64,000 bases of DNA from Caulobacter sp. (GTDB lineage: Bacteria; Pseudomonadota; Alphaproteobacteria; Caulobacterales; Caulobacteraceae): the NCBI GenBank assembly GCA_028291265.1, contig JAQGIK010000176.1:1-64000 (forward strand). The letters run 5' to 3'. Made by a program: the position numbers and the translations under genes. Every line of letters starts with the position of its first letter. Position 1 is the stretch's first letter. Positions 1 through 64,000 of the stretch are shown one piece after another. The notes beneath the pieces are model-generated. The model saw nothing but the letters and a program-made list of their open reading frames with translations, made no database searches and had not been told where the DNA came from.

Positions 1-606
1 GCGCGCAGGGGCGGCCAGCTCATCGCCGCCGCCGGGCTGGAGTTCGACCGGGCCTACGCCTCGGTCCTGACGCGGGCCATCCGCACCGGCGACATCGCGC
101 TCCAGGCCGCCGGCCAGCTGTGGATCCCGATGACCAAGGACTGGCGCCTGAACGAGCGCCACTACGGCGGGCTGACCGGGCTGGACAAGGCCGAGACGGC
201 CGCGCGTCACGGCGACGCGCAGGTCAAGGTATGGCGCCGCTCCTACGACACGCCGCCGCCGCCGCTGGCGGAGGGCGGCGAATACGATTTCGCCGCCGAC
301 CCGCGCTACAAGGGCGTCCAGCCCCCCGCCACCGAAAGCCTGAAGACCACGCTGGACCGGGTGGAGCCCTACTGGACCGCCGAGATCGCGCCGCACCTGA
401 AGGCCGGCGAGACCGTGCTGGTGGCGGCGCACGGCAACAGTCTGCGGGCCATCGTCAAGCTGCTGTTCGATGTGCCCGACAGCGACATCGTCGGGGTCGA
501 GATCCCGACCGGCAACCCGCTGGTCGTCGAGCTGGACGGGGACTTGAAGCCGACCTCGGCGCGGTATCTCGACACGGACCGCGCCCAGCCTTTGCCGGCG
601 ATCTGA
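1..606 (+). CDS. gpmA: 2,3-bisphosphoglycerate-dependent phosphoglycerate mutase, 5' truncated by the window edge
   Basis: The frame is open from the first base, and 201 residues are visible out of about 230-250 usual for the family. The enzyme interconverts 3- and 2-phosphoglycerate in glycolysis through a phosphohistidine. The N-terminal RHG motif with the phosphorylated His lies outside the window. The conserved substrate loop LNERHYGGLTG (about bases 148-180) and the second catalytic His in VAAHGNSLRA (about bases 421-450) are present. The stop TGA shares one base with the start of the next gene, so the two are probably co-transcribed. The identification is secure; only the N-terminus is missing. 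Confidence 0.95.
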   Translation, partial: ARRGGQLIAAAGLEFDRAYASVLTRAIRTGDIALQAAGQLWIPMTKDWRLNERHYGGLTGLDKAETAARHGDAQVKVWRRSYDTPPPPLAEGGEYDFAADPRYKGVQPPATESLKTTLDRVEPYWTAEIAPHLKAGETVLVAAHGNSLRAIVKLLFDVPDSDIVGVEIPTGNPLVVELDGDLKPTSARYLDTDRAQPLPAI

Positions 607-1046
607 TGAGCGACGAGACCTTCATGCGGGCGGCCATCGCCGCGGCGAAGGTCAACCTCGGCAAGACCGCGCCCAACCCCGTGGTCGGCTGCGTGCTGGT
701 GCGGGACGGCGTCGTCCTCGCCAGCGGGGCCACCGCCCCCGGCGGGCGGCCGCATGCCGAGGATCAGGCCCTGAAAGCCGCCGGCGGCGGCGCCGGCGCC
801 ACGGCCTATGTCACCCTGGAGCCCTGCGGCGCGCGGTCGTCGGGCGGGACCTCCTGTTCGCAGCTGCTCGTCGAGGCCGGCGTCGTGCGGGTGGTGGTGG
901 CCTGTGACGATCCCTCGCCGTTCGCGGCGGGGCGCGGATCGGAGCGTCTGCGGGCGGCGGGGGTCACGGTCGAGACGGGTCTGCTGGCCGCCGAGGCCAT
1001 GGCGGAGCTCGATTACGGGGCCTGGTTCCTGACCCAAAAGGTGTAA
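606..1046 (+). CDS. Stand-alone RibD-type zinc deaminase domain protein
   Basis: The product has 146 residues. It carries the zinc signature of the cytidine/deoxycytidylate deaminase fold: HAE near residue 49, and PCG followed by a second Cys a few residues on in a Gly/Ser-rich stretch. The N-terminal pattern (AAKVNLGKTAPNPVVGCVLV) is that of the deaminase half of RibD, which deaminates the pyrimidine intermediate of riboflavin synthesis. The C-terminal reductase half is absent, so this is either a split RibD deaminase or a related deaminase of other specificity. The ATG overlaps the gpmA stop by one base, implying translational coupling. Confidence 0.8.
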   Translation: MSDETFMRAAIAAAKVNLGKTAPNPVVGCVLVRDGVVLASGATAPGGRPHAEDQALKAAGGGAGATAYVTLEPCGARSSGGTSCSQLLVEAGVVRVVVACDDPSPFAAGRGSERLRAAGVTVETGLLAAEAMAELDYGAWFLTQKV

Positions 1047-1102
1047 GGCGAAAGTTAAGCAAAATCGGGCATCTGTGGTCTCCCAAGGGGAGTTTGACGC
1101 GC

Positions 1103-2368
1103 ATGATTGTCGCGCAGGCGTCCGGGCCGAGACGCCTGACGCAATCCGATGTCGATCTGATCTGCGCCCGCCATGACCGTCTGTGGTCGGGCCGGGGCGG
1201 CGGTGCGCGCGCCGTGTTCAGCTTCGCCGACCTGTCCGGACTGACCCTTTCGGGCCGCAATCTGTGCGACGCCGACTTCACCGGCGCCCAGCTGGGCGAC
1301 GCGAAACTGGTCGGCGCCAAGCTCGACAATGCCAGCTTCTTCGGGGCCGACATGCAGGGCGCCGACTTCACCGACGCCTCGCTGCGCCGCGCCGACCTGC
1401 GCGGCTCCTGCCTGCGCGGCGCCAACCTGTCCGGCGCCGACATGTTCGAGGCCGACCTGCGCGAGGGGGCCATCGCCGCCGCCGACGCCGAGAAGGGCCT
1501 GCGCATCCTCGAACACCAGGTGCGCTCGGGCGACGCCCGCGGGGCCAACCTGTCGGGGGCCAACCTCGAACGCTCACGGCTGTCCGGCGTGGTGGCGGTC
1601 AAGGCCGACTTCAGCGACGCCATCCTCAAGGACGCCAAGCTGGTCCGCGCCAACCTCAAGCAATGCTCGCTGGGCGGGGCCGACCTGTCGGGGGCCGACC
1701 TCTCCGGCGCCGACCTTTCCGGCGCCGACCTGCACGACGCCATCCTGGTCGGGGCCAAGACCACCATGTGGAAGGTCGACGGGGCCGACCTCAAGGGCGC
1801 CCTGACCGACCAGGCGACCGGCACCGCCGTCGCCGACCTGCCCTATGAACAGATGATCCGCGACCACGCCCGCTGGTGCGAGAGCGCCGGCGCCGCCGGG
1901 GCGCCGTCGAAGTTCGACGCCGCCGACCTGCGGGCCCTGGGCTCGCTCAAGGGCCTCAACCTCACCGCCCTGTCGGGCCGGGCGGCGGTCTTCTACGGCC
2001 TCGACCTGGAAGGGGTGCAGCTGCAGGGCGCGCACCTGGAAGGCGCCGACCTGCGCAACTGCAATCTCCGCCGCGCCGACCTGCGCGGCGCGCGTCTGGC
2101 CGGGGCCAAGCTGTCGGGCTCCGACCTGCGCGAGGCCCAGCTCGGCCCGTTGATGATCGCCGCCCACCGCCTGCTGCCCGCCGACCTGAGCGGGGCCCTG
2201 CTGAAGGGGACGGATTTCGCCAGGGCCGACCTGCGCCAGGCGCGAATGGCCGGGGCCGACCTGTCGCGCGCCAACTTCACCAACGCCCATCTGAAGGGCG
2301 CGGACCTGAGCGACACGGTGCGAACCGGCGTGCGGGGACTGGACTGGAGTCCGCTAACCCCAAGTTGA
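1103..2368 (+). CDS. Pentapeptide-repeat protein, first of a tandem pair
   Basis: The protein (421 residues from the ATG) is built almost wholly of A(D/N)LxG-type pentapeptides, which fold as a right-handed quadrilateral beta helix. There is no signal peptide. Residues 1-50 form a short non-repeat head (RRLTQSDVDLICARH). Around residues 255-285 the helix is broken by a segment with HARWCESAGAAGAP. Both elements recur in the next gene. A TTG at 1094 is also in frame, but the AAGGGGAG sequence at 1085-1092 is better spaced for the ATG at 1103. Family members often bind proteins such as gyrase or act as scaffolds; the function here is unknown. Confidence 0.85.
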   Translation: MIVAQASGPRRLTQSDVDLICARHDRLWSGRGGGARAVFSFADLSGLTLSGRNLCDADFTGAQLGDAKLVGAKLDNASFFGADMQGADFTDASLRRADLRGSCLRGANLSGADMFEADLREGAIAAADAEKGLRILEHQVRSGDARGANLSGANLERSRLSGVVAVKADFSDAILKDAKLVRANLKQCSLGGADLSGADLSGADLSGADLHDAILVGAKTTMWKVDGADLKGALTDQATGTAVADLPYEQMIRDHARWCESAGAAGAPSKFDAADLRALGSLKGLNLTALSGRAAVFYGLDLEGVQLQGAHLEGADLRNCNLRRADLRGARLAGAKLSGSDLREAQLGPLMIAAHRLLPADLSGALLKGTDFARADLRQARMAGADLSRANFTNAHLKGADLSDTVRTGVRGLDWSPLTPS

Positions 2369-2452
2369 GCGTAATATGCTTAACGCTTCGGCGCCCAATG
2401 TTCGATTAGTCTCCAGGACTTCTGATTCTGACCTTTCGGGGGAAAGGCCTTG

Positions 2453-3712
2453 GTGACTTTGACCAACACGCCGATGACCGGCCGGCGCCGCCTGACCCAG
2501 GCGGAGCTGGACATGATGATCGCGGCGCACGAGCGGTTCCTGGAGGGCAGGCCGGGGGGCAAGCGCGCCGCTCTGCGGTTCCTCAATCTGGCGGGGCTGG
2601 AGTTCTCCGGCCGCAACCTCGCCGACGCCGACCTGTCGGCCTCCATCCTCGACGGCGCGCGGATGATCCGCACCCGGATGGACCGCTGCAACCTGTTCGG
2701 CTCCGACCTGCGCAAGGCCAACCTGACCCAGGCCTCGCTGGTCCGGGCCGACCTGCGCGGCGCCTGCCTGCGCGGCGCCAACCTGACCCAGGCCGACCTC
2801 ACCCAGGCCGACTTCCGCGAGGGCCAGATCGCCATTCCGCATCCGCAGAAGGGCCTCAACAGCCTGCGCCAGGAGCCGCGCATCGGCTCGGCCGACGAGG
2901 CCATCTTCACCGGCGCCACCCTGGACGGCTCGAAGCTGCACGGCGTCTCGGCCTTCGCGTCGGACTTCACAGACTGCTCGCTGAAGGGGGCCACCCTGAC
3001 CGGGGCCAACCTCAAGGACGCCAACCTGGCCGGGGCCGACCTGGCCGGGGCCAGCGTCAGCAATTGCAACCTCGAGGGCGCCGACCTGTCGGGCGCGGTG
3101 CTGTCGGGGGTCGACACCTCGACGGCGAAGATGAGCGGGGCAAAGCTTGGCGGCTCGTTGGCAAGCCCGACACGCGAGGCGCTGACCGCCGCCGTCGTCG
3201 CCCTTGAAAAGATCAAGGCCAACCACGCCTGGTGCGAGACCGGCGGCAAGGAGGGCGCGCCCGCCAAGCTCGACGGCGCCGACCTGCGTCCGCTGGGCGA
3301 AACATTGAAGGGCATGCGGCTGACGGCGATGAGCGCCCGCGGCGCCTGCCTGGTCGGCATGAACCTGGCCGGAACGCAGCTGCAGGGCGCCAACCTCGAG
3401 GGCGCCGACCTGCGCGGGGTCAACCTGCAGCGGGCCGACCTGCGTGGCGCTAAGCTGACCGGGGCCAACATGACCAAGGCCGACCTGCGCGGGGCGGCCA
3501 TCGGGGTGCTGCCGCTGGGCCCGGGCCGCGAGAACCCGGCGACGCTGAACCAGGCCCGCCTGCGCTACGCCCACGCCCAGGCCGCCGACCTGACCAGCGC
3601 CGTCCTCGACGGCGCCGACCTGCGCGGCGCCAACCTGACGGGGGCCACCCTGGTCTCGACCAGCTTCCGCGACACCGATCTTGGCCAAACGATCGGGATG
3701 GAAACGGCCTAG
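2453..3712 (+). CDS. Pentapeptide-repeat protein, second of a tandem pair
   Basis: This paralogue of the preceding gene (about 419 residues) has the same head (RRLTQAELDMMIAAHERF), a similar run of A(D/N)LxG repeats, and the same central interruption (NHAWCETGGKEGAPAKLDGA). The GTG at 2453 follows a GGGGGAAAGG ribosome binding site; a TTG at 2450 is equally possible. The 81-base gap to its neighbour and the shared architecture indicate a tandem duplication. Its stop overlaps by a few bases the stop of the convergent regulator gene. The role is unknown. The alternating GCC-GAC-CTG codons keep several other frames open, and those frames are not genes. Confidence 0.85.
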   Translation: MTLTNTPMTGRRRLTQAELDMMIAAHERFLEGRPGGKRAALRFLNLAGLEFSGRNLADADLSASILDGARMIRTRMDRCNLFGSDLRKANLTQASLVRADLRGACLRGANLTQADLTQADFREGQIAIPHPQKGLNSLRQEPRIGSADEAIFTGATLDGSKLHGVSAFASDFTDCSLKGATLTGANLKDANLAGADLAGASVSNCNLEGADLSGAVLSGVDTSTAKMSGAKLGGSLASPTREALTAAVVALEKIKANHAWCETGGKEGAPAKLDGADLRPLGETLKGMRLTAMSARGACLVGMNLAGTQLQGANLEGADLRGVNLQRADLRGAKLTGANMTKADLRGAAIGVLPLGPGRENPATLNQARLRYAHAQAADLTSAVLDGADLRGANLTGATLVSTSFRDTDLGQTIGMETA

Positions 3713-4764
3713 GGCAGCCTGCGCCGAACGTAGAGGATCGCCCCGACGATGCAGGCGGCGAACAGCGCTCCCTCGAGTCCAGGCGTGCCGATCCGGCTGA
3801 TCGGGCCGAACGCCGCTTCGCCAAACAGCTTGCCGAGCGGCTGGAGGCTCAGGCGCGAGTCGGGAAACTGGCGGGCGAGGGCGTCGAGGCTGCCGGCCAT
3901 CAGCCGTCCATTCATCGCGGTGATCGCCAGGCCGGCCAGACCGCCGAGCAGGGCGGCCGCGGCCAGCGCCCGGCCCGGCGAGACATAGCGGATCAGGCCG
4001 GCGGCCAGACCGGTCGCGCCGCCGAGGATCATGCCCTCGAGCCCGCCGGCGATCTGGTCGGGCGCCCGGCCGAACAGCAGGTTGAAGGCGTCGAGGCCGA
4101 GCAGCTTGACCACGGCCCCGATGACCATGCCGCCCACGGCGCCGCCGATCAGGCTCCAGTACCAGGGTCGGGCTTTCGGCAGATTGAAGGCGGCGATGCC
4201 GGCCCCGACCCCGAGACCGCCGGCCAGGCCGGTCAGCAGGCAGACGCTGACCATCACCGCCAGCACCGAGGACGAGCCCATGCCGGGCCCTTGAGACTGG
4301 GACGCGCCGGCAAAGCCGTAGAACAGTCCGCCGAACCCGCCCGCCGCCGCGCCGCCGCCGGCGCCGGCGGCCACGACCAGCAGGGCCTGACGCCAGGCCG
4401 GGACGGGCGTGATGACCGGGGCGAGCGAGGGGGAGATCGCCTCGTCCGCCGCCTCAAGCGGCGCGATGAAACGGTAGCCGTGCTTGGGCACGGTCTCGAT
4501 GAAGCGCGGCCGGGCGGCGTCGTCGCCGAGCTGGCGGCGCAGGGTGCGGATGCACTGGGTCAGTGCCTCGTCGGTCACCGGCACGCCGCGCCAGACCTCC
4601 TCGAGGAAGCGGTCCTTGGAGACCAGCTTGCCGGCCTCGCGGACCAGCAGGGTCAGGGCGTCGAGATAGCGGGCGTTGAGCTCCACCGGCGCGCCGTCGC
4701 AGGTCAGCAGCCGGTCGTCGGGGTCGAGCTGGAAGCGGTCGAAGTGGAAGCGGCCGGCGGCCAT
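3709..4764 (-). CDS. Membrane-anchored winged-helix (OmpR/ToxR-type) transcriptional regulator
   Basis: Residues 1-100 of 351 form a trans_reg_C winged helix: FDRFQLDPDDRLLTCDGAPV, then LVSKDRFLEEVW, and the wing RFIETVPKHGYRF. No receiver domain precedes it. The remainder is a Gly/Ala-rich hydrophobic region with several candidate membrane segments starting near residue 125. This gives a CadC/ToxR-like layout in which a membrane sensor directly drives a DNA-binding head. The ATG at 4764 was chosen because GAAGG lies 7 bases upstream; an ORF extension to 4836 lacks such support. The signal sensed and the targets are unknown. Confidence 0.75.
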   Translation of the reverse strand: MAAGRFHFDRFQLDPDDRLLTCDGAPVELNARYLDALTLLVREAGKLVSKDRFLEEVWRGVPVTDEALTQCIRTLRRQLGDDAARPRFIETVPKHGYRFIAPLEAADEAISPSLAPVITPVPAWRQALLVVAAGAGGGAAAGGFGGLFYGFAGASQSQGPGMGSSSVLAVMVSVCLLTGLAGGLGVGAGIAAFNLPKARPWYWSLIGGAVGGMVIGAVVKLLGLDAFNLLFGRAPDQIAGGLEGMILGGATGLAAGLIRYVSPGRALAAAALLGGLAGLAITAMNGRLMAGSLDALARQFPDSRLSLQPLGKLFGEAAFGPISRIGTPGLEGALFAACIVGAILYVRRRLP

Positions 4765-4834
4765 GTCTGCGCCTTCAAGAAGAGCCGCGAGCCTTGCCCA
4801 AGGCGCGCGGCAGGGCAAGGGGCGCAGCACAGGC

Positions 4835-4869
4835 AAAGAAAAAGGGCGGCGCTGGGGACGCCGCCCTTT
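4835..4869 (-). terminator. Rho-independent terminator of hsp20
   Basis: A perfect 11-base inverted repeat (AAAGGGCGGCG at 4841-4851 with its complement at 4859-4869) lies 25 bases past the hsp20 stop. Read on the minus strand it is followed by a TTTTTCTTT run. Confidence 0.85.
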
Positions 4870-4894
4870 CCCTTCGTGAGGCCTGCCTTGGGGC

Positions 4895-5353
4895 TTAGGC
4901 GGCCTTGTCGGTCTCGATCAGGGTCGAGGCCGGGGTGGTGTTGATGGCCACGGTGCGCGGCTTCAGGGCTTCCGGAAGCTGGCGCTCCAGGCTGATGGCC
5001 AGCAGGCCATCGGCCAGGTTGGCGTCGGTGACGACCACATAGTCGGCGAGCTGGAAGCGGCGCTCGAAGTTGCGCTCGGCCAGGCCGCGGTGGAGGAACT
5101 TGCGGGCCTCGTCATTGGCAGCCTTGCGGCCAGTGACGGTCAGCAGGTTTTCCTTGACCTCGATGCTGAGCTCTTCAGGGCGGAAGCCGGCCACGGCGAT
5201 CTCGACGCGGTAGGCGTCTTCACCGGTGCGCTCGATGTTGTAGGGGGGATAGCCGGCCTGGCTTTCCTGGGCGGCCGCCGAGTCCAGCAGGGTGGCGAGC
5301 CGGTCGAAGCCGACGACGGAGCGGTACAGGGGCGAAAAATCGATCGTACGCAT
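4895..5353 (-). CDS. Hsp20 family small heat-shock protein (IbpA-like)
   Basis: This 152-residue protein has an alpha-crystallin domain at about residues 35-135. Recognisable strands are YPPYNIERTGEDAYRVEIAV, FRPEELSIEV and LLTVTGRK, and the LADGLLAISLERQ strand is followed by the short C-terminal tail. Such ATP-independent holdases bind unfolding proteins in the cytoplasm and form oligomers. The length is normal for class A bacterial sHsps. It is a single-gene unit with its own terminator. A hairpin that can cover the ribosome binding site lies just upstream, suggesting translational heat control. Confidence 0.92.
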   Translation of the reverse strand: MRTIDFSPLYRSVVGFDRLATLLDSAAAQESQAGYPPYNIERTGEDAYRVEIAVAGFRPEELSIEVKENLLTVTGRKAANDEARKFLHRGLAERNFERRFQLADYVVVTDANLADGLLAISLERQLPEALKPRTVAINTTPASTLIETDKAA

Positions 5354-5363
5354 AGGGAGTCAC

Positions 5364-5386
5364 ATCCTTCTTTGCATAAGCAAGGT
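5364..5386 (-). promoter_or_regulatory. Candidate ROSE-like RNA thermometer in the hsp20 leader
   Basis: On the minus strand the leader reads CCTTGC, a short loop, then GCAA and AGAAGGA, so a CCUUGC arm can pair with the AAGGA ribosome binding site about 11 bases before the ATG. ROSE elements of alphaproteobacterial hsp20 genes use a UUGCU arm against the Shine-Dalgarno in the same way. No structure calculation was done. Confidence 0.45.
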
Positions 5387-5469
5387 TGCGGTTTGCCGGG
5401 CTCTTCGACGACCCGATTGGCCTCGTCTACGAACCCGTGAAGACCCGATGTCGGCGCCTTCGAGATGTG

Positions 5470-5498
5470 AATTGGTGAGGGCCCTGGGGCTTTTCAAG
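5470..5498 (-). promoter_or_regulatory. Possible sigma-32-type promoter of hsp20
   Basis: On the minus strand a CTTGAAA box (5492-5498) is followed after 16 bases by CCAATT (5470-5475). The -35 box matches the heat-shock consensus well; the -10 box is weak. The implied leader is about 110 bases. Confidence 0.3.
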
Positions 5499-5569
5499 GG
5501 GTGGGGGAACGGGGTTTCGCTGACCCAAATGGAGGGCTAGGGTGCGCGCCTGTTTTCGGGGAGGACGGC

Positions 5570-6415
5570 ATGCTGGATCGGCGCGCGGCACTGGTTCTGA
5601 TGGGGGCCACGGCCTTGAGCGGCGGGACCGCCTTCGCCAAGGACAAGGTCGACGAGGCCCTCAAGGCCGCCATCGCCGGGCCGCAGCGCGGCGCCGCCCA
5701 CATCGCCCGCGACCCGCATCGCCATCCCTACGACAGCCTGACCTTCTGGGGCCTGAAACCCAGACAGACGGTGATCGAGATCAGCCCGGGGAGCGGCTAC
5801 TGGACCGAGATCCTCGCCCCCTACGCCAAGGCCACCGGCGGCGCCTACATCGCCGGCGTCGCCGACCTGTCCAATCCGACCCTGTCCGAGGGTGGCAGCA
5901 AGGCCCGGGCAGCGTTCGAGGCAAAGTATGCCGACAAGGCGGTGTTCGGCGACGTCGCCTATGCCAATTTCGGTCCGAAGTCGGCGCCGCTCGGCCCGCC
6001 CGGCTCGGCCGACCTGGTGATCACGGCCCGCAACGTCCACAACTGGCTGCGCGGCGGCATGCTCGACAAGGTGATGGCCGACTTCTTCGCGGTGCTGAAA
6101 CCGGGCGGCCTGCTGGGCGTCGAGGAACACCGTTCCGACCCGCTGCCCCAGGCCGACGACGCCCCGACCGGCTACATGTCGACGGCGTTCGTGGTCGCGG
6201 CGGTCGAGAAGGCCGGCTTCAGGCTGGCGGCCAAGTCCGAGATCAACGCCAACCCCAAGGACGACAAGGATCACCCGTTCGGCGTCTGGACCCTGCCGCC
6301 GGTGCGGCAATCGGCCCCGAGCGGCCAGCCGGCCGACCCGGACTTCGACCACGCCCCCTTTGATTCTGTTGGGGAAAGCGACCGCATGACCCTTCGGTTC
6401 GTGAAGCCGAAGTAG
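5570..6415 (+). CDS. Exported SAM-methyltransferase-like protein, copy 1
   Basis: This 281-residue protein has an N-terminal export signal with a twin arginine (LDRRAALVLMGATALSGG, then AFA). A class I methyltransferase core follows, with motif I VIEISPGSGYWTEIL and a later LKPGGLLGVEEHR strand. It matches the COG4798 type of predicted methyltransferase found with signal peptides. The ATG at 5570 has GGAGG five bases upstream; the longer reading frame from 5501 has no such support. The next gene is a paralogue sharing NPKDD, HPFGVWTLPP and an ESDRMTL ending. The substrate is unknown, and a SAM enzyme outside the cytoplasm is unexpected. Confidence 0.75.
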   Translation: MLDRRAALVLMGATALSGGTAFAKDKVDEALKAAIAGPQRGAAHIARDPHRHPYDSLTFWGLKPRQTVIEISPGSGYWTEILAPYAKATGGAYIAGVADLSNPTLSEGGSKARAAFEAKYADKAVFGDVAYANFGPKSAPLGPPGSADLVITARNVHNWLRGGMLDKVMADFFAVLKPGGLLGVEEHRSDPLPQADDAPTGYMSTAFVVAAVEKAGFRLAAKSEINANPKDDKDHPFGVWTLPPVRQSAPSGQPADPDFDHAPFDSVGESDRMTLRFVKPK

Positions 6416-6496
6416 CATCGGGTTTTTGACGCGGGCGCCCATAGCCGCTATGGGCAGTTCGCGAGCGCGGGGGCGATCCTTGAAGTGACGGTACGC

Positions 6497-7387
6497 ATGC
6501 GTTCAGACCTCTTTCTTTTGTCGCGCCGGACTCTGCTGACCGGCGCAGCCGGCCTGGCGCTGGCCGGCTGCGGCAAGAAGAAAACCGAGGCTGTGAAGAC
6601 CGACGCCGAGGCGGCCGGGATCGGCAAGATCGCCACCATCGGCGAGGCCGTGGCCGGCGATTGGCGCCCGGCCGCCGACAAGGCCCGCGACGCCTGGCGC
6701 CACCCGACCGAAAGCCTGACCTTCTGGGGTCTCAAACCGGGACAGACCGTGGTCGAGTTCTGGCCCGGGGCGGGCTGGTACACCGACATCCTGGCGCCGT
6801 TCCTGGACGCCACCGGCGGCAAGCTCTACGTCGCCAACCTCGAACCCACCGACCCGCAGGCGGCCGAGGTAATCGAGGCCTACAAGCGCAAGCTGACCGA
6901 CAACCGGAAGGTCTACGGCGCTGTCGAACTGACCGCCTTCGGCCCGACCAGCGGCCCGGTGGCCCCGGCCGGAACCGCCGATCTGGTGCTGTTCCTGCGC
7001 AATCTGCACAACTGGATGGCCGCCGGCATCGCCGACAAGGCCTTCCGCGACGCCTTCGCCGCGCTGAAGCCCGGCGGCGTTCTGGGCATCGAGGAACATC
7101 GCGGCGTCCCGGGCGCTGTACAGGACCCGCTGGCCGCCGACGGCTATGTGCAACAGGACTATGCGATCCAGCTGGCCAAAGAGGCAGGATTCTTGCTCAG
7201 CGCCGACAGTGAGATCAACGCCAACCCGAAAGACGACAGAAAGCACCCCTTTGGGGTCTGGACCCTGCCGCCGACGCGCCTGTCGGCGCCCCGGGGGCAG
7301 CCGCCGAAGGCCGGTTTCGACCACGCCAAGTACGATGCGATCGGCGAGAGCGACCGCATGACCCTCAAGCTCGTGAAGCCTAAATGA
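6497..7387 (+). CDS. Exported SAM-methyltransferase-like lipoprotein, copy 2
   Basis: This paralogue of the preceding gene has about 296 residues. The signal is a twin-arginine type (SRRTLLTGAAGLALAGC) ending in a lipobox, with Cys25 as the likely lipidated residue, so the product should be membrane-anchored outside the cytoplasm. The motif I region reads TVVEFWPGAGWYTDIL, and LKPGGVLGIEEHR and HPFGVWTLPP are retained. A GTG at 6485 is also in frame, and neither start has a strong ribosome binding site. The stop overlaps the next start by four bases (ATGA), so it is coupled to the following gene. The reaction is unknown. Confidence 0.72.
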   Translation: MRSDLFLLSRRTLLTGAAGLALAGCGKKKTEAVKTDAEAAGIGKIATIGEAVAGDWRPAADKARDAWRHPTESLTFWGLKPGQTVVEFWPGAGWYTDILAPFLDATGGKLYVANLEPTDPQAAEVIEAYKRKLTDNRKVYGAVELTAFGPTSGPVAPAGTADLVLFLRNLHNWMAAGIADKAFRDAFAALKPGGVLGIEEHRGVPGAVQDPLAADGYVQQDYAIQLAKEAGFLLSADSEINANPKDDRKHPFGVWTLPPTRLSAPRGQPPKAGFDHAKYDAIGESDRMTLKLVKPK

Positions 7388-8067
7388 CCGTCAGCCGCCG
7401 CGTCCTCTTCTTCGCCCCCCTCCTGACCGTGCCGTTGTTCGCGCAGCAGGCGGTTGCGGCCACGCGTGAGACCGACGTCTCCAAGGTGTTCGTCTTCCTC
7501 GACAACTTCCTGCGCATGACGCCCGCCGAGCGGGCCCGACTGAAGGTCGATTTCTACCTGACCCAGAACGGCAACCCGCCCAAGGGCGTGCGCGCCTGGT
7601 GGATCGACAAGGACGGCACCCGCACCGACGTGCCGATCGCCGCCGACGGCCGGTTCGAGAAGGAGCCGAACCTCAAGCAGTTGGTCGATAAGTCGAAGAT
7701 GGTCTTCGAGGGCCCCAACGCCGGTGGCTTCTCCGTCCGCATCGGCCTGGTCTGGGGCTCCAAGCCGGCCATCGAGATGGACGCCAAACAGGTGGCCAAC
7801 TACCTCAACGACGCCAACGCCATCGTGAAGAAGGCGGCCGGCAAGTTCGGCATGGTCGCCCCCCGGATGGTCCAGGTGGCCTTCCCGGGCGGCGGTTCGG
7901 GCACGGCGGTGATGGCCGACGGCAAGACGGCCCCCCTGCCGATGTTCAAGGGCTCGCCCGCCTTCAACCCGACGGCCCAGGCCAGCGCGGCCAGGCTGCG
8001 CTTCGCCAAGGCGCCGTGGCGGATGGAGTTCGCCGGGCCCAAGCACGCCGGCGTGGTGTTCGGCTGA
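7384..8067 (+). CDS. Secreted protein of unknown function, copy 1
   Basis: This 227-residue protein has a signal peptide (SRRVLFFAPLLTVPLFAQQA, then VAA). The mature part shows no family I recognise. It shares with the gene at 8607 a common plan: K(V/L)F-x-(F/Y)LD near the start, DGTRT, an AAPR/KM-V stretch, GSGTA and PLP. It is translationally coupled to the methyltransferase-like lipoprotein gene, which suggests they act together in the envelope. The function cannot be stated. Confidence 0.6.
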   Translation: MTVSRRVLFFAPLLTVPLFAQQAVAATRETDVSKVFVFLDNFLRMTPAERARLKVDFYLTQNGNPPKGVRAWWIDKDGTRTDVPIAADGRFEKEPNLKQLVDKSKMVFEGPNAGGFSVRIGLVWGSKPAIEMDAKQVANYLNDANAIVKKAAGKFGMVAPRMVQVAFPGGGSGTAVMADGKTAPLPMFKGSPAFNPTAQASAARLRFAKAPWRMEFAGPKHAGVVFG

Positions 8068-8180
8068 CGTCGCGAAAGTGTCGCCCCCGTCACTTTTTTC
8101 GCCGATCTAAACGCTGTTCGCTTGCCCGGCGAGCCTGACAAAGCTATCGCTTGATCGCCAAAAAAATAGGGAGAGGCGGC

Positions 8181-8489
8181 ATGAGCAATCTGCAAGAAGT
8201 TACTGATCGCGTGAGGGCCGCTGTGGGCGACGATTCCGGTCTCGGCAAGACCCTGAAGTTCGACCTCAAGGGCGACGGCTTCATCCACATCGACGGCGGC
8301 ACGGTCACCAACGAAGACGCGCCGGCCGACCTGACCATGACCATTTCGCTGGCCGATCTGGTTGAAATGGGCGCCGGCAAGCTGGACGCCACCATGGCCT
8401 TCATGAGCGGCCGCCTGAAGCTGTCGGACATGGGTCTCGCCATGTCGCTGCAGCCGAAGATGGGCACCCTGTTCGCGCGCATGGCCTAG
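8181..8489 (+). CDS. SCP2 sterol-binding domain protein
   Basis: This 102-residue cytoplasmic protein consists of one SCP2-like domain: LKFDLKGDGFIHIDG, then DLTMTISLADLVEMGAGKLD, and the typical AFMSGRLKLSDMGLAM helix. Members bind lipids or acyl chains in a hydrophobic tunnel. The ATG at 8181 is preceded by GGGAGAGG; an upstream in-frame start at 8151 is not supported. It sits alone between the two copies of the secreted unknown family, with its own upstream gap of about 110 bases. Confidence 0.85.
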   Translation: MSNLQEVTDRVRAAVGDDSGLGKTLKFDLKGDGFIHIDGGTVTNEDAPADLTMTISLADLVEMGAGKLDATMAFMSGRLKLSDMGLAMSLQPKMGTLFARMA

Positions 8490-8606
8490 GCGCCGGACCG
8501 CAGTTTGAGTTTCGCGGGCGGCGCGGAGGGGGTGACCCTTCCGCGCCGCTTTGCTTTTTGCGCTTTGGCTGCTTTTCTGCAGCAGGGGAGCCGGGGGGCG
8601 ATCCGC

Positions 8607-9287
8607 ATGAGGCCTTCGATGACCACGACCCGCCGCGCCGCCCTGACGGGCCTGGCCGCCCTCCTGCCCATCAGTCTGGCCGGCGAAGCCTTCGCCAAGA
8701 CCAAGCCCGGCATCGAGATCGGCAAGCTGTTTCCCTATCTCGACCTCTACCTGGGGATTCCGGCCGCCGACCGGACCAGGTTCACCATCGCCTACTTCTA
8801 CAAGCTGGAGGCCGGCGGGCCGCTGACCATGACCCTGGTCGGCGCCGACGGGACGCGCACGCCGCTGCCGCTGGGCCCGGACGGGCGGGTGAACCGGCTG
8901 CCGACCCTGGCCGACATCAAGGCCAAGGCCAAGATCGAGATGGCCGCGCCGGACGGCTCGAAGTTCAAGGGCCAGCTGATGATGCTGGCCAAGACACCCC
9001 CGGCCGCGACGATGAGCGCCACCGACCTGGCCGCCGCCGTCAGCCAGTGCCAGCTGGCCATCAAGGCCAAGGCGGGGCTGATCGGCTTCGCGGCCCCCAA
9101 GATCAAGCGGGTGGTGCTGCACGGAGCCGGCTCGGGGACGGCCATCGACGCCAAGGGCGGATCGCGGCCGCTGCCGGTCACGGCCGGGGCGCCGAGCTAT
9201 GATCCCGAGCTGATGCCGGGCATTGTCACCCTCAAGCTGGCGCGCGCGCCGAGCCGCATCGAACTCGACGAGCGCCCGAAGAAATGA
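8607..9287 (+). CDS. Secreted protein of unknown function, copy 2
   Basis: This 226-residue protein is a paralogue of the gene at 7384 and has nearly the same length. The signal peptide has a twin arginine (MTTTRRAALTGLAALLPISL, then AGEAFA). Shared landmarks include KLF-x-YLDLYL, DGTRTPLPL, FAAPKIKRVVL and GSGTAIDAKGG. The ATG at 8607 follows a G-rich stretch; an ATG at 8619 is an alternative. The stop overlaps the hydrolase start (ATGA). The function is unknown. Confidence 0.6.
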   Translation: MRPSMTTTRRAALTGLAALLPISLAGEAFAKTKPGIEIGKLFPYLDLYLGIPAADRTRFTIAYFYKLEAGGPLTMTLVGADGTRTPLPLGPDGRVNRLPTLADIKAKAKIEMAAPDGSKFKGQLMMLAKTPPAATMSATDLAAAVSQCQLAIKAKAGLIGFAAPKIKRVVLHGAGSGTAIDAKGGSRPLPVTAGAPSYDPELMPGIVTLKLARAPSRIELDERPKK

Positions 9288-10240
9288 ACATCGACGCCCC
9301 CCTGCTCGACATCCCCGAGGCCCCGGTTCCGCCGGGCGGCGTCGCCGAGTGGTTCAAGGGGGCGGACGGGGCGCGGCTGCGGGGGGCGATCTTCACCCCG
9401 CCGGGCAAGGCCAGGGGCTCGGTGGTGCTCAGCCCCGGGCGCTCCGAGGTCATCGAGAAATACTATGAGGTGGTGGGCGAGCTGATGGCCCGCGGCTTCG
9501 TCGTCGTGGTCCATGACTGGCGCGGGCAGGGGCTGTCGCAGCGGATGCTGCCCGATCGGCTGAAGGGCCATGCGGTGGGGTTCGCCACCTTCGTGTCCGA
9601 CTACGGAGCGCTGGTCGATCATTTCGCGGCGCGGATGCCGCAGCCCTGGCTGGCGCTGGGCCATTCGATGGGCGGCTGCCTGACCACCCTGGCCCTGGCC
9701 CAGGGTCAGGCCAAACGGTTCGTCGGCGCCTTCCTGTCGGCCCCGATGATGGGGCTGCAGACGCCGGGCCGGCCCAAGGCCCCGACCCGGGCCCTGGCCT
9801 GGCTGATGGCCCGCTTGCAAGGAGCAAGCTACATCCTGGGCCAGCCCGGCGACCCGCACGGCGGGACCTTCGACGGCAACATCCTGACCCATGACGGCGG
9901 CCGCTATGCGCGGACCCTGGCGCAGCTGGCGGCCTGTCCCGAGATGCGGCTGGGGGCCGGCACCTGGAGCTGGCTCGACTTCGCCTTCAGCGCCTCGGCC
10001 TGGCTGAAGCGGGCGCCGCAGGTGGCGGCGCTGGACCTTCCGGTGCTGGTCCTGGGGGCGGGCCTCGAGGCCCTGGTCGACAACGACGACCAGCAGATCA
10101 TCGTCGGGCGCATGCCCCACGCCGAATGGCGCAAGATCCCCGGCGCCTACCACGAGCTCTTCCAGGAAACAGACGACATCCGCGCCCAGGTCTGGGCGGC
10201 GTTCGACGGCTTCGTGGACCCGTTGATTCCGAAGGTTTAG
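9284..10240 (+). CDS. Alpha/beta hydrolase, lysophospholipase (PldB-like)
   Basis: This 318-residue protein has no signal peptide. The nucleophile elbow GHSMGG places the catalytic Ser at residue 128. The Asp lies after the strand VLVLGAGLEALVD and the His in GAYHELFQE. HDWRGQGLSQR is characteristic of the Serine aminopeptidase S33 / lysophospholipase branch, which cleaves acyl esters of monoacyl lipids. It is translationally coupled to the preceding secreted protein gene. The substrate is inferred from family only. Confidence 0.82.
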   Translation: MNIDAPLLDIPEAPVPPGGVAEWFKGADGARLRGAIFTPPGKARGSVVLSPGRSEVIEKYYEVVGELMARGFVVVVHDWRGQGLSQRMLPDRLKGHAVGFATFVSDYGALVDHFAARMPQPWLALGHSMGGCLTTLALAQGQAKRFVGAFLSAPMMGLQTPGRPKAPTRALAWLMARLQGASYILGQPGDPHGGTFDGNILTHDGGRYARTLAQLAACPEMRLGAGTWSWLDFAFSASAWLKRAPQVAALDLPVLVLGAGLEALVDNDDQQIIVGRMPHAEWRKIPGAYHELFQETDDIRAQVWAAFDGFVDPLIPKV

Positions 10241-11061
10241 TGGGCTGACCGCTTCAGCGTAACCAACGCCGCCTCGAGGCAGGCGCGGTCTCCGGCGAAG
10301 GCGAACTGGCCGCCGTCGGTCCGGGCGGGCGAACCGTCCCATTGGGTGACGATGCCGCCGGCCCCTTCGATGACCGGGATCACCGCCTCGACGTCCCAGA
10401 CCTTCAGGCCGGTGTCGAGGGCCAGGTCGATCTTGCCCATGGCGACCATGGCGTAGCCGTAGGCGTCGAGGCCGAGGCGGGCCAGTTTGGCGGTGGCCCG
10501 GACCTGGGTCCAGGAGCCGAGCTCGGGGCCGGTCAGGATGGCCGGGTCGGTGGTGCAGATGATGGCCTCGGTCAGCTTGGGACAGGGGCGCACGCGGATC
10601 GGCGTGGACTTGCCGCGCGACATCAGGCGCGAGCCGGTGGCCGCGCCGCCGATGTAGAGTTCGCCGATGTAGGGCTGGCCGATGGAGCCGAGGACCGGGC
10701 GGCCCTCGTGGCGCAGGCCGATCAGGGTGGTCCACAGCGGCAGACCGGCGATAAAGGCGCGGGTGCCGTCGACGGGGTCGTGCACCCAGACGAACTCGGC
10801 GTGGACGTTCTCCTCGCCGTACTCCTCGCCGACGATGCCGTGGCCCGGGTAGCGGTCGTTGATCAAGGCGCGGATGGCGCGCTCGGCGGCCTTGTCGGCC
10901 TCGGTGACGGGGTCGAACACCGTGCCGGGCGGCCCGGCCAGGCCCTTGTCCTCAAGCCCGTGGTCGGCCCGGAACAGCGGCAGGATGGCGCCGGCGGAGG
11001 CGCGGTTGAGCTCGACAAGGAAGGCGTCGAGTTCGGCGAGCAGGGCAGGGGAGAGGGCCAT
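10237..11061 (-). CDS. hisN: Histidinol-phosphatase of the inositol monophosphatase family
   Basis: This 274-residue protein has the metal-dependent phosphatase motifs GEEYGEEN, VHDPVDGTRAFI and WDVEAVIPVIEGAGG. The pattern with WTTLIGLRHEGRPVLGSIGQ is that of HisN-type enzymes, which dephosphorylate L-histidinol phosphate in alphaproteobacteria. A generic inositol-phosphatase activity cannot be excluded from sequence alone. Its stop overlaps the convergent hydrolase stop. It is not next to other his genes here. Confidence 0.82.
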   Translation of the reverse strand: MALSPALLAELDAFLVELNRASAGAILPLFRADHGLEDKGLAGPPGTVFDPVTEADKAAERAIRALINDRYPGHGIVGEEYGEENVHAEFVWVHDPVDGTRAFIAGLPLWTTLIGLRHEGRPVLGSIGQPYIGELYIGGAATGSRLMSRGKSTPIRVRPCPKLTEAIICTTDPAILTGPELGSWTQVRATAKLARLGLDAYGYAMVAMGKIDLALDTGLKVWDVEAVIPVIEGAGGIVTQWDGSPARTDGGQFAFAGDRACLEAALVTLKRSAH

Positions 11062-11096
11062 GGCGGAGGGGTAAGACCGTCCGCGCTGACGGGCAA

Positions 11097-11331
11097 CCGG
11101 GAAAGTTCCTCCTCCGGCGCGAAGCGACGGGGGAGGGGGACCGCCGGCCCGACTTTAGGGCCGGTGGTGGAGGGGGCAGCGCCGGCGGCGCAAGCAACCC
11201 CACAAACGCAGCTGTCAAAGCCGCGCCAGAACGCTCTTCAAATCGGATAGGCCGGTGCTGCCCCCTCCACCACCGCCTTCGGCGGCGGTCCCCCTCCCCC
11301 GTGCGCTTCGCGCCCGAAGGAGGAACCGGGA
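11097..11331. repeat. Large imperfect inverted repeat in the hisN-bamE gap
   Basis: Left arm (11097-11184) and right arm (11252-11331) are inverted copies with shared blocks such as AGTTCCTCCTCCGG, GGGGGAGGGGGACCGCC and GGTGGTGGAGGGGGCAG. About 67 unrelated bases separate them. Each arm also has internal palindromes. It occupies nearly all of the 278-base gap and contains no gene. Confidence 0.75.
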
Positions 11332-11339
11332 ACTGCCAA

Positions 11340-11885
11340 CTACTGCCGCGTATCGCCCGGGCGGCTGCCCGGCAGGCCTTCGGCGTCGTCGCGGGGCAGC
11401 ATGCCGCCGTTGCCGACGTTGCCCAGCAGCTGTTCGAGGATGCTGATCTCGCGGCCGCGGGTCGGGGTCTTGCGGCCGTTGAACGACACCACCTTGCCGT
11501 CTTCCAGCTTGTAGGTGTTGACCGCCAGCACCTGTTCACTGCTGCCGTCGAACGACACGGCGACGACGTCGCGCTTGGCGACGCGCGGCTTGTAGAAGGC
11601 CACCCGGTCGGAAACCTGGGTCATGTAGAACCACAGGTTGGAGTCGCGGGCCGAGACCAGCTTGATCTCCTGCCCCGGCTGGGCGCCGTTGCTTTCGGTC
11701 AGCGAGGTCGCCGAGGGCGAACCCAGCTTGGTCATCACCGTCGACTTGGTGTCTTCCCCGACCTTGACGTCGGCGGGGTTGGACTCGACGACCTGGAAGC
11801 CGTTGTAGGTGGTCATCGGCGTACAGGCGCCGGTGGCCAGAACGACGGCGCTGGCGAACAGCGCGATGGCGGACTTGCGGATCAA
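11340..11885 (-). CDS. SmpA/OmlA (BamE) domain outer-membrane lipoprotein
   Basis: This 181-residue protein has a lipoprotein signal (ALFASAVVLATGAC, Cys21). The BamE-like fold follows, with DVKVGEDTKSTVMTKLGSPS, where the small domain typically has a G-x-T-x(3-5)-V-x-x-x-LG-x-P signature, and then the strand NLWFYM. The C-terminal tail is longer than in E. coli BamE. BamE supports the beta-barrel assembly machine in the outer membrane. It is divergent from the cytochrome chaperone gene, an arrangement common in alphaproteobacteria. Confidence 0.78.
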   Translation of the reverse strand: MIRKSAIALFASAVVLATGACTPMTTYNGFQVVESNPADVKVGEDTKSTVMTKLGSPSATSLTESNGAQPGQEIKLVSARDSNLWFYMTQVSDRVAFYKPRVAKRDVVAVSFDGSSEQVLAVNTYKLEDGKVVSFNGRKTPTRGREISILEQLLGNVGNGGMLPRDDAEGLPGSRPGDTRQ

Positions 11886-11982
11886 AGCGGGTAACTCCGA
11901 GTGTGACCTTTGACCTATCGCCCGCGCGGGCTTAGTTCAATGCCCCGCTTTAGCCAGAAGGCGGGGCGAAATCGAGGCGGAT

Positions 11983-12510
11983 ATGTTCTTCAAACGGTTC
12001 AGGAAGGTCAGACCGGCGGTAATCGCCGGCGAAGCCCTCTATGCGGCCGCTGTCGCCCAGGCCCGCCGGCCGGGCCTCTACACCACCCTCGGCGTCCCCG
12101 ACACGCGCGAAGGCCGGTTCGAACTCTACAGCCTGCACGTCATCCTGCTGCTCGACCGCCTGCGCGGCGGGGACGAGTACAGCGGCGAAACGAAGCAGGC
12201 CCTGATCGACCGCTTCACCAAGGGTCTCGACGACGCCTTCCGCGAACTGGGCGTCGGCGACACCGCCGTGCCCAAGCGGATCAAGAAGCTCGGCGAGGCG
12301 TTCTACGGCCGCGCCCGCTCGGCTGACCAGGCCTTCGCCACCCTGCCGGACGTGCGGCCCCTGCAGGCCCTGCTGGCCCGAACCCTCTACGAGGGCGACG
12401 ACGCCAAAGCGGCCGGCATGGCCGACTATATTGTCCGGGCCCGCGACGACCTGGCCGCCCAGCCCACTGAGGAGCTGCTGGCGGGCGAGGTCCGTTGGCT
12501 GGAGGTCTGA
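11983..12510 (+). CDS. Ubiquinol-cytochrome c chaperone (CBP3-like) family protein
   Basis: This 175-residue protein is mostly helical. It has the family pattern YTTLGVPDTREGRFELYSLH, then LLLDRLRG and a conserved IKKLGEAFYGRA segment. Mitochondrial CBP3 homologues help assemble cytochrome b of the bc1 complex; the bacterial role is inferred. Its TGA shares one base with the next ATG, and the DUF177 gene is its usual partner in alphaproteobacteria. Confidence 0.85.
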   Translation: MFFKRFRKVRPAVIAGEALYAAAVAQARRPGLYTTLGVPDTREGRFELYSLHVILLLDRLRGGDEYSGETKQALIDRFTKGLDDAFRELGVGDTAVPKRIKKLGEAFYGRARSADQAFATLPDVRPLQALLARTLYEGDDAKAAGMADYIVRARDDLAAQPTEELLAGEVRWLEV

Positions 12511-13034
12511 TGGATACGCCGCTCTGGTCCCACCCCGTCACCCTGGCCGACATCGGCCGGGGTCTCAAACCCGTCGAGCTGACCGCCGACGCGGCCACCC
12601 GCGTGGCCGTTGCCCGCGACCTGGGCCTCGAACGCCTCGATTCCCTGACCGCCCGGGTCAGCGCCCGGCCCTGGCTGGACGGAACCGAGATTCGCGGCTC
12701 ACTGTCGGCCGACGTGACCCAGATCTGCAGCCTGTCGGGCGAGCCCTTCGAACAGACCCTGACCAGTGACTTTACCGTCCGCGCCGTGCCGGCCGGCAGC
12801 GACGCGGCCCCGAAGTCCGAATCGCTGGAGGTCGACATCGACCCGGAGGGCGACGATCCGCCCGACGTCCTCACTGCCGACAAGGTCGACCTGGCCGCCT
12901 ATGTCGTCGAGCACCTGGCCCTCGAGGTCGATCCCTTTCCCCGCAAGCCGGGCGCGGTCTATGAACCGCCTGTGGAAGACAACGTCCTCTCGCCCTTCGC
13001 GGCCCTGGGCAAGCTGAAGCCTCGCGCGGAATGA
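12510..13034 (+). CDS. DUF177 (YceD) family protein
   Basis: This 174-residue protein has the DUF177 core: an RVSARPWLDGTEIRGSLSAD strand pair, a QICSLSGEPF region that in relatives carries CxRC-like residues, and the acidic VDLAAYVVEHLALEVDPFPR segment. YceD relatives accompany plsX and rpmF and have been linked to 23S rRNA metabolism. Here no rpmF lies between it and plsX. The ATG overlaps the upstream stop by one base, and GGAGG lies just before it. Confidence 0.85.
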   Translation: MDTPLWSHPVTLADIGRGLKPVELTADAATRVAVARDLGLERLDSLTARVSARPWLDGTEIRGSLSADVTQICSLSGEPFEQTLTSDFTVRAVPAGSDAAPKSESLEVDIDPEGDDPPDVLTADKVDLAAYVVEHLALEVDPFPRKPGAVYEPPVEDNVLSPFAALGKLKPRAE

Positions 13035-13140
13035 GCCCCCACTTGCATCCCGCCCGCCCGGCGCTATCGTCCGGCCGCTTCGCCCACCGACCCTGTCCGG
13101 CCGGTCCCACCAAGGCGTCTCCGGGAGCCATAGGCCCGTT

Positions 13141-14199
13141 TTGTCTGAACCGCTGATCCTTTCCGTCGACGCCATGGGCGGCGATCACGGCCCGACCGTG
13201 GTGATCCCCGCCATCGCCATCGCCTCGCGCCAGATGGGCCCGGGCGTCCGCTTCCTGGTCCACGGCGACGAGGCGAAGATCGCCCCGGAGCTGGCCAAAC
13301 TCCCGGCCGTCGCCGCCCTCTGCGAGGTCCGCCACACCGACAAGTTCATCGCCATGGACGCCAAGCCCGCCCAGGCCATGCGCCGCGGCAAGGGTTCCAG
13401 CCTGTGGAACGCCGTCCAGGCCGTGAAGGACGGCGAAGCCGCCGCCGCCGTCTCGGCCGGCAACACCGGCGCCCTGATGGCCGTCTCGATGCTGATCCTG
13501 CGGCTGGGCCCGGGCATCAACCGTCCGGCCCTGACCGCCAGCTGGCCGACTGCCGGCGGCATCACCACCGTCCTCGACGTCGGGGCCAACGTCAGCGCCG
13601 ACGCCGAACAGCTGGTCGAGTTCGCCATCATGGGCGCCGCCTTCCACCACGCCATCCAGGGCGGCGGCCGCCCGACGGTCGGCCTGCTCAACGTCGGCTC
13701 CGAAGACCAGAAGGGCCACGAAGAGGTCCGCGAGGCCCATGCCCTGCTCAAGGCCACGGCCTTCGAGTTCGACTATCGTGGCTTCGTCGAGGGCGACGAC
13801 ATCGCCAAGGGCACGGTCAACGTCGTCGTCACCGACGGCTTCACCGGCAACATCCTCTTGAAGACGGCCGAGGGCGTCGTCCGCTTCATCGCCAGCGAGC
13901 TGCGCGGCGCCTTGAAGTCTTCGCCCATCAACATGCTGGGCGCCCTGCTGGCCACCGGCGGCCTCAAGAGCCTGCGGGCCAAGCTCGACCCGGGCTCGGC
14001 GAATGGCGCGCCGCTGCTGGGCCTCAACGGCATCGTCATCAAGAGCCACGGCTCGGCCAACGCTGAACACTATGCCTCCGCCGTCATCGTCGCCGCCGAC
14101 CTGGCGCGCAGCGATTTCGCCGCCGAGATCGACCGCAGCGTCAAACAGCTGTCGGCCGCGTTGCTGGCCAAGCCGCTTACGGAGCCTGAAGTAAAGTGA
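13141..14199 (+). CDS. plsX: Phosphate acyltransferase PlsX
   Basis: This 352-residue protein is of normal length. The start SVDAMGGDHGP is diagnostic, followed by GNTGALMAVSMLILRLGPGI, LDVGANVSADAEQL and VTDGFTGNILLKTAEG. PlsX makes acyl-phosphate from acyl-ACP, the acyl donor for PlsY in phospholipid synthesis. The only plausible start is the TTG at 13141. The stop overlaps fabH by four bases (GTGA), a coupled arrangement seen across proteobacteria. Confidence 0.97.
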   Translation: MSEPLILSVDAMGGDHGPTVVIPAIAIASRQMGPGVRFLVHGDEAKIAPELAKLPAVAALCEVRHTDKFIAMDAKPAQAMRRGKGSSLWNAVQAVKDGEAAAAVSAGNTGALMAVSMLILRLGPGINRPALTASWPTAGGITTVLDVGANVSADAEQLVEFAIMGAAFHHAIQGGGRPTVGLLNVGSEDQKGHEEVREAHALLKATAFEFDYRGFVEGDDIAKGTVNVVVTDGFTGNILLKTAEGVVRFIASELRGALKSSPINMLGALLATGGLKSLRAKLDPGSANGAPLLGLNGIVIKSHGSANAEHYASAVIVAADLARSDFAAEIDRSVKQLSAALLAKPLTEPEVK

Positions 14200-15176
14200 C
14201 CCAAGTGCTGCGTAGCGCGATCACCGGCGTCGGCGCCTATCTGCCGCCCGACATCGTCACCAACGAGGCCCTCTCGAAGATCGTCGACACCAGCGACGAC
14301 TGGATCCGCGAACGCACCGGCATCCGCCAGCGCCACCGGGCCAGTGACGACCAGGCCGTCTCCGACCTCGCCGTCGAATCGGCGCTCAAGGCCCTGGCCG
14401 ACGCCGGCAAGACACCGGCCGACATCGACCTGATCGTGGTGGCCACCACCACCGCCGACCTGACCTTTCCCGCCACCGCCGCCATCGTCCAGCGCAAGCT
14501 GGGCTGCCCGGTCGGCATCGCCTTCGACATCCAGGCCGTCTGCTCCGGCTTCGTCTACGCCCTGACCGTCGCCGACGGCTTCGTGGGTCGCGGCAACGCC
14601 AAATGCGCCCTGGTCATCGGGGCCGAGACCATGACCCGGCTGATGGACTGGACCGACCGCGGCACCTGCGTGCTGTTCGGCGACGGGGCCGGCGCCGTGG
14701 TGCTGGAGCCCGTGGAAGGCGACGGGACCAACACCGACCGCGGCCTGATCAGCTGGTCGCTGCGCTGCGACGGCACCAAGCAGGACCTGCTCTACGTCGA
14801 CGGCGGCCCCTCGACGACCGGCACGGTCGGCAAGCTGCGCATGGCCGGCAACCAGGTGTTCAAGCACGCGGTCATCAACATTTCCGAATCGATCGAAACG
14901 GCGCTGGAAAAGGCGGGCCTGACCATCGCCGACGTCGACTGGTTCATCCCCCACCAGGCCAACGAACGCATCCTGCACGGCGTCGCCAAACGCCTGGGCC
15001 TCGACGAACACAAGGTCATCCAGACCGTCGGCGACCACGCCAACACCTCGGCCGCCTCCATCCCGCTGGCCCTGTCGACGGCCATCGACGACGGCCGCAT
15101 CAAGCGCGGCGACCTGCTGCTGATGGAAGCCATGGGCGGCGGCCTGACCTGGGGCGCCTGCCTGGTTCGGCTCTGA
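14196..15176 (+). CDS. fabH: Beta-ketoacyl-ACP synthase III
   Basis: This 326-residue thiolase-fold enzyme has its catalytic triad visible: Cys116 in AVCSGFVYAL, His253 in IPHQANERIL, and Asn283 in GDHANTSAAS. It condenses acetyl-CoA with malonyl-ACP to start fatty-acid synthesis. The GTG at 14196 overlaps the plsX stop. The usual next gene, ihfA, is displaced by about 1.3 kb of other genes here. Confidence 0.97.
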   Translation: MTQVLRSAITGVGAYLPPDIVTNEALSKIVDTSDDWIRERTGIRQRHRASDDQAVSDLAVESALKALADAGKTPADIDLIVVATTTADLTFPATAAIVQRKLGCPVGIAFDIQAVCSGFVYALTVADGFVGRGNAKCALVIGAETMTRLMDWTDRGTCVLFGDGAGAVVLEPVEGDGTNTDRGLISWSLRCDGTKQDLLYVDGGPSTTGTVGKLRMAGNQVFKHAVINISESIETALEKAGLTIADVDWFIPHQANERILHGVAKRLGLDEHKVIQTVGDHANTSAASIPLALSTAIDDGRIKRGDLLLMEAMGGGLTWGACLVRL

Positions 15177-15190
15177 CGCTCAAGGGGGCG

Positions 15191-15373
15191 TTAGCCCCTG
15201 CTGCTCGCCGACATCAGGCGGGCGGTCGTCGCCTGGCAATCCTTGTCGGCGGCCAGTTTGCGCCACTGGACGCCGAGCGCCCGCCACTCCTCCGCCAGCA
15301 AGACATCGGTGGCGGCGGCGGCCCAGGCTTCGCAATCCTCGGCCTTCCGTGCGCAATGGGCGGGACTCATCAT
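15191..15373 (-). CDS. Small Cys/Arg-Lys-Ala-Glu motif protein, unknown function
   Basis: This 60-residue protein starts HCARKAEDCEAWAAAATDVL and continues with an EEWRALGVQWRKLAADKD helix. This C-xRKAE-xC-x-x-x-A pattern followed by a W-x-x-L-A helix resembles a family of very small alphaproteobacterial helical proteins. No function is known to me. It lies opposite in direction to fabH and the Crp-like gene, 14 bases past the fabH stop. Confidence 0.5.
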   Translation of the reverse strand: MMSPAHCARKAEDCEAWAAAATDVLLAEEWRALGVQWRKLAADKDCQATTARLMSASSRG

Positions 15374-15462
15374 CCCGCAAGTCTGACAGTGCGGCGGATT
15401 GTCGCCGCTTAAGCAGATCAGCGGCGAGGCAGCAGAATTCGGCTCCAGATCGTTGACGTTGT

Positions 15463-15482
15463 TGGGATTTTTCCAAATCCCA
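15463..15482. promoter_or_regulatory. Palindrome upstream of the Crp-like gene
   Basis: TGGGATTT and its exact complement AAATCCCA flank a TTCC spacer in the gap upstream of the regulator. A TTGACG hexamer sits at 15453-15458. It may be an operator for the regulator itself or a hairpin in the leader. Confidence 0.35.
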
Positions 15483-15638
15483 CACCCTGGGGTGTTGATC
15501 GAGGTTAGCGGCGCGACGTCAGGTCGTGACGCGGCGCAAGCCCGCCGGCTGTTCCGTTCGTCGCGCTCGCGCGTTCAAGCAGGGACCATCGTGTCGCCGG
15601 GCAGCCGCCGGGCGCGCGGTCGAGGCGCGACAAACGAC

Positions 15639-16397
15639 ATGCTCAACCCCTGGACCATGAAGATGGAGCAGTTTACCGCCTTCTCCGACATGGAGCGGGG
15701 GCGGCTCGACGAGCTCATCTCCGGAAAGTCAGGCCACTTCGCCCCCAAGGACGACATCATCGCCGACGGCTCCCATTCGGCGAACTGCCACCTGGTGCTC
15801 ACCGGCCTGGCCTGTCGCTACAAGATGCTCCCCGATGGCAGCCGCCAGATCATGGCCTTCCTGATTCCCGGCGACCTGTGCGACGCCGAGATCTTCGTCC
15901 TCAAGACCATGGACCATGGTGTCGCCGCGGTGACCGAGGCGACTGCGGCCCTGATTCCGGGCGCGAAGATGCGGGAACTGCTGCGGGAAACCAGCAGCCT
16001 GGGTGAAGCGCTCTGGTGGGGGACGATGACCGACCTGGGGGTGCTGCGGGAACGGATCATCGACCACGGCCGCCGGACCGCCTACGTCCGCATCGCCCAC
16101 CTCCTGTACGAGATGCTGGTCCGCTACCGGATGGTCGAGCTCACCGACGGCGACAGCTTCCGCTTCCCGATCACCCAGACCGACCTGGCCGACGCCACCG
16201 GCCTGACCCCGGTCCACGCCAACCGAACCCTTCGCAAGCTGCGCGCCGACGGCCTGGTCGACTTCACGGGCGGCGTCGTCACCGTTCTCGACCCGCCCCG
16301 CCTCAAGAAGGTGGCCCAGTTCAACGGCGAATACCTGCACCTCGACCGCGTCCACGCCGGCGCGCCCGTTGGCCAGCGGGCGGGGGATCTGGTGTAG
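15639..16397 (+). CDS. Crp/Fnr family transcriptional regulator
   Basis: This 252-residue protein has a cyclic-nucleotide-binding beta barrel at about residues 20-140 (NCHLVLTGLACRYKMLPDGS, FLIPGDLCD). A C-terminal winged helix-turn-helix follows (FRFPITQTDLADATGLTPVH, then NRTLRKLRADG). It lacks the Cys cluster of FNR, so it is not an Fe-S sensor of that type. The ATG at 15639 was chosen over an upstream frame opening at 15399, which has no homologous sequence. The ligand and targets are unknown. It lies between fabH and ihfA, where many alphaproteobacteria have no gene. Confidence 0.85.
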   Translation: MLNPWTMKMEQFTAFSDMERGRLDELISGKSGHFAPKDDIIADGSHSANCHLVLTGLACRYKMLPDGSRQIMAFLIPGDLCDAEIFVLKTMDHGVAAVTEATAALIPGAKMRELLRETSSLGEALWWGTMTDLGVLRERIIDHGRRTAYVRIAHLLYEMLVRYRMVELTDGDSFRFPITQTDLADATGLTPVHANRTLRKLRADGLVDFTGGVVTVLDPPRLKKVAQFNGEYLHLDRVHAGAPVGQRAGDLV

Positions 16398-16512
16398 GCG
16401 AGAAGGAACCGGTGTCTTCAATGACCCAACCTCTCCACACCCGCGCGGAACCCTTTGACGGCACGACGTTTTCGCGTCATGAACGCCATTAACGTTTGCT
16501 GGGAGGGGTCCC

Positions 16513-16815
16513 ATGAAGGGCGCGACACTTACGCGCGCGGAACTGTGCGAAGCGGTCCACGAGGAAGTGGGCCTGACTCGGCAGGACTGCTCCGAACTGG
16601 TCGAACGCACGCTCGACCTGATGGCCGAGGCGCTGGAGCGTGACGAACAGGTCAAGCTCAGCGGTTTCGGCGTCTTCCAGGTCCGGGCCAAGCGCGCTCG
16701 CATGGGCCGCAATCCCAAGACCGGCGAGCCGGCCGAGATCGAGCCCCGCCGGGTCATCGGTTTCCGCGCCAGCCAGGTGATGAAGGCGCGAATCGACCGC
16801 GCCTTGGAAGGCTAG
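16513..16815 (+). CDS. ihfA: Integration host factor alpha subunit
   Basis: This 100-residue HU/IHF-fold protein has LTRAELCEAVHEEVGLTRQD, KLSGFGVFQV and the DNA-bending arm GRNPKTGEPAEI followed by RRVIGFRAS. IHF bends DNA in replication, recombination and transcription. A GGGAGGGG ribosome binding site precedes the ATG. Seven bases separate it from the MerR gene. Confidence 0.95.
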   Translation: MKGATLTRAELCEAVHEEVGLTRQDCSELVERTLDLMAEALERDEQVKLSGFGVFQVRAKRARMGRNPKTGEPAEIEPRRVIGFRASQVMKARIDRALEG

Positions 16816-16822
16816 GCCCCGT

Positions 16823-17236
16823 TTGGCGAAGGGCCCCCACGCCTTCCGCACCATCTCGGAAGCGGCCGACGAGCTCGGCGCGCCCCAGCACGTCCTGCGT
16901 TTCTGGGAAACCAAGTTCACCTTCATCAGCCCGATGAAGCGGGCCGGCGGCCGCCGGTTCTACCGCCCGCAGGACATCGAGGTGCTGCGCGCCGTCCAGA
17001 CCCTGCTGCACAGCGAGGGCTACACCATCAAGGGCGTGCAGAAGCTGCACAAGGACGGGGGCGTCAAACGCATCCTCGCCGTCGCCCGCGGCGAGGAGGG
17101 CCCCTCGCAAACCGACTCCGGCGACCTCGACCCGCCCACCGGCGACATGAGCGACGACGCCCGCCTGCGCCTGACCGACACCCTCACCGAGCTGGAAGCC
17201 ATCAAGGCCCGGCTGGACGGGCTGTTGAAGCGCTGA
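16823..17236 (+). CDS. MerR family transcriptional regulator
   Basis: This 137-residue protein has an N-terminal MerR winged helix (FRTISEAADELGAPQHVLRF, then WETKF and the GGRRFYRPQDIEVL wing). A short C-terminal coiled coil (LTDTLTELEAIKARLDGLLK) is likely for dimerisation. It has no effector domain and no metal-binding Cys residues. The start codon is TTG at 16823. It sits directly downstream of ihfA as in most alphaproteobacteria, so co-transcription is likely. Confidence 0.88.
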   Translation: MAKGPHAFRTISEAADELGAPQHVLRFWETKFTFISPMKRAGGRRFYRPQDIEVLRAVQTLLHSEGYTIKGVQKLHKDGGVKRILAVARGEEGPSQTDSGDLDPPTGDMSDDARLRLTDTLTELEAIKARLDGLLKR

Positions 17237-17243
17237 TCTTGTC

Positions 17244-17260
17244 GATACACAATGTGTATC
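17244..17260. promoter_or_regulatory. Perfect 17-base palindrome, probable toxin-antitoxin operator
   Basis: GATACACA and its complement TGTGTATC flank a single A, 33 bases before the antitoxin ATG. A TTGTCG hexamer overlaps its left edge. A DUF1778 antitoxin with a ribbon-helix-helix head would be expected to bind such a site. Confidence 0.65.
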
Positions 17261-17293
17261 GCATCTGGTATGGTCCTTTTGAAAGGATCACCC

Positions 17294-17578
17294 ATGGCCC
17301 CCAAACCCACCTACGTCGTCAAGGCCGTGAACCTTCGGGTCCGCGAGGACATTCGCGACCTGATCGACCTTGCTGCCGACTCCCAGGGCCGTTCGCGATC
17401 GGACTTCATGATCGAAGCCTCTCGCCGTGCTGCGGAAGAAGCGCTCTTGGACAAGACCTTCTTCGGCGTCTCCGAGGAGGGCTACAATGCCATAGCGCAG
17501 ATTTTTGACGGGCCACCGCAACCCAATGAGCGTCTACGCAAGATGCTGCGCCATAAGCCGGTCTGGGAACAAGAGTGA
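17294..17578 (+). CDS. DUF1778 antitoxin (TacA-like)
   Basis: This 94-residue protein has an N-terminal ribbon-helix-helix (KAVNLRVREDIRDLIDLAAD, then RSRSDFMIEASRRAAEEAL). A C-terminal tail (FFGVSEEGYNAIAQIFDGPP) is the part that in TacA wraps the GNAT toxin. The ATG at 17294 has AAAGGA upstream. Its end overlaps the toxin start by four bases. It represses its own operon by inference from family. Confidence 0.85.
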   Translation: MAPKPTYVVKAVNLRVREDIRDLIDLAADSQGRSRSDFMIEASRRAAEEALLDKTFFGVSEEGYNAIAQIFDGPPQPNERLRKMLRHKPVWEQE

Positions 17579-18066
17579 CTGTCTCCCCGCCGGAGCCGCT
17601 TAATCTCGGGCACCGGACTGAGCAGTTCTCGTCGGGCGTTGCGGAGCTTGACGACTGGCTCCGCAAACGAGCGTTGCGCAATCAGGCGACGGGAGCGAGC
17701 CGAACCTTCGTTGTTGTCGAGAACGGTCTCGTCGTTGGCTACTATGCCACGGCTACGGGCGGTATCGCCGCGATAGAGGCCACGGGCCGCCTTCGCCGCA
17801 ATATGCCCGATCCAATTCCGGTCGTGATTCTGGCCCGCCTCGCGGTTGCCGCGAGCCATCAAGGCCGGCGCATTGGCCTGAGTTTGCTGCACGACTGCGC
17901 CATGCGGGTCATGCGGATCGCGGACGAGGTGGGCGTTCGAGGGCTGGTCGTCCACGCCATCTCCGAGGACGCCTGCGCCTTCTACGAGGCTTGGGGTTTC
18001 CGCCGCTCTGGCCTCAGGCCGCTGACTTTGATGGCGACTTTGGCGGACCTGCACGGCAATCTTTGA
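17575..18066 (+). CDS. GNAT-family toxin (TacT-like tRNA acetyltransferase)
   Basis: This 163-residue GNAT fold has SGVAELDDWLRKRALRNQAT, typical of TacT/AtaT2-like toxins. The acetyl-CoA loop is RLAVAASHQGRRIGLSLL, and the catalytic Tyr is in FYEAWGFRR. Characterised relatives acetylate the amino group of aminoacyl-tRNAs and stop translation. The GTG start overlaps the antitoxin stop (GTGA). The codon use looks less GC-rich than that of neighbours, consistent with acquisition. The tRNA target cannot be read from sequence. Confidence 0.87.
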   Translation: MTVSPPEPLNLGHRTEQFSSGVAELDDWLRKRALRNQATGASRTFVVVENGLVVGYYATATGGIAAIEATGRLRRNMPDPIPVVILARLAVAASHQGRRIGLSLLHDCAMRVMRIADEVGVRGLVVHAISEDACAFYEAWGFRRSGLRPLTLMATLADLHGNL

Positions 18067-18129
18067 CGGCGCGATATTGCCCGTTGCCCGCGCCGGACCT
18101 CATCCCTATAAGGGCGCTCCTCCCTGTTT

Positions 18130-18206
<77 letters not shown>

Positions 18207-18231
18207 GGGAGGCCTTCTTGCATTCGGTGGA

Positions 18232-18444
18232 TCAGGTCCGGGGCCCGCCCGGTTCCTTGTTCATCCACGCCAGCAGCGGAAACAGCGGCAGGCCCCAGGC
18301 GACGCCGGCGACGGCGAAGAACAGCAGTTCCAGCAGGAAGTTCTTGGGCAGCAGGCCGTGCAGGCTGACCACGCCCATGGCGTAGAGCGCCAGGAAGACC
18401 AGGATCAGGACCGTCCCGATCATCTTCTTCAGTTTCGGATTCAA
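18232..18444 (-). CDS. DUF2842-like small membrane protein
   Basis: This 70-residue protein has two predicted membrane helices (MIGTVLILVFLALYAMGVV and NFLLELLFFAVAGVAWGLPL). It ends FPLLAWMNKEPG, as in alphaproteobacterial DUF2842 proteins. The start is TTG at 18444. Its ribosome binding site, GGCGGGAG, is the 3' arm of the hairpin at 18452-18479. The function is unknown. Confidence 0.7.
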   Translation of the reverse strand: MNPKLKKMIGTVLILVFLALYAMGVVSLHGLLPKNFLLELLFFAVAGVAWGLPLFPLLAWMNKEPGGPRT

Positions 18445-18446
18445 CG

Positions 18447-18479
18447 AAAAACTCCCGCCGCTGTGGCCAGCGACGGGAG
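18447..18479 (-). terminator. Hairpin with U-run: terminator of the upstream gene that also holds a ribosome binding site
   Basis: On the minus strand a 12-base stem (one G-U pair) with a 4-base GCCA loop is followed directly by TTTTTCG and then the TTG start of the DUF2842 gene. It fits a rho-independent terminator for the GlsB-like gene. Its descending arm, GGCGGGAG, is the only Shine-Dalgarno for the next gene. Confidence 0.7.
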
Positions 18480-18504
18480 CCTTAGACCCTTGGACGCTGT
18501 TGCT

Positions 18505-18762
18505 CTAGGCGCGACGCCGGAAAATCAGGCCCCAGATGAACAGGATGAGCACCGCGCCGATGATGGCGGCGATCGCGCTGGACACCCAGCCCATGTAGTG
18601 GAACCCGAACAGATCGACGATCAGCCACTTGCCGACCAGGCCGCCGACCAGACCGGCCGCCAGGTTCATCAGCAGTCCATCGTTCCGCCGCAGGATTTTC
18701 TCGGCCACCCAGCCGGCGAAAATGCCGATCAGGATGGCGACGATCCAGTTTACTCCGACCAT
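18505..18762 (-). CDS. GlsB/YeaQ/YmgE (transglycosylase-associated) family membrane protein
   Basis: This 85-residue protein has three hydrophobic helices and the family pattern IVAILIGIFAGWVAEKIL, LAAGLVGGLVGKWLI and SAIAAIIGAVLILFIWGLIF. Relatives are often stress-induced; the biochemical role is unknown despite the family name. A ribosome binding site (GGAGG) lies about 8 bases before the ATG. Confidence 0.88.
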   Translation of the reverse strand: MVGVNWIVAILIGIFAGWVAEKILRRNDGLLMNLAAGLVGGLVGKWLIVDLFGFHYMGWVSSAIAAIIGAVLILFIWGLIFRRRA

Positions 18763-18839
18763 GTCTCTAGCTCCCTCCAGATGAGTTCCCGGGGTTAACT
18801 CCAGGTTGGAAGGGAGGTTCCTCTGAAGTCAGACATTGG

Positions 18840-19124
18840 TCAACGGCGCGGCAGTAACGCGCCAAGTCCGGTCAAAAGCAGAGCCGAGGCGGCCGCCGCG
18901 CCGAGCACCATCCAGAAGCTGGCTGCCGGCCAGCCGACCTGCGCCGCCAGCCACGGCGCCGCCAGCCCGCCGGCCAGCGCCGCCGCCGTACCGGTAAACG
19001 CCGACCGCCGACGCCCCGTCGCCAACGCCGCCAGGGCGCCGAGGACAAAGCTGATCAGCACAAGGCCGAAGAGGCCGGGCAGGGGCATGGGCGTGATCAT
19101 GTACCAACCGGCGGTTCCCGTCAT
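18840..19124 (-). CDS. Small hydrophobic membrane protein, unknown function
   Basis: This 94-residue protein (or 86 if started at the ATG at 19100) has three hydrophobic segments: LFGLVLISFVLGALAALATG, GTAAALAGGLAAPWLAAQV and FWMVLGAAAASALLLTGLGA. The size and Gly/Ala-rich helices recall the GlsB-like gene just downstream, but I see no clear homology. It lies in the same direction as its two neighbours. Confidence 0.5.
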   Translation of the reverse strand: MTGTAGWYMITPMPLPGLFGLVLISFVLGALAALATGRRRSAFTGTAAALAGGLAAPWLAAQVGWPAASFWMVLGAAAASALLLTGLGALLPRR

Positions 19125-19149
19125 CCCACAGGCCTCACCACCCCCACCA

Positions 19150-19286
19150 CCGTCATCCTAGGGCTTGTCCCTAGGATCCCGCCGTCCGCCAGCTCTCACG
19201 GTGGGGTGGAGGCGCGGCCGCGCCTCCAGGGTGTGGGCTTGTCGCGGTTGAACGCGGGATCCTGGGCACAAGGCCCAGGATGACGG
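19150..19286. repeat. Two oppositely oriented palindromic repeat copies
   Basis: The copy at 19150-19182 has the hairpin CCTAGGG-CTTGT-CCCTAGG. The copy at 19254-19286 has CCTGGGC-ACAAG-GCCCAGG. Each is flanked by GGATCC and TGACGG, and each is close to the reverse complement of the other. Stem differences are compensated on both sides. Confidence 0.75.
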
Positions 19287-19359
19287 AAGCGCGTGAGGGC
19301 GAACATCGGTGTGCAATGGCATCTGGACCCCATTGTATGCCAGGCGTAGGACCCCGCCC

Positions 19360-20391
19360 ATGACGTCGTTCCTGCGTTCCGATCGCTCGACCGCCGTGGC
19401 CGTCTGGCTCGGTATCGTGGCGCTGTTCATCCTGGCCATGGTGGTGGTCGGCGGGGCCACCCGGCTGACCGGGTCGGGCCTCTCCATCACCGAGTGGAAG
19501 CCGATCATGGGCGCCCTGCCGCCGATGGGCGACGCCGCCTGGGCGCAGGCCTTCCACAAGTACCAGCAGATTCCGCAGTTCAAGCTGGTCAACGCCGACA
19601 TGACCCTGGCCGACTTCAAGGGCATCTTCTGGTGGGAGTGGAGCCATCGGCTGCTCGGCCGCCTGGTCGGTCTGGTGTTCGCCATCCCCTTCGTCGTCTT
19701 CCTGATCCGCCGCCAGATTCCCCGCCGTCTGATCTGGCGCTGCGTAGGCCTGTTCGTCCTCGGCGGCCTGCAGGGCCTGGCCGGCTGGTGGATGGTGGCC
19801 AGCGGCCTCTCCGAACGCGTCTCGGTCGCCCCCGAGCGCCTCGGCCTGCACCTGGGCCTCGCCCTGATCCTCTTCGTCGCCGTCGTCTGGACGGCTCTCG
19901 ACGCCTTCGCCGGCAAGCCGCGCCAGGCCAGCGTCACCCGCTGGCGGACCGGCGCCCTGGTCTTCCTCGCCGCCGTCTTCCTCCAGTGCCTGCTCGGCGC
20001 CCTGGTGGCCGGCACGGACGCCGGCTTCGTCTACAACGACTGGCCGCTGATGAACGGCCAGGCCTGGCCTCAGGACTATGCCGGCGCCGGTTTCTGGCAG
20101 ACGCTGGCCCACAACCAGGCCTCGGTGCAGCTGCACCACCGCCTCGGCGCCTACGCCATCGCCCTGGCCACCGTCTTCGTCGTCGCCCTGGCCGGCCGCG
20201 GCCGTACCCTGAATTCAAATTCCAGGCAGGCAGCCTTCATCCTCGGCGGCGTCGTGCTGCTGCAGGTCCTGCTCGGCGTCGCCACCCTGATGCTGGTCGT
20301 CCCCCTCTGGCTCGGCGTCCTCCACCAGGCCGGCGCCGTCCTGCTGCTCGCCGCCGCCACCCTGTTCGCCTGGCGCGTCCGCCGGCTTTAG
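19360..20391 (+). CDS. ctaA: Heme A synthase (COX15/CtaA type 2)
   Basis: This 343-residue integral membrane protein has about eight helices. The family pattern is [20 protein letters not shown], with heme-ligand His residues in [31 protein letters not shown] and GVLHQAGA. It oxidises the C8 methyl of heme O to give heme A for cytochrome aa3 oxidase. The ATG at 19360 begins [10 protein letters not shown]; an upstream in-frame start at 19309 overlaps repeat DNA and is unlikely. Confidence 0.95.
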
Positions 20392-20568
20392 GAATCCCCG
20401 TCGGCGCCACCCACCCGGACCCGGCGTTCCACCGTCAAAAACACGGCAAGGTACGGCGCCCGACCCGTCGATATCCCGTCGCCACCACAGCGTAAAAAGA
20501 ACAATTAAAACAATGTGGTAGTTCTGGCCTGGGGCGGCGCAAAATGCTAGAATGGTCCTGTTGGGCGC

Positions 20569-20955
20569 CTAGATCCCGACCCCGCCGACCGGCTCGGTCT
20601 CGAAATACGGCCCCATGTCCTTGATCAACGGTCGCCCTTTGGCGATGGCGGCCTGCACGGACGGCAGTTTCAGCGAGCCCTGGTGATCGGCCTGGGTCTT
20701 CCAGACCTCGGTGACCCAGAGGGCGTCGGCCTCCTTGGCGTCGCGGGCGACGATGTAGCTGAGGCAGCCGGGCATGCCGCCGGTCTCCGCCGTCAGGATG
20801 GCGATCAGGGCGTCGCGCTGGCCCGGGTGGGCGGTCATCTTGCCGATCAGGCCGTACATGCTCGTCACTGGGCGGGTCTCCTCGGCCACGGCGCCGCCGG
20901 CCAGCGCGACGGCGCTGACCGATCCGGCGACAAAGGCGCGTCGATTGGGGGTCAT
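20569..20955 (-). CDS. Exported antibiotic-biosynthesis-monooxygenase (ABM) domain protein
   Basis: This 128-residue protein has a signal peptide (NRRAFVAGSVSAVALAGGAV). A single ABM dimeric ferredoxin-like barrel follows: MYGLIGKMTAHPGQRDALIA, CLSYIVARDAKEADALWVTE and VWKTQADHQGSL. ABM proteins range from quinol oxidation to heme degradation. Export of this domain is less usual. No heme-ligand pattern is obvious. Confidence 0.8.
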   Translation of the reverse strand: MTPNRRAFVAGSVSAVALAGGAVAEETRPVTSMYGLIGKMTAHPGQRDALIAILTAETGGMPGCLSYIVARDAKEADALWVTEVWKTQADHQGSLKLPSVQAAIAKGRPLIKDMGPYFETEPVGGVGI

Positions 20956-21003
20956 GGGACGAGATTAGGCGGCAAAAGCCGGGCAGGGGAGGTGAAAATG
21001 TCG

Positions 21004-21019
21004 CGGTATTATAATACCG
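21004..21019. promoter_or_regulatory. Perfect 16-base AT-rich palindrome
   Basis: CGGTATTATAATACCG is self-complementary and sits in an AT-rich pocket between the divergent ABM and rplM genes. It lies 48 bases before the ABM start and 58 bases before the rplM -35 box. It could be an operator for the ABM gene; the binding protein is unknown. Confidence 0.5.
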
Positions 21020-21077
21020 TATCCGGAATAGTTATATTTTTCAATGTCATAACCCCATTTCGACGTCGTCACTACGG

Positions 21078-21106
21078 TTGACATCGTGCCTCCTGACCCG
21101 TACTAG
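21078..21106 (+). promoter_or_regulatory. Sigma-70-type promoter of rplM-rpsI
   Basis: TTGACA at 21078-21083 and TACTAG at 21101-21106 are separated by 17 bases. The leader to the rplM start is about 45-50 bases. Confidence 0.75.
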
Positions 21107-21159
21107 CCCGCCCTCACGTCGGGGGCCGCTTGCTCCCGCCCGAACCGGAATTCGAACCC

Positions 21160-21633
21160 ATGATGAAGACCACGGCTTCGCTGAAGCCCGCCGAGGTCGA
21201 GAAGAAGTGGATCGTGATCGATGCCGAGAACGCCGTCGTTGGCCGTCTCGCCTCGTTCATCGCCATGCGTCTTCGCGGCAAGCACCGTCCTGACTACACC
21301 CCGCACGTCGATTGCGGCGACTACGTCGTCGTCCTCAACGCCGACAAGGTGAAGTTCACCGGCCGCAAGCTGGACCAGAAGATCTACTACCGCCACACCG
21401 GCCACCCGGGCGGCATCAAGCAGATCACCGCCGGCAAGCAGCTGAACGGCCGCTTCCCCGAGCGCGTCCTGGAAAAGGCCGTCGAGCGCATGCTGCCCAA
21501 GGAAAGCCCCCTGGCTCGCGCCCAGATGACCCACCTGCGCATCTACAACGGCGGCGAACACCCGCACGAAGCGCAGAACCCCCAAACCATCGCGTTCAAA
21601 GAGATGAACGCCAAGAACGTGCGGAGCGCCTGA
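21160..21633 (+). CDS. rplM: 50S ribosomal protein L13
   Basis: This protein of about 157 residues has [52 protein letters not shown] and the C-terminal [16 protein letters not shown]. All are diagnostic for L13, an early assembly protein of the large subunit. The ATG at 21160 is followed by a second ATG; the reading frame upstream to 21130 is not conserved. The stop shares a base with rpsI. Confidence 0.97.
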
Positions 21634-22097
21634 TGGCCGAAGGTCTCGAAGCCCTGCAAGCCCTGTCCTCGTCGCCTGAAGCGGCGCCGGCGGAGCCCAA
21701 GATCGACAAGTTCGGCCGCGCCTACGCGACCGGCAAGCGCAAGAACGCCATCGCCCGCGTGTGGATCAAGCCCGGCAAGGGTTCGATCACCATCAACGGT
21801 CGCGACCAGGAGATCTACTTCGCTCGCCCGGTGCTGCGCATGATGCTGGCCCAGCCCTTCCAGGTCACCGACCGGGTCGGCCAGTTCGACGTCGTCGTCA
21901 CCGTCGTTGGTTCGGGCCTCTCGGGCCAGGCCGGCGCCGTGCGTCACGGCGTCTCCAAGGCCCTGACCTACTACGAGCCGGGCCTGCGCACGCTCCTGAA
22001 GCCGCACGGCTTCCTGACCCGCGACAGCCGCGTCGTCGAGCGCAAGAAGTACGGCAAGGCCAAGGCCCGCCGTAGCTTCCAGTTCTCGAAGCGCTAG
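21633..22097 (+). CDS. rpsI: 30S ribosomal protein S9
   Basis: This 154-residue protein has [33 protein letters not shown] and the basic C-terminal tail [17 protein letters not shown], which reaches the P-site tRNA. An N-terminal extension of about 25 residues is usual in alphaproteobacteria. It forms an operon with rplM (TGATG overlap) and is followed by a strong terminator. Confidence 0.97.
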
Positions 22098-22120
22098 CCG
22101 CGCGAGGATCACTCCTTGTG

Positions 22121-22158
22121 AAAGGGCGCTTCGGGCAACCGAGGCGCCCTTTTTCTTT
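22121..22158 (+). terminator. Rho-independent terminator of rplM-rpsI
   Basis: AAAGGGCGC at 22121-22129 pairs with GCGCCCTTT at 22144-22152, which runs into TTTTTCTTT. Confidence 0.85.
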
Positions 22159-22177
22159 GTCTGATAGGATTTCGACG

Positions 22178-23092
22178 ATGGCTCCGAAGATCTTCATCGA
22201 TGGCGAAGCCGGCACCACCGGCCTGCAGATCCGCGAACGGCTGGAAGGCCGCCGCGACATCCAGCTCGTCTCGATCGATCCGGCCCGCCGCAAGGACGCG
22301 GACGCCCGCGCCGAGCTGCTCAACGGTTCGAACCTGGTCATCCTCTGCCTGCCGGACGACGCGGCGCGCGAGGCGGTCAGCCTGGTCTCCAGCAACAGCG
22401 TCAGGATCATCGACGCCTCGACCGCCCACCGGGTGGCCGACGGCTGGACCTACGGCGTCGCCGAACTGCCGGGCCAGCGGGCGGCCATCGCCGCCTCCAC
22501 CCGGGTCAGCAACCCCGGCTGCTATCCGACCGGGGCCATCGCCCTGATCCGGCCGCTGGTCGACGCCGGCATCCTGCCCGCCGACTATCCGGTCACCGTC
22601 AACGCCGTCAGCGGCTACACCGGCGGCGGCAAGTCGATGATCGCCGAGTTCGAGGGGGAGAACCCCGAGGCCTTCCGCATCTACGGCCTGACCCAGGGCC
22701 ACAAGCACGTCCCCGAACTGCAGAAGAACACCGGCCTGACGGTACGGCCCTTCTTCGCCCCCAGCGTCGGCCGCTATGCCCAGGGCATGATCGTCGAGGT
22801 TCCGCTGTTCCTCGACCGGTTGAACGGCGCCCCGACCCTCGCTGACCTCGAGGCCTGCCTGAAGGCCGCCTACGCCGGCGAGCCCTTCGTCACCGTCGAG
22901 GACACGACCGGGATCACGGGTCTGGAGCCCGAGGCCCTGAACAACACCAACCGCATGCAGCTGTTCGTCTTCGGCGGCGGCGGCCAGGCCCGTCTGGTGG
23001 CCCGCCTCGACAACCTCGGCAAGGGCGCGTCCGGCGCGGCCGTGCAGAACATGAACCTGATGCTCGGCCTGCCGGAGGGCGCGGGGCTGTGA
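22178..23092 (+). CDS. argC: N-acetyl-gamma-glutamyl-phosphate reductase, short type
   Basis: This 304-residue protein is of the compact (type 2) ArgC class. The nucleotide-binding start is [19 protein letters not shown], catalytic Cys115 is in [10 protein letters not shown], and [17 protein letters not shown] is conserved. It reduces acetylglutamyl phosphate to the semialdehyde in arginine synthesis. The ATG at 22178 follows AGGA; an upstream frame from 22118 runs through the terminator and is rejected. The stop overlaps the next start. Confidence 0.95.
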
Positions 23093-23529
23093 CCCTGCGC
23101 CGGGCCGTCCAGACCGACGTCCCGGCCATCGCGGCCCTCTACCGCGCCAGCCAGTGGCTGAACCTGCCGACCCTGCCGGACATCCACACCCGCGAGGAGG
23201 ACCTGGCTTTCTTCGGCGGCCAGATGCTGCCCAACCAGACCGTCTGGGTGATCGAGGACGGGCAGGGCGGTCTCAGCGCCTATGCGGCCGGCGCGGAGGG
23301 ACGCCTGAACCACCTCTTCGTGCATCCGGACGCGCAGGGGCATGGGCATGGCTCGCGGCTGCTGGAACTCTTCCGGGCGGACGCCGAAACGCTGGACCTC
23401 TGGACCTTCCAGCAGAACGTCCGCGCGCGGGCGTTCTATGAGCGGAAGGGCTTCGTCGCGGTGGAGTTCACCGACGGCGAAGGCAACGAAGAGAAGACGC
23501 CTGACGTCCGGTATGAGTGGCGCAGGTAA
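23089..23529 (+). CDS. GNAT family N-acetyltransferase
   Basis: This 146-residue protein has a single GNAT domain. [20 protein letters not shown] is the acetyl-CoA-binding strand and loop, and [19 protein letters not shown] is the C-terminal motif with a Tyr. The GTG start overlaps the argC stop by four bases. The acceptor substrate is unknown; co-transcription with argC is likely. Confidence 0.88.
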
Positions 23530-23548
23530 CCTAAAGGGAGGGAGGGTC

Positions 23549-24139
23549 TCAGGCGCGGTCCAACCACCGCTGCTCGGCCCCCAGCATCGCTTCGATCAGG
23601 TCCGGCCGGTCGATCCCCGCCAGGTCCGCGCGCGGCGTCTTGCCGCCTTCCTCCAGCAGGTAGGACAGGAACCGCAAACTCGGCCGATACCCCGCCAGCC
23701 GCGCCGCATCCAGCACCGGCGTCTCGCCGGGGATCCGCGCCGCCATGGCGTCCTCGAAATACACCGCCCCCAGCCGGGCGATCTTCCAGACCCCGTCCCG
23801 GCGCTCGACCCGGGCATGCATCCGCGCGTGGCTGGTGACCATCACCTCCACCCCGCCGATCCGCCCGCCCAGCAGGATGGCCGCACCGCTCTCGGCCAGG
23901 GCCCGGTCGCCGTTCAGGGTGACCAGGGTCGGGGCCATCTGGTGCAGGTGCCGCATGCCCGAGGCGAACGCCTTCTCCGAGGCCGCCACGAACTCGGCCC
24001 CGGATGTCTCGATCCAGCTGATGCTGACCACGCTGCCTGGATGAAAGCAGGCCGCCATCCGCGCCCACTGGCCCTGGTCGCGCGCCGCCCGCTCGGTCTG
24101 CACGACCTCGGCGACGGCGAGCTTGTCGAGGTCGTACAT
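23549..24139 (-). CDS. SnoaL-like / NTF2-fold protein
   Basis: This 196-residue protein has the alpha-helical start AVAEVVQTERAARDQGQWAR, then MAACFHPGSVVSISWIETSG, which is typical of SnoaL-like polyketide cyclase relatives. Curved-sheet strands VMVTSHARMHARVERRDGVW follow. A C-terminal helical extension of about 60 residues goes beyond the fold. The ATG at 24139 has AAGGTG five bases upstream. The catalytic role is uncertain, since the fold serves many functions. Confidence 0.75.
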   Translation of the reverse strand: MYDLDKLAVAEVVQTERAARDQGQWARMAACFHPGSVVSISWIETSGAEFVAASEKAFASGMRHLHQMAPTLVTLNGDRALAESGAAILLGGRIGGVEVMVTSHARMHARVERRDGVWKIARLGAVYFEDAMAARIPGETPVLDAARLAGYRPSLRFLSYLLEEGGKTPRADLAGIDRPDLIEAMLGAEQRWLDRA

Positions 24140-24184
24140 GGGCGTCACCTTGTTTCAGCCCGCCCACCTTAGCCCAGATTCTGC

Positions 24185-24823
24185 ATGACCGACCTGCCCG
24201 ACGAGCACGACACCGAGGACGCCGCCACCCTGGCCTTTTACGAGCGCGAGGCGGTCGCCTACGCGGCGCGGCGTGAGGCTGGGGCCCATGCCCATCTGGA
24301 CCGCTTCATCGATCGCCTGAGCCCCGGCGCCGCCGTGCTCGAACTCGGATGCGGCGGCGGCCACGAAGCCCAAGCCATGCTGGAGGCCGGCCTGCGGGTC
24401 ACCCCCACCGACGGCTCGCCGGCCCTCGCCGCCGAGGCCAGCGCCCGCCTTGGCCGACCGGTGAAGGTGATGACCTTCGTCCAACTGCGGGAGGAGAAGC
24501 GCTACGACGCCGTCTGGGCCAACGCCTGCCTGCTGCACGCGCCAGCCGACGCGCTGCCGGACATCCTTGGCCGTATCTGGCGGGCCCTGAAGCCCGGCGG
24601 CCTGCTCTTCGCCAGCTTCAAGGCTGGCGACGGACCCGGCCGCGACGCGCTGGGCCGCTACTACAACTTCCCCAGCCGCGATGGGCTGGAGGCGACCTTC
24701 AGTATGGCCGCCCCCTGGGCCGAGCTTACCATCGAAACGGGAACCGGCGGCGGCTACGACGGGGTGGAGCGGACCTGGCTGGCCGCCTGGGCTGTGGCTT
24801 GGCCCGCCGAACCGCTCGCATAG
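24185..24823 (+). CDS. Class I SAM-dependent methyltransferase
   Basis: This 212-residue cytoplasmic protein has motif I VLELGCGGGHEAQAML, acidic strand 2 end TPTDGSP, and post-motif WRALKPGGLLFASFKAGD. The overall plan resembles small-molecule methyltransferases of the UbiE/tellurite-resistance type. The substrate cannot be assigned. It is convergent with the bactofilin gene, and the two share the hairpin at 24824-24851. Confidence 0.85.
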   Translation: MTDLPDEHDTEDAATLAFYEREAVAYAARREAGAHAHLDRFIDRLSPGAAVLELGCGGGHEAQAMLEAGLRVTPTDGSPALAAEASARLGRPVKVMTFVQLREEKRYDAVWANACLLHAPADALPDILGRIWRALKPGGLLFASFKAGDGPGRDALGRYYNFPSRDGLEATFSMAAPWAELTIETGTGGGYDGVERTWLAAWAVAWPAEPLA

Positions 24824-24851
24824 AAAAAGCCCGGCGGCGGACCCCCGGGCT
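24824..24851 (-). terminator. Rho-independent terminator of the bactofilin gene
   Basis: AGCCCGG (24828-24834) pairs with CCGGGCT (24845-24851). Read on the minus strand the stem is followed by TTTTTCT. It lies 25 bases past the bactofilin stop. Confidence 0.75.
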
Positions 24852-24875
24852 CCTTCAATCAGATTGTCCGACCGA

Positions 24876-25385
24876 TCAGACGATCGGCTTGGGCATGTCC
24901 AGACCGCTGGGCGCCGGGTTGGACACCGGCTGCGGCGCGGGGGCCGGGGCCGGCGCGGCCGGGCGCTGGAACTTCAGGCTGCGGCCCTGGAAGAAGGCGC
25001 CGGTTTCCATGGCCAGCTGCTCATGGGTGATGTCGCCGTCGATGTAGCTGGTGCCGTAGAGGCGGACCTGCTTGGCGGTCACCGAGCCGACGATGCGGCC
25101 CCGGACCTCGGCGGCCTCGGCATAGACGCTGCCCTCGATGTGGCCGGTCTCGCCGACGGTCAGGCGGCCGACGCGGACGTCGCCACGGACGACGCCGTCG
25201 ATCTGCAGTTCGCCGTCGCCGGTGACGCCGCCCTCGATGGTGATGCCGCTGGAGATCAGCGAAGCCACTTTCGGCTTGGGTTTGGGCGCATCCAGGGCCG
25301 AGGCGGCCATCGCGGTGGCGACGGGCTCGGGCGTGGCCGACTTGACGGGCGTCGGCGCAGGCTTGTTAGCGGGCTTGCTGAACAT
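24876..25385 (-). CDS. bacA: Bactofilin (BacA-like polymer-forming protein)
   Basis: This protein of about 169 residues has a central right-handed beta-helix domain at residues about 45-135 (SLISSGITIEGGVTGDGELQ, then QIDGVVRGDVRVGRLTVGE). Pro/Ala-rich unstructured tails lie on both sides. Bactofilins polymerise without nucleotide and recruit peptidoglycan enzymes; in Caulobacter BacA acts at the stalk. The gene overlaps the end of the M23 peptidase gene by about 20 bases, so they form an operon. A start two codons earlier (25391) is possible. Confidence 0.92.
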   Translation of the reverse strand: MFSKPANKPAPTPVKSATPEPVATAMAASALDAPKPKPKVASLISSGITIEGGVTGDGELQIDGVVRGDVRVGRLTVGETGHIEGSVYAEAAEVRGRIVGSVTAKQVRLYGTSYIDGDITHEQLAMETGAFFQGRSLKFQRPAAPAPAPAPQPVSNPAPSGLDMPKPIV

Positions 25386-26517
25386 ATTCACCGGCTTTCA
25401 GATAACGGTTGGGGTTCTGGGGACGCCCCGCGACCCAGATTTCATAGTGCAGGTGCGGCCCCGTCGAGCGACCGGTGGAGCCCATGGCTCCGATCCGCTG
25501 CCCGACGCCGACCCGCTGGCCCACCGAGACCGAGATGCCTTGCAGGTGGGCGTAGCGCGTCTTGAAGCCGCCCCCATGGTCTATCTCGATGGTGTTGCCA
25601 TAGCCTGAACGAACGCCGGTAAACGAGACGACGCCCGGCGCCGTGGAGAAGATCGGCGTGAAGAAGCCGCCCGGGAAGTCGAGGCCCGAGTGGAAGGCCG
25701 GCCGCCGGGTGAAGGGGTCGAGGCGCACGCCATAGCTGGACGACACGGCCGCGGCGGCGGTGGGGCGGAAGAACGGCAGGTTCTGGGCGGCCTCGGTCAG
25801 GCCGCGCATGTCGCTCATGTTGGTGCTGGCCCGCTGGATGCGGCGGGCGAAGTCCTCGTCGACGTCGAGGACGGCGGCGAGGGCGCGCGGATCCTTGCTG
25901 TCGATCAGCGGTCCGCCGAGAGAGCCGCCACGGCCGCTGTAGCCCTCCGGCGTCAGACCGGCGAGACGGAAGGCGGCGCGCAGGCGCTCGGCCCGGGTCT
26001 TGGCGAAATTGTCGGCGGCGTCGATCAGCCGCTCCTGGTCCATGCGGGTGTAGGTCACCCGCTCGACCGGATTGTTGGACATCAGGCGGGGCTTGGCCGG
26101 GGCCAGGGCCTGGGCGGCGCCGGGCACGCCCTTGAATTCCTGGAACAGCTGGGCCAGCGCCGCGTGGCGCTTTTCGACCGACACGGCCATCTCGGCGAAG
26201 CTGCCGTTGTTGGCGTTGAGTTGGGCCATGGCGCTGTTGAGGCGGGCCTGGCGGTCGGCGTTGACGCGCTCGTAGTAGGCCTTCTGGCGGACCAGCTCCT
26301 GGTCGGAGGCCCCGGCCGACAGGGCGTTGACCATCATCGCCGCGGTGGCGACGCCCAGCCACAGGGAAACCAGGGCGACAACGCCGGCCGCGGCCATCTG
26401 CTTGGCGGTCGAAAGGACGTAACCCCGCATCTCGCCGCCCGAACGGACGTAGAGATGTCTTTCAGGAAAGAGCTCTTCCAGAGCCCTGCGTACTCGCCGC
26501 AAGCGTGTTGACGCCAT
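25366..26517 (-). CDS. M23 family metallopeptidase with N-terminal membrane anchor
   Basis: This 383-residue protein has a short basic cytoplasmic head, one membrane helix (MAAAGVVALVSLWLGVATAA), and a helical/coiled-coil region to about residue 230. The C-terminal LytM/M23 domain carries zinc ligands in HSGLDFPG and GPHLHYEIW, plus YAHLQGI. The active-site residues look complete, so it should cut peptide cross-links in peptidoglycan. The ATG at 26517 was chosen; the longer frame from 26652 is unlikely. The overlap with bacA suggests the bactofilin positions this enzyme. Confidence 0.88.
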   Translation of the reverse strand: MASTRLRRVRRALEELFPERHLYVRSGGEMRGYVLSTAKQMAAAGVVALVSLWLGVATAAMMVNALSAGASDQELVRQKAYYERVNADRQARLNSAMAQLNANNGSFAEMAVSVEKRHAALAQLFQEFKGVPGAAQALAPAKPRLMSNNPVERVTYTRMDQERLIDAADNFAKTRAERLRAAFRLAGLTPEGYSGRGGSLGGPLIDSKDPRALAAVLDVDEDFARRIQRASTNMSDMRGLTEAAQNLPFFRPTAAAAVSSSYGVRLDPFTRRPAFHSGLDFPGGFFTPIFSTAPGVVSFTGVRSGYGNTIEIDHGGGFKTRYAHLQGISVSVGQRVGVGQRIGAMGSTGRSTGPHLHYEIWVAGRPQNPNRYLKAGEYVQQAR

Positions 26518-26786
26518 AGCCCCCGACACCCGGATTTCTGTCCGAGGGCGATATGCCGCTAAGTGAAGATTGGACGCAAGAGGCTTCGCGTGTCGCGGGT
26601 GAGCCCGGCGCGCAGAAAGCCCTTGTCGCTCAAGGGTTAGCCAAGACACCACAGGCGCGCCAGCGTCTTGGGCGTTTTCGGCGAGATCTTGCGAATATTG
26701 ATTAACGCCCGCGACGAAATCGCCACAGTTACTGAGGGGTCATTTTCGCACCCAAAACAGGGCGTCAGAACGTCGCACGCAAGGTT

Positions 26787-27254
26787 TCAGAGGTCCTGGA
26801 CGGCCTTCAAGACCTCGGCGGCGTGTCCACCGACCTTCACCTTGCGCCAGACCCGGCGGATGACGCCTTCGCCGTCGATCAGCCAGGTCGAGCGGTCGAT
26901 GCCCATGTATTCGCGGCCGTAGAGCTTCTTCTGCACCCAGGCGCCGTAGCGCTCGATGACGTCGCTCTCGGCGTCCGACCCCAGTTCGACCTTGAGGTCG
27001 TACTTGGCGCGGAACTTCCCGTGCTTGGCGGCGGTGTCCTTGGAGACCCCGATGACGGTGGCGCCGGCCCCGGCGAAGTCGGGGGCAAGGGCGCTGAAGT
27101 CCTTGTTCTCGGTGGTGCAGCCGGGGGTGTCATCCTTGGGATAGAAGTAGAGGACCACCGTCCTGCCCTTGAGGGCCGACAGGCTGACCCGCCCGCTGTC
27201 GGTGGGCAGGTCGAAGTCGGGGGCCTTGTCGCCGGCCTTCAGGTCGATGGTCAC
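26787..27254 (-). CDS. bcp: Thioredoxin-dependent thiol peroxidase (BCP/PrxQ)
   Basis: This 155-residue peroxiredoxin has peroxidatic Cys46 in YPKDDTPGCTTENKDF. The position of the usual resolving Cys five residues on is Lys, so it belongs to the one-Cys variant or uses another partner. It reduces hydrogen and organic peroxides. The GTG at 27254 has GGAGG five bases upstream. It follows tyrS in the same direction, 14 bases apart. Confidence 0.92.
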   Translation of the reverse strand: MTIDLKAGDKAPDFDLPTDSGRVSLSALKGRTVVLYFYPKDDTPGCTTENKDFSALAPDFAGAGATVIGVSKDTAAKHGKFRAKYDLKVELGSDAESDVIERYGAWVQKKLYGREYMGIDRSTWLIDGEGVIRRVWRKVKVGGHAAEVLKAVQDL

Positions 27255-27268
27255 TCTCGCCTCCAATT

Positions 27269-28576
27269 CTAGACCGGCCGGACCAGGACGATCTTCTTCT
27301 TGCCCTGGGACAGCTTGACGACCCCGTCGACCAGGTCGGCCGCGGTGATCAGCTTCATGCCGTCCATCTCCTGCACGTCGTTGACGCGCAGCCCGCCGCC
27401 TTGGGCCAGGCGGCGGGCCTCGCCACGCGAGGTGGAAAGGCCGGCGTCGACGGCCAGGGCGGCCAGCATGATGCCGTCCGCCAGCGAGGCGGCCGGGATC
27501 TCGATGGTCGGCAGGTCGTCCGACAGGGCGCCCTTCTCGAAGGCCTGGGTGGCGGCGTCGCGGGCGGCGCGTGCGGCCTCCTCGCCATGCAGCATCCGGG
27601 TGGCTTCGTCGGCCAGTACCTTCTTGGCGTCGTTGATGCCGGCGCCGGGCAGGGCCTCGAGCCGCTCGATCTCGTCCAGCGGCAGGTCGGTGAACAGGCG
27701 CAGGAACTTGCCGACGTCGGCGTCCTCGGTGTTGCGCCAGAACTGCCAGTAGTCGTACGGCGACCGCATGTCGGCGTTCAGCCACACCGCGCCGGCCGCC
27801 GTCTTGCCCATCTTGGCGCCCGAGGAGGTCGAGAGCAGGGGGGTGGTCAGGCCGAAGGCCGGCTTCTGGTCGACGCGGCGGATCAGTTCGACGCCGTTGA
27901 GGATGTTGCCCCACTGGTCCGAGCCGCCCATCTGCAGGCCGCAGCCGAAGCGGCGGTTCAGCTCCAGGAAGTCGGTCGCCTGCATCAGCATGTAGTTGAA
28001 CTCGAGGAAGGTCATCGGCTGCTCGCGCTCGAGCCGCAGCTTCACCGAGTCGAACGCCAGCATGCGGTTGACGGTGAAGTGGACCCCGAACTCGCGCAGG
28101 AAGTCGATGTAGCCGAGCTTGGACAGCCACTCGTCGTTGTTGACGATGACCGCGTCGGTCGGGCCGTCGCCGAAGGTCAGGAACTTGGCGAACACACCGC
28201 GGATGCTGTCGATGTTGGCCTGGATGTCGGCTTCGCTGAGCAGCTTGCGCGACTCGTCCTTGCCGGTCGGGTCGCCGACCTTGGTCGTCCCGCCGCCCAT
28301 CAGCACGATCGGCTTGTGGCCGGCCTGCTGCAGCCGGCGCAGCAGCATGATCTGGATCAGGCTGCCGACATGCAGGGAAGCGGCGGTGGCGTCGAAGCCG
28401 ATGTAGCCGGTGACGATCCCGCCGCTCGCCGCTTCGTCGAGCTCGGCCGGGTGGGTGATCTGATGGATGAAGCCGCGGTCCCGCATGGTCTGCAGGAAGG
28501 CGGACTTGAACTCAGGCGTCTCGGTCATGATGGCCGCCTGTAGCATGGGCGGGCGGTCGTGCAAGGCGATAGACAT
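27269..28576 (-). CDS. tyrS: Tyrosyl-tRNA synthetase
   Basis: This 435-residue class I synthetase has the HIGH-type signature LHVGSL at residues 69-73, KMSKS-type [10 protein letters not shown], and [17 protein letters not shown]. The C-terminal S4 RNA-binding domain is [20 protein letters not shown]. The ATG at 28576 has AGGAG seven bases upstream; an ATG at 28528 (starting MTETPEFK) is a possible shorter start. It charges tRNA-Tyr. Confidence 0.95.
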
Positions 28577-28781
28577 CGGTAGGCTCCTGTTTGAAGGGCC
28601 GGCGACGCTGTCAGGTCTTGGGGATTGGACATGCCGCCGGGGAGGGGCGGCATGCGATCGCAACGCCGCTCGTCAGGATGAGCGGGCGTAATAGAGGGCG
28701 GCGAGGGCGGCCTGGGCGATCATGGGTCGCTGGATAACCTCGGGCATTGACCGGCGTCAACGGGTCGCTATCGAAGGGCGG

Positions 28782-29318
28782 ATGAGGCTGACCCTGAAGC
28801 CACACCCCGATACGCCGTGCGAGGCGGTGCGCGAGATCGCCGTCGAGGTGGCGCGCGCCGATGGCGGGCTCAAGCTGGCCTATCGGCTGGAGGGTGAGGT
28901 CGATGCGATATTGTGGCCCGAATTCGACCGAGCGGAACGCCTGGACGGGCTCTGGCAGCATACCTGCTTCGAGGCCTTCGTCAGGGAGGCTGGTCAGGCG
29001 GCCTATGTCGAAATCAACGTTTCCCCCAGCCTTGACTGGGCGATGTACGACTTTACCGGCTATCGCACTGGAATGACCTTGGCCGAATGCAGCAACCTCG
29101 ACCTCGGCCACAGCCGCGATGAAACGGCTTTCGAAGTGCGGGTAAGAACCGCAGTGGGCAACCTGTCTCCTGTGGTCACTTGGCGCTTCGGCCTGTCGGC
29201 GGTCATTGAATTGAAGGACGGATCGAAGTCCTACTGGGCGCTGGCCCATGCCCCGGGCAAGCCCGACTTCCACCATCCCGACGCCTTCGCCGCTGTCCTG
29301 CCTCCGGAGTCCCCATGA
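28782..29318 (+). CDS. DOMON-like domain protein
   Basis: This 178-residue protein has no signal peptide. LWQHTCFEAFVREAGQAAYV and EINVSPSLDWAMYDFTGYR match the DOMON-like family, a beta-sandwich proposed to bind carbohydrate or heme. The ATG at 28782 follows GAAGGGCGG. The stop overlaps the muramidase gene by four bases, so it is translationally coupled to it. The base composition is somewhat lower in GC than in its neighbours. The function is unknown. Confidence 0.75.
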   Translation: MRLTLKPHPDTPCEAVREIAVEVARADGGLKLAYRLEGEVDAILWPEFDRAERLDGLWQHTCFEAFVREAGQAAYVEINVSPSLDWAMYDFTGYRTGMTLAECSNLDLGHSRDETAFEVRVRTAVGNLSPVVTWRFGLSAVIELKDGSKSYWALAHAPGKPDFHHPDAFAAVLPPESP

Positions 29319-30517
29319 AGTTCGGCCTCGACCGCCTCCTTGCCGATCCGGAGCTGCGCCGTGAGCTGTCGGGCCGCCGCGTGGCGCTGTTGGCGCATCC
29401 GGCCTCGGTGACCGCCGACCTGACCCATAGCCTCGACGCCCTGGCCGCCTGCCCGGAGATCAAGCTGACCGCCGCCTTCGGGCCGCAGCACGGCATGCGC
29501 GGCGACAAGCAGGACAACATGATGGAGTCGCCGGACTTCACCGATCCGGTCCACGGCATCCCGGTCTTCAGCCTCTACGGCGAGGTGCGCCGGCCGACCG
29601 GCCAGTCGATGGGGACGTTCGACGTCATCCTGATCGACATGCAGGACCTCGGCTGCCGCATCTACACCTTCATCACCACGCTGCTCTACGTGATGGAAGC
29701 CGCCGCCGAGCACGGCAAGTCGGTCTGGGTGCTGGACCGCCCCAACCCCGCCGGCCGGCCCGTCGAGGGCCTGACCCTGCTGCCCGGCTGGGAGAGCTTC
29801 GTCGGCGCTGGGCCGCTGCCGATGCGCCATGGCCTGACCCTCGGCGAACTCGGCCATTGGTTCATCGACCACTACAAGCTCGACCTCGACTACCGGGTCA
29901 TCGCCATGGAGGGCTATGAGCCGGGCGCTGCCCCCGGCCACGGCTGGCCGCTGGGGGAGCGGACCTGGATCAACCCCAGTCCCAACGCCCCCAACCTCTG
30001 GATGGCCCGCGCCTACGCCGGCACGGTGATGCTGGAGGGCACGACGCTGTCGGAAGGGCGGGGCACGACCCGGCCGCTGGAGCTGTTCGGCGCGCCCGAC
30101 ATCGATGGCCGGGCGGTGATCGCCGAAATGCGGAAGGTCGGGCCGCAGTGGCTGCAAGGCTGCACCCTGCGCGACGTCGCCTTCGAGCCGACCTTCCACA
30201 AGCATGTGAAGGCCCTCTGCAGCGGCGTGCAGATCCACACCGAAGGCCCGGAGTACGACCACGCCGCCTTCAAGCCCTGGCGGCTGCAGGCCCTCGGCTT
30301 CAAGGCCATCCGCCGGCTGTATCCGGACTACGACCTGTGGCGGGATTTCCCGTACGAGTACGTCCTCGACAAGTTGGCCATCGATGTCATCAACGGCGGC
30401 CCGGGATTGCGCGAATGGGTGGACGATCCGGCCGCGCAGCCGGGCGACCTCGACGCCCTGACCACGCCTGACGAAACCGCCTGGGAAGAGGTGCGCCGGC
30501 CGCATCTTCTGTACTAG
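29315..30517 (+). CDS. DUF1343 / NamZ-like exo-beta-N-acetylmuramidase
   Basis: This 400-residue protein spans the DUF1343 family. The N-terminal Rossmann-like part has VALLAHPASVTADLTHSLDA and AAFGPQHGMRGDKQDNM, then VFSLYGEVRRPTG, LIDMQDLGCRIYTFITTLLY and LDRPNPAGRPVEG. NamZ (GH171) releases MurNAc from muropeptide chains in cell-wall recycling. No signal peptide is visible, so it would act in the cytoplasm unless exported otherwise. It is coupled to the DOMON-like gene. Confidence 0.85.
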   Translation: MKFGLDRLLADPELRRELSGRRVALLAHPASVTADLTHSLDALAACPEIKLTAAFGPQHGMRGDKQDNMMESPDFTDPVHGIPVFSLYGEVRRPTGQSMGTFDVILIDMQDLGCRIYTFITTLLYVMEAAAEHGKSVWVLDRPNPAGRPVEGLTLLPGWESFVGAGPLPMRHGLTLGELGHWFIDHYKLDLDYRVIAMEGYEPGAAPGHGWPLGERTWINPSPNAPNLWMARAYAGTVMLEGTTLSEGRGTTRPLELFGAPDIDGRAVIAEMRKVGPQWLQGCTLRDVAFEPTFHKHVKALCSGVQIHTEGPEYDHAAFKPWRLQALGFKAIRRLYPDYDLWRDFPYEYVLDKLAIDVINGGPGLREWVDDPAAQPGDLDALTTPDETAWEEVRRPHLLY

Positions 30518-30532
30518 CGGGCTTAGCGATGT

Positions 30533-30744
30533 ATCGCTCTCCGCCCTCGGGGCGGAGTGGCTTTGGCGAGCGCTGCAAGCGAGCCAAACCGAGGCGGGAC
30601 TTCCACCGGCGGCGCTGAGGTGCGGCCGCTGCCGCTGGCGGGTCAAGGTGCAGCGCGAACCGACATCCGCCGGCGCTGCCCCGCCTCCTGGTCCGTCGCT
30701 CACGCTCCGAACCGTCCTCCGCCCCCTCGGGGGCGGAGAGCGAA
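30533..30744. repeat. Intergenic repeat element with terminal hairpins
   Basis: Two similar hairpins, CTCCGCCC-TCG-GGGCGGAG at the left and CTCCGCCCC-CTCG-GGGGCGGAG at the right, bracket about 170 bases rich in short repeats. The element fills the gap between the muramidase gene and ppa. Confidence 0.6.
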
Positions 30745-30748
30745 GCCC

Positions 30749-31288
30749 TCAGCCGTACTTTGCAGCCTTGTGGCGTTCGATGCCTTCCAGGACCATCTGG
30801 CGGGCCTGGGCGGCGTCGCCCCAGCCCTTCACCTTCGTCCACTTGCCGGGCTCGAGGTCCTTGTAGTGGATGAAGAAGTGCTCGACCTGGTCCAGGGTGA
30901 TCTGCGGCAGGTCGGTGTAGTTCTGGACGTTGTCGTAGCGGGCCGTCAGGTGCGAGGACGGCACGGCGATCAGCTTCTCGTCGATGCCGGCCTGGTCTTC
31001 CATGAGCAGCACCCCGACCACGCGGCAGCTCATCACCGCGCCGGGCGCGATGGCGCGGGTGTTCATGCAGATGACGTCCACGGGGTCGCCGTCGCCCGAC
31101 AGGGTGTGCGGGATGAACCCGTAGTTCCCCGGGTAGCGCATCGAGGTGTAGAGGAAGCGGTCGACGAACAGCACGCCCGCTTCCTTGTTCATCTCGTATT
31201 TGATCGGCTCGCCCCCCAGCGGCACTTCGATGATCACATTCACATCCTCGGGCGGATTCTTCCCGATGGAGAGGGCGTCGATATTCAT
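30749..31288 (-). CDS. ppa: Inorganic pyrophosphatase, family I
   Basis: This 179-residue protein has active-site stretches [38 protein letters not shown] (residues 66-73) and KDLEPGKW. It hydrolyses pyrophosphate to drive biosynthesis. The ATG at 31288 overlaps the upstream hydrolase stop by one base. Confidence 0.96.
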
Positions 31289-31938
31289 CAGGCGGGCTCG
31301 GCTTCCAGGCGTTTGTCGAGGTACTGGCCGACGTGGCGTTCCACGTCCGGCAGGTTTTCGGCCCAGAAGTGGGTGGCGCCTTCGATCAGGTCGTAATCGA
31401 TGACGATGCCCTTCTGACTGCGCAGCTTGGTCACCACGCGCTCGACCTCGACCGGCGGCGTCACCGTGTCGTTGCTGCCGTGCAGGAACAGGCCGGAGGC
31501 GGGGCAGGGGGCCAGGAAGCTGAAGTCGTACATGTTGGCCGGCGGCGAGACGCTGATGAAGCCATCGGTCTCGGGGCGTCGCATCAGCAGCTGCATGGAG
31601 ACCCAGGCGCCGAAGCTGTAGCCGGCGACCCAGCACTGGCTGGCGGTCGGGTTGGTCGACTGCAGCCAGTCGAGCGCCGTGGCCGCGTCGGCCAGTTCGC
31701 CGATGCCGCCGTCGAATTCGCCCTGCGAACGTCCGACGCCGCGGAAGTTGAAGCGCAGGGTCGAGAAGCCGCGCTTCATGAACAGGTGGTACATCTGAAC
31801 CGCCACCGGGTGGTTCATGTGCCCGCCAGCGCGCGGATGGGGATGCAGAATCAGGGCGATCGGGGCGTTTTCACGCTTGCCGGGGGAATACCGGCCTTCG
31901 ATCCGGCCTGCCGCGCCGGTCAGAACCACTTCGGGCAT
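31288..31938 (-). CDS. Alpha/beta hydrolase (COG2945-like)
   Basis: This 216-residue protein has the oxyanion region [17 protein letters not shown], nucleophile Ser108 in AGYSFGAW, Asp in [10 protein letters not shown], and His in [10 protein letters not shown]. The pattern [18 protein letters not shown] marks the small predicted-hydrolase family with unknown substrate. It forms a two-gene operon with ppa. Confidence 0.85.
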
Positions 31939-31972
31939 ATGAACTCATCTCCTCTTGTGCGGCGCCGAATAC

Positions 31973-32001
31973 TTGACCGCTGCGCTTGGTCTTCCTAGAT
32001 C
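31973..32001 (+). promoter_or_regulatory. Probable promoter of the iscR-suf operon
   Basis: TTGACC (31973-31978) and TAGATC (31996-32001) are 17 bases apart, about 75 bases upstream of the iscR ATG and within the divergent gap to the hydrolase gene. Confidence 0.5.
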
Positions 32002-32080
32002 AGGCGCTCCCGCATCGGCCCGGCCGATGCGCGGCGCGGGCTTTAGCACAGGGCCCCTGCCGGATGCCAAGGAATCCGCC

Positions 32081-32527
32081 ATGCGTCTGTCCACAAAAGG
32101 CCGCTATGCCGTCATGGCCATGACCGACCTGGCCGGTCGTCAGGAGGCGGAAGGTTCGCGCGCGGTGTCCCTGGCCGAGATCGCGGCGCGTCAGGAGATC
32201 TCGCTGAGCTACCTGGAACAGCTGTTCGCGCGCCTGCGCCGGCGCGGCCTGGTCAAGAGCCTGCGCGGCCCGGGCGGCGGCTATCGCCTGGCCCGCCCGC
32301 CTTCCGAGACCCACATCGCCGAGATTGTGCTGGCCGTCGACGAGCCGCTGCGCGCCACCCGCTGCGGCCATGACAGCGGCAAGGGCTGTATGAAGGCCGG
32401 CGTCCGCTGCTCGACCCACGACCTCTGGGAGGAAATGGGTCGCCAACTGCACAGCTACCTGGCGTCGGTCTCCCTGGCCGACGTGCTGGAAGGGCGCCTG
32501 ACGCCCGAATCCAAGGTCGCCGCATGA
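32081..32527 (+). CDS. iscR: Rrf2 family Fe-S cluster regulator IscR
   Basis: This 148-residue protein has the Rrf2 winged helix MRLSTKGRYAVMAMTDLAGR, with EISLSYLEQLFARLRRRGLV as recognition helix and RGPGGGYRLAR as wing. The three-Cys cluster-binding motif is CGHDSGKGCMKAGVRC. It senses Fe-S status and represses the downstream assembly genes. The ATG at 32081 was chosen over the long upstream frame by homology. The stop overlaps the desulfurase start (ATGA). Confidence 0.93.
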   Translation: MRLSTKGRYAVMAMTDLAGRQEAEGSRAVSLAEIAARQEISLSYLEQLFARLRRRGLVKSLRGPGGGYRLARPPSETHIAEIVLAVDEPLRATRCGHDSGKGCMKAGVRCSTHDLWEEMGRQLHSYLASVSLADVLEGRLTPESKVAA

Positions 32528-33651
32528 GCGCCGTCTACCTCGATTTCAACGCCACCGCCCCTGTGCGGCCAAGCGCGAAGGCGGCCTTGAACGCCGTGCT
32601 CGACCGCGTGGGCAACCCCTCGTCGGTGCATGCCGCCGGCCGCGCCGCCCGCGCCGACCTGGAGAAGGCCCGCGAGGCCGTGGCCGCCTTTGTCGGGGTC
32701 GTGCCGGGGTCTCTGACCTTTACAAGTGGTGGCACCGAAGCCAGCGCGCTGGCTATCGAAAGCGCTGTGGCGGCGAAGTTCGAGCGCATCCTCTTGGGCG
32801 CGACCGAACATGACGCGGTCTGGGAAGCGGCCCATGTCGCCGGTCTGCCGGTCGAAGTCTGGCCGGTCGATGACGACGGCGTCGCCGATCTGCCCTGGCT
32901 GGACGAAGCCCTGGCCCGGCCGGGCAGGGCGCTGGTCTGCCTGATGCTGGCCAACAACGAGACAGGCGTCATCCAGCCGGTTGCGCAGGCCGGCGAGAAG
33001 GTGCGCGCCGCCGGCGGCTGGCTGCACGTCGACGCGGTTCAGGCGGCCGGCAAGATCGCCATCGATTTCAGCGCCTTGCAGGCCGATACCCTGGCCCTGT
33101 CGGCCCACAAGATCGGCGGACCGCAGGGCGTCGGAGCCCTGGTGGCCGGAACCCGCGCCACCCTGGCCCGTCGCCAGCACGGGGGCGGCCAGGAACGCGG
33201 CCGCCGCGCCGGCACCGAGAACCTGCCTGGTATCGCCGCCTTCGGCGCGGCCGCCCGCGAGGCGCTGGCCGGCATTGAAGCGCTGTCCGCTCAAGCCAAG
33301 TGGCGCGACGCCCTGCAAACCAAGCTGGAAGCCGGCGGCGCCACCGCCCTTGGCAAGGACGTGGCGCGCCTGCCCCAAACGCTCTGCGTCGCATCCGCCG
33401 AATGGCCGGCCGAGACCCAGGTCATGATCATGGACCTCGGCGGGGTGATGATCAGCGCCGGGGCCGCCTGTTCCTCCGGCAAGGTCAAACCGAGCCGGAC
33501 GGTCCTGGCCATGGGCCGCCCCGACCTGGCTCCATACTCAATTCGCATCAGCGGCGGCTGGTCGAGCGTCGAAGCCGACTGGATCCGCGCCGGCGATGTC
33601 TGGCTGGAGGCGCAGGCGCGCCGCCGGCCCAAGATCAAGGAAGTTGCGTAA
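32524..33651 (+). CDS. Cysteine desulfurase, group I (IscS/NifS-like)
   Basis: This 375-residue PLP enzyme has PLP Lys196 in ALSAHKIGGPQG. The catalytic Cys316 is in a flexible GAACSSGKVKPS loop, the group I pattern. It removes sulfur from cysteine as a protein persulfide. The same operon also encodes a group II enzyme (SufS), so two sulfur donors are co-expressed. It is coupled to iscR by a four-base overlap. Confidence 0.92.
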   Translation: MSAVYLDFNATAPVRPSAKAALNAVLDRVGNPSSVHAAGRAARADLEKAREAVAAFVGVVPGSLTFTSGGTEASALAIESAVAAKFERILLGATEHDAVWEAAHVAGLPVEVWPVDDDGVADLPWLDEALARPGRALVCLMLANNETGVIQPVAQAGEKVRAAGGWLHVDAVQAAGKIAIDFSALQADTLALSAHKIGGPQGVGALVAGTRATLARRQHGGGQERGRRAGTENLPGIAAFGAAAREALAGIEALSAQAKWRDALQTKLEAGGATALGKDVARLPQTLCVASAEWPAETQVMIMDLGGVMISAGAACSSGKVKPSRTVLAMGRPDLAPYSIRISGGWSSVEADWIRAGDVWLEAQARRRPKIKEVA

Positions 33652-33654
33652 GTC

Positions 33655-35127
<1,473 letters not shown>

Positions 35128-35142
35128 AACCGAAAAGAAACA

Positions 35143-35889
35143 ATGCTCTCGATCAAGAATCTTCACGCGACCGTCGCCGACAAGCCGATCATCAAGGGCC
35201 TGACCCTGGATGTGCCGGCCGGCGAGGTGCACGCCATCATGGGCCCCAACGGCGCGGGCAAGTCGACGCTGTCCTACGTGCTGACCGGCCGTGCGGGCTA
35301 CGAGGTCACCGACGGCACGGCGACGCTCGACGGCGAGGACCTGCTCAGCCTCGATCCCAACGAGCGCGCGGCGCGCGGCGTCTTTCTGTCGTTCCAGTAT
35401 CCGCTGGAAATTCCGGGTGTTCCGGCCCTGACCTTCATCCGCGCCGCCCTCAACGCCCAGCGCAAGGCGCGGGGCGAGCCGGAGGTCGGGGCGCCGGCTT
35501 TCCTGAAGCTGGCGCGGGAGACCGCCGCCTCGCTGAAGATCGACTTCGACATGCTCAAGCGCAGCCTCAACGTCGGCTTCTCGGGCGGCGAGAAGAAGCG
35601 GATGGAGATCTTCCAGATGGCGATGCTGTCGCCGCGCTTCCTGATCCTCGACGAGACCGACAGCGGCCTCGACATCGACGCCCTGAAGATCGTCGCCGCC
35701 GGCGTCAACGCCATGCGCAGCCCTGACCGGGCCATGCTGGTCATCACCCACTACCAGCGACTGCTCGACTACATCAAACCCGACCGCGTGCACGTCCTGT
35801 CGGCCGGCCGCATCGTAGCCTCCGGCGGCCCCGAACTGGCCCATGAGCTCGAGCGCGAAGGCTACGACAAGTACGGGAAGGCCGCGTGA
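35143..35889 (+). CDS. sufC: Fe-S cluster assembly ATPase SufC
   Basis: This 248-residue ABC ATPase has Walker A GPNGAGKST, signature SGGEKKRMEI, Walker B LILDETDSGLDID and H-loop VITHYQRLLDYI. It binds SufB and SufD and powers cluster building in the cytoplasm. The stop overlaps sufD by four bases (GTGA). Confidence 0.97.
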   Translation: MLSIKNLHATVADKPIIKGLTLDVPAGEVHAIMGPNGAGKSTLSYVLTGRAGYEVTDGTATLDGEDLLSLDPNERAARGVFLSFQYPLEIPGVPALTFIRAALNAQRKARGEPEVGAPAFLKLARETAASLKIDFDMLKRSLNVGFSGGEKKRMEIFQMAMLSPRFLILDETDSGLDIDALKIVAAGVNAMRSPDRAMLVITHYQRLLDYIKPDRVHVLSAGRIVASGGPELAHELEREGYDKYGKAA

Positions 35890-36974
35890 GCCTTTCGACC
35901 GCCCTCCGCACCGGCGACCTCGCCGAACTGCCGTCGCGCCGCGACGAGGACTGGCGCTGGACCGACCTGCGCGGCCTGATCCGCAAGATTCCGCCGGCCT
36001 ACGTCTATGAAGGTACCGGACTAGCCCCGGAGATCATGGTCGAGGGCCAGGCCGGCCAGATCGACTTCTATCGGTCTCCGTTCAACGCCAATCGGACGGT
36101 ACGGGTCAGCAACGGCATGGTGGCGGGCCTTGGTCTCAAAGAGCCCGGGCCGCTTGTTTTTGACCGGCATGATCCCGTCATCGCTCTGGATGTGACCAAC
36201 GCCGGTGGCGGCTTCAGCGTCCATAATCGGCTGACGGTCCGGGTTCCTCATGGTTTGTCGGCCGTCCTGCTCGAGAGCCACGCGGGTAATGGCGATCACG
36301 TCGTCAGCTTCGATCTCGACATCGACCTTGAAGAAGGCGCGTCTCTGGAGCGGATCGTGCTGGTTTCGGATCATGCCGAAGCCATCGTGGTACGGCAGTC
36401 CAGCGTGACACTGGCGGCGACAGCATCCTACGCTCAGACCGTCCTGACCACCGGCGCACGCCGCCAGCGGCTGGAAACCCGTATCGCCCATCCCGGCGCG
36501 CAGGCCAGCGTCCGGCTCGACGGCGCCTATCTGCTGGAAGCCCAGCGCCACGCCGACCTGACCACCGTCGTCACCCACGGCGGCGTCGACGGGACCACGG
36601 CCCAGCTGACCAAGGGCGTCGTCCGCGACCAGGCGCGCGGCGTCTTCCAGGGCCGCATCGTCGTCGAACGGGGCGCAGACCGCACCGACGCCCGCATGCG
36701 CCACCAAGCGCTGATCCTCTCCGAAAAGGCCGAGATCGACGCCAAGCCCGAGCTGCTGATCTTCGCCGACGACGTTCAGTGCGCCCACGGCAACACGGTC
36801 GGGGCTCTGGACGAGGACGCCATCTTCTACGCCATGCAGCGCGGCCTTCCCTCCGACCGGGCGCGGGCCATGCTGACCGCCGCCTTCGTCGGCGAGGTCA
36901 TCGACCGGATCGAGCACGAGGGCGCCCGCGCCGTTGCCCTGGCCTGGGCTCAGCAGCAGCTGGGTGAGCTTTGA
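35886..36974 (+). CDS. sufD: Fe-S cluster assembly protein SufD
   Basis: This 362-residue SufB paralogue has DEDWRWTDLRGLIRK, VERGADRTDARMRHQALILS and the C-terminal FADDVQCAHGNTVGALDEDA, then [11 protein letters not shown]. The GTG start overlaps sufC. A stretch at about 36000-36450 has visibly lower GC and different third-position use than the rest of the gene. Its stop shares a base with sufS. Confidence 0.94.
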   Translation: MSLSTALRTGDLAELPSRRDEDWRWTDLRGLIRKIPPAYVYEGTGLAPEIMVEGQAGQIDFYRSPFNANRTVRVSNGMVAGLGLKEPGPLVFDRHDPVIALDVTNAGGGFSVHNRLTVRVPHGLSAVLLESHAGNGDHVVSFDLDIDLEEGASLERIVLVSDHAEAIVVRQSSVTLAATASYAQTVLTTGARRQRLETRIAHPGAQASVRLDGAYLLEAQRHADLTTVVTHGGVDGTTAQLTKGVVRDQARGVFQGRIVVERGADRTDARMRHQALILSEKAEIDAKPELLIFADDVQCAHGNTVGALDEDAIFYAMQRGLPSDRARAMLTAAFVGEVIDRIEHEGARAVALAWAQQQLGEL

Positions 36975-38188
36975 TGGCTTTCGATGCTGAAGCCGCCCGC
37001 GCCCAGTTTCCGATCCTGTCGCGGACGGTGAACGGCAGGCCGCTGGTCTATCTCGACAATGCCGCCAGCGCCCAGAAGCCGCGCGCCGTGATCGACGCCA
37101 TGACCGCAGTGATGGAAGGCAGCTACGCCAACGTTCACCGCGGCCTTCACACCCTCTCCAACGAAGCCACCGATGCCTATGAAAAGGCTCGCAAATCGGT
37201 GGCCCGCTTCCTGAACGCCGGCGAAGGCGAGATCGTCTTCACCAAGGGCGGCACCGAGGCCATCAACCTGGTGGCCAACACGTTCGGCCAGTCGCTGGGG
37301 GAGGGGGACGAGATCCTCGTCACCCAGATGGAGCACCACTCCAACATCGTCCCCTGGCACCTGCTGCGCGAGCGCCAGGGCGTGGTGCTGCGGTTCGCGC
37401 CGGTGACCGAGAGCGGCGAACTGGACATGGCCGCGACGCTGAAGCTGATCGGCCCGCGCACCAAGTTGGTCGCCGTCACCCACATGTCCAATGTCCTGGG
37501 CACCATCAATCCGGTGAAGGCCATCACCGACGCGGCCCACGCCGCCGGCGCCCTGGTGCTGATCGACGGCTGCCAGGGCGCGGTCCATACCATCGTCGAT
37601 GTGAAGGCGCTGAATTGCGACTTCTACGTCGCCACCGGCCACAAGCTCTACGGCCCGACCGGCATCGGCATCCTCTACGGCAAGGCCGAGCGCCTGGCCG
37701 CCCTGCCGCCCTACCAGGGCGGCGGCGAGATGATCGGTACGGTCACGGAAGAGGCAATTAGTTACGCCGAGCCCCCCATGCGGTTCGAGGCCGGCACGCC
37801 GCCGATCATCGAGGCCATCGGCCTGGGCGCCGCCGTGGACTGGATGATGGCGTTCGACCGCCTGGCCGTCGCCCGCCACGAACGCGCCCTCTACGATCGG
37901 GTCCTCGAACGGCTCGACGGGGCCAACTGGCTGCGCATCCTCGGCACGGCGCCGGACAAGGGCGCCATCCTGTCCTTCACCGTCGAGGGCGCCCACGCCC
38001 ACGACATCGCCCAGATTCTCGACAAGCAGGGGGTGGCGGTGCGCGCCGGCACTCACTGCGCCGAGCCCTTGATGGCCCGGTTCGGAGTCACCGCGAGCGC
38101 GCGGGCCTCTTTCGCCCTATATAACACCCTGGACGAGGCCGATGCGTTCGCCGACGCGCTGGTCAAAGCCCGCAGCTTCTTTGCCTGA
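36974..38188 (+). CDS. sufS: Cysteine desulfurase SufS, group II
   Basis: This 404-residue PLP enzyme has LVYLDNAASAQKPRAVIDAM, PLP Lys224 in TGHKLYGPTGIGILYG, and catalytic Cys362 in RAGTHCAEPLM, the short-loop group II pattern. It normally hands sulfur to SufE or SufU, neither of which is encoded here. The ATG at 36974 overlaps the sufD TGA. Confidence 0.96.
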   Translation: MAFDAEAARAQFPILSRTVNGRPLVYLDNAASAQKPRAVIDAMTAVMEGSYANVHRGLHTLSNEATDAYEKARKSVARFLNAGEGEIVFTKGGTEAINLVANTFGQSLGEGDEILVTQMEHHSNIVPWHLLRERQGVVLRFAPVTESGELDMAATLKLIGPRTKLVAVTHMSNVLGTINPVKAITDAAHAAGALVLIDGCQGAVHTIVDVKALNCDFYVATGHKLYGPTGIGILYGKAERLAALPPYQGGGEMIGTVTEEAISYAEPPMRFEAGTPPIIEAIGLGAAVDWMMAFDRLAVARHERALYDRVLERLDGANWLRILGTAPDKGAILSFTVEGAHAHDIAQILDKQGVAVRAGTHCAEPLMARFGVTASARASFALYNTLDEADAFADALVKARSFFA

Positions 38189-38194
38189 GAGATC

Positions 38195-38539
38195 ATGACC
38201 GATATCGCCACCACGCCGCTGACCCAGAAAGAACTGGACGTGCTGACCGACAAGCTGGTCGAGCAGCTGAAGACGGTGTTCGACCCGGAGATCCCGGTCG
38301 ACATCTACGAGCTGGGCCTGATCTACAAGGTCGACGTCTCGGACGATAAACACGTGGCCATCGACATGACCCTGACCGCTCCCGGCTGCCCGGTGGCCGG
38401 CGAGATGCCCGGCTGGGTCGAGGACGCCATCATGGAACTGCCGGACATCAAGTCCTGCGTCGTCGAGCTGGTCTTCGATCCGCCGTGGGACCCGTCCCGC
38501 ATGTCGGACGAGGCCAAGCTCCAGTTGAACATGTTCTGA
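38195..38539 (+). CDS. sufT: SUF system protein SufT (DUF59/MIP18 family)
   Basis: This 114-residue MIP18-fold protein has TVFDPEIPVDIYELGLIYKV, MTLTAPGCPVAGEMP with the conserved Cys, and LVFDPPWDPSRMSDEAK. It is linked to cluster maturation and carrier function. It lies 6 bases after sufS and 3 bases before the A-type carrier. Confidence 0.94.
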   Translation: MTDIATTPLTQKELDVLTDKLVEQLKTVFDPEIPVDIYELGLIYKVDVSDDKHVAIDMTLTAPGCPVAGEMPGWVEDAIMELPDIKSCVVELVFDPPWDPSRMSDEAKLQLNMF

Positions 38540-38542
38540 CCC

Positions 38543-38932
38543 ATGGAAACCATCGCCACCCCCCGCGCCCGTCGCCCCCGCCCGAAAGTCGTCACCCTCA
38601 GTGACAGCGCGGCGGTGCGGGTGAAGGAAATCATGGCCAAGGCCGAGAAGCCCTACGCGGGCCTGCGCGTCGGCGTGAAGAACGGCGGCTGCGCGGGGCA
38701 GGAGTACGTGCTCGAGTACGCCGAGACCGCCGGTCCGCTGGACGAGGTGGTCGAGGACAAGGACGTGACCATCCTGATCGACCCCAAGGCGGTGCTGTTC
38801 CTGATCGGCACCACCATCGACTACGAGGTCAGCCGCCTGTCCTCGAAGTTCGTCTTCCGCAATCCGAACGAGACCGACGCCTGCGGCTGCGGGGAGAGCG
38901 TGACGATCATCCCGGCGGCGGCGGAAGAGTAA
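38543..38932 (+). CDS. sufA: A-type Fe-S carrier (SufA/IscA family)
   Basis: This 129-residue HesB-like protein has LRVGVKNGGCAGQEYVLEYA and the C-terminal CGCGES, giving the three conserved Cys residues for cluster or iron binding. A basic Pro-rich N-terminal extension of about 15 residues precedes the core. It is the last gene of the operon. ErpA or IscA naming cannot be excluded; context favours SufA. Confidence 0.9.
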   Translation: METIATPRARRPRPKVVTLSDSAAVRVKEIMAKAEKPYAGLRVGVKNGGCAGQEYVLEYAETAGPLDEVVEDKDVTILIDPKAVLFLIGTTIDYEVSRLSSKFVFRNPNETDACGCGESVTIIPAAAEE

Positions 38933-39074
38933 AGTCAGCCGACGGCCACCCAGACTTGGCGGCCGCTATCGAATCCTCCAACCCCTCATCGACCCTGCGG
39001 GCGATCTGCACCCGGTAGGCGAGACTTGGGTTATCCTCAAAGGCGCTTTCACCGCTCAAGTCGAGGATCCGGCT

Positions 39075-39452
39075 TTGACCGCAACCCGCCTAAGCCGACG
39101 CCGCATCAGTCTTCTGGTCCTTGCGGCAGCAGTCTTTGCCGTCTCGATCTGGGCCGTCGTGGGCTACCAGGCGTCCCATCGACCTTTTGACCGCGCCGAA
39201 TGGCTGTCAGCCGACGTGGAACAGCGCATCCGCGTTCAGATGGTCGATGACCTGGATCATCGACACCATCTGGTCGGCAAGACCCGCGCGGAAGTCGTGG
39301 CTCTCCTGGGCCCAACGACAGACGAGTTCACCGACTGGGATTTGGTCTGGTATCTCGGTCCCAGCAGCGGATACGGCATCGATCCCGAATGGCTGGTCAT
39401 GCGGCTCGACGATGCGGGCCGGGTCAGAAGCTACAAGGTGATCGCAGGCTAG
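39075..39452 (+). CDS. Membrane-anchored small protein, unknown function
   Basis: This protein of about 125 residues starts at TTG 39075 with GAGGA upstream. One N-terminal membrane helix (ISLLVLAAAVFAVSIWAVVG) is followed by a soluble domain. HHLVGKTRAEVVALLGPTTD and VWYLGPSSGYGIDPEWL recall the SmpA/BamE-type small fold. The composition is lower in GC than in the suf operon. The end overlaps the convergent plsC stop by four bases. The function is unknown. Confidence 0.6.
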   Translation: MTATRLSRRRISLLVLAAAVFAVSIWAVVGYQASHRPFDRAEWLSADVEQRIRVQMVDDLDHRHHLVGKTRAEVVALLGPTTDEFTDWDLVWYLGPSSGYGIDPEWLVMRLDDAGRVRSYKVIAG

Positions 39453-40246
39453 GCCGCGGCGGCCTGCGCCTGCATCTTCTTCACCTCGTCCGGCGTCGGG
39501 ACCAGCACCGACGGTTCCAGCGGCAGGCCGGCCGCCTCGGCGATCAGTTCCTGGCTGCGGCTTTCGACGACATCGCGCAGCTTCTTGAGGAAGGCGTTCT
39601 TGTCGTCGCCGACTTCCATCGGCTCAAGGAACTCGACGGTGCATTGGCCCGGCGTCTTCTTGAAGTCCTGCTGCCGCCAGAACAGCCCCAGGTTCGTCGC
39701 CACCGGCACCACCGGCAGGCCGAAGTCGCGGGCCATGAAGTAGACGCCTGAGCGGTAGCGGAAATGCTCGCCCGGCTTGGCCAGGTTGCCTTCCGGGAAG
39801 ATCAGGATGCGGCGGCCTTCCTTGTTGGCGATGGCGGCGCTTTCGCTCAGCGCCTTGCGCGCTTCCGGCCCGCCGCAGTTGTCGACGACGATGGCCCCCA
39901 GCTTCTTCAGAATGCCGCCGACCAGCGGGAACTTCTCCATATGGTCGCCGGTGACGAAGGTCAGGTTCGGCACGCTGGAATAGAGGACGAAGCCGTCGCC
40001 CCAGCTGTGGTGCTTGGCGGCGACGATGAAGGCGCCCTTGGGCAGCCGCTCCTGGCCCTTCACGGTGACGTCGATGCCGGCGATGGCCCGCATGCCCCAC
40101 ATCATCCGGTGGGTGTAGAGCTTGATCGCGCCCGCCGTCGGCCGGCGGCCGGGCAGGATCGACAGCAGGACCGCGCTCAGGGCGTAGAACACCGTGGCGG
40201 TCCAGTAGTAGCAGGCAAAAAGGATCGAGCGCATGAGCCGGATCAT
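39449..40246 (-). CDS. plsC: 1-acyl-glycerol-3-phosphate acyltransferase
   Basis: This 265-residue protein has an N-terminal membrane segment. The HX4D catalytic motif is HHSWGD at residues 79-84, the FPEGN substrate motif lies near residue 150, and VPVATNLGLFW follows. It transfers an acyl group to lysophosphatidate at the inner membrane. It lies 12 bases downstream of the tetR gene in the same direction, so that regulator probably controls it. Confidence 0.88.
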   Translation of the reverse strand: MIRLMRSILFACYYWTATVFYALSAVLLSILPGRRPTAGAIKLYTHRMMWGMRAIAGIDVTVKGQERLPKGAFIVAAKHHSWGDGFVLYSSVPNLTFVTGDHMEKFPLVGGILKKLGAIVVDNCGGPEARKALSESAAIANKEGRRILIFPEGNLAKPGEHFRYRSGVYFMARDFGLPVVPVATNLGLFWRQQDFKKTPGQCTVEFLEPMEVGDDKNAFLKKLRDVVESRSQELIAEAAGLPLEPSVLVPTPDEVKKMQAQAAAA

Positions 40247-40258
40247 TCCCTAAAAGCG

Positions 40259-40819
40259 TTAGCGGGCGAACAACACAGCCTGGACGGCGGCGGTCATCAG
40301 CGGGGCGTGGGCCGACAGGCTGTCGTCGCCGAGCCGGCCGTAGGCCTTGTTCTGGGCCGTCTGGGTGATCACCCCGATGGCCATGGCGGCCAGCAGGCGC
40401 GGGTCGGCCGGCGGCAGTTCGGCATTGATCATCGCCTGCTTGATGACGTTTTCGGTGACGGTGACCGGGTCGCGGCCATCCTCCTGATAGAGGGGGATGA
40501 AACGGTGGATCTGGGTCAGGTGGAAGGCGAAGGTCAGCCAGTCCTCGTCGGCCACCTGGCAGTAGGCGCGGACGATGGCGGCAGCCTTGTCCCTGATGCC
40601 GACAGCCTCGGCGGCGCTGTCCTCGATCAGCGAGGAGAGGCGGCGGTGGACGGTCATGAACAGGCTGGCGGCCAGCTCGTCCTTGCTGCGGTAGTGGCGA
40701 TAGAGGGCGCCTTCCGACACCCCCGCCTCGGCGGCGATGGCGCGGGTGGTGGCGGCGTCGACGCCTTGCCGGACAAAGACTTCCAGCGCGGCGCGTTCGA
40801 TGCGAGGCTTGGCGGACAT
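40259..40819 (-). CDS. TetR family transcriptional regulator
   Basis: This 186-residue protein has the N-terminal helix-turn-helix IERAALEVFVRQGVDAATTR, then AIAAEAGVSEGALYRHYRSK. A helical ligand domain follows. The ATG at 40819 has GGGGAG upstream; the longer frame to 40870 crosses the operator-like palindromes and is rejected. It precedes plsC and is divergent from a TfoX-like gene, with two palindromes between. A fatty-acyl or lipid ligand is plausible from context only. Confidence 0.88.
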   Translation of the reverse strand: MSAKPRIERAALEVFVRQGVDAATTRAIAAEAGVSEGALYRHYRSKDELAASLFMTVHRRLSSLIEDSAAEAVGIRDKAAAIVRAYCQVADEDWLTFAFHLTQIHRFIPLYQEDGRDPVTVTENVIKQAMINAELPPADPRLLAAMAIGVITQTAQNKAYGRLGDDSLSAHAPLMTAAVQAVLFAR

Positions 40820-40833
40820 GAGCGTCTCCCCTG

Positions 40834-40853
40834 ATGTGAGCATCTGCTCACAT
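40834..40853. promoter_or_regulatory. Palindrome 1, probable TetR operator
   Basis: ATGTGAGC and its complement GCTCACAT flank ATCT. It lies 15 bases upstream of the tetR ATG and shares the GTGAGC half-site with the palindrome at 40871. Confidence 0.7.
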
Positions 40854-40870
40854 GTCGCGAGGAATTGCAA

Positions 40871-40886
40871 GTGAGCAATTACTCAC
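40871..40886. promoter_or_regulatory. Palindrome 2, probable TetR operator
   Basis: GTGAG and CTCAC flank six bases (CAATTA). It is centred 35 bases from palindrome 1 and 15 bases before the TfoX-like ATG, so one regulator could control both directions. Confidence 0.65.
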
Positions 40887-40901
40887 ATTCTGGATTTGTC
40901 G

Positions 40902-41276
40902 ATGGACGCCTATCTGACCGACCTGTTCGAACCGCTCGGTCCCGTGGTCGTGAAACGCATGTTCGGCGGCCAGGGCGTCTGGCTGGACGGGATGATGTTC
41001 GCCCTGGTGTTCGGGGAAACGGTCTATCTGAAGGTCGATGACCAGACGCGCGAGACGTTCCTCGCCGCCGGGTCAGAACCGTTCGTCTATCACCAGCGCA
41101 AGCGCGACCGGCAGGCGGCGCTGCCCTACTTCAGCCTGCCGGACGGGGCGGGGGACGATCCGGCCGAAGCATCGCGTTGGGCCCGCCTGGCGATCGAGGC
41201 GGTGCTGCGCGGCAAGGCGCCGAAAAAAGGTAAAAAGGCCCGGGCCGATATCGGACCCGGGCCTTGGGATGGCTGA
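40902..41276 (+). CDS. TfoX/Sxy N-terminal domain protein
   Basis: This 124-residue protein has LFEPLGPVVVKRMFGGQGVW, then LDGMMFALVFGETVYLKVDD and FVYHQRKRDRQAALPYFSLP, the TfoX-N pattern. A Lys-rich tail follows. TfoX/Sxy is a competence activator in gammaproteobacteria; single-domain relatives elsewhere have no proven role. A TTG at 40896 is an alternative start. It is divergent from tetR. Confidence 0.83.
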   Translation: MDAYLTDLFEPLGPVVVKRMFGGQGVWLDGMMFALVFGETVYLKVDDQTRETFLAAGSEPFVYHQRKRDRQAALPYFSLPDGAGDDPAEASRWARLAIEAVLRGKAPKKGKKARADIGPGPWDG

Positions 41277-41287
41277 AGCAGATTGCG

Positions 41288-41393
41288 TCCTTCGACACGC
41301 CCGCTACGCGGGCTGCTCAGGATGACTAACGGGGTAGCATTCCACCAAAGTTAGTCATGCTGAGCAGCGGCCCGCAGGGACGCGTGTCGAAGC
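41288..41393. repeat. Inverted pair of palindromic repeats
   Basis: A left unit (41288-41330, starting TCCTTCGACACG and ending GATGACTAAC) and an inverted right unit (41350-41393) flank a 19-base spacer. They form a long hairpin between convergent genes. It may also act as a terminator, though no T-run is present. Confidence 0.7.
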
Positions 41394-41399
41394 AGGCAC

Positions 41400-42203
41400 T
41401 TACGCGCCCTTGAAAGCCGCCGGACGCTTCTGCAGGAAGGCGCTGACGCCCTCGACGAAGTCGTCGGTCTTGCCGGCCACCTTCTGGGCGCGGCGTTCGG
41501 CCTGCAGCTGTTCGCCCCAGCTGTTGTCCTGGCTGTCCCAGATCAGCTGGCGGATAAGGCCGAGCGAGGCCGGGCCGTTGGCCAGGTCCTTGGCCACGGC
41601 GATGGCGGCGTCGCGCAGCTCGGCGTCGGCGACGACGCGGTTGCACAGGCCCCATTCCAGCGCCTTGGCGGCCCCGATCTTGTCGCCCATCAGGGCCATT
41701 TCCATGGCCCGGGCCCGGCCGATCATGCGCGGCAGCAGGTAGGTCGAGCCACCGTCCGGCACCAGGCCGATGCGGCGGAAGGCCTGCAGGAAGTAGCCGC
41801 TCTCGCCGACCAGGATGTAGTCGCCCAGCAGGCCGAACGAGCAGCCGATGCCGGCGGCGGCTCCGTTGACGGCGGTGACCACCGGGACGGGGCAGTTTTT
41901 GATCAGGGTGACCAGCGGGTTGTAGATGCTGTCCAGCGCATTGCCGGCGTCGGGCTTGCCGTCGACGTCCAGCTCACGGCCCGCGGCGCCGCCGCCCGAC
42001 AGGTTGGCGCCCGAGCAGAAGCCGCGGCCCTCGCCGGTCAGCACGACGGCGCGGGCCTTGATCTGGCCGCCGGCGATGCTCCGGAACGCGTGGGCCAGTT
42101 CGCTGGCCAGGTCGAGGCCGGCGGCGTTCATCGAGCCGGGGTCGTTCATGATCACCACGGCGACGCCGTCGACCAGATCGACCTTGATTTTCGTGTAGTC
42201 CAT
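41400..42203 (-). CDS. Enoyl-CoA hydratase/isomerase family protein
   Basis: This 267-residue crotonase-fold protein has the oxyanion-hole regions LTGEGRGFCSGANLSGGGAA and AVNGAAAGIGCSFGLLGDYI, and VPDGGSTYLLPRMIGRARAM with the helix that carries an acidic residue in hydratases. It ends with FLQKRPAAFKG, typical of hydratases. It likely acts on an acyl-CoA in beta-oxidation or a related path. The ATG at 42203 follows GGGAGG. Confidence 0.88.
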   Translation of the reverse strand: MDYTKIKVDLVDGVAVVIMNDPGSMNAAGLDLASELAHAFRSIAGGQIKARAVVLTGEGRGFCSGANLSGGGAAGRELDVDGKPDAGNALDSIYNPLVTLIKNCPVPVVTAVNGAAAGIGCSFGLLGDYILVGESGYFLQAFRRIGLVPDGGSTYLLPRMIGRARAMEMALMGDKIGAAKALEWGLCNRVVADAELRDAAIAVAKDLANGPASLGLIRQLIWDSQDNSWGEQLQAERRAQKVAGKTDDFVEGVSAFLQKRPAAFKGA

Positions 42204-42277
42204 GACGGACCTCCCTCTCATGCTTTGAAGGGAGGATGGCGGTCATAACCCGGCGGAACGCCAGCCCTTTTTTGCTT

Positions 42278-42302
42278 CCTTCTCCCGCTTGTCGGGAGAA
42301 GG
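42278..42302. repeat. Short palindromic repeat (half unit)
   Basis: CCTTCTCCCG and its complement flank CTTGT. The same hairpin is part of the longer units at 53221-53272 and 53816-53868. Confidence 0.6.
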
Positions 42303-42308
42303 GACGTT

Positions 42309-43367
42309 CTACGCGGCGACCGAGGTCACCTTTTCGCCGTTGGTCACGCGGTTACGGCCGGCGCGCTTGGAGATGTAGAGGGCGGCGTCGGCGCGATCCA
42401 TGGTGCAGACGCCGGTCTCGCCGGCCTTCCGCGTCGCCAGGCCGGCCGACAGGGTCACCGTGCCCAAGTCCTCGTTGGTCGAGCGGCGCTTGAGCATGCG
42501 CGAGGCGACCTCTTCGCGGATTTCTTCCAGGCAGGCCTCGACCGTCGCGGCGTCCTCGCCCGGGAAGATCATGGCGAACTCCTCGCCGCCGTAGCGGGCG
42601 GCGAAGCGCGGGGTGGCGCCGACCCGGCCGATGACGCTGGCCACGAAGCGGATGACCTGGTCGCCGGTCTGGTGGCCCCAGGTGTCGTTGAAGTTTTTGA
42701 AATGGTCGATGTCCAGCACCGCCAGGGTGACGTCGGCCCCCTGTTCGTCGGCGTCGGCGCAGGCGCGGGCCAGCTCGTCGTCGAAGGCCTTGCGGTTGGC
42801 CAGGTTGGTCAGGCCGTCGGTGGTGGCGTCGCGGCGCACCTGCTCCAGGTGTTCGCGCAGGCGGGCGACCTCGGTGGTCGAGTCCGACAGCTTCTGCTCG
42901 AGGGTGTCATTCTGCTTCTGGACGCGCTCGGTGGCGCTGGCCAGGGTCTCGACCATCTTCTTGATGGCGCTGGCGTCGGTCGCCGCACCGAGGCCTTCGC
43001 TGGCCGTGGTCAGGGTTTCGCCGTAGGCGGCCGTGGATTTCTGGGCGGTCTGGATGGCCTTGGCGACCGAAGCCAGTTCCTTGGTCAGCTGGTCCCCGGC
43101 GTCGCGGATCTGTTCGTTGAGCTTGGCCTTGGCCAGGTAGGCGGCGGCCAGTTCCTCGCTGACCGCCTCGGTCATCGGTTCGCCGGCGCTGATCAGCCGG
43201 GTCAGTTCCTTGGCCAGCGCGCCCTCGGGATCGGCGACGTAGTGCGACCAGAGCTCGAAGTTGAGCGGCGTCGGCCAGATGTTGTGGCGTTCCATCATGT
43301 CGATGGCCTTGCGGGTGATCTTGTAGGCCTGGGGCCCCCGCAGGGTCTGTTCAAAATCGCCGGGCAT
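42309..43367 (-). CDS. GGDEF diguanylate cyclase with N-terminal coiled coil
   Basis: This 352-residue protein has no signal peptide or membrane segment. Residues about 70-180 are long helices with coiled-coil character (VQKQNDTLEQKLSDSTTEVA). The GGDEF domain runs from DATTDGLTNLANRKAFDDEL to the end, with active-site GGEEF at residues 260-264. The RxxD inhibitory site expected just upstream is absent (residues A-T-P-R there). The layout resembles the cytoplasmic cyclase DgcB of Caulobacter. The ATG at 43367 was chosen. It makes cyclic di-GMP. Confidence 0.88.
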   Translation of the reverse strand: MPGDFEQTLRGPQAYKITRKAIDMMERHNIWPTPLNFELWSHYVADPEGALAKELTRLISAGEPMTEAVSEELAAAYLAKAKLNEQIRDAGDQLTKELASVAKAIQTAQKSTAAYGETLTTASEGLGAATDASAIKKMVETLASATERVQKQNDTLEQKLSDSTTEVARLREHLEQVRRDATTDGLTNLANRKAFDDELARACADADEQGADVTLAVLDIDHFKNFNDTWGHQTGDQVIRFVASVIGRVGATPRFAARYGGEEFAMIFPGEDAATVEACLEEIREEVASRMLKRRSTNEDLGTVTLSAGLATRKAGETGVCTMDRADAALYISKRAGRNRVTNGEKVTSVAA

Positions 43368-43558
43368 CGTCTCGTCTTCCCCCGAAACGCAGCCGTTTTC
43401 TGCGGATGCGCGTGTTTCAGTGAAACTGACACTAGTGGGTAACGCCAAACGTCAGGTTAAAACCGGGAACGCTTGTGCGCTTGCCGTCACAGCGTTCGGC
43501 GGCCATTCTGATCAGCGATCACCTGAGCCGGAGCAACCGGCCGCCTGGGAGGGACACC

Positions 43559-44989
43559 ATGACCGACGCCGCCGCGATGCAGGACATCCTCAACCGCCAG
43601 AAGGCCGCCCACCTGCGCGACGGGGCGCCGACCGCGGAACAGCGGATCGACCGGATCGACCGCTGCATCGGCCTGCTGGTCGACCACGCCAAGGCCATCG
43701 AGGATGCGCTGAACGCCGACTTCGGCAACCGCTCGCGCGAGGCCACCCAGCTGACCGACATCGCCGGCTCCATCGGCCCCCTGAAGCACGCCCGCGACAA
43801 CCTGCGCAAATGGATGAAGGGCGAGAAGCGCAAGACCTCGCCGGCCATCCTCGGCCTGTTCGGGGCCAAGGCCGAGGTGGTCTTCCAGCCCAAGGGCGTG
43901 GTTGGGGTGATCAGCCCGTGGAACTTCCCGGTCAACCTGACCTTCGCCCCGCTGGCTGGCGTGCTGGCGGCGGGCAACCGGGCGATGATCAAGCCTTCGG
44001 AGTTCACGCCGGCGACCTCGGAGCTGATGAAGGTGATGTTCGGCAAGGTGTTCTCGGAGGAGGAGATCGCGGTGATCACCGGCGGTCCGGAGGTCGGCCA
44101 GGCCTTCTCGGAGCTGGCCTTCGACCACATGATCTTCACCGGCGCGACCAGTGTCGCCCGCCACGTCATGCGCGCGGCCGCCAACAACCTGGTGCCGCTG
44201 ACCCTGGAGCTGGGCGGCAAGAGCCCGGTGATCATCTCGCGCAGCGCCGACATGGCGCTGACCGCCGCCCGGGTGATGAACGGCAAGACCCTCAACGCCG
44301 GCCAGATCTGCCTGGCCCCCGACTATGTGCTGACGCCGGAGGAGAGCGTCGGCGAGTTCGTCACCCAGGCGAAGGCCGCCGTAACCAGGCTGTTCCCGAC
44401 CATCAAGGACAATCCCGACTACACCGCCGTGGTCGCCCAGCGGCACTATGACCGGATCATGGGCTATATCGACGACGCCCGGTCGAAAGGCGCCGAGATC
44501 ATCGAGATCAAGCCGGATGACGAGGACCTGAGCCAGCAGGAGCACCGCAAGATCGCCCCGACCCTGATCCTCAACCCGACCGACGACATGAAGGTCATGC
44601 AGGAAGAAATCTTCGGGCCCGTCCTGCCGGTGAAGACCTACAAGACCCTGGCCGAGGCCACCGGCTACATCAACGCCCACGACCGGCCGCTCGGCCTCTA
44701 CTGGTTCGGCACCGACGAGGCGGAGAAGGCCAACGTTCTGGCCACCACGACCAGCGGCGGGGTGACGATCAACGACGTGGTCATGCACGTGGCCCAGGAA
44801 GAGTTGCCGTTCGGCGGCGTCGGGCCCTCGGGCATGGGCAGCTACCACGGCCACGACGGCTTCCGGGAGTTCAGCCACCGCAAGGCCATCTACACCCAGC
44901 TGAAGAAGGATATCGGTCCGCTGGTCGCCATGCGGCCGCCCTACGGTGCGGCCATCCGCAAGATGCTGTCCGGGCAGATCACCCGGTAG
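43559..44989 (+). CDS. calB: Coniferyl-aldehyde-dehydrogenase-type aldehyde dehydrogenase
   Basis: This 476-residue ALDH has PKGVVGVISPWNFPVNLTFA, catalytic Glu217 in LTLELGGKSP, and nucleophile Cys251 in NAGQICLAPDY. LAPDY after the Cys, QEELPFGGVGPSGMGSYHG and the C-terminal FREFSHRKAIY match coniferyl aldehyde dehydrogenases. The range of aldehydes oxidised cannot be read from sequence. A GGGAGGG site precedes the ATG at 43559. Confidence 0.85.
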   Translation: MTDAAAMQDILNRQKAAHLRDGAPTAEQRIDRIDRCIGLLVDHAKAIEDALNADFGNRSREATQLTDIAGSIGPLKHARDNLRKWMKGEKRKTSPAILGLFGAKAEVVFQPKGVVGVISPWNFPVNLTFAPLAGVLAAGNRAMIKPSEFTPATSELMKVMFGKVFSEEEIAVITGGPEVGQAFSELAFDHMIFTGATSVARHVMRAAANNLVPLTLELGGKSPVIISRSADMALTAARVMNGKTLNAGQICLAPDYVLTPEESVGEFVTQAKAAVTRLFPTIKDNPDYTAVVAQRHYDRIMGYIDDARSKGAEIIEIKPDDEDLSQQEHRKIAPTLILNPTDDMKVMQEEIFGPVLPVKTYKTLAEATGYINAHDRPLGLYWFGTDEAEKANVLATTTSGGVTINDVVMHVAQEELPFGGVGPSGMGSYHGHDGFREFSHRKAIYTQLKKDIGPLVAMRPPYGAAIRKMLSGQITR

Positions 44990-44993
44990 CGCC

Positions 44994-45392
44994 GTGGACC
45001 CGGCGGTCAGAGCCGTCATCGACGCCTGGCCGCCGCCGGTGCGGCCGGGGTTGCTGGCCCTGCGCGACATGATCCTGGAAACGGCGGCGCAGACCGAGGG
45101 CGTCGGGCCGCTGGACGAGAGCCTCAAATGGGGTGAGCCGGCCTATCGGCCCGTTCGGCCGCGCACCGGCACGACGGTGCGGATCAACGCGCTTAAGGGC
45201 CGCACCGATGGCTACGCCGCCTATTTCCACTGCCAGAGCGGACTGATCGGCCAGTTCCGCATGCTCTACCCGGACGATTTCACCTTCGAGGGCGAGCGGG
45301 CGCTGATCTTCCAGGCCGGCCAGGCCCCGCCTGCCGAACCGTTGCGCCATTGCATCGCCCTGGCGTTGACGCACCACCTGCGGGGGCGGTGA
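44994..45392 (+). CDS. DUF1801 family protein
   Basis: This 132-residue protein has LALRDMILETAAQTEGVGPL and DESLKWGEPAYRP, the typical DUF1801 (YdhG-like) pattern, then a beta-rich core. The start is GTG at 44994, four bases after calB, so it is co-transcribed with it. The function is unknown. Confidence 0.8.
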   Translation: MDPAVRAVIDAWPPPVRPGLLALRDMILETAAQTEGVGPLDESLKWGEPAYRPVRPRTGTTVRINALKGRTDGYAAYFHCQSGLIGQFRMLYPDDFTFEGERALIFQAGQAPPAEPLRHCIALALTHHLRGR

Positions 45393-45485
45393 CACAGGGC
45401 CGCAACAGCCCGCCCTTCCAGCGCCGCTATTCCTACCTACATTGTAGGTGTCGCGGATCGTCGCGACTCGAAACGGAGAATGCTC

Positions 45486-45824
45486 ATGCGCGCCCCCATC
45501 CTGGGCGGGCTGATCCTGGCGACCCTGGCCGGCTTCTCGGTGCAGGCCCAGGGCAACGTCGACTTCCGCGCGCAGGCGCGGTGCCTTGCTGTCTATGAAG
45601 CGGCCGCCGGCGCGGTCGAGCAGGGCGGCGGCGACAAGGCCCTCGTCAAGAGCTTCGACCGTAACCGCGAACGCACCGCCCTGGCGCTGGCCGCCCGCCG
45701 CGACCTGCCGGCCGGGACCAACCCCGCCGCCATCCAGTCGGCCGAGGCCGACAAGCTGGACGGCCAGGGCAGGGACGCGTTGGTCAACGAAGCCAAGGCC
45801 TGCGACAAGACGCTCGGCTACTAG
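45486..45824 (+). CDS. Small secreted protein, unknown function
   Basis: This 112-residue protein has a signal peptide (LGGLILATLAGFSVQA, then QGN) and two Cys residues (RCLAVYEAAAGA and KACDKTLGY) that could form a disulfide in the periplasm. GGAG lies seven bases before the ATG at 45486. A strong terminator follows. No family was recognised. Confidence 0.6.
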   Translation: MRAPILGGLILATLAGFSVQAQGNVDFRAQARCLAVYEAAAGAVEQGGGDKALVKSFDRNRERTALALAARRDLPAGTNPAAIQSAEADKLDGQGRDALVNEAKACDKTLGY

Positions 45825-45843
45825 CCACGGCCCGGACATGAAG

Positions 45844-45876
45844 ACGCCCGCCCGCGTGACGCGGACGGGCGTTTTT
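45844..45876 (+). terminator. Rho-independent terminator
   Basis: ACGCCCG (45844-45850) pairs with CGGGCGT (45866-45872), with a second CCGCG/CGCGG stem inside, and runs into TTTTTCTTT. It ends the small secreted protein gene. Confidence 0.8.
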
Positions 45877-45895
45877 CTTTGCCTGCCGGTCGGGC

Positions 45896-47689
45896 TCAGT
45901 CGTCCTTGGACGGGGCCACGGTCGGCACGGGGCGGCTGAGGAAGGCCGGCAGTTCGTTGCCGAAGCCGACGACGCGGCGGTCGTCGTCCTCGCGCGGGGC
46001 CGGAGCGCGGACGCCACGGACCGGATCGGGACGGCGCTCTTCACGGGCCGGGCGCTCGTCACGCGCGGCGCGGTCGTCGCTGGCGGGGCGCTCTTCGCGA
46101 GCCGGACGATCTTCCCGGGCGGGACGGTCGTCACGGGCCGAGCGGTCTTCACGAGCCGGACGGTCCTCGCGGGCCGGACGCTCTTCACGGGCCTGGGGCT
46201 CGCGGGCTTCGACAGGCGCGTCTTCGCCGCCGCGTTCACGACCCCGGCCACGGCCGCGGCTGCGTTCGGGGCGTTCGCGGCGCGGACGCTCTTCACGGGC
46301 TTCGCGTTCGACCGGCGCGGCTTCGACGCCTTCGGCCTGGGCCACCGGCTCGGTGCTGGCGCGTTCGGGGCGTTCGGCGCGGGGCGCGCGTTCGACGCGT
46401 TCGGTCGGGGCGGCGATGGCGTCCATGCCGACGGTCGAGGTTTCCGATTCCGGACGGCCGCGGCTGAACTCGCGCTTGCGCTCGGGGCGGCCGCGCGGGC
46501 CGCCGCGTTCGCGGTCCTGTTCCTTGCGCCGGACGTCCTTGTCCTTGGCGGCGGCCCAGTCGAGGTCGAGGACGACTTCGTTGGGCTTCTGGCCGGTCAG
46601 CTTGAGGACCTTGTCGAGGTTCTTGTCGTCGGCCGGGGTGACGATCATGTAGGTCTCGCCCAGCTTTCCGGCCCGGCCGGTGCGGCCGATGCGGTGGACG
46701 TAGTCGTCGGCGTGATGCGGCACGTCGTAATTGAAGACGTGGCTGACATCGGGGATGTCGAGGCCGCGGGCCGCGACGTCGGAGGCCACCAGCAGCTTGA
46801 GCTCGCCCTTGCGGAAGCGCTCCAGCGTCTTCATCCGCGTGCCCTGGTCGAGGTCGCCGTGGATCGGGGCGGCGTCATGGCCGTGGACGGTCAGCGACTT
46901 GGCGACGATGTCGACTTCGCTCTTGCGGTTGCAGAAGACGATGCCGTTGCGCACGTCGGCCCGTTCGACCAGCGACCGCAGGGCCATGCGCTTGGCGCTC
47001 GGCGAGACGATCGGCACCCGCACCAGGTGCTGGGTGATGGTCTCGGCGGTGGTGGCGGGACGGGCGACCTCGATGCGGGTCGGGTCCTTGAGGAACTGCT
47101 TGGTCAGCCGGGTGATTTCCGGCGGCATGGTGGCGCTGAAGAACAGGGTCTGCTTCGACGGCGGCGTCATCTTGAAGATGCGCTCGATGTCCGGGATGAA
47201 GCCCATGTCGAGCATGCGGTCGGCTTCGTCGACCACCAGCGTCTGCACGCCGGTCATCAGCAGCTTGCCGCGTTCGAAATGGTCGAGCAGCCGGCCGGGG
47301 GTGGCGATCAGGACGTCGACGCCGCGGTCCAGCTTCTTTTCCTGGTCGCCGAACGAGACGCCGCCGATCAGCAGGGCCCAGCTGAGCTTCTGGCCCTTGC
47401 TGTACTTCTCGAAGCTGAGCGCGACCTGGTCGGCCAGTTCGCGGGTCGGGCAGATGACCAGGCCGCGCGGCATGCGGGCCTTGGTGCGGCCGGCCGCCAG
47501 CTTGTCGATCATCGGCAGTGTGAAGGCGGCGGTCTTGCCGGTGCCGGTCTGGGCGATCCCGAGGACATCGCGGCCCGCGAGGGCGACGGGGATGGCCTGT
47601 TCCTGGATCGGGGTGGCGACGGTGTAGCCGGTGTCAGCCACCGCCTGGAGGGTGAGGGGCGACAGCCCCAATTGGGAAAATTCGGTCAT
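45896..47689 (-). CDS. DEAD-box RNA helicase with long Arg-rich C-terminal tail
   Basis: This 597-residue protein has a complete helicase core (residues 1-370): Q motif, AQTGTGKT at 46-53, PTREL, DEAD in VVDEADRMLD, SAT, ARGLDIP and HRIGRTGRAG. It is of RhlE type. Residues about 390-597 form a charged disordered tail with nine copies of a six-residue AREDRP-like unit. It unwinds RNA duplexes in ribosome assembly or decay. Two ATGs (47695 and 47689) are close; MTEFSQLG is preferred. Confidence 0.93.
   Translation of the reverse strand: MTEFSQLGLSPLTLQAVADTGYTVATPIQEQAIPVALAGRDVLGIAQTGTGKTAAFTLPMIDKLAAGRTKARMPRGLVICPTRELADQVALSFEKYSKGQKLSWALLIGGVSFGDQEKKLDRGVDVLIATPGRLLDHFERGKLLMTGVQTLVVDEADRMLDMGFIPDIERIFKMTPPSKQTLFFSATMPPEITRLTKQFLKDPTRIEVARPATTAETITQHLVRVPIVSPSAKRMALRSLVERADVRNGIVFCNRKSEVDIVAKSLTVHGHDAAPIHGDLDQGTRMKTLERFRKGELKLLVASDVAARGLDIPDVSHVFNYDVPHHADDYVHRIGRTGRAGKLGETYMIVTPADDKNLDKVLKLTGQKPNEVVLDLDWAAAKDKDVRRKEQDRERGGPRGRPERKREFSRGRPESETSTVGMDAIAAPTERVERAPRAERPERASTEPVAQAEGVEAAPVEREAREERPRRERPERSRGRGRGRERGGEDAPVEAREPQAREERPAREDRPAREDRSARDDRPAREDRPAREERPASDDRAARDERPAREERRPDPVRGVRAPAPREDDDRRVVGFGNELPAFLSRPVPTVAPSKDD
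46041..46202 (-). repeat. Tandem 18-base coding repeat in the helicase tail
   Basis: Nine imperfect 18-base units encode A-R-(E/D)-(E/D)-R-(P/S/A). They are coding repeats, likely to vary in number between strains. Confidence 0.75.
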
Positions 47690-47771
47690 TATCACTTTGC
47701 ATGAATTCGAAACCGCCCGGGCTGGGCGAGCGGGCGGCGCGGAATCGCCAGACCTGTCCCGAATGCGGGTC

Positions 47772-47799
47772 TAGATAGGCGTTATCGCCGCAAAGTCAA
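47772..47799 (-). promoter_or_regulatory. Probable promoter of the RNA helicase gene
   Basis: On the minus strand TTGACT (47794-47799) and TATCTA (47772-47777) are 16 bases apart. The implied leader is about 75 bases. Confidence 0.55.
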
Positions 47800-47865
47800 T
47801 TCAAACCTGGTTTTGCGGCAGACCGGCGCAAGTCAACCAAAGCCCAATTGGCGCGTTACTGGGCG

Positions 47866-48234
47866 ATGACGAAGTCTCTCATGATGGCGACAACGATCGC
47901 CCTGTTTTCGCTCGCCCCGATATCGACATTCGCCGCCTCGCCGGTCGAGGCGGCGTTCGGCAACACCATCGTCTCGACCTACCCCAGCGGGCGGTCGACG
48001 AAGCTGTGGTTGCAGCGCGACGGCACCTATGCCGCCCAGCGGACCAACGGCAAACGCACGGCCGGCAAGTGGACCCTCAAGGGCGACAAGGTCTGCCTGA
48101 AACAGACCAGGCCCGCGGGCATCCCGCTGACCTTCTGTTCAAAGGTTCCGGCCGGCAAGGTCGGGCTGACCTGGTCGAGCAAGAGCCCCAAGGGCGAGCC
48201 GCTCCGGAACCGCCTGGTCGCCGGGCGCGGCTGA
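47866..48234 (+). CDS. Secreted protein of unknown function
   Basis: This 122-residue protein has a signal peptide (LMMATTIALFSLAPISTFAA). A small beta-rich domain follows (STKLWLQRDGTYAAQRTNGK, then GKWTLKGDKVCLKQTRPAG) with two Cys residues. The pattern of an aromatic DGTY strand followed by GKWxLKGD recalls small lipocalin-like or META-type secreted domains, but I cannot assign it. A TTG at 47848 is in frame; the ATG at 47866 is preferred. Confidence 0.55.
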   Translation: MTKSLMMATTIALFSLAPISTFAASPVEAAFGNTIVSTYPSGRSTKLWLQRDGTYAAQRTNGKRTAGKWTLKGDKVCLKQTRPAGIPLTFCSKVPAGKVGLTWSSKSPKGEPLRNRLVAGRG

Positions 48235-48326
48235 CAACCCCAATCCTGCCGTCACAGGAATTCTTGATAAGGTTGCATGTCGGCGTTTTCGTGGGTTAGC
48301 CTTGCTCTGCCCTAGGGGAGGGACCC

Positions 48327-49670
48327 ATGCTTCGCAATATTCTGGCTGGCCTGCTGGCTGTCGCGGCGCTCGGCGGCTGCGCCAACCTGACCTCGATCCA
48401 CCGGGTGGATGCGATCGGCTCGAGGCCGAACCAGGCCGAGGCGATCTTTATCGACGCCAAGCAGCGCGCCATCCTGACCAGCCGCCAGATGATCCCCGAT
48501 CCGAATGGCGGCCCGCCGATCGACCAGTTGCAGTTCTGCGCCGAGGCGCCGCCGGACGCCTTCGTGGCCATGAGCGTCGGCGGCAGCGGCAACCTCGGCT
48601 ATTCGGGCAGCGCCAACCCGAACGTCCAGGCTGGCGGGGCCTTGGCGATCAGCGAGTCCGGAGCCAGCTTCGAGCGGACCCAGACGGTCAACCTGCTGCG
48701 CGAGTCCATGTACCGGACCTGCGAGCGCTTCATCAGTGGCGCCATCAGCAAGGACGAGTTCATCATCCAGGCGGCGCGGGACCAGCGTGCCATGGTCGCT
48801 ATCCTGGCCATCGAACAGCTGACCGGCGTCATGCGCCCGCCCTCGACGGTGATTACCGGCGGCAGCGCCTCGGCGGTCAATTCCAACCCGGCCGCGGTGC
48901 TGGCGGCCGTGCAATCGGCCGCCGACGACAAGAGCGCCAAGGACGCGGCTGTCATCCGGGCCCAGCAGGCCTATACGACGGCCTCGGCCACCGTGACCTG
49001 CGACCCCGCCCCCAGCCCCATGCCGGCCCCGGCCGACCCCACCTATGCAGCGGTGCAGGCCTGCCTGGCGGCCAACACCACCCTGCAGCAGGCCCAGGCG
49101 GCGGCGGCCACCTCGGCCCAGAACCTGACCTGGATCCAGGGCGTGGCGGCCAACCAGACCTTCAACATGACGGCCGGATCGGGCGGCGGCGCGCAGATCA
49201 GCGGCGGCGGCTATTCCCAGCAGGCCAGCGCCAACACCACCGCGGCGGTGGCCGGGGAAGTGCGGCTGATCGTCGAGAAGGCCCTCGACTTCCCGGAAGT
49301 CGAGATGATGTGCATGGTCCAGTTGCGCAAGGACAAGCCCGACGCCGCCTTGACCGCCATGTGCCTGGAGTTCGTCAAGGCCTCGGTGCAGGCGGAGACC
49401 GATCGGTTGAAGGCCGAGAGCGCCGGCTACAGGCGCTTCGGGGCCACGGTGACCAGCGACTCCGACCGGCTGCGGGCCTATCTGGCCGCCGGGCCGGATA
49501 CGCCGGCGGCCAACTGGCAGGCGCTGCTCGCCAAGTCCGGCATTCTGCAGAACCTCGGCCCGCGCGCCCAGAAGGCCTACGCGGCGCCGACCACCCTTTC
49601 GGGCATCGTCAGCTTCTTCGAAGGCCTGGCGGCCGATCAGCGCAGCGACCTTCTCGGGGTCATCGGTTAG
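48327..49670 (+). CDS. Lipoprotein of unknown function
   Basis: This 447-residue protein has a lipoprotein signal (ILAGLLAVAALGGC, Cys18). The first part holds ESMYRTCERFISGAISKDEF, which suggests a helical domain. The middle is Ala/Thr/Ser-rich low complexity (AQQAYTTASATV, LQQAQAAAATSAQN), followed by a Gly-rich stretch. The C-terminal part is helical. A GGAGGGACCC ribosome binding site precedes the ATG. No family is recognised. It is followed 10 bases later by a small gene, likely in one operon. Confidence 0.65.
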   Translation: MLRNILAGLLAVAALGGCANLTSIHRVDAIGSRPNQAEAIFIDAKQRAILTSRQMIPDPNGGPPIDQLQFCAEAPPDAFVAMSVGGSGNLGYSGSANPNVQAGGALAISESGASFERTQTVNLLRESMYRTCERFISGAISKDEFIIQAARDQRAMVAILAIEQLTGVMRPPSTVITGGSASAVNSNPAAVLAAVQSAADDKSAKDAAVIRAQQAYTTASATVTCDPAPSPMPAPADPTYAAVQACLAANTTLQQAQAAAATSAQNLTWIQGVAANQTFNMTAGSGGGAQISGGGYSQQASANTTAAVAGEVRLIVEKALDFPEVEMMCMVQLRKDKPDAALTAMCLEFVKASVQAETDRLKAESAGYRRFGATVTSDSDRLRAYLAAGPDTPAANWQALLAKSGILQNLGPRAQKAYAAPTTLSGIVSFFEGLAADQRSDLLGVIG

Positions 49671-49680
49671 GAGACGCCGC

Positions 49681-49899
49681 ATGCATCTGAAAATCTTCGC
49701 CGGCGCCGACGCCGGCGCCGTGACGGCCGATTTCGACCAGTATCGGTCCAGCCACGCCCTGGTCGACCAGCAGACCTATGAGGACAACGAGGACGTGGAA
49801 TACCGGCCCGGCCAGGAACTCCTGCCCCAGCGGCCCAGCTTCACCCAGGAGGCGCCCGAGGGCGGGGTGTTTGTGATCGTGGCGCGCTTTTCGACCTGA
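49681..49899 (+). CDS. Small acidic protein, unknown function
   Basis: This 72-residue protein has no signal peptide and is acidic (QQTYEDNEDVEYRPGQELLP). GGAG precedes the ATG. Its last 59 bases overlap the end of the convergent desaturase-like gene, so one of the two 3' ends may be misread. Context suggests co-transcription with the lipoprotein gene. Confidence 0.45.
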   Translation: MHLKIFAGADAGAVTADFDQYRSSHALVDQQTYEDNEDVEYRPGQELLPQRPSFTQEAPEGGVFVIVARFST

Positions 49900-50599
49900 C
49901 CGGATCGGGCATCACGTCCGTTCCCATCAGCCGGTCCCAGAGCCGGAAGTGCAGGCCGAAGTTGGTCTGCATCCGTTTGTGATGCACTCCGTGATGGGTG
50001 GCGGTGATCAGCCAGCCGCCGACCGGCCCGCGCACGAAGCTCTGCGGCAGGATCTCGACGCCGCAGTGGTTCAGGGTGGCGGTCGCCGTCATGGCGATCA
50101 GCAAAAACAGCACCACCCCGACATGGATCGGGATGACGAAGGTCAGGACCGGCAGCACCCAGGCGACCAGGGCCGCCTCGGTCAGGTCGAAGGCGAAGCT
50201 GGCCCAGGCGGTCGGGGTATGGCTGCGGTGGTGGCCGGCGTGGAACCAGCGGAACAGGCTGCGGTGATGCATCAGCCGGTGGACCCAATAGTAGTGGGCG
50301 TCCTGGATGGCGAGGTACAGCAGGGCCGAGACCGGGACCCACCACAGCGGCCAGGCGCTCAGTTGGGTGTAGATCAGCGTGTGACCGGCCTTCCACTGCT
50401 CGACCACGAAGGCGGCGGGCAGGGCGTAGACAGCCGAGGAGGCCAGCGACAGCAGGATCTCGTGACGCACGGCCCCGGCCGGCGGAACGGGCTTGTCGGG
50501 ACGGCGCAGGACCAGGCCGTAGATCAACCCCGAGGTCAGCAGGTAGCGCGCCGCGATAATGGCGGTCATGGCGGCGAAGGTGATCAGGAAGCTGGCCAC
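49841..50599 (-). CDS. Sterol desaturase / fatty acid hydroxylase family membrane protein
   Basis: This 252-residue protein has four or more membrane helices and the histidine boxes of the diiron family: HYYWVHRLMHH at about residue 101, WFHAGHHRSH, and HHGVHHKRM. Members hydroxylate or desaturate sterols, carotenoids or fatty acids at the membrane. The C-terminal 20 residues are Pro/Arg-rich and overlap the small gene on the other strand. An extended -10 promoter lies about 80 bases upstream. Confidence 0.87.
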   Translation of the reverse strand: MASFLITFAAMTAIIAARYLLTSGLIYGLVLRRPDKPVPPAGAVRHEILLSLASSAVYALPAAFVVEQWKAGHTLIYTQLSAWPLWWVPVSALLYLAIQDAHYYWVHRLMHHRSLFRWFHAGHHRSHTPTAWASFAFDLTEAALVAWVLPVLTFVIPIHVGVVLFLLIAMTATATLNHCGVEILPQSFVRGPVGGWLITATHHGVHHKRMQTNFGLHFRLWDRLMGTDVMPDPVRSKSAPRSQTPRPRAPPG

Positions 50600-50896
50600 G
50601 AACGGGGACCTTCGGCGGTGGCGAGGGGGGCGTCAAGCCGGCGGACGGCCCGGAAGGTGGTCCGCGCTTGTCGAAGCGATTATAGCATGGTTCGAGCCTG
50701 CCGGGATCAGGAAATATAGAGTAAATACAACACTATAAAGCCTACTTTATAACGGCCGGACACCTACTTTGGCGCGGCCTGTGGGGCCGATTGGTCCTCC
50801 CTGAAACCAACCTGAATCGACCCGACCGCCTCAACCTCCTGGGACGGCGCCTGGCGGCGCCCCGAAACGGCGGCGAATATGTATAGACATATTGCT
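50600..50896. other. Gap with an AT-rich pocket and two inverted repeats
   Basis: No gene is seen. The stretch 50675-50760 is much richer in A and T than the rest of the window and holds TATAAAG-CCTA-CTTTATA at 50734-50751. A second inverted repeat, AATATGT-ATAG-ACATATT, lies at 50876-50893 directly after the otsA stop. Neither is followed by a clear T-run on the otsA strand. Confidence 0.6.
50679..50687 (-). promoter_or_regulatory. Extended -10 promoter of the desaturase-like gene
   Basis: On the minus strand the sequence TGCTATAAT is a consensus extended -10 element about 80 bases before the ATG at 50599. No good -35 box is seen at the normal distance. Confidence 0.5.
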
Positions 50897-52315
50897 CTAG
50901 CGGGCCGTTCCGCCGACGCGGACCATCCGCGGGCTGGATTTCGGGCGTTCGGCGAGGGCTTCGAGGAAGCCCTGCCACCAGTGGTCGAGGTTCTCGGCGT
51001 CGAGGCCGGATTTCAGTTCGCGCCAGCGCAGCATGCGTTCGGTCAGGTCCATGGTCAGGGCCCGGTGGATGGCCTCGGCCATCTCGTCGCGGTCGTAGGG
51101 ATTGACGATCAGGGCCGCCTTCATCTGGGCCGCGGCGCCGGCGAAGCGCGACAGGATCAGCACGCCGGGGTCGGCGGGGTCCTGGGCGGCGACATATTCC
51201 TTGGCGACCAGGTTCATACCGTCGCGCAGCGGGGTGATCAGGGCGGCGCGGGCGGCGCGGTAGATGCCGGCCAGCTCGTCCTGGCGGTAGCCGGAGTTGA
51301 CGTAGCGCAGCGGCACCCAGTCGAGCGAGCCGTACTGGCCGTTGATGTGGCCGGCGATGGCGTCCAGGCGGTTGCGCATCTCCTGATAGGCCTCGACGCC
51401 GTCGCGGCTGAGCGTGGCGATCTGCAGCATGAAGACCTTCTCCCGGGCCTCGGGGTGGTCCTCCAGATACTGCTCGTAGGCCAGGAAGCGCTCCTCCAGG
51501 CCCTTGCTGTAGTCGAGGCGGTCGACGCCGATGATCATCTGCCGACCGGCCAGGCTCTTCTCCGTGCGCTGCTGGGCGTCGATCGAGGCCTCCGAGGCGT
51601 TCTCGGTGGCGAAGTCGGCGGTGTGGATGCCGATCGGGAAGACGCCCAGGCGGGTCTTGCGGCCGAAGGCTTCCGCCGTGCCGTCCTCGGCGACCTCGAC
51701 GCCCAGCTGGTTGTGCAGATAGCCGGTCAGGGCCGACAGCCATTCGGCGGTGTGGACGCCGACCAGGTCGTAGTCGAACAGCTGGGCGACCAGCTTCTCG
51801 TGGCCGGGCAGGGTGGTGAACAGCTGCCGGGCCGGCCAGGGGATGTGCAGGAAGAAGCCGATGCGGTTGGTGAAGCCCAGCCTGCGCAGCTCGGCGGCCA
51901 GCGGGATCAGGTGGTAGTCGTGGACCCAGATGGTGTCGCCGGGGGCGATCAGGGCGCTCAGGGCCTGGGCGAACCGCTGGTTCACCCGGGCGTAGCCGGC
52001 GGCGTAAGAGCGACTGAAGTTGGTCAGGTCCAGGCGGTTGTGGAACAGCGGCCAGAGCGTGTTGTTGGCATAGCCGTTGTAGTAGGTCTCGACGTCCTCG
52101 GGCTCGAGATCGATCTTGGCGACGGTGACGTCGCCGATGCGGTCCAGGGCCAACTGGCCGGTGTAGACGGGCGTGGTCTCGCCGCTCCAGCCGAACCAGA
52201 CGCCCTGGTTCTGGCGCAGCGCGGCGGTGATGGCGGCCGACAGCCCGCCGACCGCGCCGCCACCGACGTCGCGCGAGAGGCCCACCCGGTTGGAAACCAC
52301 GATCAGTCGGCTCAT
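50897..52315 (-). CDS. otsA: Trehalose-6-phosphate synthase
   Basis: This 472-residue GT20 enzyme has LIVVSNRV at the N-terminus, VHDYHL at residues 131-136, VGVHTAEW, GVDRLDYSKG and LRDGMNLVAKEYVA. It joins UDP-glucose and glucose-6-phosphate. The ATG at 52315 overlaps the otsB stop by four bases, and the order is otsB then otsA. An apparently longer open frame upstream is only the shadow of otsB. Confidence 0.96.
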   Translation of the reverse strand: MSRLIVVSNRVGLSRDVGGGAVGGLSAAITAALRQNQGVWFGWSGETTPVYTGQLALDRIGDVTVAKIDLEPEDVETYYNGYANNTLWPLFHNRLDLTNFSRSYAAGYARVNQRFAQALSALIAPGDTIWVHDYHLIPLAAELRRLGFTNRIGFFLHIPWPARQLFTTLPGHEKLVAQLFDYDLVGVHTAEWLSALTGYLHNQLGVEVAEDGTAEAFGRKTRLGVFPIGIHTADFATENASEASIDAQQRTEKSLAGRQMIIGVDRLDYSKGLEERFLAYEQYLEDHPEAREKVFMLQIATLSRDGVEAYQEMRNRLDAIAGHINGQYGSLDWVPLRYVNSGYRQDELAGIYRAARAALITPLRDGMNLVAKEYVAAQDPADPGVLILSRFAGAAAQMKAALIVNPYDRDEMAEAIHRALTMDLTERMLRWRELKSGLDAENLDHWWQGFLEALAERPKSSPRMVRVGGTAR

Positions 52316-53085
52316 GCGCTCACCGGGGTCAGCGACGTCTCCAGCCAGTCCAGCAGGGCGTCCGGGTCCTCCAGCCGCCAGCGCGAGCGGCTGCGGCGGG
52401 GCAGGCCGATCAGGATGGCCTCGCCGCCAAGGGCGACGGCGGCCGCGAAGGCGTCCTCGTCGGTGAGGTCGTCGCCGATCATCACCGGCGTGGCGCCGGC
52501 GAACGGGGCCTCGGCCATGAAGGCGGCCAGCGCCTCGCCCTTGTCCGGGCCGGGCGTGCGCAGCTCGGCGACCAGATGGCCTTCCTGCAGGACCAGGCCC
52601 GTCTGGCGCGCCAGGCGGCGGGCGCAGTCGACGACGGCGGGGCCAGCCTCGGGCCGCAGGCGGTAGTGCAGGGCGACGCTGGTTCCCTTGTCCTCGAGCA
52701 GCAAGCCGCGTTGGGCCCTGGCCAGGGTGGCCAGGCATTCGCGAGCGTCGCGGAGGGCCGGGTGCGGCGGAGTGGTGTCGAGGTGGCCGGCCGGGCCACG
52801 GCGGTCGAGGCCGTGCAGGCCGGCGACGCTGGCTACCGAGCCATCGAGGATGCGGTCGATTTCGCCGATCTCGCGGCCGCTGAGGATGGCCAGACGCCCG
52901 TCCAGCGCTTTGGCGAGCGCGCGCAGCACCCGCGTGCGGCGCGCAACGGGGCCGACCGCGTCGGGCGTTTCGGCGATGTCGGCCAGGGTGCCGTCGAGGT
53001 CGAGAAACAGAGCGGTGTTTGTCAGATCAAGACTCGGCGGGGTCTGGAAGGGGACTTCCAGACGCTCGTCGGCAAGGATGGTCAT
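52312..53085 (-). CDS. otsB: Trehalose-6-phosphate phosphatase
   Basis: This 257-residue HAD enzyme has motif I LFLDLDGTLADIAETPDAVG, motif II region LAILSGRE, and motif IV GDDLTDEDAF. It removes the phosphate to give trehalose. The ATG at 53085 was chosen by homology; the frame opens further upstream without support. Confidence 0.94.
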   Translation of the reverse strand: MTILADERLEVPFQTPPSLDLTNTALFLDLDGTLADIAETPDAVGPVARRTRVLRALAKALDGRLAILSGREIGEIDRILDGSVASVAGLHGLDRRGPAGHLDTTPPHPALRDARECLATLARAQRGLLLEDKGTSVALHYRLRPEAGPAVVDCARRLARQTGLVLQEGHLVAELRTPGPDKGEALAAFMAEAPFAGATPVMIGDDLTDEDAFAAAVALGGEAILIGLPRRSRSRWRLEDPDALLDWLETSLTPVSA

Positions 53086-53220
53086 CGGTCTAGCGTCAGC
53101 CCCAGATACAGACTCGGCGACCCTCCTGGGCCTCCGCTCAACTCGGGGTGACAACGCGGGGAGGGGCTATTGGCTCCCCGGATAGAGTGATCGTGAGCGA
53201 GAAGGTTTCGCCTCGGGGCG

Positions 53221-53272
53221 CCCTTCTCCCCTTGTGGGAGAAGGTGGCGCGAAGCGCCGGATGAGGGGTCGA
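53221..53272. repeat. Palindromic repeat unit, right of the DUF559 gene 3' end
   Basis: The unit has two hairpins: CCTTCTCCC with its complement around CTTGT, and GGCGC-GAA-GCGCC. It ends with the block CCGGATGAGGGGTCGA. It is the near-exact inverse of the unit at 53816 and starts 9 bases past the DUF559 gene stop. Confidence 0.8.
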
Positions 53273-53280
53273 TGATTGGA

Positions 53281-53721
53281 TCAGCCGCGCTTTGGCGGTT
53301 CGGCTGGCAGGTAGGCGGGTGGCAAGGGCGCGCCGGTGTCGATCGCGTACCGGTCTGTCGGTGCGTCAAACTCGTCTGTGGTGGGAAGCGCGACGGCTTG
53401 CAGAATTGTCGCAACCAGGTCGTCGGGTCGATTGGATACGACGCTGTTTGGAAACCTGAAGACCCGAAAGCCGTCGGACCTCAGCCAAGCGTCACCAACG
53501 GCGTCTTTGTCCGCATCGTGAAAGGGGCCGTCAGCTTCGACAACCAGGCGGTGGCGGAGGCAGACGAAGTCCGCGACGTAGCGGCCGAGCGGGACTTGAC
53601 GGCGGAACTTCAAATGTTCGAGGCGTCGATTGCGGAGAAGTTTCCAGAGGAGTTCCTCGTGGAAGGTGGGGGCGTGCCGCATACGACGGGCCAGAGCGCG
53701 TTTGAGTGTGGAGACAGGCAT
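53281..53721 (-). CDS. DUF559 endonuclease-domain protein
   Basis: This 146-residue protein of the DUF559 (VSR-like) nuclease family has RRMRHAPTFHEELLWKLLRN, FRRQVPLGRYVADFVCLRHR and LVVEADGPFHDADKDAVGDA. The D, E and D residues in this order fit a PD-(D/E)XK-type active site. RSDGFRVFRFPNSVVSNRPD follows. The start may instead be TTG at 53766. Base composition is clearly lower in GC than in flanking genes. It is bracketed by two inverted copies of one palindromic repeat. Confidence 0.8.
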   Translation of the reverse strand: MPVSTLKRALARRMRHAPTFHEELLWKLLRNRRLEHLKFRRQVPLGRYVADFVCLRHRLVVEADGPFHDADKDAVGDAWLRSDGFRVFRFPNSVVSNRPDDLVATILQAVALPTTDEFDAPTDRYAIDTGAPLPPAYLPAEPPKRG

Positions 53722-53815
53722 CTCAATGAGAAACAAATCATGAACATTGTTCGTCGTGCAAAGCAATCTTATCCGCTGTTGGATGCGTAAGCGTCGAGAG
53801 CGGCTTTGAGAGTCT

Positions 53816-53868
53816 TCGACCCCTCATCCGGCCCTTCGGGCCACCTTCTCCCACTAGGGGAGAAGGGA
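53816..53868. repeat. Palindromic repeat unit, 5' side of the DUF559 gene
   Basis: This is the inverted partner of 53221-53272. It contains TCGACCCCTCATCCGG, then the hairpin GGCCC-TTC-GGGCC, then CCTTCTCCC with its complement. The internal hairpin differs from its partner only by a compensated change on both arms. Confidence 0.8.
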
Positions 53869-53902
53869 CCTCTCACGGCGGCTTTGTCTTTCTTGGCCGG
53901 AA

Positions 53903-55960
<2,058 letters not shown>

Positions 55961-56046
55961 TACGCTGGGGAGTCTAGGCGATTCGGGAGGGGACTAATGG
56001 GCTGACATGTCGTCGCGCGCAATGGCGGGTTCGGGGTAGTCCACAT

Positions 56047-56141
56047 CCGTCCGTAAACCCTCTCCCTCCCTCCCTGCTTCGCTGACGCTGCGCAGGGCGG
56101 GCCCGCCGCGTAGCGGTGGGAAGGAGAGGGTTTACGGACGG
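56047..56141. repeat. 19-base perfect inverted repeat around a G/C-rich spacer
   Basis: The arms 56047-56065 and 56123-56141 are exact complements and contain CCGTAAACCCTCTCC. The right arm supplies the stop codon (TAA) and last codons of the VOC protein gene. The spacer holds smaller palindromes. Confidence 0.75.
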
Positions 56142-56875
56142 CGCAGGTAAATCCGCGCGCCGCAGAGGACGACCTCGCCATCGGCATCGATGAGCCCGCG
56201 ACTCTCGGCGATCGAACGAGCGGCGGTGGGGTCGGCCAGGACGACGTCGAAGCCGCTCAAACCCTCGCCGCGCTCGTCGCCCAAGGGCGTAAAGCGGATC
56301 TCACCGCCCTCCAGGGCGATCCGCCGGGCGCCGTCCGATTGCTCCACCGGGCGGCCGAGAACCTCGCCCCAGCGCCCGGCCATGGCTGCGGGGTCTTCCG
56401 CCTGCAGTTCGGCGCCGACGATGGCTTGTCCGGGGCGGGCATTGCCTTCCCAGCCCTTGCCGCCCCATTCCCAGCGGTCCCACGGGTCCATCCAGTCCAG
56501 CGACAGGATGGCGCCGCCGACGTCGCGCGGGTGGTAGTGGGTGGCGGCGACGCCGGGACGGTCGATCTGTTCGACGACGCGGGCGCCGGCCTCGGCGGCG
56601 CATCTGCGGGCGGCGGCCAGGTCGCGGACCTGCAGGATGACCATGTAGCCGCCGTCGCCGCCGCGCTTTTCGATCAGACGGCCGGCTGTCGTGCCGGGCT
56701 GCCTGGGCGAGACCACCTCCAGGAAGGTCTGGCCGACTGCCCAGACGCCGTTGCGCAGGCCGTAGTGGCCGACGCCGGGATCGTCATAGGGATGGCTGAC
56801 GCCCAGCACCGCTTCGATGTCGGCCGTGCGGGCGGCGAGGTCGGCGCCGACGAGGGCGATCTGGCGAAGGCGCAT
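56132..56875 (-). CDS. VOC (glyoxalase-like) superfamily protein
   Basis: This 247-residue protein has two betaalphabetabetabeta modules: RLRQIALVGADLAARTADIE, then VWAVGQTFLEVVSPRQPGTT, and a second module near PGQAIVGAELQAEDPAAMAG. The Glu in TFLEVV is the usual metal ligand. The family spans glyoxalases, dioxygenases and resistance proteins; the activity here is unknown. GGGAG lies nine bases before the ATG at 56875. Its last codons fall within the repeat at 56047-56141. Confidence 0.8.
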   Translation of the reverse strand: MRLRQIALVGADLAARTADIEAVLGVSHPYDDPGVGHYGLRNGVWAVGQTFLEVVSPRQPGTTAGRLIEKRGGDGGYMVILQVRDLAAARRCAAEAGARVVEQIDRPGVAATHYHPRDVGGAILSLDWMDPWDRWEWGGKGWEGNARPGQAIVGAELQAEDPAAMAGRWGEVLGRPVEQSDGARRIALEGGEIRFTPLGDERGEGLSGFDVVLADPTAARSIAESRGLIDADGEVVLCGARIYLRRP

Positions 56876-56924
56876 GGCGGTCGGCTCCCGGTGTCGGTCC
56901 ATCCTGCCACGGCGCGGCGGAAAG

Positions 56925-58352
56925 TCAGCCTCTGCTGGCGCCCAGGGTCGCTTCGATGGGCGGGTCGGCGGTGGGGGCGTCGGGGATCGGCTCCAGCATG
57001 CGGGTCAGGGGTTTGCCGAGGACGAGGAGGAAGACCAGGCCGGCCGCCGAGATGCCGGCGTGCAGCAGCCAGAACTGGGCGTGGCTGAGGGTCTCGTAGA
57101 AGCGGCCCAGCCAGCCGACCGTGACGTTGGTGACGAAGGTGGCCAGGTAGAAGATGCCCATCATCGTCGTGCCCAGCGCCGCCGGGGCCGAGCGCGAGAA
57201 GGCCGACATGGTCACCGTATCGACGAAGGGAATCATCAGGTCGGCGGCGACGAAGAACAGCACCGGGAAGACCAGCGCCGTCAGGCCGTTGCCGGCCAGA
57301 AAGGCGCCGCCGGCGATGAACAGAAAGCTCAGTGTCCCCAGCACCATGCCGATGCTGATCTTGCCGATATCGCCGGGCTCCTTGCCCCGTTTGGCCTGCC
57401 AGGCCCAGAGGCGGACGGCCAGGAAGACGGCGACGATGGTCAGGATGCCGTCGAGGGTGGCGAACCAGGTGACCGGGGCCTGGAAGCCGAACAGATTGCG
57501 GTCGACGCTGCTGTCTTCCCAGAGGACCATGATGTTCCAGGCCTGCTGATAGGCGCTGAACACCAGGATGTAGGGGATCAGCAGCAGCATCAGACCGGCC
57601 AGCAGGCGGCCCTCGCCCTTGCGGAGTTTCGGGGCCTTGGTCCCGCCCCTCTCTGTTTTTGGGGCGGCTTTCAGCGTGTCCGGCGGCAGGTGCTTCTGGC
57701 CGACGAGGTAGATGACCAGGGAAATCAGCATGCCGATGCCGGCCGCCCCGAACCCCCAGTGCCAGCCGACCTTCTCGCCAAGGGTGCCGACGATCAGCGG
57801 GGCCGTGAAGGCGCCGACGTTGAGCCCGATCAAGTAGATGCCGAAGGCGCGGGTGCGGCGGGTGTCGTCCTTGTCGTAGAGGGCCCCGACCTGCACGGCC
57901 ATATTGCCCTTGATGCAGCCGGCCCCGAGGATGAGCAGCAGCAGGGCGAACAGGAAGAGCGGCTCGAAGGTCATCATCAGGTGGCCGGCGGCCATCAGCA
58001 CGGTGCCGAGGATGACGGTGCGGCGCTGGCCGAGCACCCGGTCGCCGATCAGGCCGCCGACGATGGGCGTCGCGTAGATGAAGCCGGTGTAGAGGCCGAA
58101 GATCTGCGAGGCGAGCGCCAGGGTGGTCAGCGGCCCGAAGACCCCCTCGACCGCCGCCCGGAAGCCCGGAAAGCCGATGATGTATTCGACATGGCCGGGC
58201 AGCAGCGCCTGCTTGGTCATGTAGAGGGTCAGGAGACCCATCATCCCGTAGTAGGAAAACCGCTCCCACAGCTCGGTGGCCGTCAGAACGGTCAGGCCGA
58301 TAGGATGGCCCCACAGGGTTTTGCCGAGCGCTGGCGTCGTCGTCTCACTCAT
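56925..58352 (-). CDS. Proton-dependent oligopeptide transporter (POT family)
   Basis: This 475-residue protein has about 14 hydrophobic helices. The POT signature ExxERFxYYG is at residues 27-36 (ELWERFSYYG), followed by GFIYATPIVGGLIGDRVLGQ and FGIYLIGLNVGAFTAPLIVG. It imports di- and tripeptides with protons. It lies upstream of the VOC gene in the same direction. Confidence 0.93.
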   Translation of the reverse strand: MSETTTPALGKTLWGHPIGLTVLTATELWERFSYYGMMGLLTLYMTKQALLPGHVEYIIGFPGFRAAVEGVFGPLTTLALASQIFGLYTGFIYATPIVGGLIGDRVLGQRRTVILGTVLMAAGHLMMTFEPLFLFALLLLILGAGCIKGNMAVQVGALYDKDDTRRTRAFGIYLIGLNVGAFTAPLIVGTLGEKVGWHWGFGAAGIGMLISLVIYLVGQKHLPPDTLKAAPKTERGGTKAPKLRKGEGRLLAGLMLLLIPYILVFSAYQQAWNIMVLWEDSSVDRNLFGFQAPVTWFATLDGILTIVAVFLAVRLWAWQAKRGKEPGDIGKISIGMVLGTLSFLFIAGGAFLAGNGLTALVFPVLFFVAADLMIPFVDTVTMSAFSRSAPAALGTTMMGIFYLATFVTNVTVGWLGRFYETLSHAQFWLLHAGISAAGLVFLLVLGKPLTRMLEPIPDAPTADPPIEATLGASRG

Positions 58353-58391
58353 GATGGATCCCCCCGATCCCGACCGCGAAAGCGGCCCCCG

Positions 58392-58841
58392 CTAACGCTT
58401 GCCGCCCTTCAGGGCCGCGAAAAGTTCCTCTTCCAGCGCGCCGGTCGAGGGGCAGTCGAACTCACGCCGCACCTGGCGGCCCTTGAAGACCAGGAAGTGC
58501 CGGCGGCGCACCTGGTCGGCCGAACCATGGACGGCGACAATGACGGCCGTTCGCCCGGCCCCATCCGGAGCCAGGGTGACATCGAGGTCGTAGCCGACAT
58601 CCTTCAGCCGGCGCGGGCAGCGGATGTAGGCCGCCCAGACCTTTGACCCGGTCGCCACGAAGCGGCCGTTGGCGCGGTCGGCCGTTTCGGTCGTCAGTCC
58701 CCTCTGGCCCGCGAACTTCACGACCTCGAGCCACGTCTCATCCATGCTCAGTGGAACCGAGGCATTGACGCCGGACGGCTGGGCCCCGGCGGAGGAGGCC
58801 AGCAGCGCGGCCGCGAGACCCAGGCCCGCCAGTCGCTTCAC
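58392..58841 (-). CDS. Small secreted protein coupled to the amidohydrolase pair
   Basis: This 149-residue protein starts at GTG 58841, overlapping the preceding amidohydrolase stop by four bases. It has a signal peptide (LAGLGLAAALLASSAGAQ). The mature part has TWLEVVKFAGQRGLTTETAD and RLKDVGYDLDVTLAPDGAGR, with two Cys residues (RCPRR, DCPSTG). No family was recognised. Coupling suggests it works with the two exported amidohydrolases. Confidence 0.65.
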   Translation of the reverse strand: MKRLAGLGLAAALLASSAGAQPSGVNASVPLSMDETWLEVVKFAGQRGLTTETADRANGRFVATGSKVWAAYIRCPRRLKDVGYDLDVTLAPDGAGRTAVIVAVHGSADQVRRRHFLVFKGRQVRREFDCPSTGALEEELFAALKGGKR

Positions 58842-60193
58842 GGCTTGGTATAGGCCTGCGGATAGGCCCCCGGCTGATGGGCGTAGCGGTCGCGCAGTTC
58901 GAAGGCCCGGACATCCTGCGGCTGGCGCTGGCCGGCGATGAAGACATCGGTCGGCCAGGTGGAGAGCTCCAGCGGATCGCCGGTCCAGACCACGATGTCG
59001 GCCGTCTTGCCGACCTCCAGGGTGCCGACCTGGCCGTCCATCTTCCAGATCTTCGCCGGGTTGATGGTCAGCGAGGCCAGGCCCTGCTGGTAGGGCAGGC
59101 CGTAGGACACCGCCATGCCGGCGTTGAAGCGGGCCTGGCGCAGGTTGTTCTGGTCGCGGCTGCCGATCACCGCCACGGTCACCCCGGCCGCCTGCAGGCG
59201 GGCGGCGTTGTCCAGCCGCGAGGCCAGTGTCTCGAAGCTGCTGGGCAGGTCGCGCTGGGCGTCGACGATCACCCCGACCTTGGCGGCGGCGATCTGTGGG
59301 GCGACCAGCCAACCCTCTTCGACGCCTTCGAGGATGACGCTGACGCCTTCCTCGCGGGCCATCTTGAGAACCTGCAGGATGTCGGAGGCGCGGCTGACGC
59401 GGACGAGCAGCGGCATGCGGCCCTGGACCACGGGGACGAGGGCCTCGAGGTCGATGCGCGACAGGCCGAACTCGCGGGTTTCCCCCCGGTCGTAGGCCGC
59501 CTTGTTGCGGGCGTAGGCGCGGGCGTCCTCGAAGGCCGAGCGGACCAGCACCATGGCCGCCCCGCGCGAGCCGGCGGCCGCGGCCCCGGCTTCGCCCATG
59601 TCGAGCACAACGGCGGCCTTGGCGCGGACCAGCAGGTCGGTCTGGCCCGAGGCCAGGGAGACGACGGCGGCCTGGCCGGCGAACAGGTGAGGGTCTTCCT
59701 CGCCCACGCCGCCGCCGGCGAAGTCGTCGGCCCCGCTGTCGTCCTTGTGGCCGCCGCCGCCGCGCGACAGCACGGGGGTGGCCACGGCCCGGGTCAGGCC
59801 GCTCTGGCGGGCCCAGGGGATCATCGTCGAGTTGGGATTGATCCCGTACTGGATGTCGAAGCCGGCCGAGAGCTTGCCCGAGCGGTCGTCACGGGTTTCC
59901 TGCACGGCCGAGACTTCCGAGACCGTCAGGTTGGAAGAGACGGCGATGAAGCCCGGCGTCACCACGCCGCCCCTGGCGTCGATGACCGTCGCGCCGGCCG
60001 GGGCCTGAACCCCGGCGCCGACGGCGGCGATCTTGCCGTCCTTGATCACGATCGTGCCGTTGGCGATGGGGCCGGCCGCCGTCACCGTTTCGATGCGGGC
60101 GTTGGTGATGGCGTAGGTCTGGGCGGCGGCCGGGCCTGCGATCAGCAGCGCGGCGCCAACCAGAGCGCTGGAAGCGAGGAGGAGGATTCTCAT
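58838..60193 (-). CDS. Exported amidohydrolase-fold protein lacking metal ligands
   Basis: This 451-residue protein has a signal peptide (LALLIAGPAAA-type cleavage before QTYAI). The composite amidohydrolase fold is clear: ITNARIETVTAAG, VVTPGFIAVSSNL, and the C-terminal INPAKIWKMDGQVGTLEVGK, then ADIVVWTGDPLEL. The HxH pair present in its neighbour (DAHSH) is replaced by S86 and N88, and the later His and Asp ligand positions are also not conserved. It is probably a non-catalytic partner. Four-base overlaps on both sides couple it to its neighbours. Confidence 0.85.
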   Translation of the reverse strand: MRILLLASSALVGAALLIAGPAAAQTYAITNARIETVTAAGPIANGTIVIKDGKIAAVGAGVQAPAGATVIDARGGVVTPGFIAVSSNLTVSEVSAVQETRDDRSGKLSAGFDIQYGINPNSTMIPWARQSGLTRAVATPVLSRGGGGHKDDSGADDFAGGGVGEEDPHLFAGQAAVVSLASGQTDLLVRAKAAVVLDMGEAGAAAAGSRGAAMVLVRSAFEDARAYARNKAAYDRGETREFGLSRIDLEALVPVVQGRMPLLVRVSRASDILQVLKMAREEGVSVILEGVEEGWLVAPQIAAAKVGVIVDAQRDLPSSFETLASRLDNAARLQAAGVTVAVIGSRDQNNLRQARFNAGMAVSYGLPYQQGLASLTINPAKIWKMDGQVGTLEVGKTADIVVWTGDPLELSTWPTDVFIAGQRQPQDVRAFELRDRYAHQPGAYPQAYTKP

Positions 60194-61650
60194 GGGTGGA
60201 AGGCCCCTTCACCGGGCTGGCCGAGTTCGAAATCGGATTTGGGCTGGAAGCGCGGGTCGCGCCGGTCGTAGGCGAGGCCGCCGTCGATGAAGACCTTCTC
60301 GGCCTGGCTGTAGACGCTGAACGGATTGCCGGTCCACAGCACGACGTCGGCGCGCTTGCCGACCGTCAGGCTGCCGGTCTGGTCGCCGATGCCCATGGCC
60401 TTCGCCGGGTTGGCGGTGATCCAGGCGATGGCCTCGGCGTCGGTGATGCCGAAGCCGATGCGGTTGCCCGAAGCCATGGCGATGGCGGCTTCCTGGTTCA
60501 GGTGCTGGGTGATGGTCTCGTCGTCGGAGTGGATGACGACGCAGGCGCCGGCCCTGTAGACGATGGCCGCGTTGGCCTCGATGCCGTCCAGGCTCTCCAT
60601 CTTGAACGCCGCCCAGCTGGCCCAGGTGGCGACGCAGATATCGTTTTCCTTCAGCAACGGGCCGATCTTGTAGGCCTCGTTGGCGTGGTGGAACATGGTG
60701 ATCTTGTAGCCGAACTCCTTGGCGATATCGATCATCACGGCCATCTCGTCGGCCCGGTAGCAGTGGTTCTGGACCAGGATGTCGCCGCGCAGGACGCCGG
60801 CCAGGGTTTCCAGCTGCAGGTCGCGTTTGGGCGCGTCGGCCTTCTCGCCCTTGTCGTGCTTGGCGTTGTAGTCGTCCCATTTGCGGCGGTACTCGGCCGC
60901 GTCGATCCAGGCCTTGCGGTAGCCGTAGACGTTGCCCATCGCCGTCGACGGGCTGCGACCCTTGCCGCCGTAGACCCGCTTGGGGTTCTCGCCGCAGGCC
61001 ATCTTCAGGCCGTAGGGGGCGTTGGGGAACTTCATCCCCTGCATGGTCACGGCCGGCACGTTGCGCACGGTCACGGAACGGCCGCCGAACAGGTTGGCGC
61101 TGCCGGGGAGGATCTGCAGGGTGGTCACCCCGCCGGCCCGGGCCCGGTTGAAGCCCGGGTCCTGCGGCCAGATCGAATGCTCGGACCAGACCTGGGCGGT
61201 GTTGGGATCGGTGGCCTCGTTGCCGTCCGAGCGGGCCGAGACGCCGGGCGAGGGATAGACCCCCAGGTGGCTGTGGGCGTCGATGACGCCGGGCGTCACA
61301 TACTTGCCCTTGCCGTCGACGACGTCATAGCCGGCCGGGATGGCGGTCTCGGGTCCGCCGACGGCGATGATCCTGCCGTCGCCGAAGATGACCACGCCAT
61401 TGTCGATCTGCCGCCCGTCGGCGGTCAGCACTGTCGCCCCGACGATGGCCGTCGGCCGGCCGGGCAGGGGACGGTAGGTCGAGGCATAGGCGACGGCGTC
61501 GTCCTTGCCGCCGGCCCCGGGGGCGAGCGGCCTATTGTCAGCCTTCTCTGGCGGCTTGGCGGCAGGGGCGGCCCCCCCGGTGGTGGCGCAGGCGGCCAGC
61601 AGGGCCGACAGCGCGACGGCGGAGGCCGCCGTCTTCCAGGCAAATGTCAT
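60190..61650 (-). CDS. Exported amidohydrolase lipoprotein
   Basis: This 486-residue protein has a lipobox (ALSALLAAC, Cys21). Metal ligands are intact: H126 and H128 in VIDAHSHLG, a His in QNHCYRADE, HH in TMFHHANEAY, and Asp in VIHSDDETI. The C-terminal sheet matches ANPAKAMGIGDQTGSLTVGK, then RADVVLWTGNPFSV. It is close to the imidazolonepropionase/prolidase-like branch of exported amidohydrolases. The substrate is unknown. The ATG at 61650 was chosen; the frame to 61707 is unsupported. Confidence 0.88.
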   Translation of the reverse strand: MTFAWKTAASAVALSALLAACATTGGAAPAAKPPEKADNRPLAPGAGGKDDAVAYASTYRPLPGRPTAIVGATVLTADGRQIDNGVVIFGDGRIIAVGGPETAIPAGYDVVDGKGKYVTPGVIDAHSHLGVYPSPGVSARSDGNEATDPNTAQVWSEHSIWPQDPGFNRARAGGVTTLQILPGSANLFGGRSVTVRNVPAVTMQGMKFPNAPYGLKMACGENPKRVYGGKGRSPSTAMGNVYGYRKAWIDAAEYRRKWDDYNAKHDKGEKADAPKRDLQLETLAGVLRGDILVQNHCYRADEMAVMIDIAKEFGYKITMFHHANEAYKIGPLLKENDICVATWASWAAFKMESLDGIEANAAIVYRAGACVVIHSDDETITQHLNQEAAIAMASGNRIGFGITDAEAIAWITANPAKAMGIGDQTGSLTVGKRADVVLWTGNPFSVYSQAEKVFIDGGLAYDRRDPRFQPKSDFELGQPGEGAFHP

Positions 61651-61856
61651 GGAGGAGTCCCGAACAGCAGAGGAGGGGAGATCAGACGAAAATGGGACGG
61701 GGATCAAGGGCCTGTGCGCCGGCCAGATCGATCGCGGCGCACGCGACCGCCGTCAGAATGCAGGTTGATTACTACAGTGTTGCGCCCGCCGTCCCGCGGG
61801 CATGATCAGGCCTTGCTGCGCGGCCGCTCCGGTCCTCGCGCTCCCTGGACCCCGCC

Positions 61857-64000
61857 ATGCCCTTTCCTGCCACTATCGCGCTCAGCAGCTTGAACGGAAC
61901 CAACGGGTTCTGGATCAACGGGGTGGGGATGTTCGACGGCGCGAACATGAAGGTGGCGTCGGCGGGCGACATCAATGGCGATGGGATCGACGATCTGATC
62001 ATCGGGCAGCCGAACGCCACCGGCGGGCTGGGCGCGAGCTACGTCGTGTTCGGCCGGTCCGGCGGCGGCAATCTCGATCTAAGCAGCCTGGACGGGACCA
62101 ACGGGTTCAAGGTCACCGGCGGCCTGGGGGTCTATCGAAACGGTGTCTCCGTCGCTTCGGCGGGAGACATCAACGGCGACGGCATCGATGACCTGCTGAT
62201 CGGAGCCGGCGCCGCCCACCCCCACGGCCAGTACTCCGGCTCGAGCTTCGTCGTGTTCGGGCGCAGCACCGGCTTTGCCCCCAACCTCGTGCTCACCAGC
62301 CTCAGCGGGGCCGATGGCTTCCGGATCGACGGCGCATTGGCCCGCGACTACAGCGGCCGTTCGGTGGCCTCGGCCGGAGACGTCAACGGCGACGGGGTGG
62401 ACGACCTGATCATCGGCGCCCGGGGCGTAGATGTCGCGGGTTCCAATTCGGGGGCGAGCTACGTCGTCTTCGGCAAGGTCACGGCGACGGCCGGAAACTT
62501 CGCCGCCGTTGTCCCGCTTTCCGGCCTGGACGGCGCCAACGGCTTTCGGATCGTCGGCGTGTCCGCCGGCGACGCCAGCGGCCAGGCCGTCTCCGCGGCG
62601 GGTGACATCAACGGGGACGGCCTTGCCGACCTGCTGATCGGGGCGGCCTATGCCGATCCGAACGGCGTGGATACCGGCGCGGCCTACGTTGTTTTTGGAC
62701 GATCCACCGGCTTTGCGGCCGATCTCCTTCTGAGCAACCTGAACGGAGCCGACGGTTTCAGGATCGACGCGCCGGAGCAATTTGCCAGGATCGGCTTTTC
62801 CGTCGCCTCGGCCGGCGACGTGAATGGCGATGGCCTTGACGATATCATTGTCGGGGCGCGGAACACCAACCAGGCCACCGGGGCGACCTACGTCATCTTC
62901 GGTCGCGACTGCGCCGCACCGGGGGCGTTCGCCGCTACCCTGAACGTCGCCGACCTCGATGGCGCGACGGGCTTTCGGATCAATGGCGCGGCGATCTATG
63001 ACGCCAGCGGCTGGTCCGTCTCTTCGGCCGGGGACATCAACGCCGACGGATTCGACGACCTGTTGGTCGGGGCCGACCAGTCCGACCCGAACGGGCCGAA
63101 CTCCGGCACGACCTATGTGGTGTTCGGCCGGGCGTCCGGTATGGCTCCCGTGCTCAACGTGACCAGCCTCAACGGCGTCAACGGCTTCCGGATCACCGGC
63201 ACGACGGCGCAGGACCATGCCGGCTATTCGGTGACCGCGGCCGGCGACATCAACGGCGATGGCATCGACGATCTGGCCCTCGCCGCCTTGGGCGTGAACG
63301 TGTCCGGCGTGACCTATGCCGGCAGAGCCTATGTCATCTACGGGGTCGCCGGTCCGATCAGCTTCGCCGGCGGCGGCGGCAACGACAGCCGGTCGGGCGC
63401 GGGGGAGGGCGACATGCTCTCGGGCGGCGGCGGCAATGATCTGCTCTACGGTCTGGGCGGTGACGATTTCCTGGACGGCGGCGATCTTTCCGACACTCTG
63501 TACGGCGGCGACGGGGCGGACGACCTGATCGGCGGGGCGGGCGGCGACATCCTCTATGGCGACGCCGGCGTGGACGAGCTCAACGGCGGCGATGGGGCCG
63601 ACAAACTCTACGGCGGCTCCGGCGCCGACCTGCTGAACGGCGGCCTCGGCAACGACCGCATGGACGGCCAGAGCGACATCGACACGCTCAACGGCGGGGC
63701 CGGCAATGATGTCCTCGACGGCGGATTGGGGGCCGATATCATGTCTGGGGGGCTCGACAACGACGTCTACATCGTCGACGACGCCGGCGATCAGACCATT
63801 GAGCTGGCCGGCGAAGGCTTCGACATCGTCCGCACCACCCTCGACTGGACCCTGGCTGACAATTTCGAGGGCCTCGAGCTGCAGGCGGCCACCGATGTCG
63901 CCGGAACCGGCAACAGCGGCGCCAACAACCTGCAGGGCAACAGCGGCGCCAACACCCTGTCGGGTCTGGCCGGCGTCGACACCATCAACGGCAATGATGG
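61857..64000 (+). CDS. FG-GAP beta-propeller / RTX calcium-binding secreted protein, 3' truncated by the window edge
   Basis: At least 714 residues are visible, with no stop. Residues 1-490 form seven FG-GAP repeats, each with a calcium loop such as [15 protein letters not shown] and a YVVFGR strand, giving an integrin-like seven-bladed propeller. Residues about 503-640 are RTX nonapeptides (GGxGxDxLx). [21 protein letters not shown] linker then leads to more repeats. No N-terminal signal is present, as expected for type I secretion with a C-terminal signal beyond the window. The ATG at 61857 has no strong ribosome binding site. Confidence 0.88.

Follow-up and report, generated by a model that had tools for sequence, protein, structure and literature searches.

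Inverted triplex-type repeats bracket DUF559 nuclease genes in Caulobacter and other Pseudomonadota: a candidate class of self-spreading element tied to BoxC/PIT/TMECO repeats

What kind of element sets a nuclease gene between two head-to-head copies of one palindromic repeat? The question is raised by a 64,000-nucleotide stretch of a Caulobacter sp. genome (contig JAQGIK010000176.1, positions 1 to 64,000; hereafter the window), in which a DUF559 gene stands between two such units (Table 1). A sequence-only reading of the window had likened the arrangement to REP/RAYT units and proposed that a DUF559-driven counterpart would be a distinct kind of element. A second group of repeats also bears on the question. 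According to the accessible portions of PMC4666352, neither an enzyme nor a function was known for the BoxC/PIT triplex repeats, although these have been on record since the 1990s; renamed TMECO (formerly BoxC/PIT), they occur in 262 proteobacterial genomes and form inverted pairs in E. coli (Holder et al.). The same portions state that mobility functions were never found around TMECO sites, that the triplex forms in vitro, and that in vivo footprinting failed to show it.

Table 1. Coordinates of the DUF559 block, its repeat units and a lone palindrome in the window.
Feature	Position	Strand	Remarks
Whole block (putative mobile element)	53206..53868	.	homology to three other-site copies starts 53202-53207, ends 53868
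Left repeat unit with outer flank TTTCGCCTCGGGGCGC	53206..53271	+
Left unit, palindrome (Y arm, loop, R arm)	53222-53244	+
Left unit, inner hairpin	53246-53258	+
Left unit, third purine strand GGATGAGGG, gene-facing	53259-53267	+	perfect mirror
DUF559 (PF04480) Vsr-fold nuclease gene	53281..53766	-	161 aa, TTG start (uncertain)
Right repeat unit, inverted	53821..53868	-	perfect mirror third strand
Right unit, third strand	53821-53829	-
Right unit, inner hairpin	53830-53842	-
Right unit, palindrome	53844-53866	-
Lone palindrome, second (7-base centre) unit family	42278..42302	.	centre GCTTGTC

The open reading frame between the units matches PF04480 (E 1.2e-33) and has a GC content of 60.5% as compared to 68.2% window-wide, with only 1.3% of 636 windows of the same size lying lower, while the inverted arms (53221-53291 and 53797-53867; 71 nt) are 85% complementary; the earlier description of a lower-GC gene between opposed units is thus borne out. 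Its spacing also holds, as the units had been placed 9 bases past the stop and within 100 bases of the start, and we measure ~9 bases from the stop to the end of one unit and ~50 bases from the TTG to the start of the other. Within the window, the 5-base-centre palindrome pattern matches these two unit places only (4 strand matches with at most 3 mismatches; 0.05 expected). The left unit's outer flank is common to other copies, and the block's neighbours are genes for a trehalose-phosphatase and for a topoisomerase of the gyrase-B/ParE type. By open reading frame list and Pfam, DUF559 is the single gene family between the units, where no DDE transposase was found, and an Rfam scan of the window returned nothing above gathering scores except one tRNA. 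We consider it likely, the mechanism proposed below included, that the ~650-bp block constitutes a minimal mobile element, in which one Vsr-fold nuclease gene lies between inverted intrastrand-triplex units. Elsewhere in the window, pyrimidine/purine hairpins of the CTCCGCCC type occur at 30539-30557 and 30717-30738 (~200 bp end to end), and may be a gene-less pair belonging to a third family.

Each unit is composed, from the outside towards the gene, of a pyrimidine arm (Y), a 5-base loop, a purine arm (R), an inner hairpin and a second purine stretch (R'). The second purine stretch mirrors the purine arm (GGATGAGGG against reversed GGGAGAAGG, with T facing A), and both window units combine a hairpin with such a mirror-image third strand. 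Among 182 deduplicated units, a perfect mirror third strand lies within 50 nt on the gene-facing side in 129 and outward in 20, with 0 after shuffling, and the third-strand score is higher inward in 145 units and outward in 25. Unit sequences vary widely between families and the layout is kept. For units whose third strand is good, the phylum-wide set has a median R-R' gap of 3, like that of TMECO, and the four remaining sets have medians of 16-23, with an inner hairpin often inside the gap. Judged from their sequence, the units flanking DUF559 genes have the predicted class II intrastrand-triplex layout of the BoxC/PIT/TMECO repeats, and it is this layout that ties the element to them. However, in the Caulobacter units R and R' are separated by an extra hairpin, which in the window gives a second loop of 14 nt and places them outside the strict TMECO pattern with its 3-nt second loop; the element belongs to the intrastrand-triplex repeats in the broad sense. 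The inner hairpins of the two window units, GGCGC-GAA-GCGCC and GGCCC-TTC-GGGCC, differ by a compensated pair, just as the sequence-only reading had noted in arguing that structure is selected. Of 54 units in the Caulobacter genome, 52 retain an inner stem (4 bp or longer; 19 stem/loop forms, mostly with a GAA loop), so that the pair is part of a wider covariation.

The case for an element of this kind hinges on an enrichment of the repeat beside DUF559 genes, whose absence the sequence-only reading had named as fatal to it, and the enrichment is found. An inverted-repeat score of at least 25 was obtained for 23 of 30 DUF559 loci (33 loci of named genomes with flanks of up to 10 kb, less 3 at contig ends) as compared to 10 of 903 control midpoints. 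A second test called for a perfect hairpin with a stem of at least 8 and a pyrimidine-rich 5' arm, 150-450 bp from the middle of the domain. With 4 of 29 relatives' loci dropped as too short, such hairpins occur on any side of 124 and on both sides of 84 of 134 loci; with 14 duplicate or near-duplicate loci then removed, they occur on any side of 111 and on both sides of 71 of the 120 distinct loci, a set drawn partly from best-scoring matches that may favour intact elements. At control midpoints the same counts are 265/3673 and 14/3673. Nine of the 120 loci have no hairpin and 49 lack one or both sides, and a single hairpin of opposite polarity lies near DUF559 in the 134 loci taken together. 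In greedy gene calls, 27 of 55 DUF559 genes are bracketed as compared to 20 of 461 other genes; when each side is required to have 60 bp or more free, the figures are 13/27 and 11/195. When 10 of the 11 bracketed others were scanned, one was itself a DUF559 gene, five had no Pfam match and four were ordinary genes. PIN genes of the same 41 genomes provide a further control (27 of 30 loci used, 2 dropped at contig ends; distance window 170-480 bp), with hairpins on any side in 1/27 and on both sides in 0/27, as compared to 29/32 and 17/32 in the DUF559 comparison set (7 loci from the source genome, 25 from relatives).

The source genome (4.35 Mb in 198 contigs) contains 143 copies of the palindrome pattern and 0 of a reversed control pattern. 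By eye, five of its seven DUF559 genes are bracketed by inverted units, which fall into four sequence families, and the remaining two have two hairpins on one side and a possible single unit, respectively; the automatic hairpin test scores both sides for 4/7 and any side for 6/7 of the same genes. We recognised 26 head-to-head pairs in 31 loci examined, three of them DUF559 elements of 645, 646 and 513 bp and 23 of them gene-less pairs 156-188 bp long. By eye, short pairs with the 5-base centre share palindrome and subterminal sequence with the window element and a second DUF559 element (L017), and those with the 7-base centre share them with a third (L018). Because short pairs and DUF559 elements of the same type have this subterminal sequence in common, the gene-less pairs look like non-autonomous derivatives of the elements.

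Gene and repeat also travel together across genomes. In 249 Pseudomonadota genomes, with DUF559 scored as present at E of at most 1e-10, three or more copies of one triplex-type pattern are found in 60 of 74 genomes with DUF559 and in 15 of 175 without, and within families having both kinds of genome the proportions are 35/41 and 8/82 (permutation p 5e-5). Exceptions occur in both directions: 14 of the 74 DUF559 genomes have fewer than three copies of the one pattern, and of the 63 genomes that contain eight copies or more, 9 have no DUF559 match at the same cut-off. In 59 Caulobacterales loci (6 of 65 dropped for want of a unit, 7 exact duplicates removed), similarity between nucleases correlates with similarity between units over all pairs (Spearman 0.36, p 0.0005) and more strongly within genomes (Spearman 0.67, 106 pairs, p 0.0005); to judge by these correlations, unit and nuclease types co-diverge within genomes. 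DUF559 itself is multi-copy, with up to 11 genes per genome among 41 genomes.

Relatives of the window element, with 72-76% homology, lie at three other sites, one in the same genome (L256) and two in related genomes (L255 and L254), and no flank shared among the four sites was found at E 1e-5. Conversely, the neighbours of the window site are clearly adjacent in 4 of 29 relatives' loci and the element is missing from all four; their trehalose-phosphatase/topoisomerase gap is 98-216 bp, where the window has about 803-814 bp. In a fifth relative (L190) the match at the window site is weaker and the gap is 307 bp, and the remaining loci have a different neighbour gene and are therefore uninformative on presence. 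None of the four element-free relatives has a unit pair at this site, apart from 12 bases in the gap of one of them (G249), AGGGGAGAAGGG, that are possibly a remnant. Sites with and without the block, which the sequence-only reading had asked for among strain pairs, thus exist between species rather than between strains. No target-site duplication is seen at the window site or at the E. coli pairs described below, where flanks have diverged. Compared with three paralogous elements, the window gene has a dN/dS of 0.11-0.15 at a dS of 1.3-1.5, values that indicate purifying selection. Despite a gene dS above 1, unit segments are 81-91% identical between the copies (L254, L255, L256 and the window), as if they had been homogenised.

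In E. coli, YcjD is a DUF559 protein (PF04480 E 1.4e-49), and TMECO no. 9 of the table available in PMC4666352 (1351204-1351239) falls between fabI and ycjD. Strain TC_EC10 has another well-formed unit, which overlaps ycjD at its annotated 3' end, and units were seen on the 3' side only, with none on the 5' side. A fabI-ycjD-sapF query is at least 80% covered in one place in 3333 of 5426 genomes. In an even sample of 59 chromosomes (60 less one plasmid row), the 37 with ycjD at this place have a median of 23 query-matching places (16-32) and the 22 without it a median of 6 (4-21), a lineage-confounded comparison in which the fabI/ycjD place itself is counted and 'without' allows for ycjD elsewhere. 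Pairs also vary in presence. The K-12 hrpB-mrcB pair is missing (~102 bp shorter) in three opened genomes, and a fourth has it collapsed to a single hairpin; of the alx-sstT pair, two genomes have a collapsed form and a third has different sequence in its place. In the collapse alleles L221, L218 and L220, an inverted pair has shrunk to a single hairpin of its outer arms. What the sequence-only reading took for a half copy of the window unit proves to be a lone palindrome of the other, 7-base-centre family (Table 1), probably a collapsed pair, since the E. coli collapse alleles resemble it. A clean insertion site for ycjD was sought in two strains: SMS-3-5 (L155, L160) has fabI and sapF separated by an efflux operon where K-12 has ycjD, and R8 has efflux genes beside fabI, so there is no simple empty site. 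Pair 10+11 was likewise rejected as an empty site, as its absence coincides with a different neighbour gene in two genomes.

The encoded protein has the features expected of a Vsr-type nuclease: the fold, the PF04480 domain and conserved acidic residues. Accessible passages of PMC12907096 report that Caulobacter crescentus VsrA contains a DUF559 domain and triggers an SOS response when a methyltransferase is missing, which supports a nuclease activity for DUF559, and propose for it a Vsr-like role in mismatch repair; those on VsrA do not mention repeats, and 'palindrom' has 0 occurrences in the text available. In an alignment of 33 DUF559 proteins, E36, W40, Q56, D65, F66, E76, D78, G79, D87 and G98 are invariant and H82 is nearly so. 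The predicted structure (mean pLDDT 81.6; 83-97 in blocks over residues 21-130) matches those of 3hrl, PvuRts1I, Vsr and the homing nuclease I-Bth0305I (profile match E 1.5e-5).

The enzyme of RAYT systems is an HUH tyrosine transposase. As in REPIN/RAYT systems, the nuclease gene here is flanked by inverted palindromes that are also dispersed as gene-less inverted pairs, and the repeats are multi-copy and intergenic. The window enzyme, in contrast, is a Vsr-fold DUF559 protein matching only PF04480 rather than a Y1 (HUH) transposase, neither window unit is accompanied by the GTAG/CGTC tags of RAYT-type REPs, both having the triplex layout instead, and the DUF559 block itself is present at several sites. 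The earlier likening to REP/RAYT therefore stands for the architecture and falls for the enzyme and the DNA motif. To our knowledge, every other repeat-spreading system differs in both enzyme fold and DNA motif, for which reason we judge the element class to be new. A MITE of a DDE insertion sequence would imply a DDE transposase in the full-length copy, which the block does not contain. I-Bth0305I (3r3p) has a related catalytic fold in a mobile gene, but that gene is intron-borne and has no flanking repeat units, and the Vsr-like endonucleases, including VsrA with its proposed repair role (PMC12907096, in part), share the fold family. With BoxC/PIT/TMECO, as described in the accessible text of PMC4666352, the units share the Y-R-R' layout, intergenic location, multi-copy state, inverted pairs and presence/absence variation, and one of those repeats adjoins ycjD. 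TRIP1 was considered as the same repeat and rejected; ycjD and fabI are absent from the available text of PMC10888264. A DUF559-repeat link was not found in titles and abstract starts of the open-access papers searched, and earlier print elsewhere is possible.

Our conclusion is that DUF559 nucleases belong together with triplex repeats in a single class of selfish element, which resembles REPIN/RAYT and uses an unrelated enzyme; the distinct element foreseen by the sequence-only reading is supported as an interpretation. In the mechanism we propose, each unit would fold into a Y-R-R' triplex hairpin where DNA becomes single-stranded during replication or repair, and a DUF559 nuclease of the matching type would recognise the paired units and nick or cut there. 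Host repair would then copy into another intergenic site either the block or a short gene-less pair whose ends match it, and lone palindromes would be decay products. We lean towards a still wider reading, in which DUF559 nucleases both form this self-spreading, triplex-ended class and are the missing enzymes of the BoxC/PIT/TMECO repeats in E. coli, in Pseudomonadota and probably beyond, reading a three-stranded fold of single-stranded DNA rather than duplex sequence. With a gene family that sits between such units, diverges in step with them and follows their copy number, the question of a BoxC/PIT enzyme becomes testable. If correct, this reading would bring a further nuclease fold into the set of enzymes by which bacterial repeats spread, would explain why DUF559 genes are multi-copy, and would make DUF559 a candidate for a protein that naturally reads intrastrand DNA triplexes.

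The best rival to this self-spreading class is a homing-like route, in which the nuclease gene would invade existing pairs by cutting and gene conversion and the pairs would spread otherwise. The place of I-Bth0305I among the nearest solved relatives, by profile and structure, favours homing; likewise, gene conversion would explain units that are this uniform while synonymous sites are near saturation. However, homing into existing pairs sits poorly with element-free relatives that lack a unit pair at the window site, the possible remnant aside, and with copies at unrelated sites whose homology is confined to the block, and we regard it as unlikely.

We give less credence still to the idea that DUF559 is a Vsr-like repair enzyme whose gene, like other accessory genes, lodges between unstable triplex repeats. 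The repair role proposed for VsrA in Caulobacter crescentus (PMC12907096, passages available) and the rearrangements linked to E. coli triplex repeats in the accessible part of PMC4666352 would fit such a passenger, but other small accessory genes are not bracketed in this way (the PIN and other-gene controls above), unit type follows nuclease type within genomes, and gene and repeat co-occur across genomes. Most improbable of all is a third, unlinked enzyme that moves pairs with and without the gene: the nine repeat-rich genomes with no DUF559 match speak for it, and against it stand the lack of a second gene family between the window units, the missing GTAG/CGTC tags around them and the tracking of DUF559 by copies within families. 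A regulatory or terminator role was set aside because the units stand head-to-head around the gene and are also found in gene-less pairs; earlier work cited in the available text of PMC4666352 found no promoter or terminator activity for the repeats.

Several loci depart from the window arrangement. Some gammaproteobacterial DUF559 genes are accompanied by direct instead of inverted repeats or by a tandem array, and beside the DUF559 gene of one genome (G193; L258, 1258-1976) at least nine units of one triplex-type repeat are arrayed in tandem. In four loci (L102, L129, L145 and L154) the DUF559 frame extends into the repeat, producing protein tails such as HPNPLP. Outside Pseudomonadota, a DUF559 locus of Candidatus Desantisbacteria (L044) has an inverted-repeat score of 29, as compared to a local control maximum of 16 at 34 midpoints.
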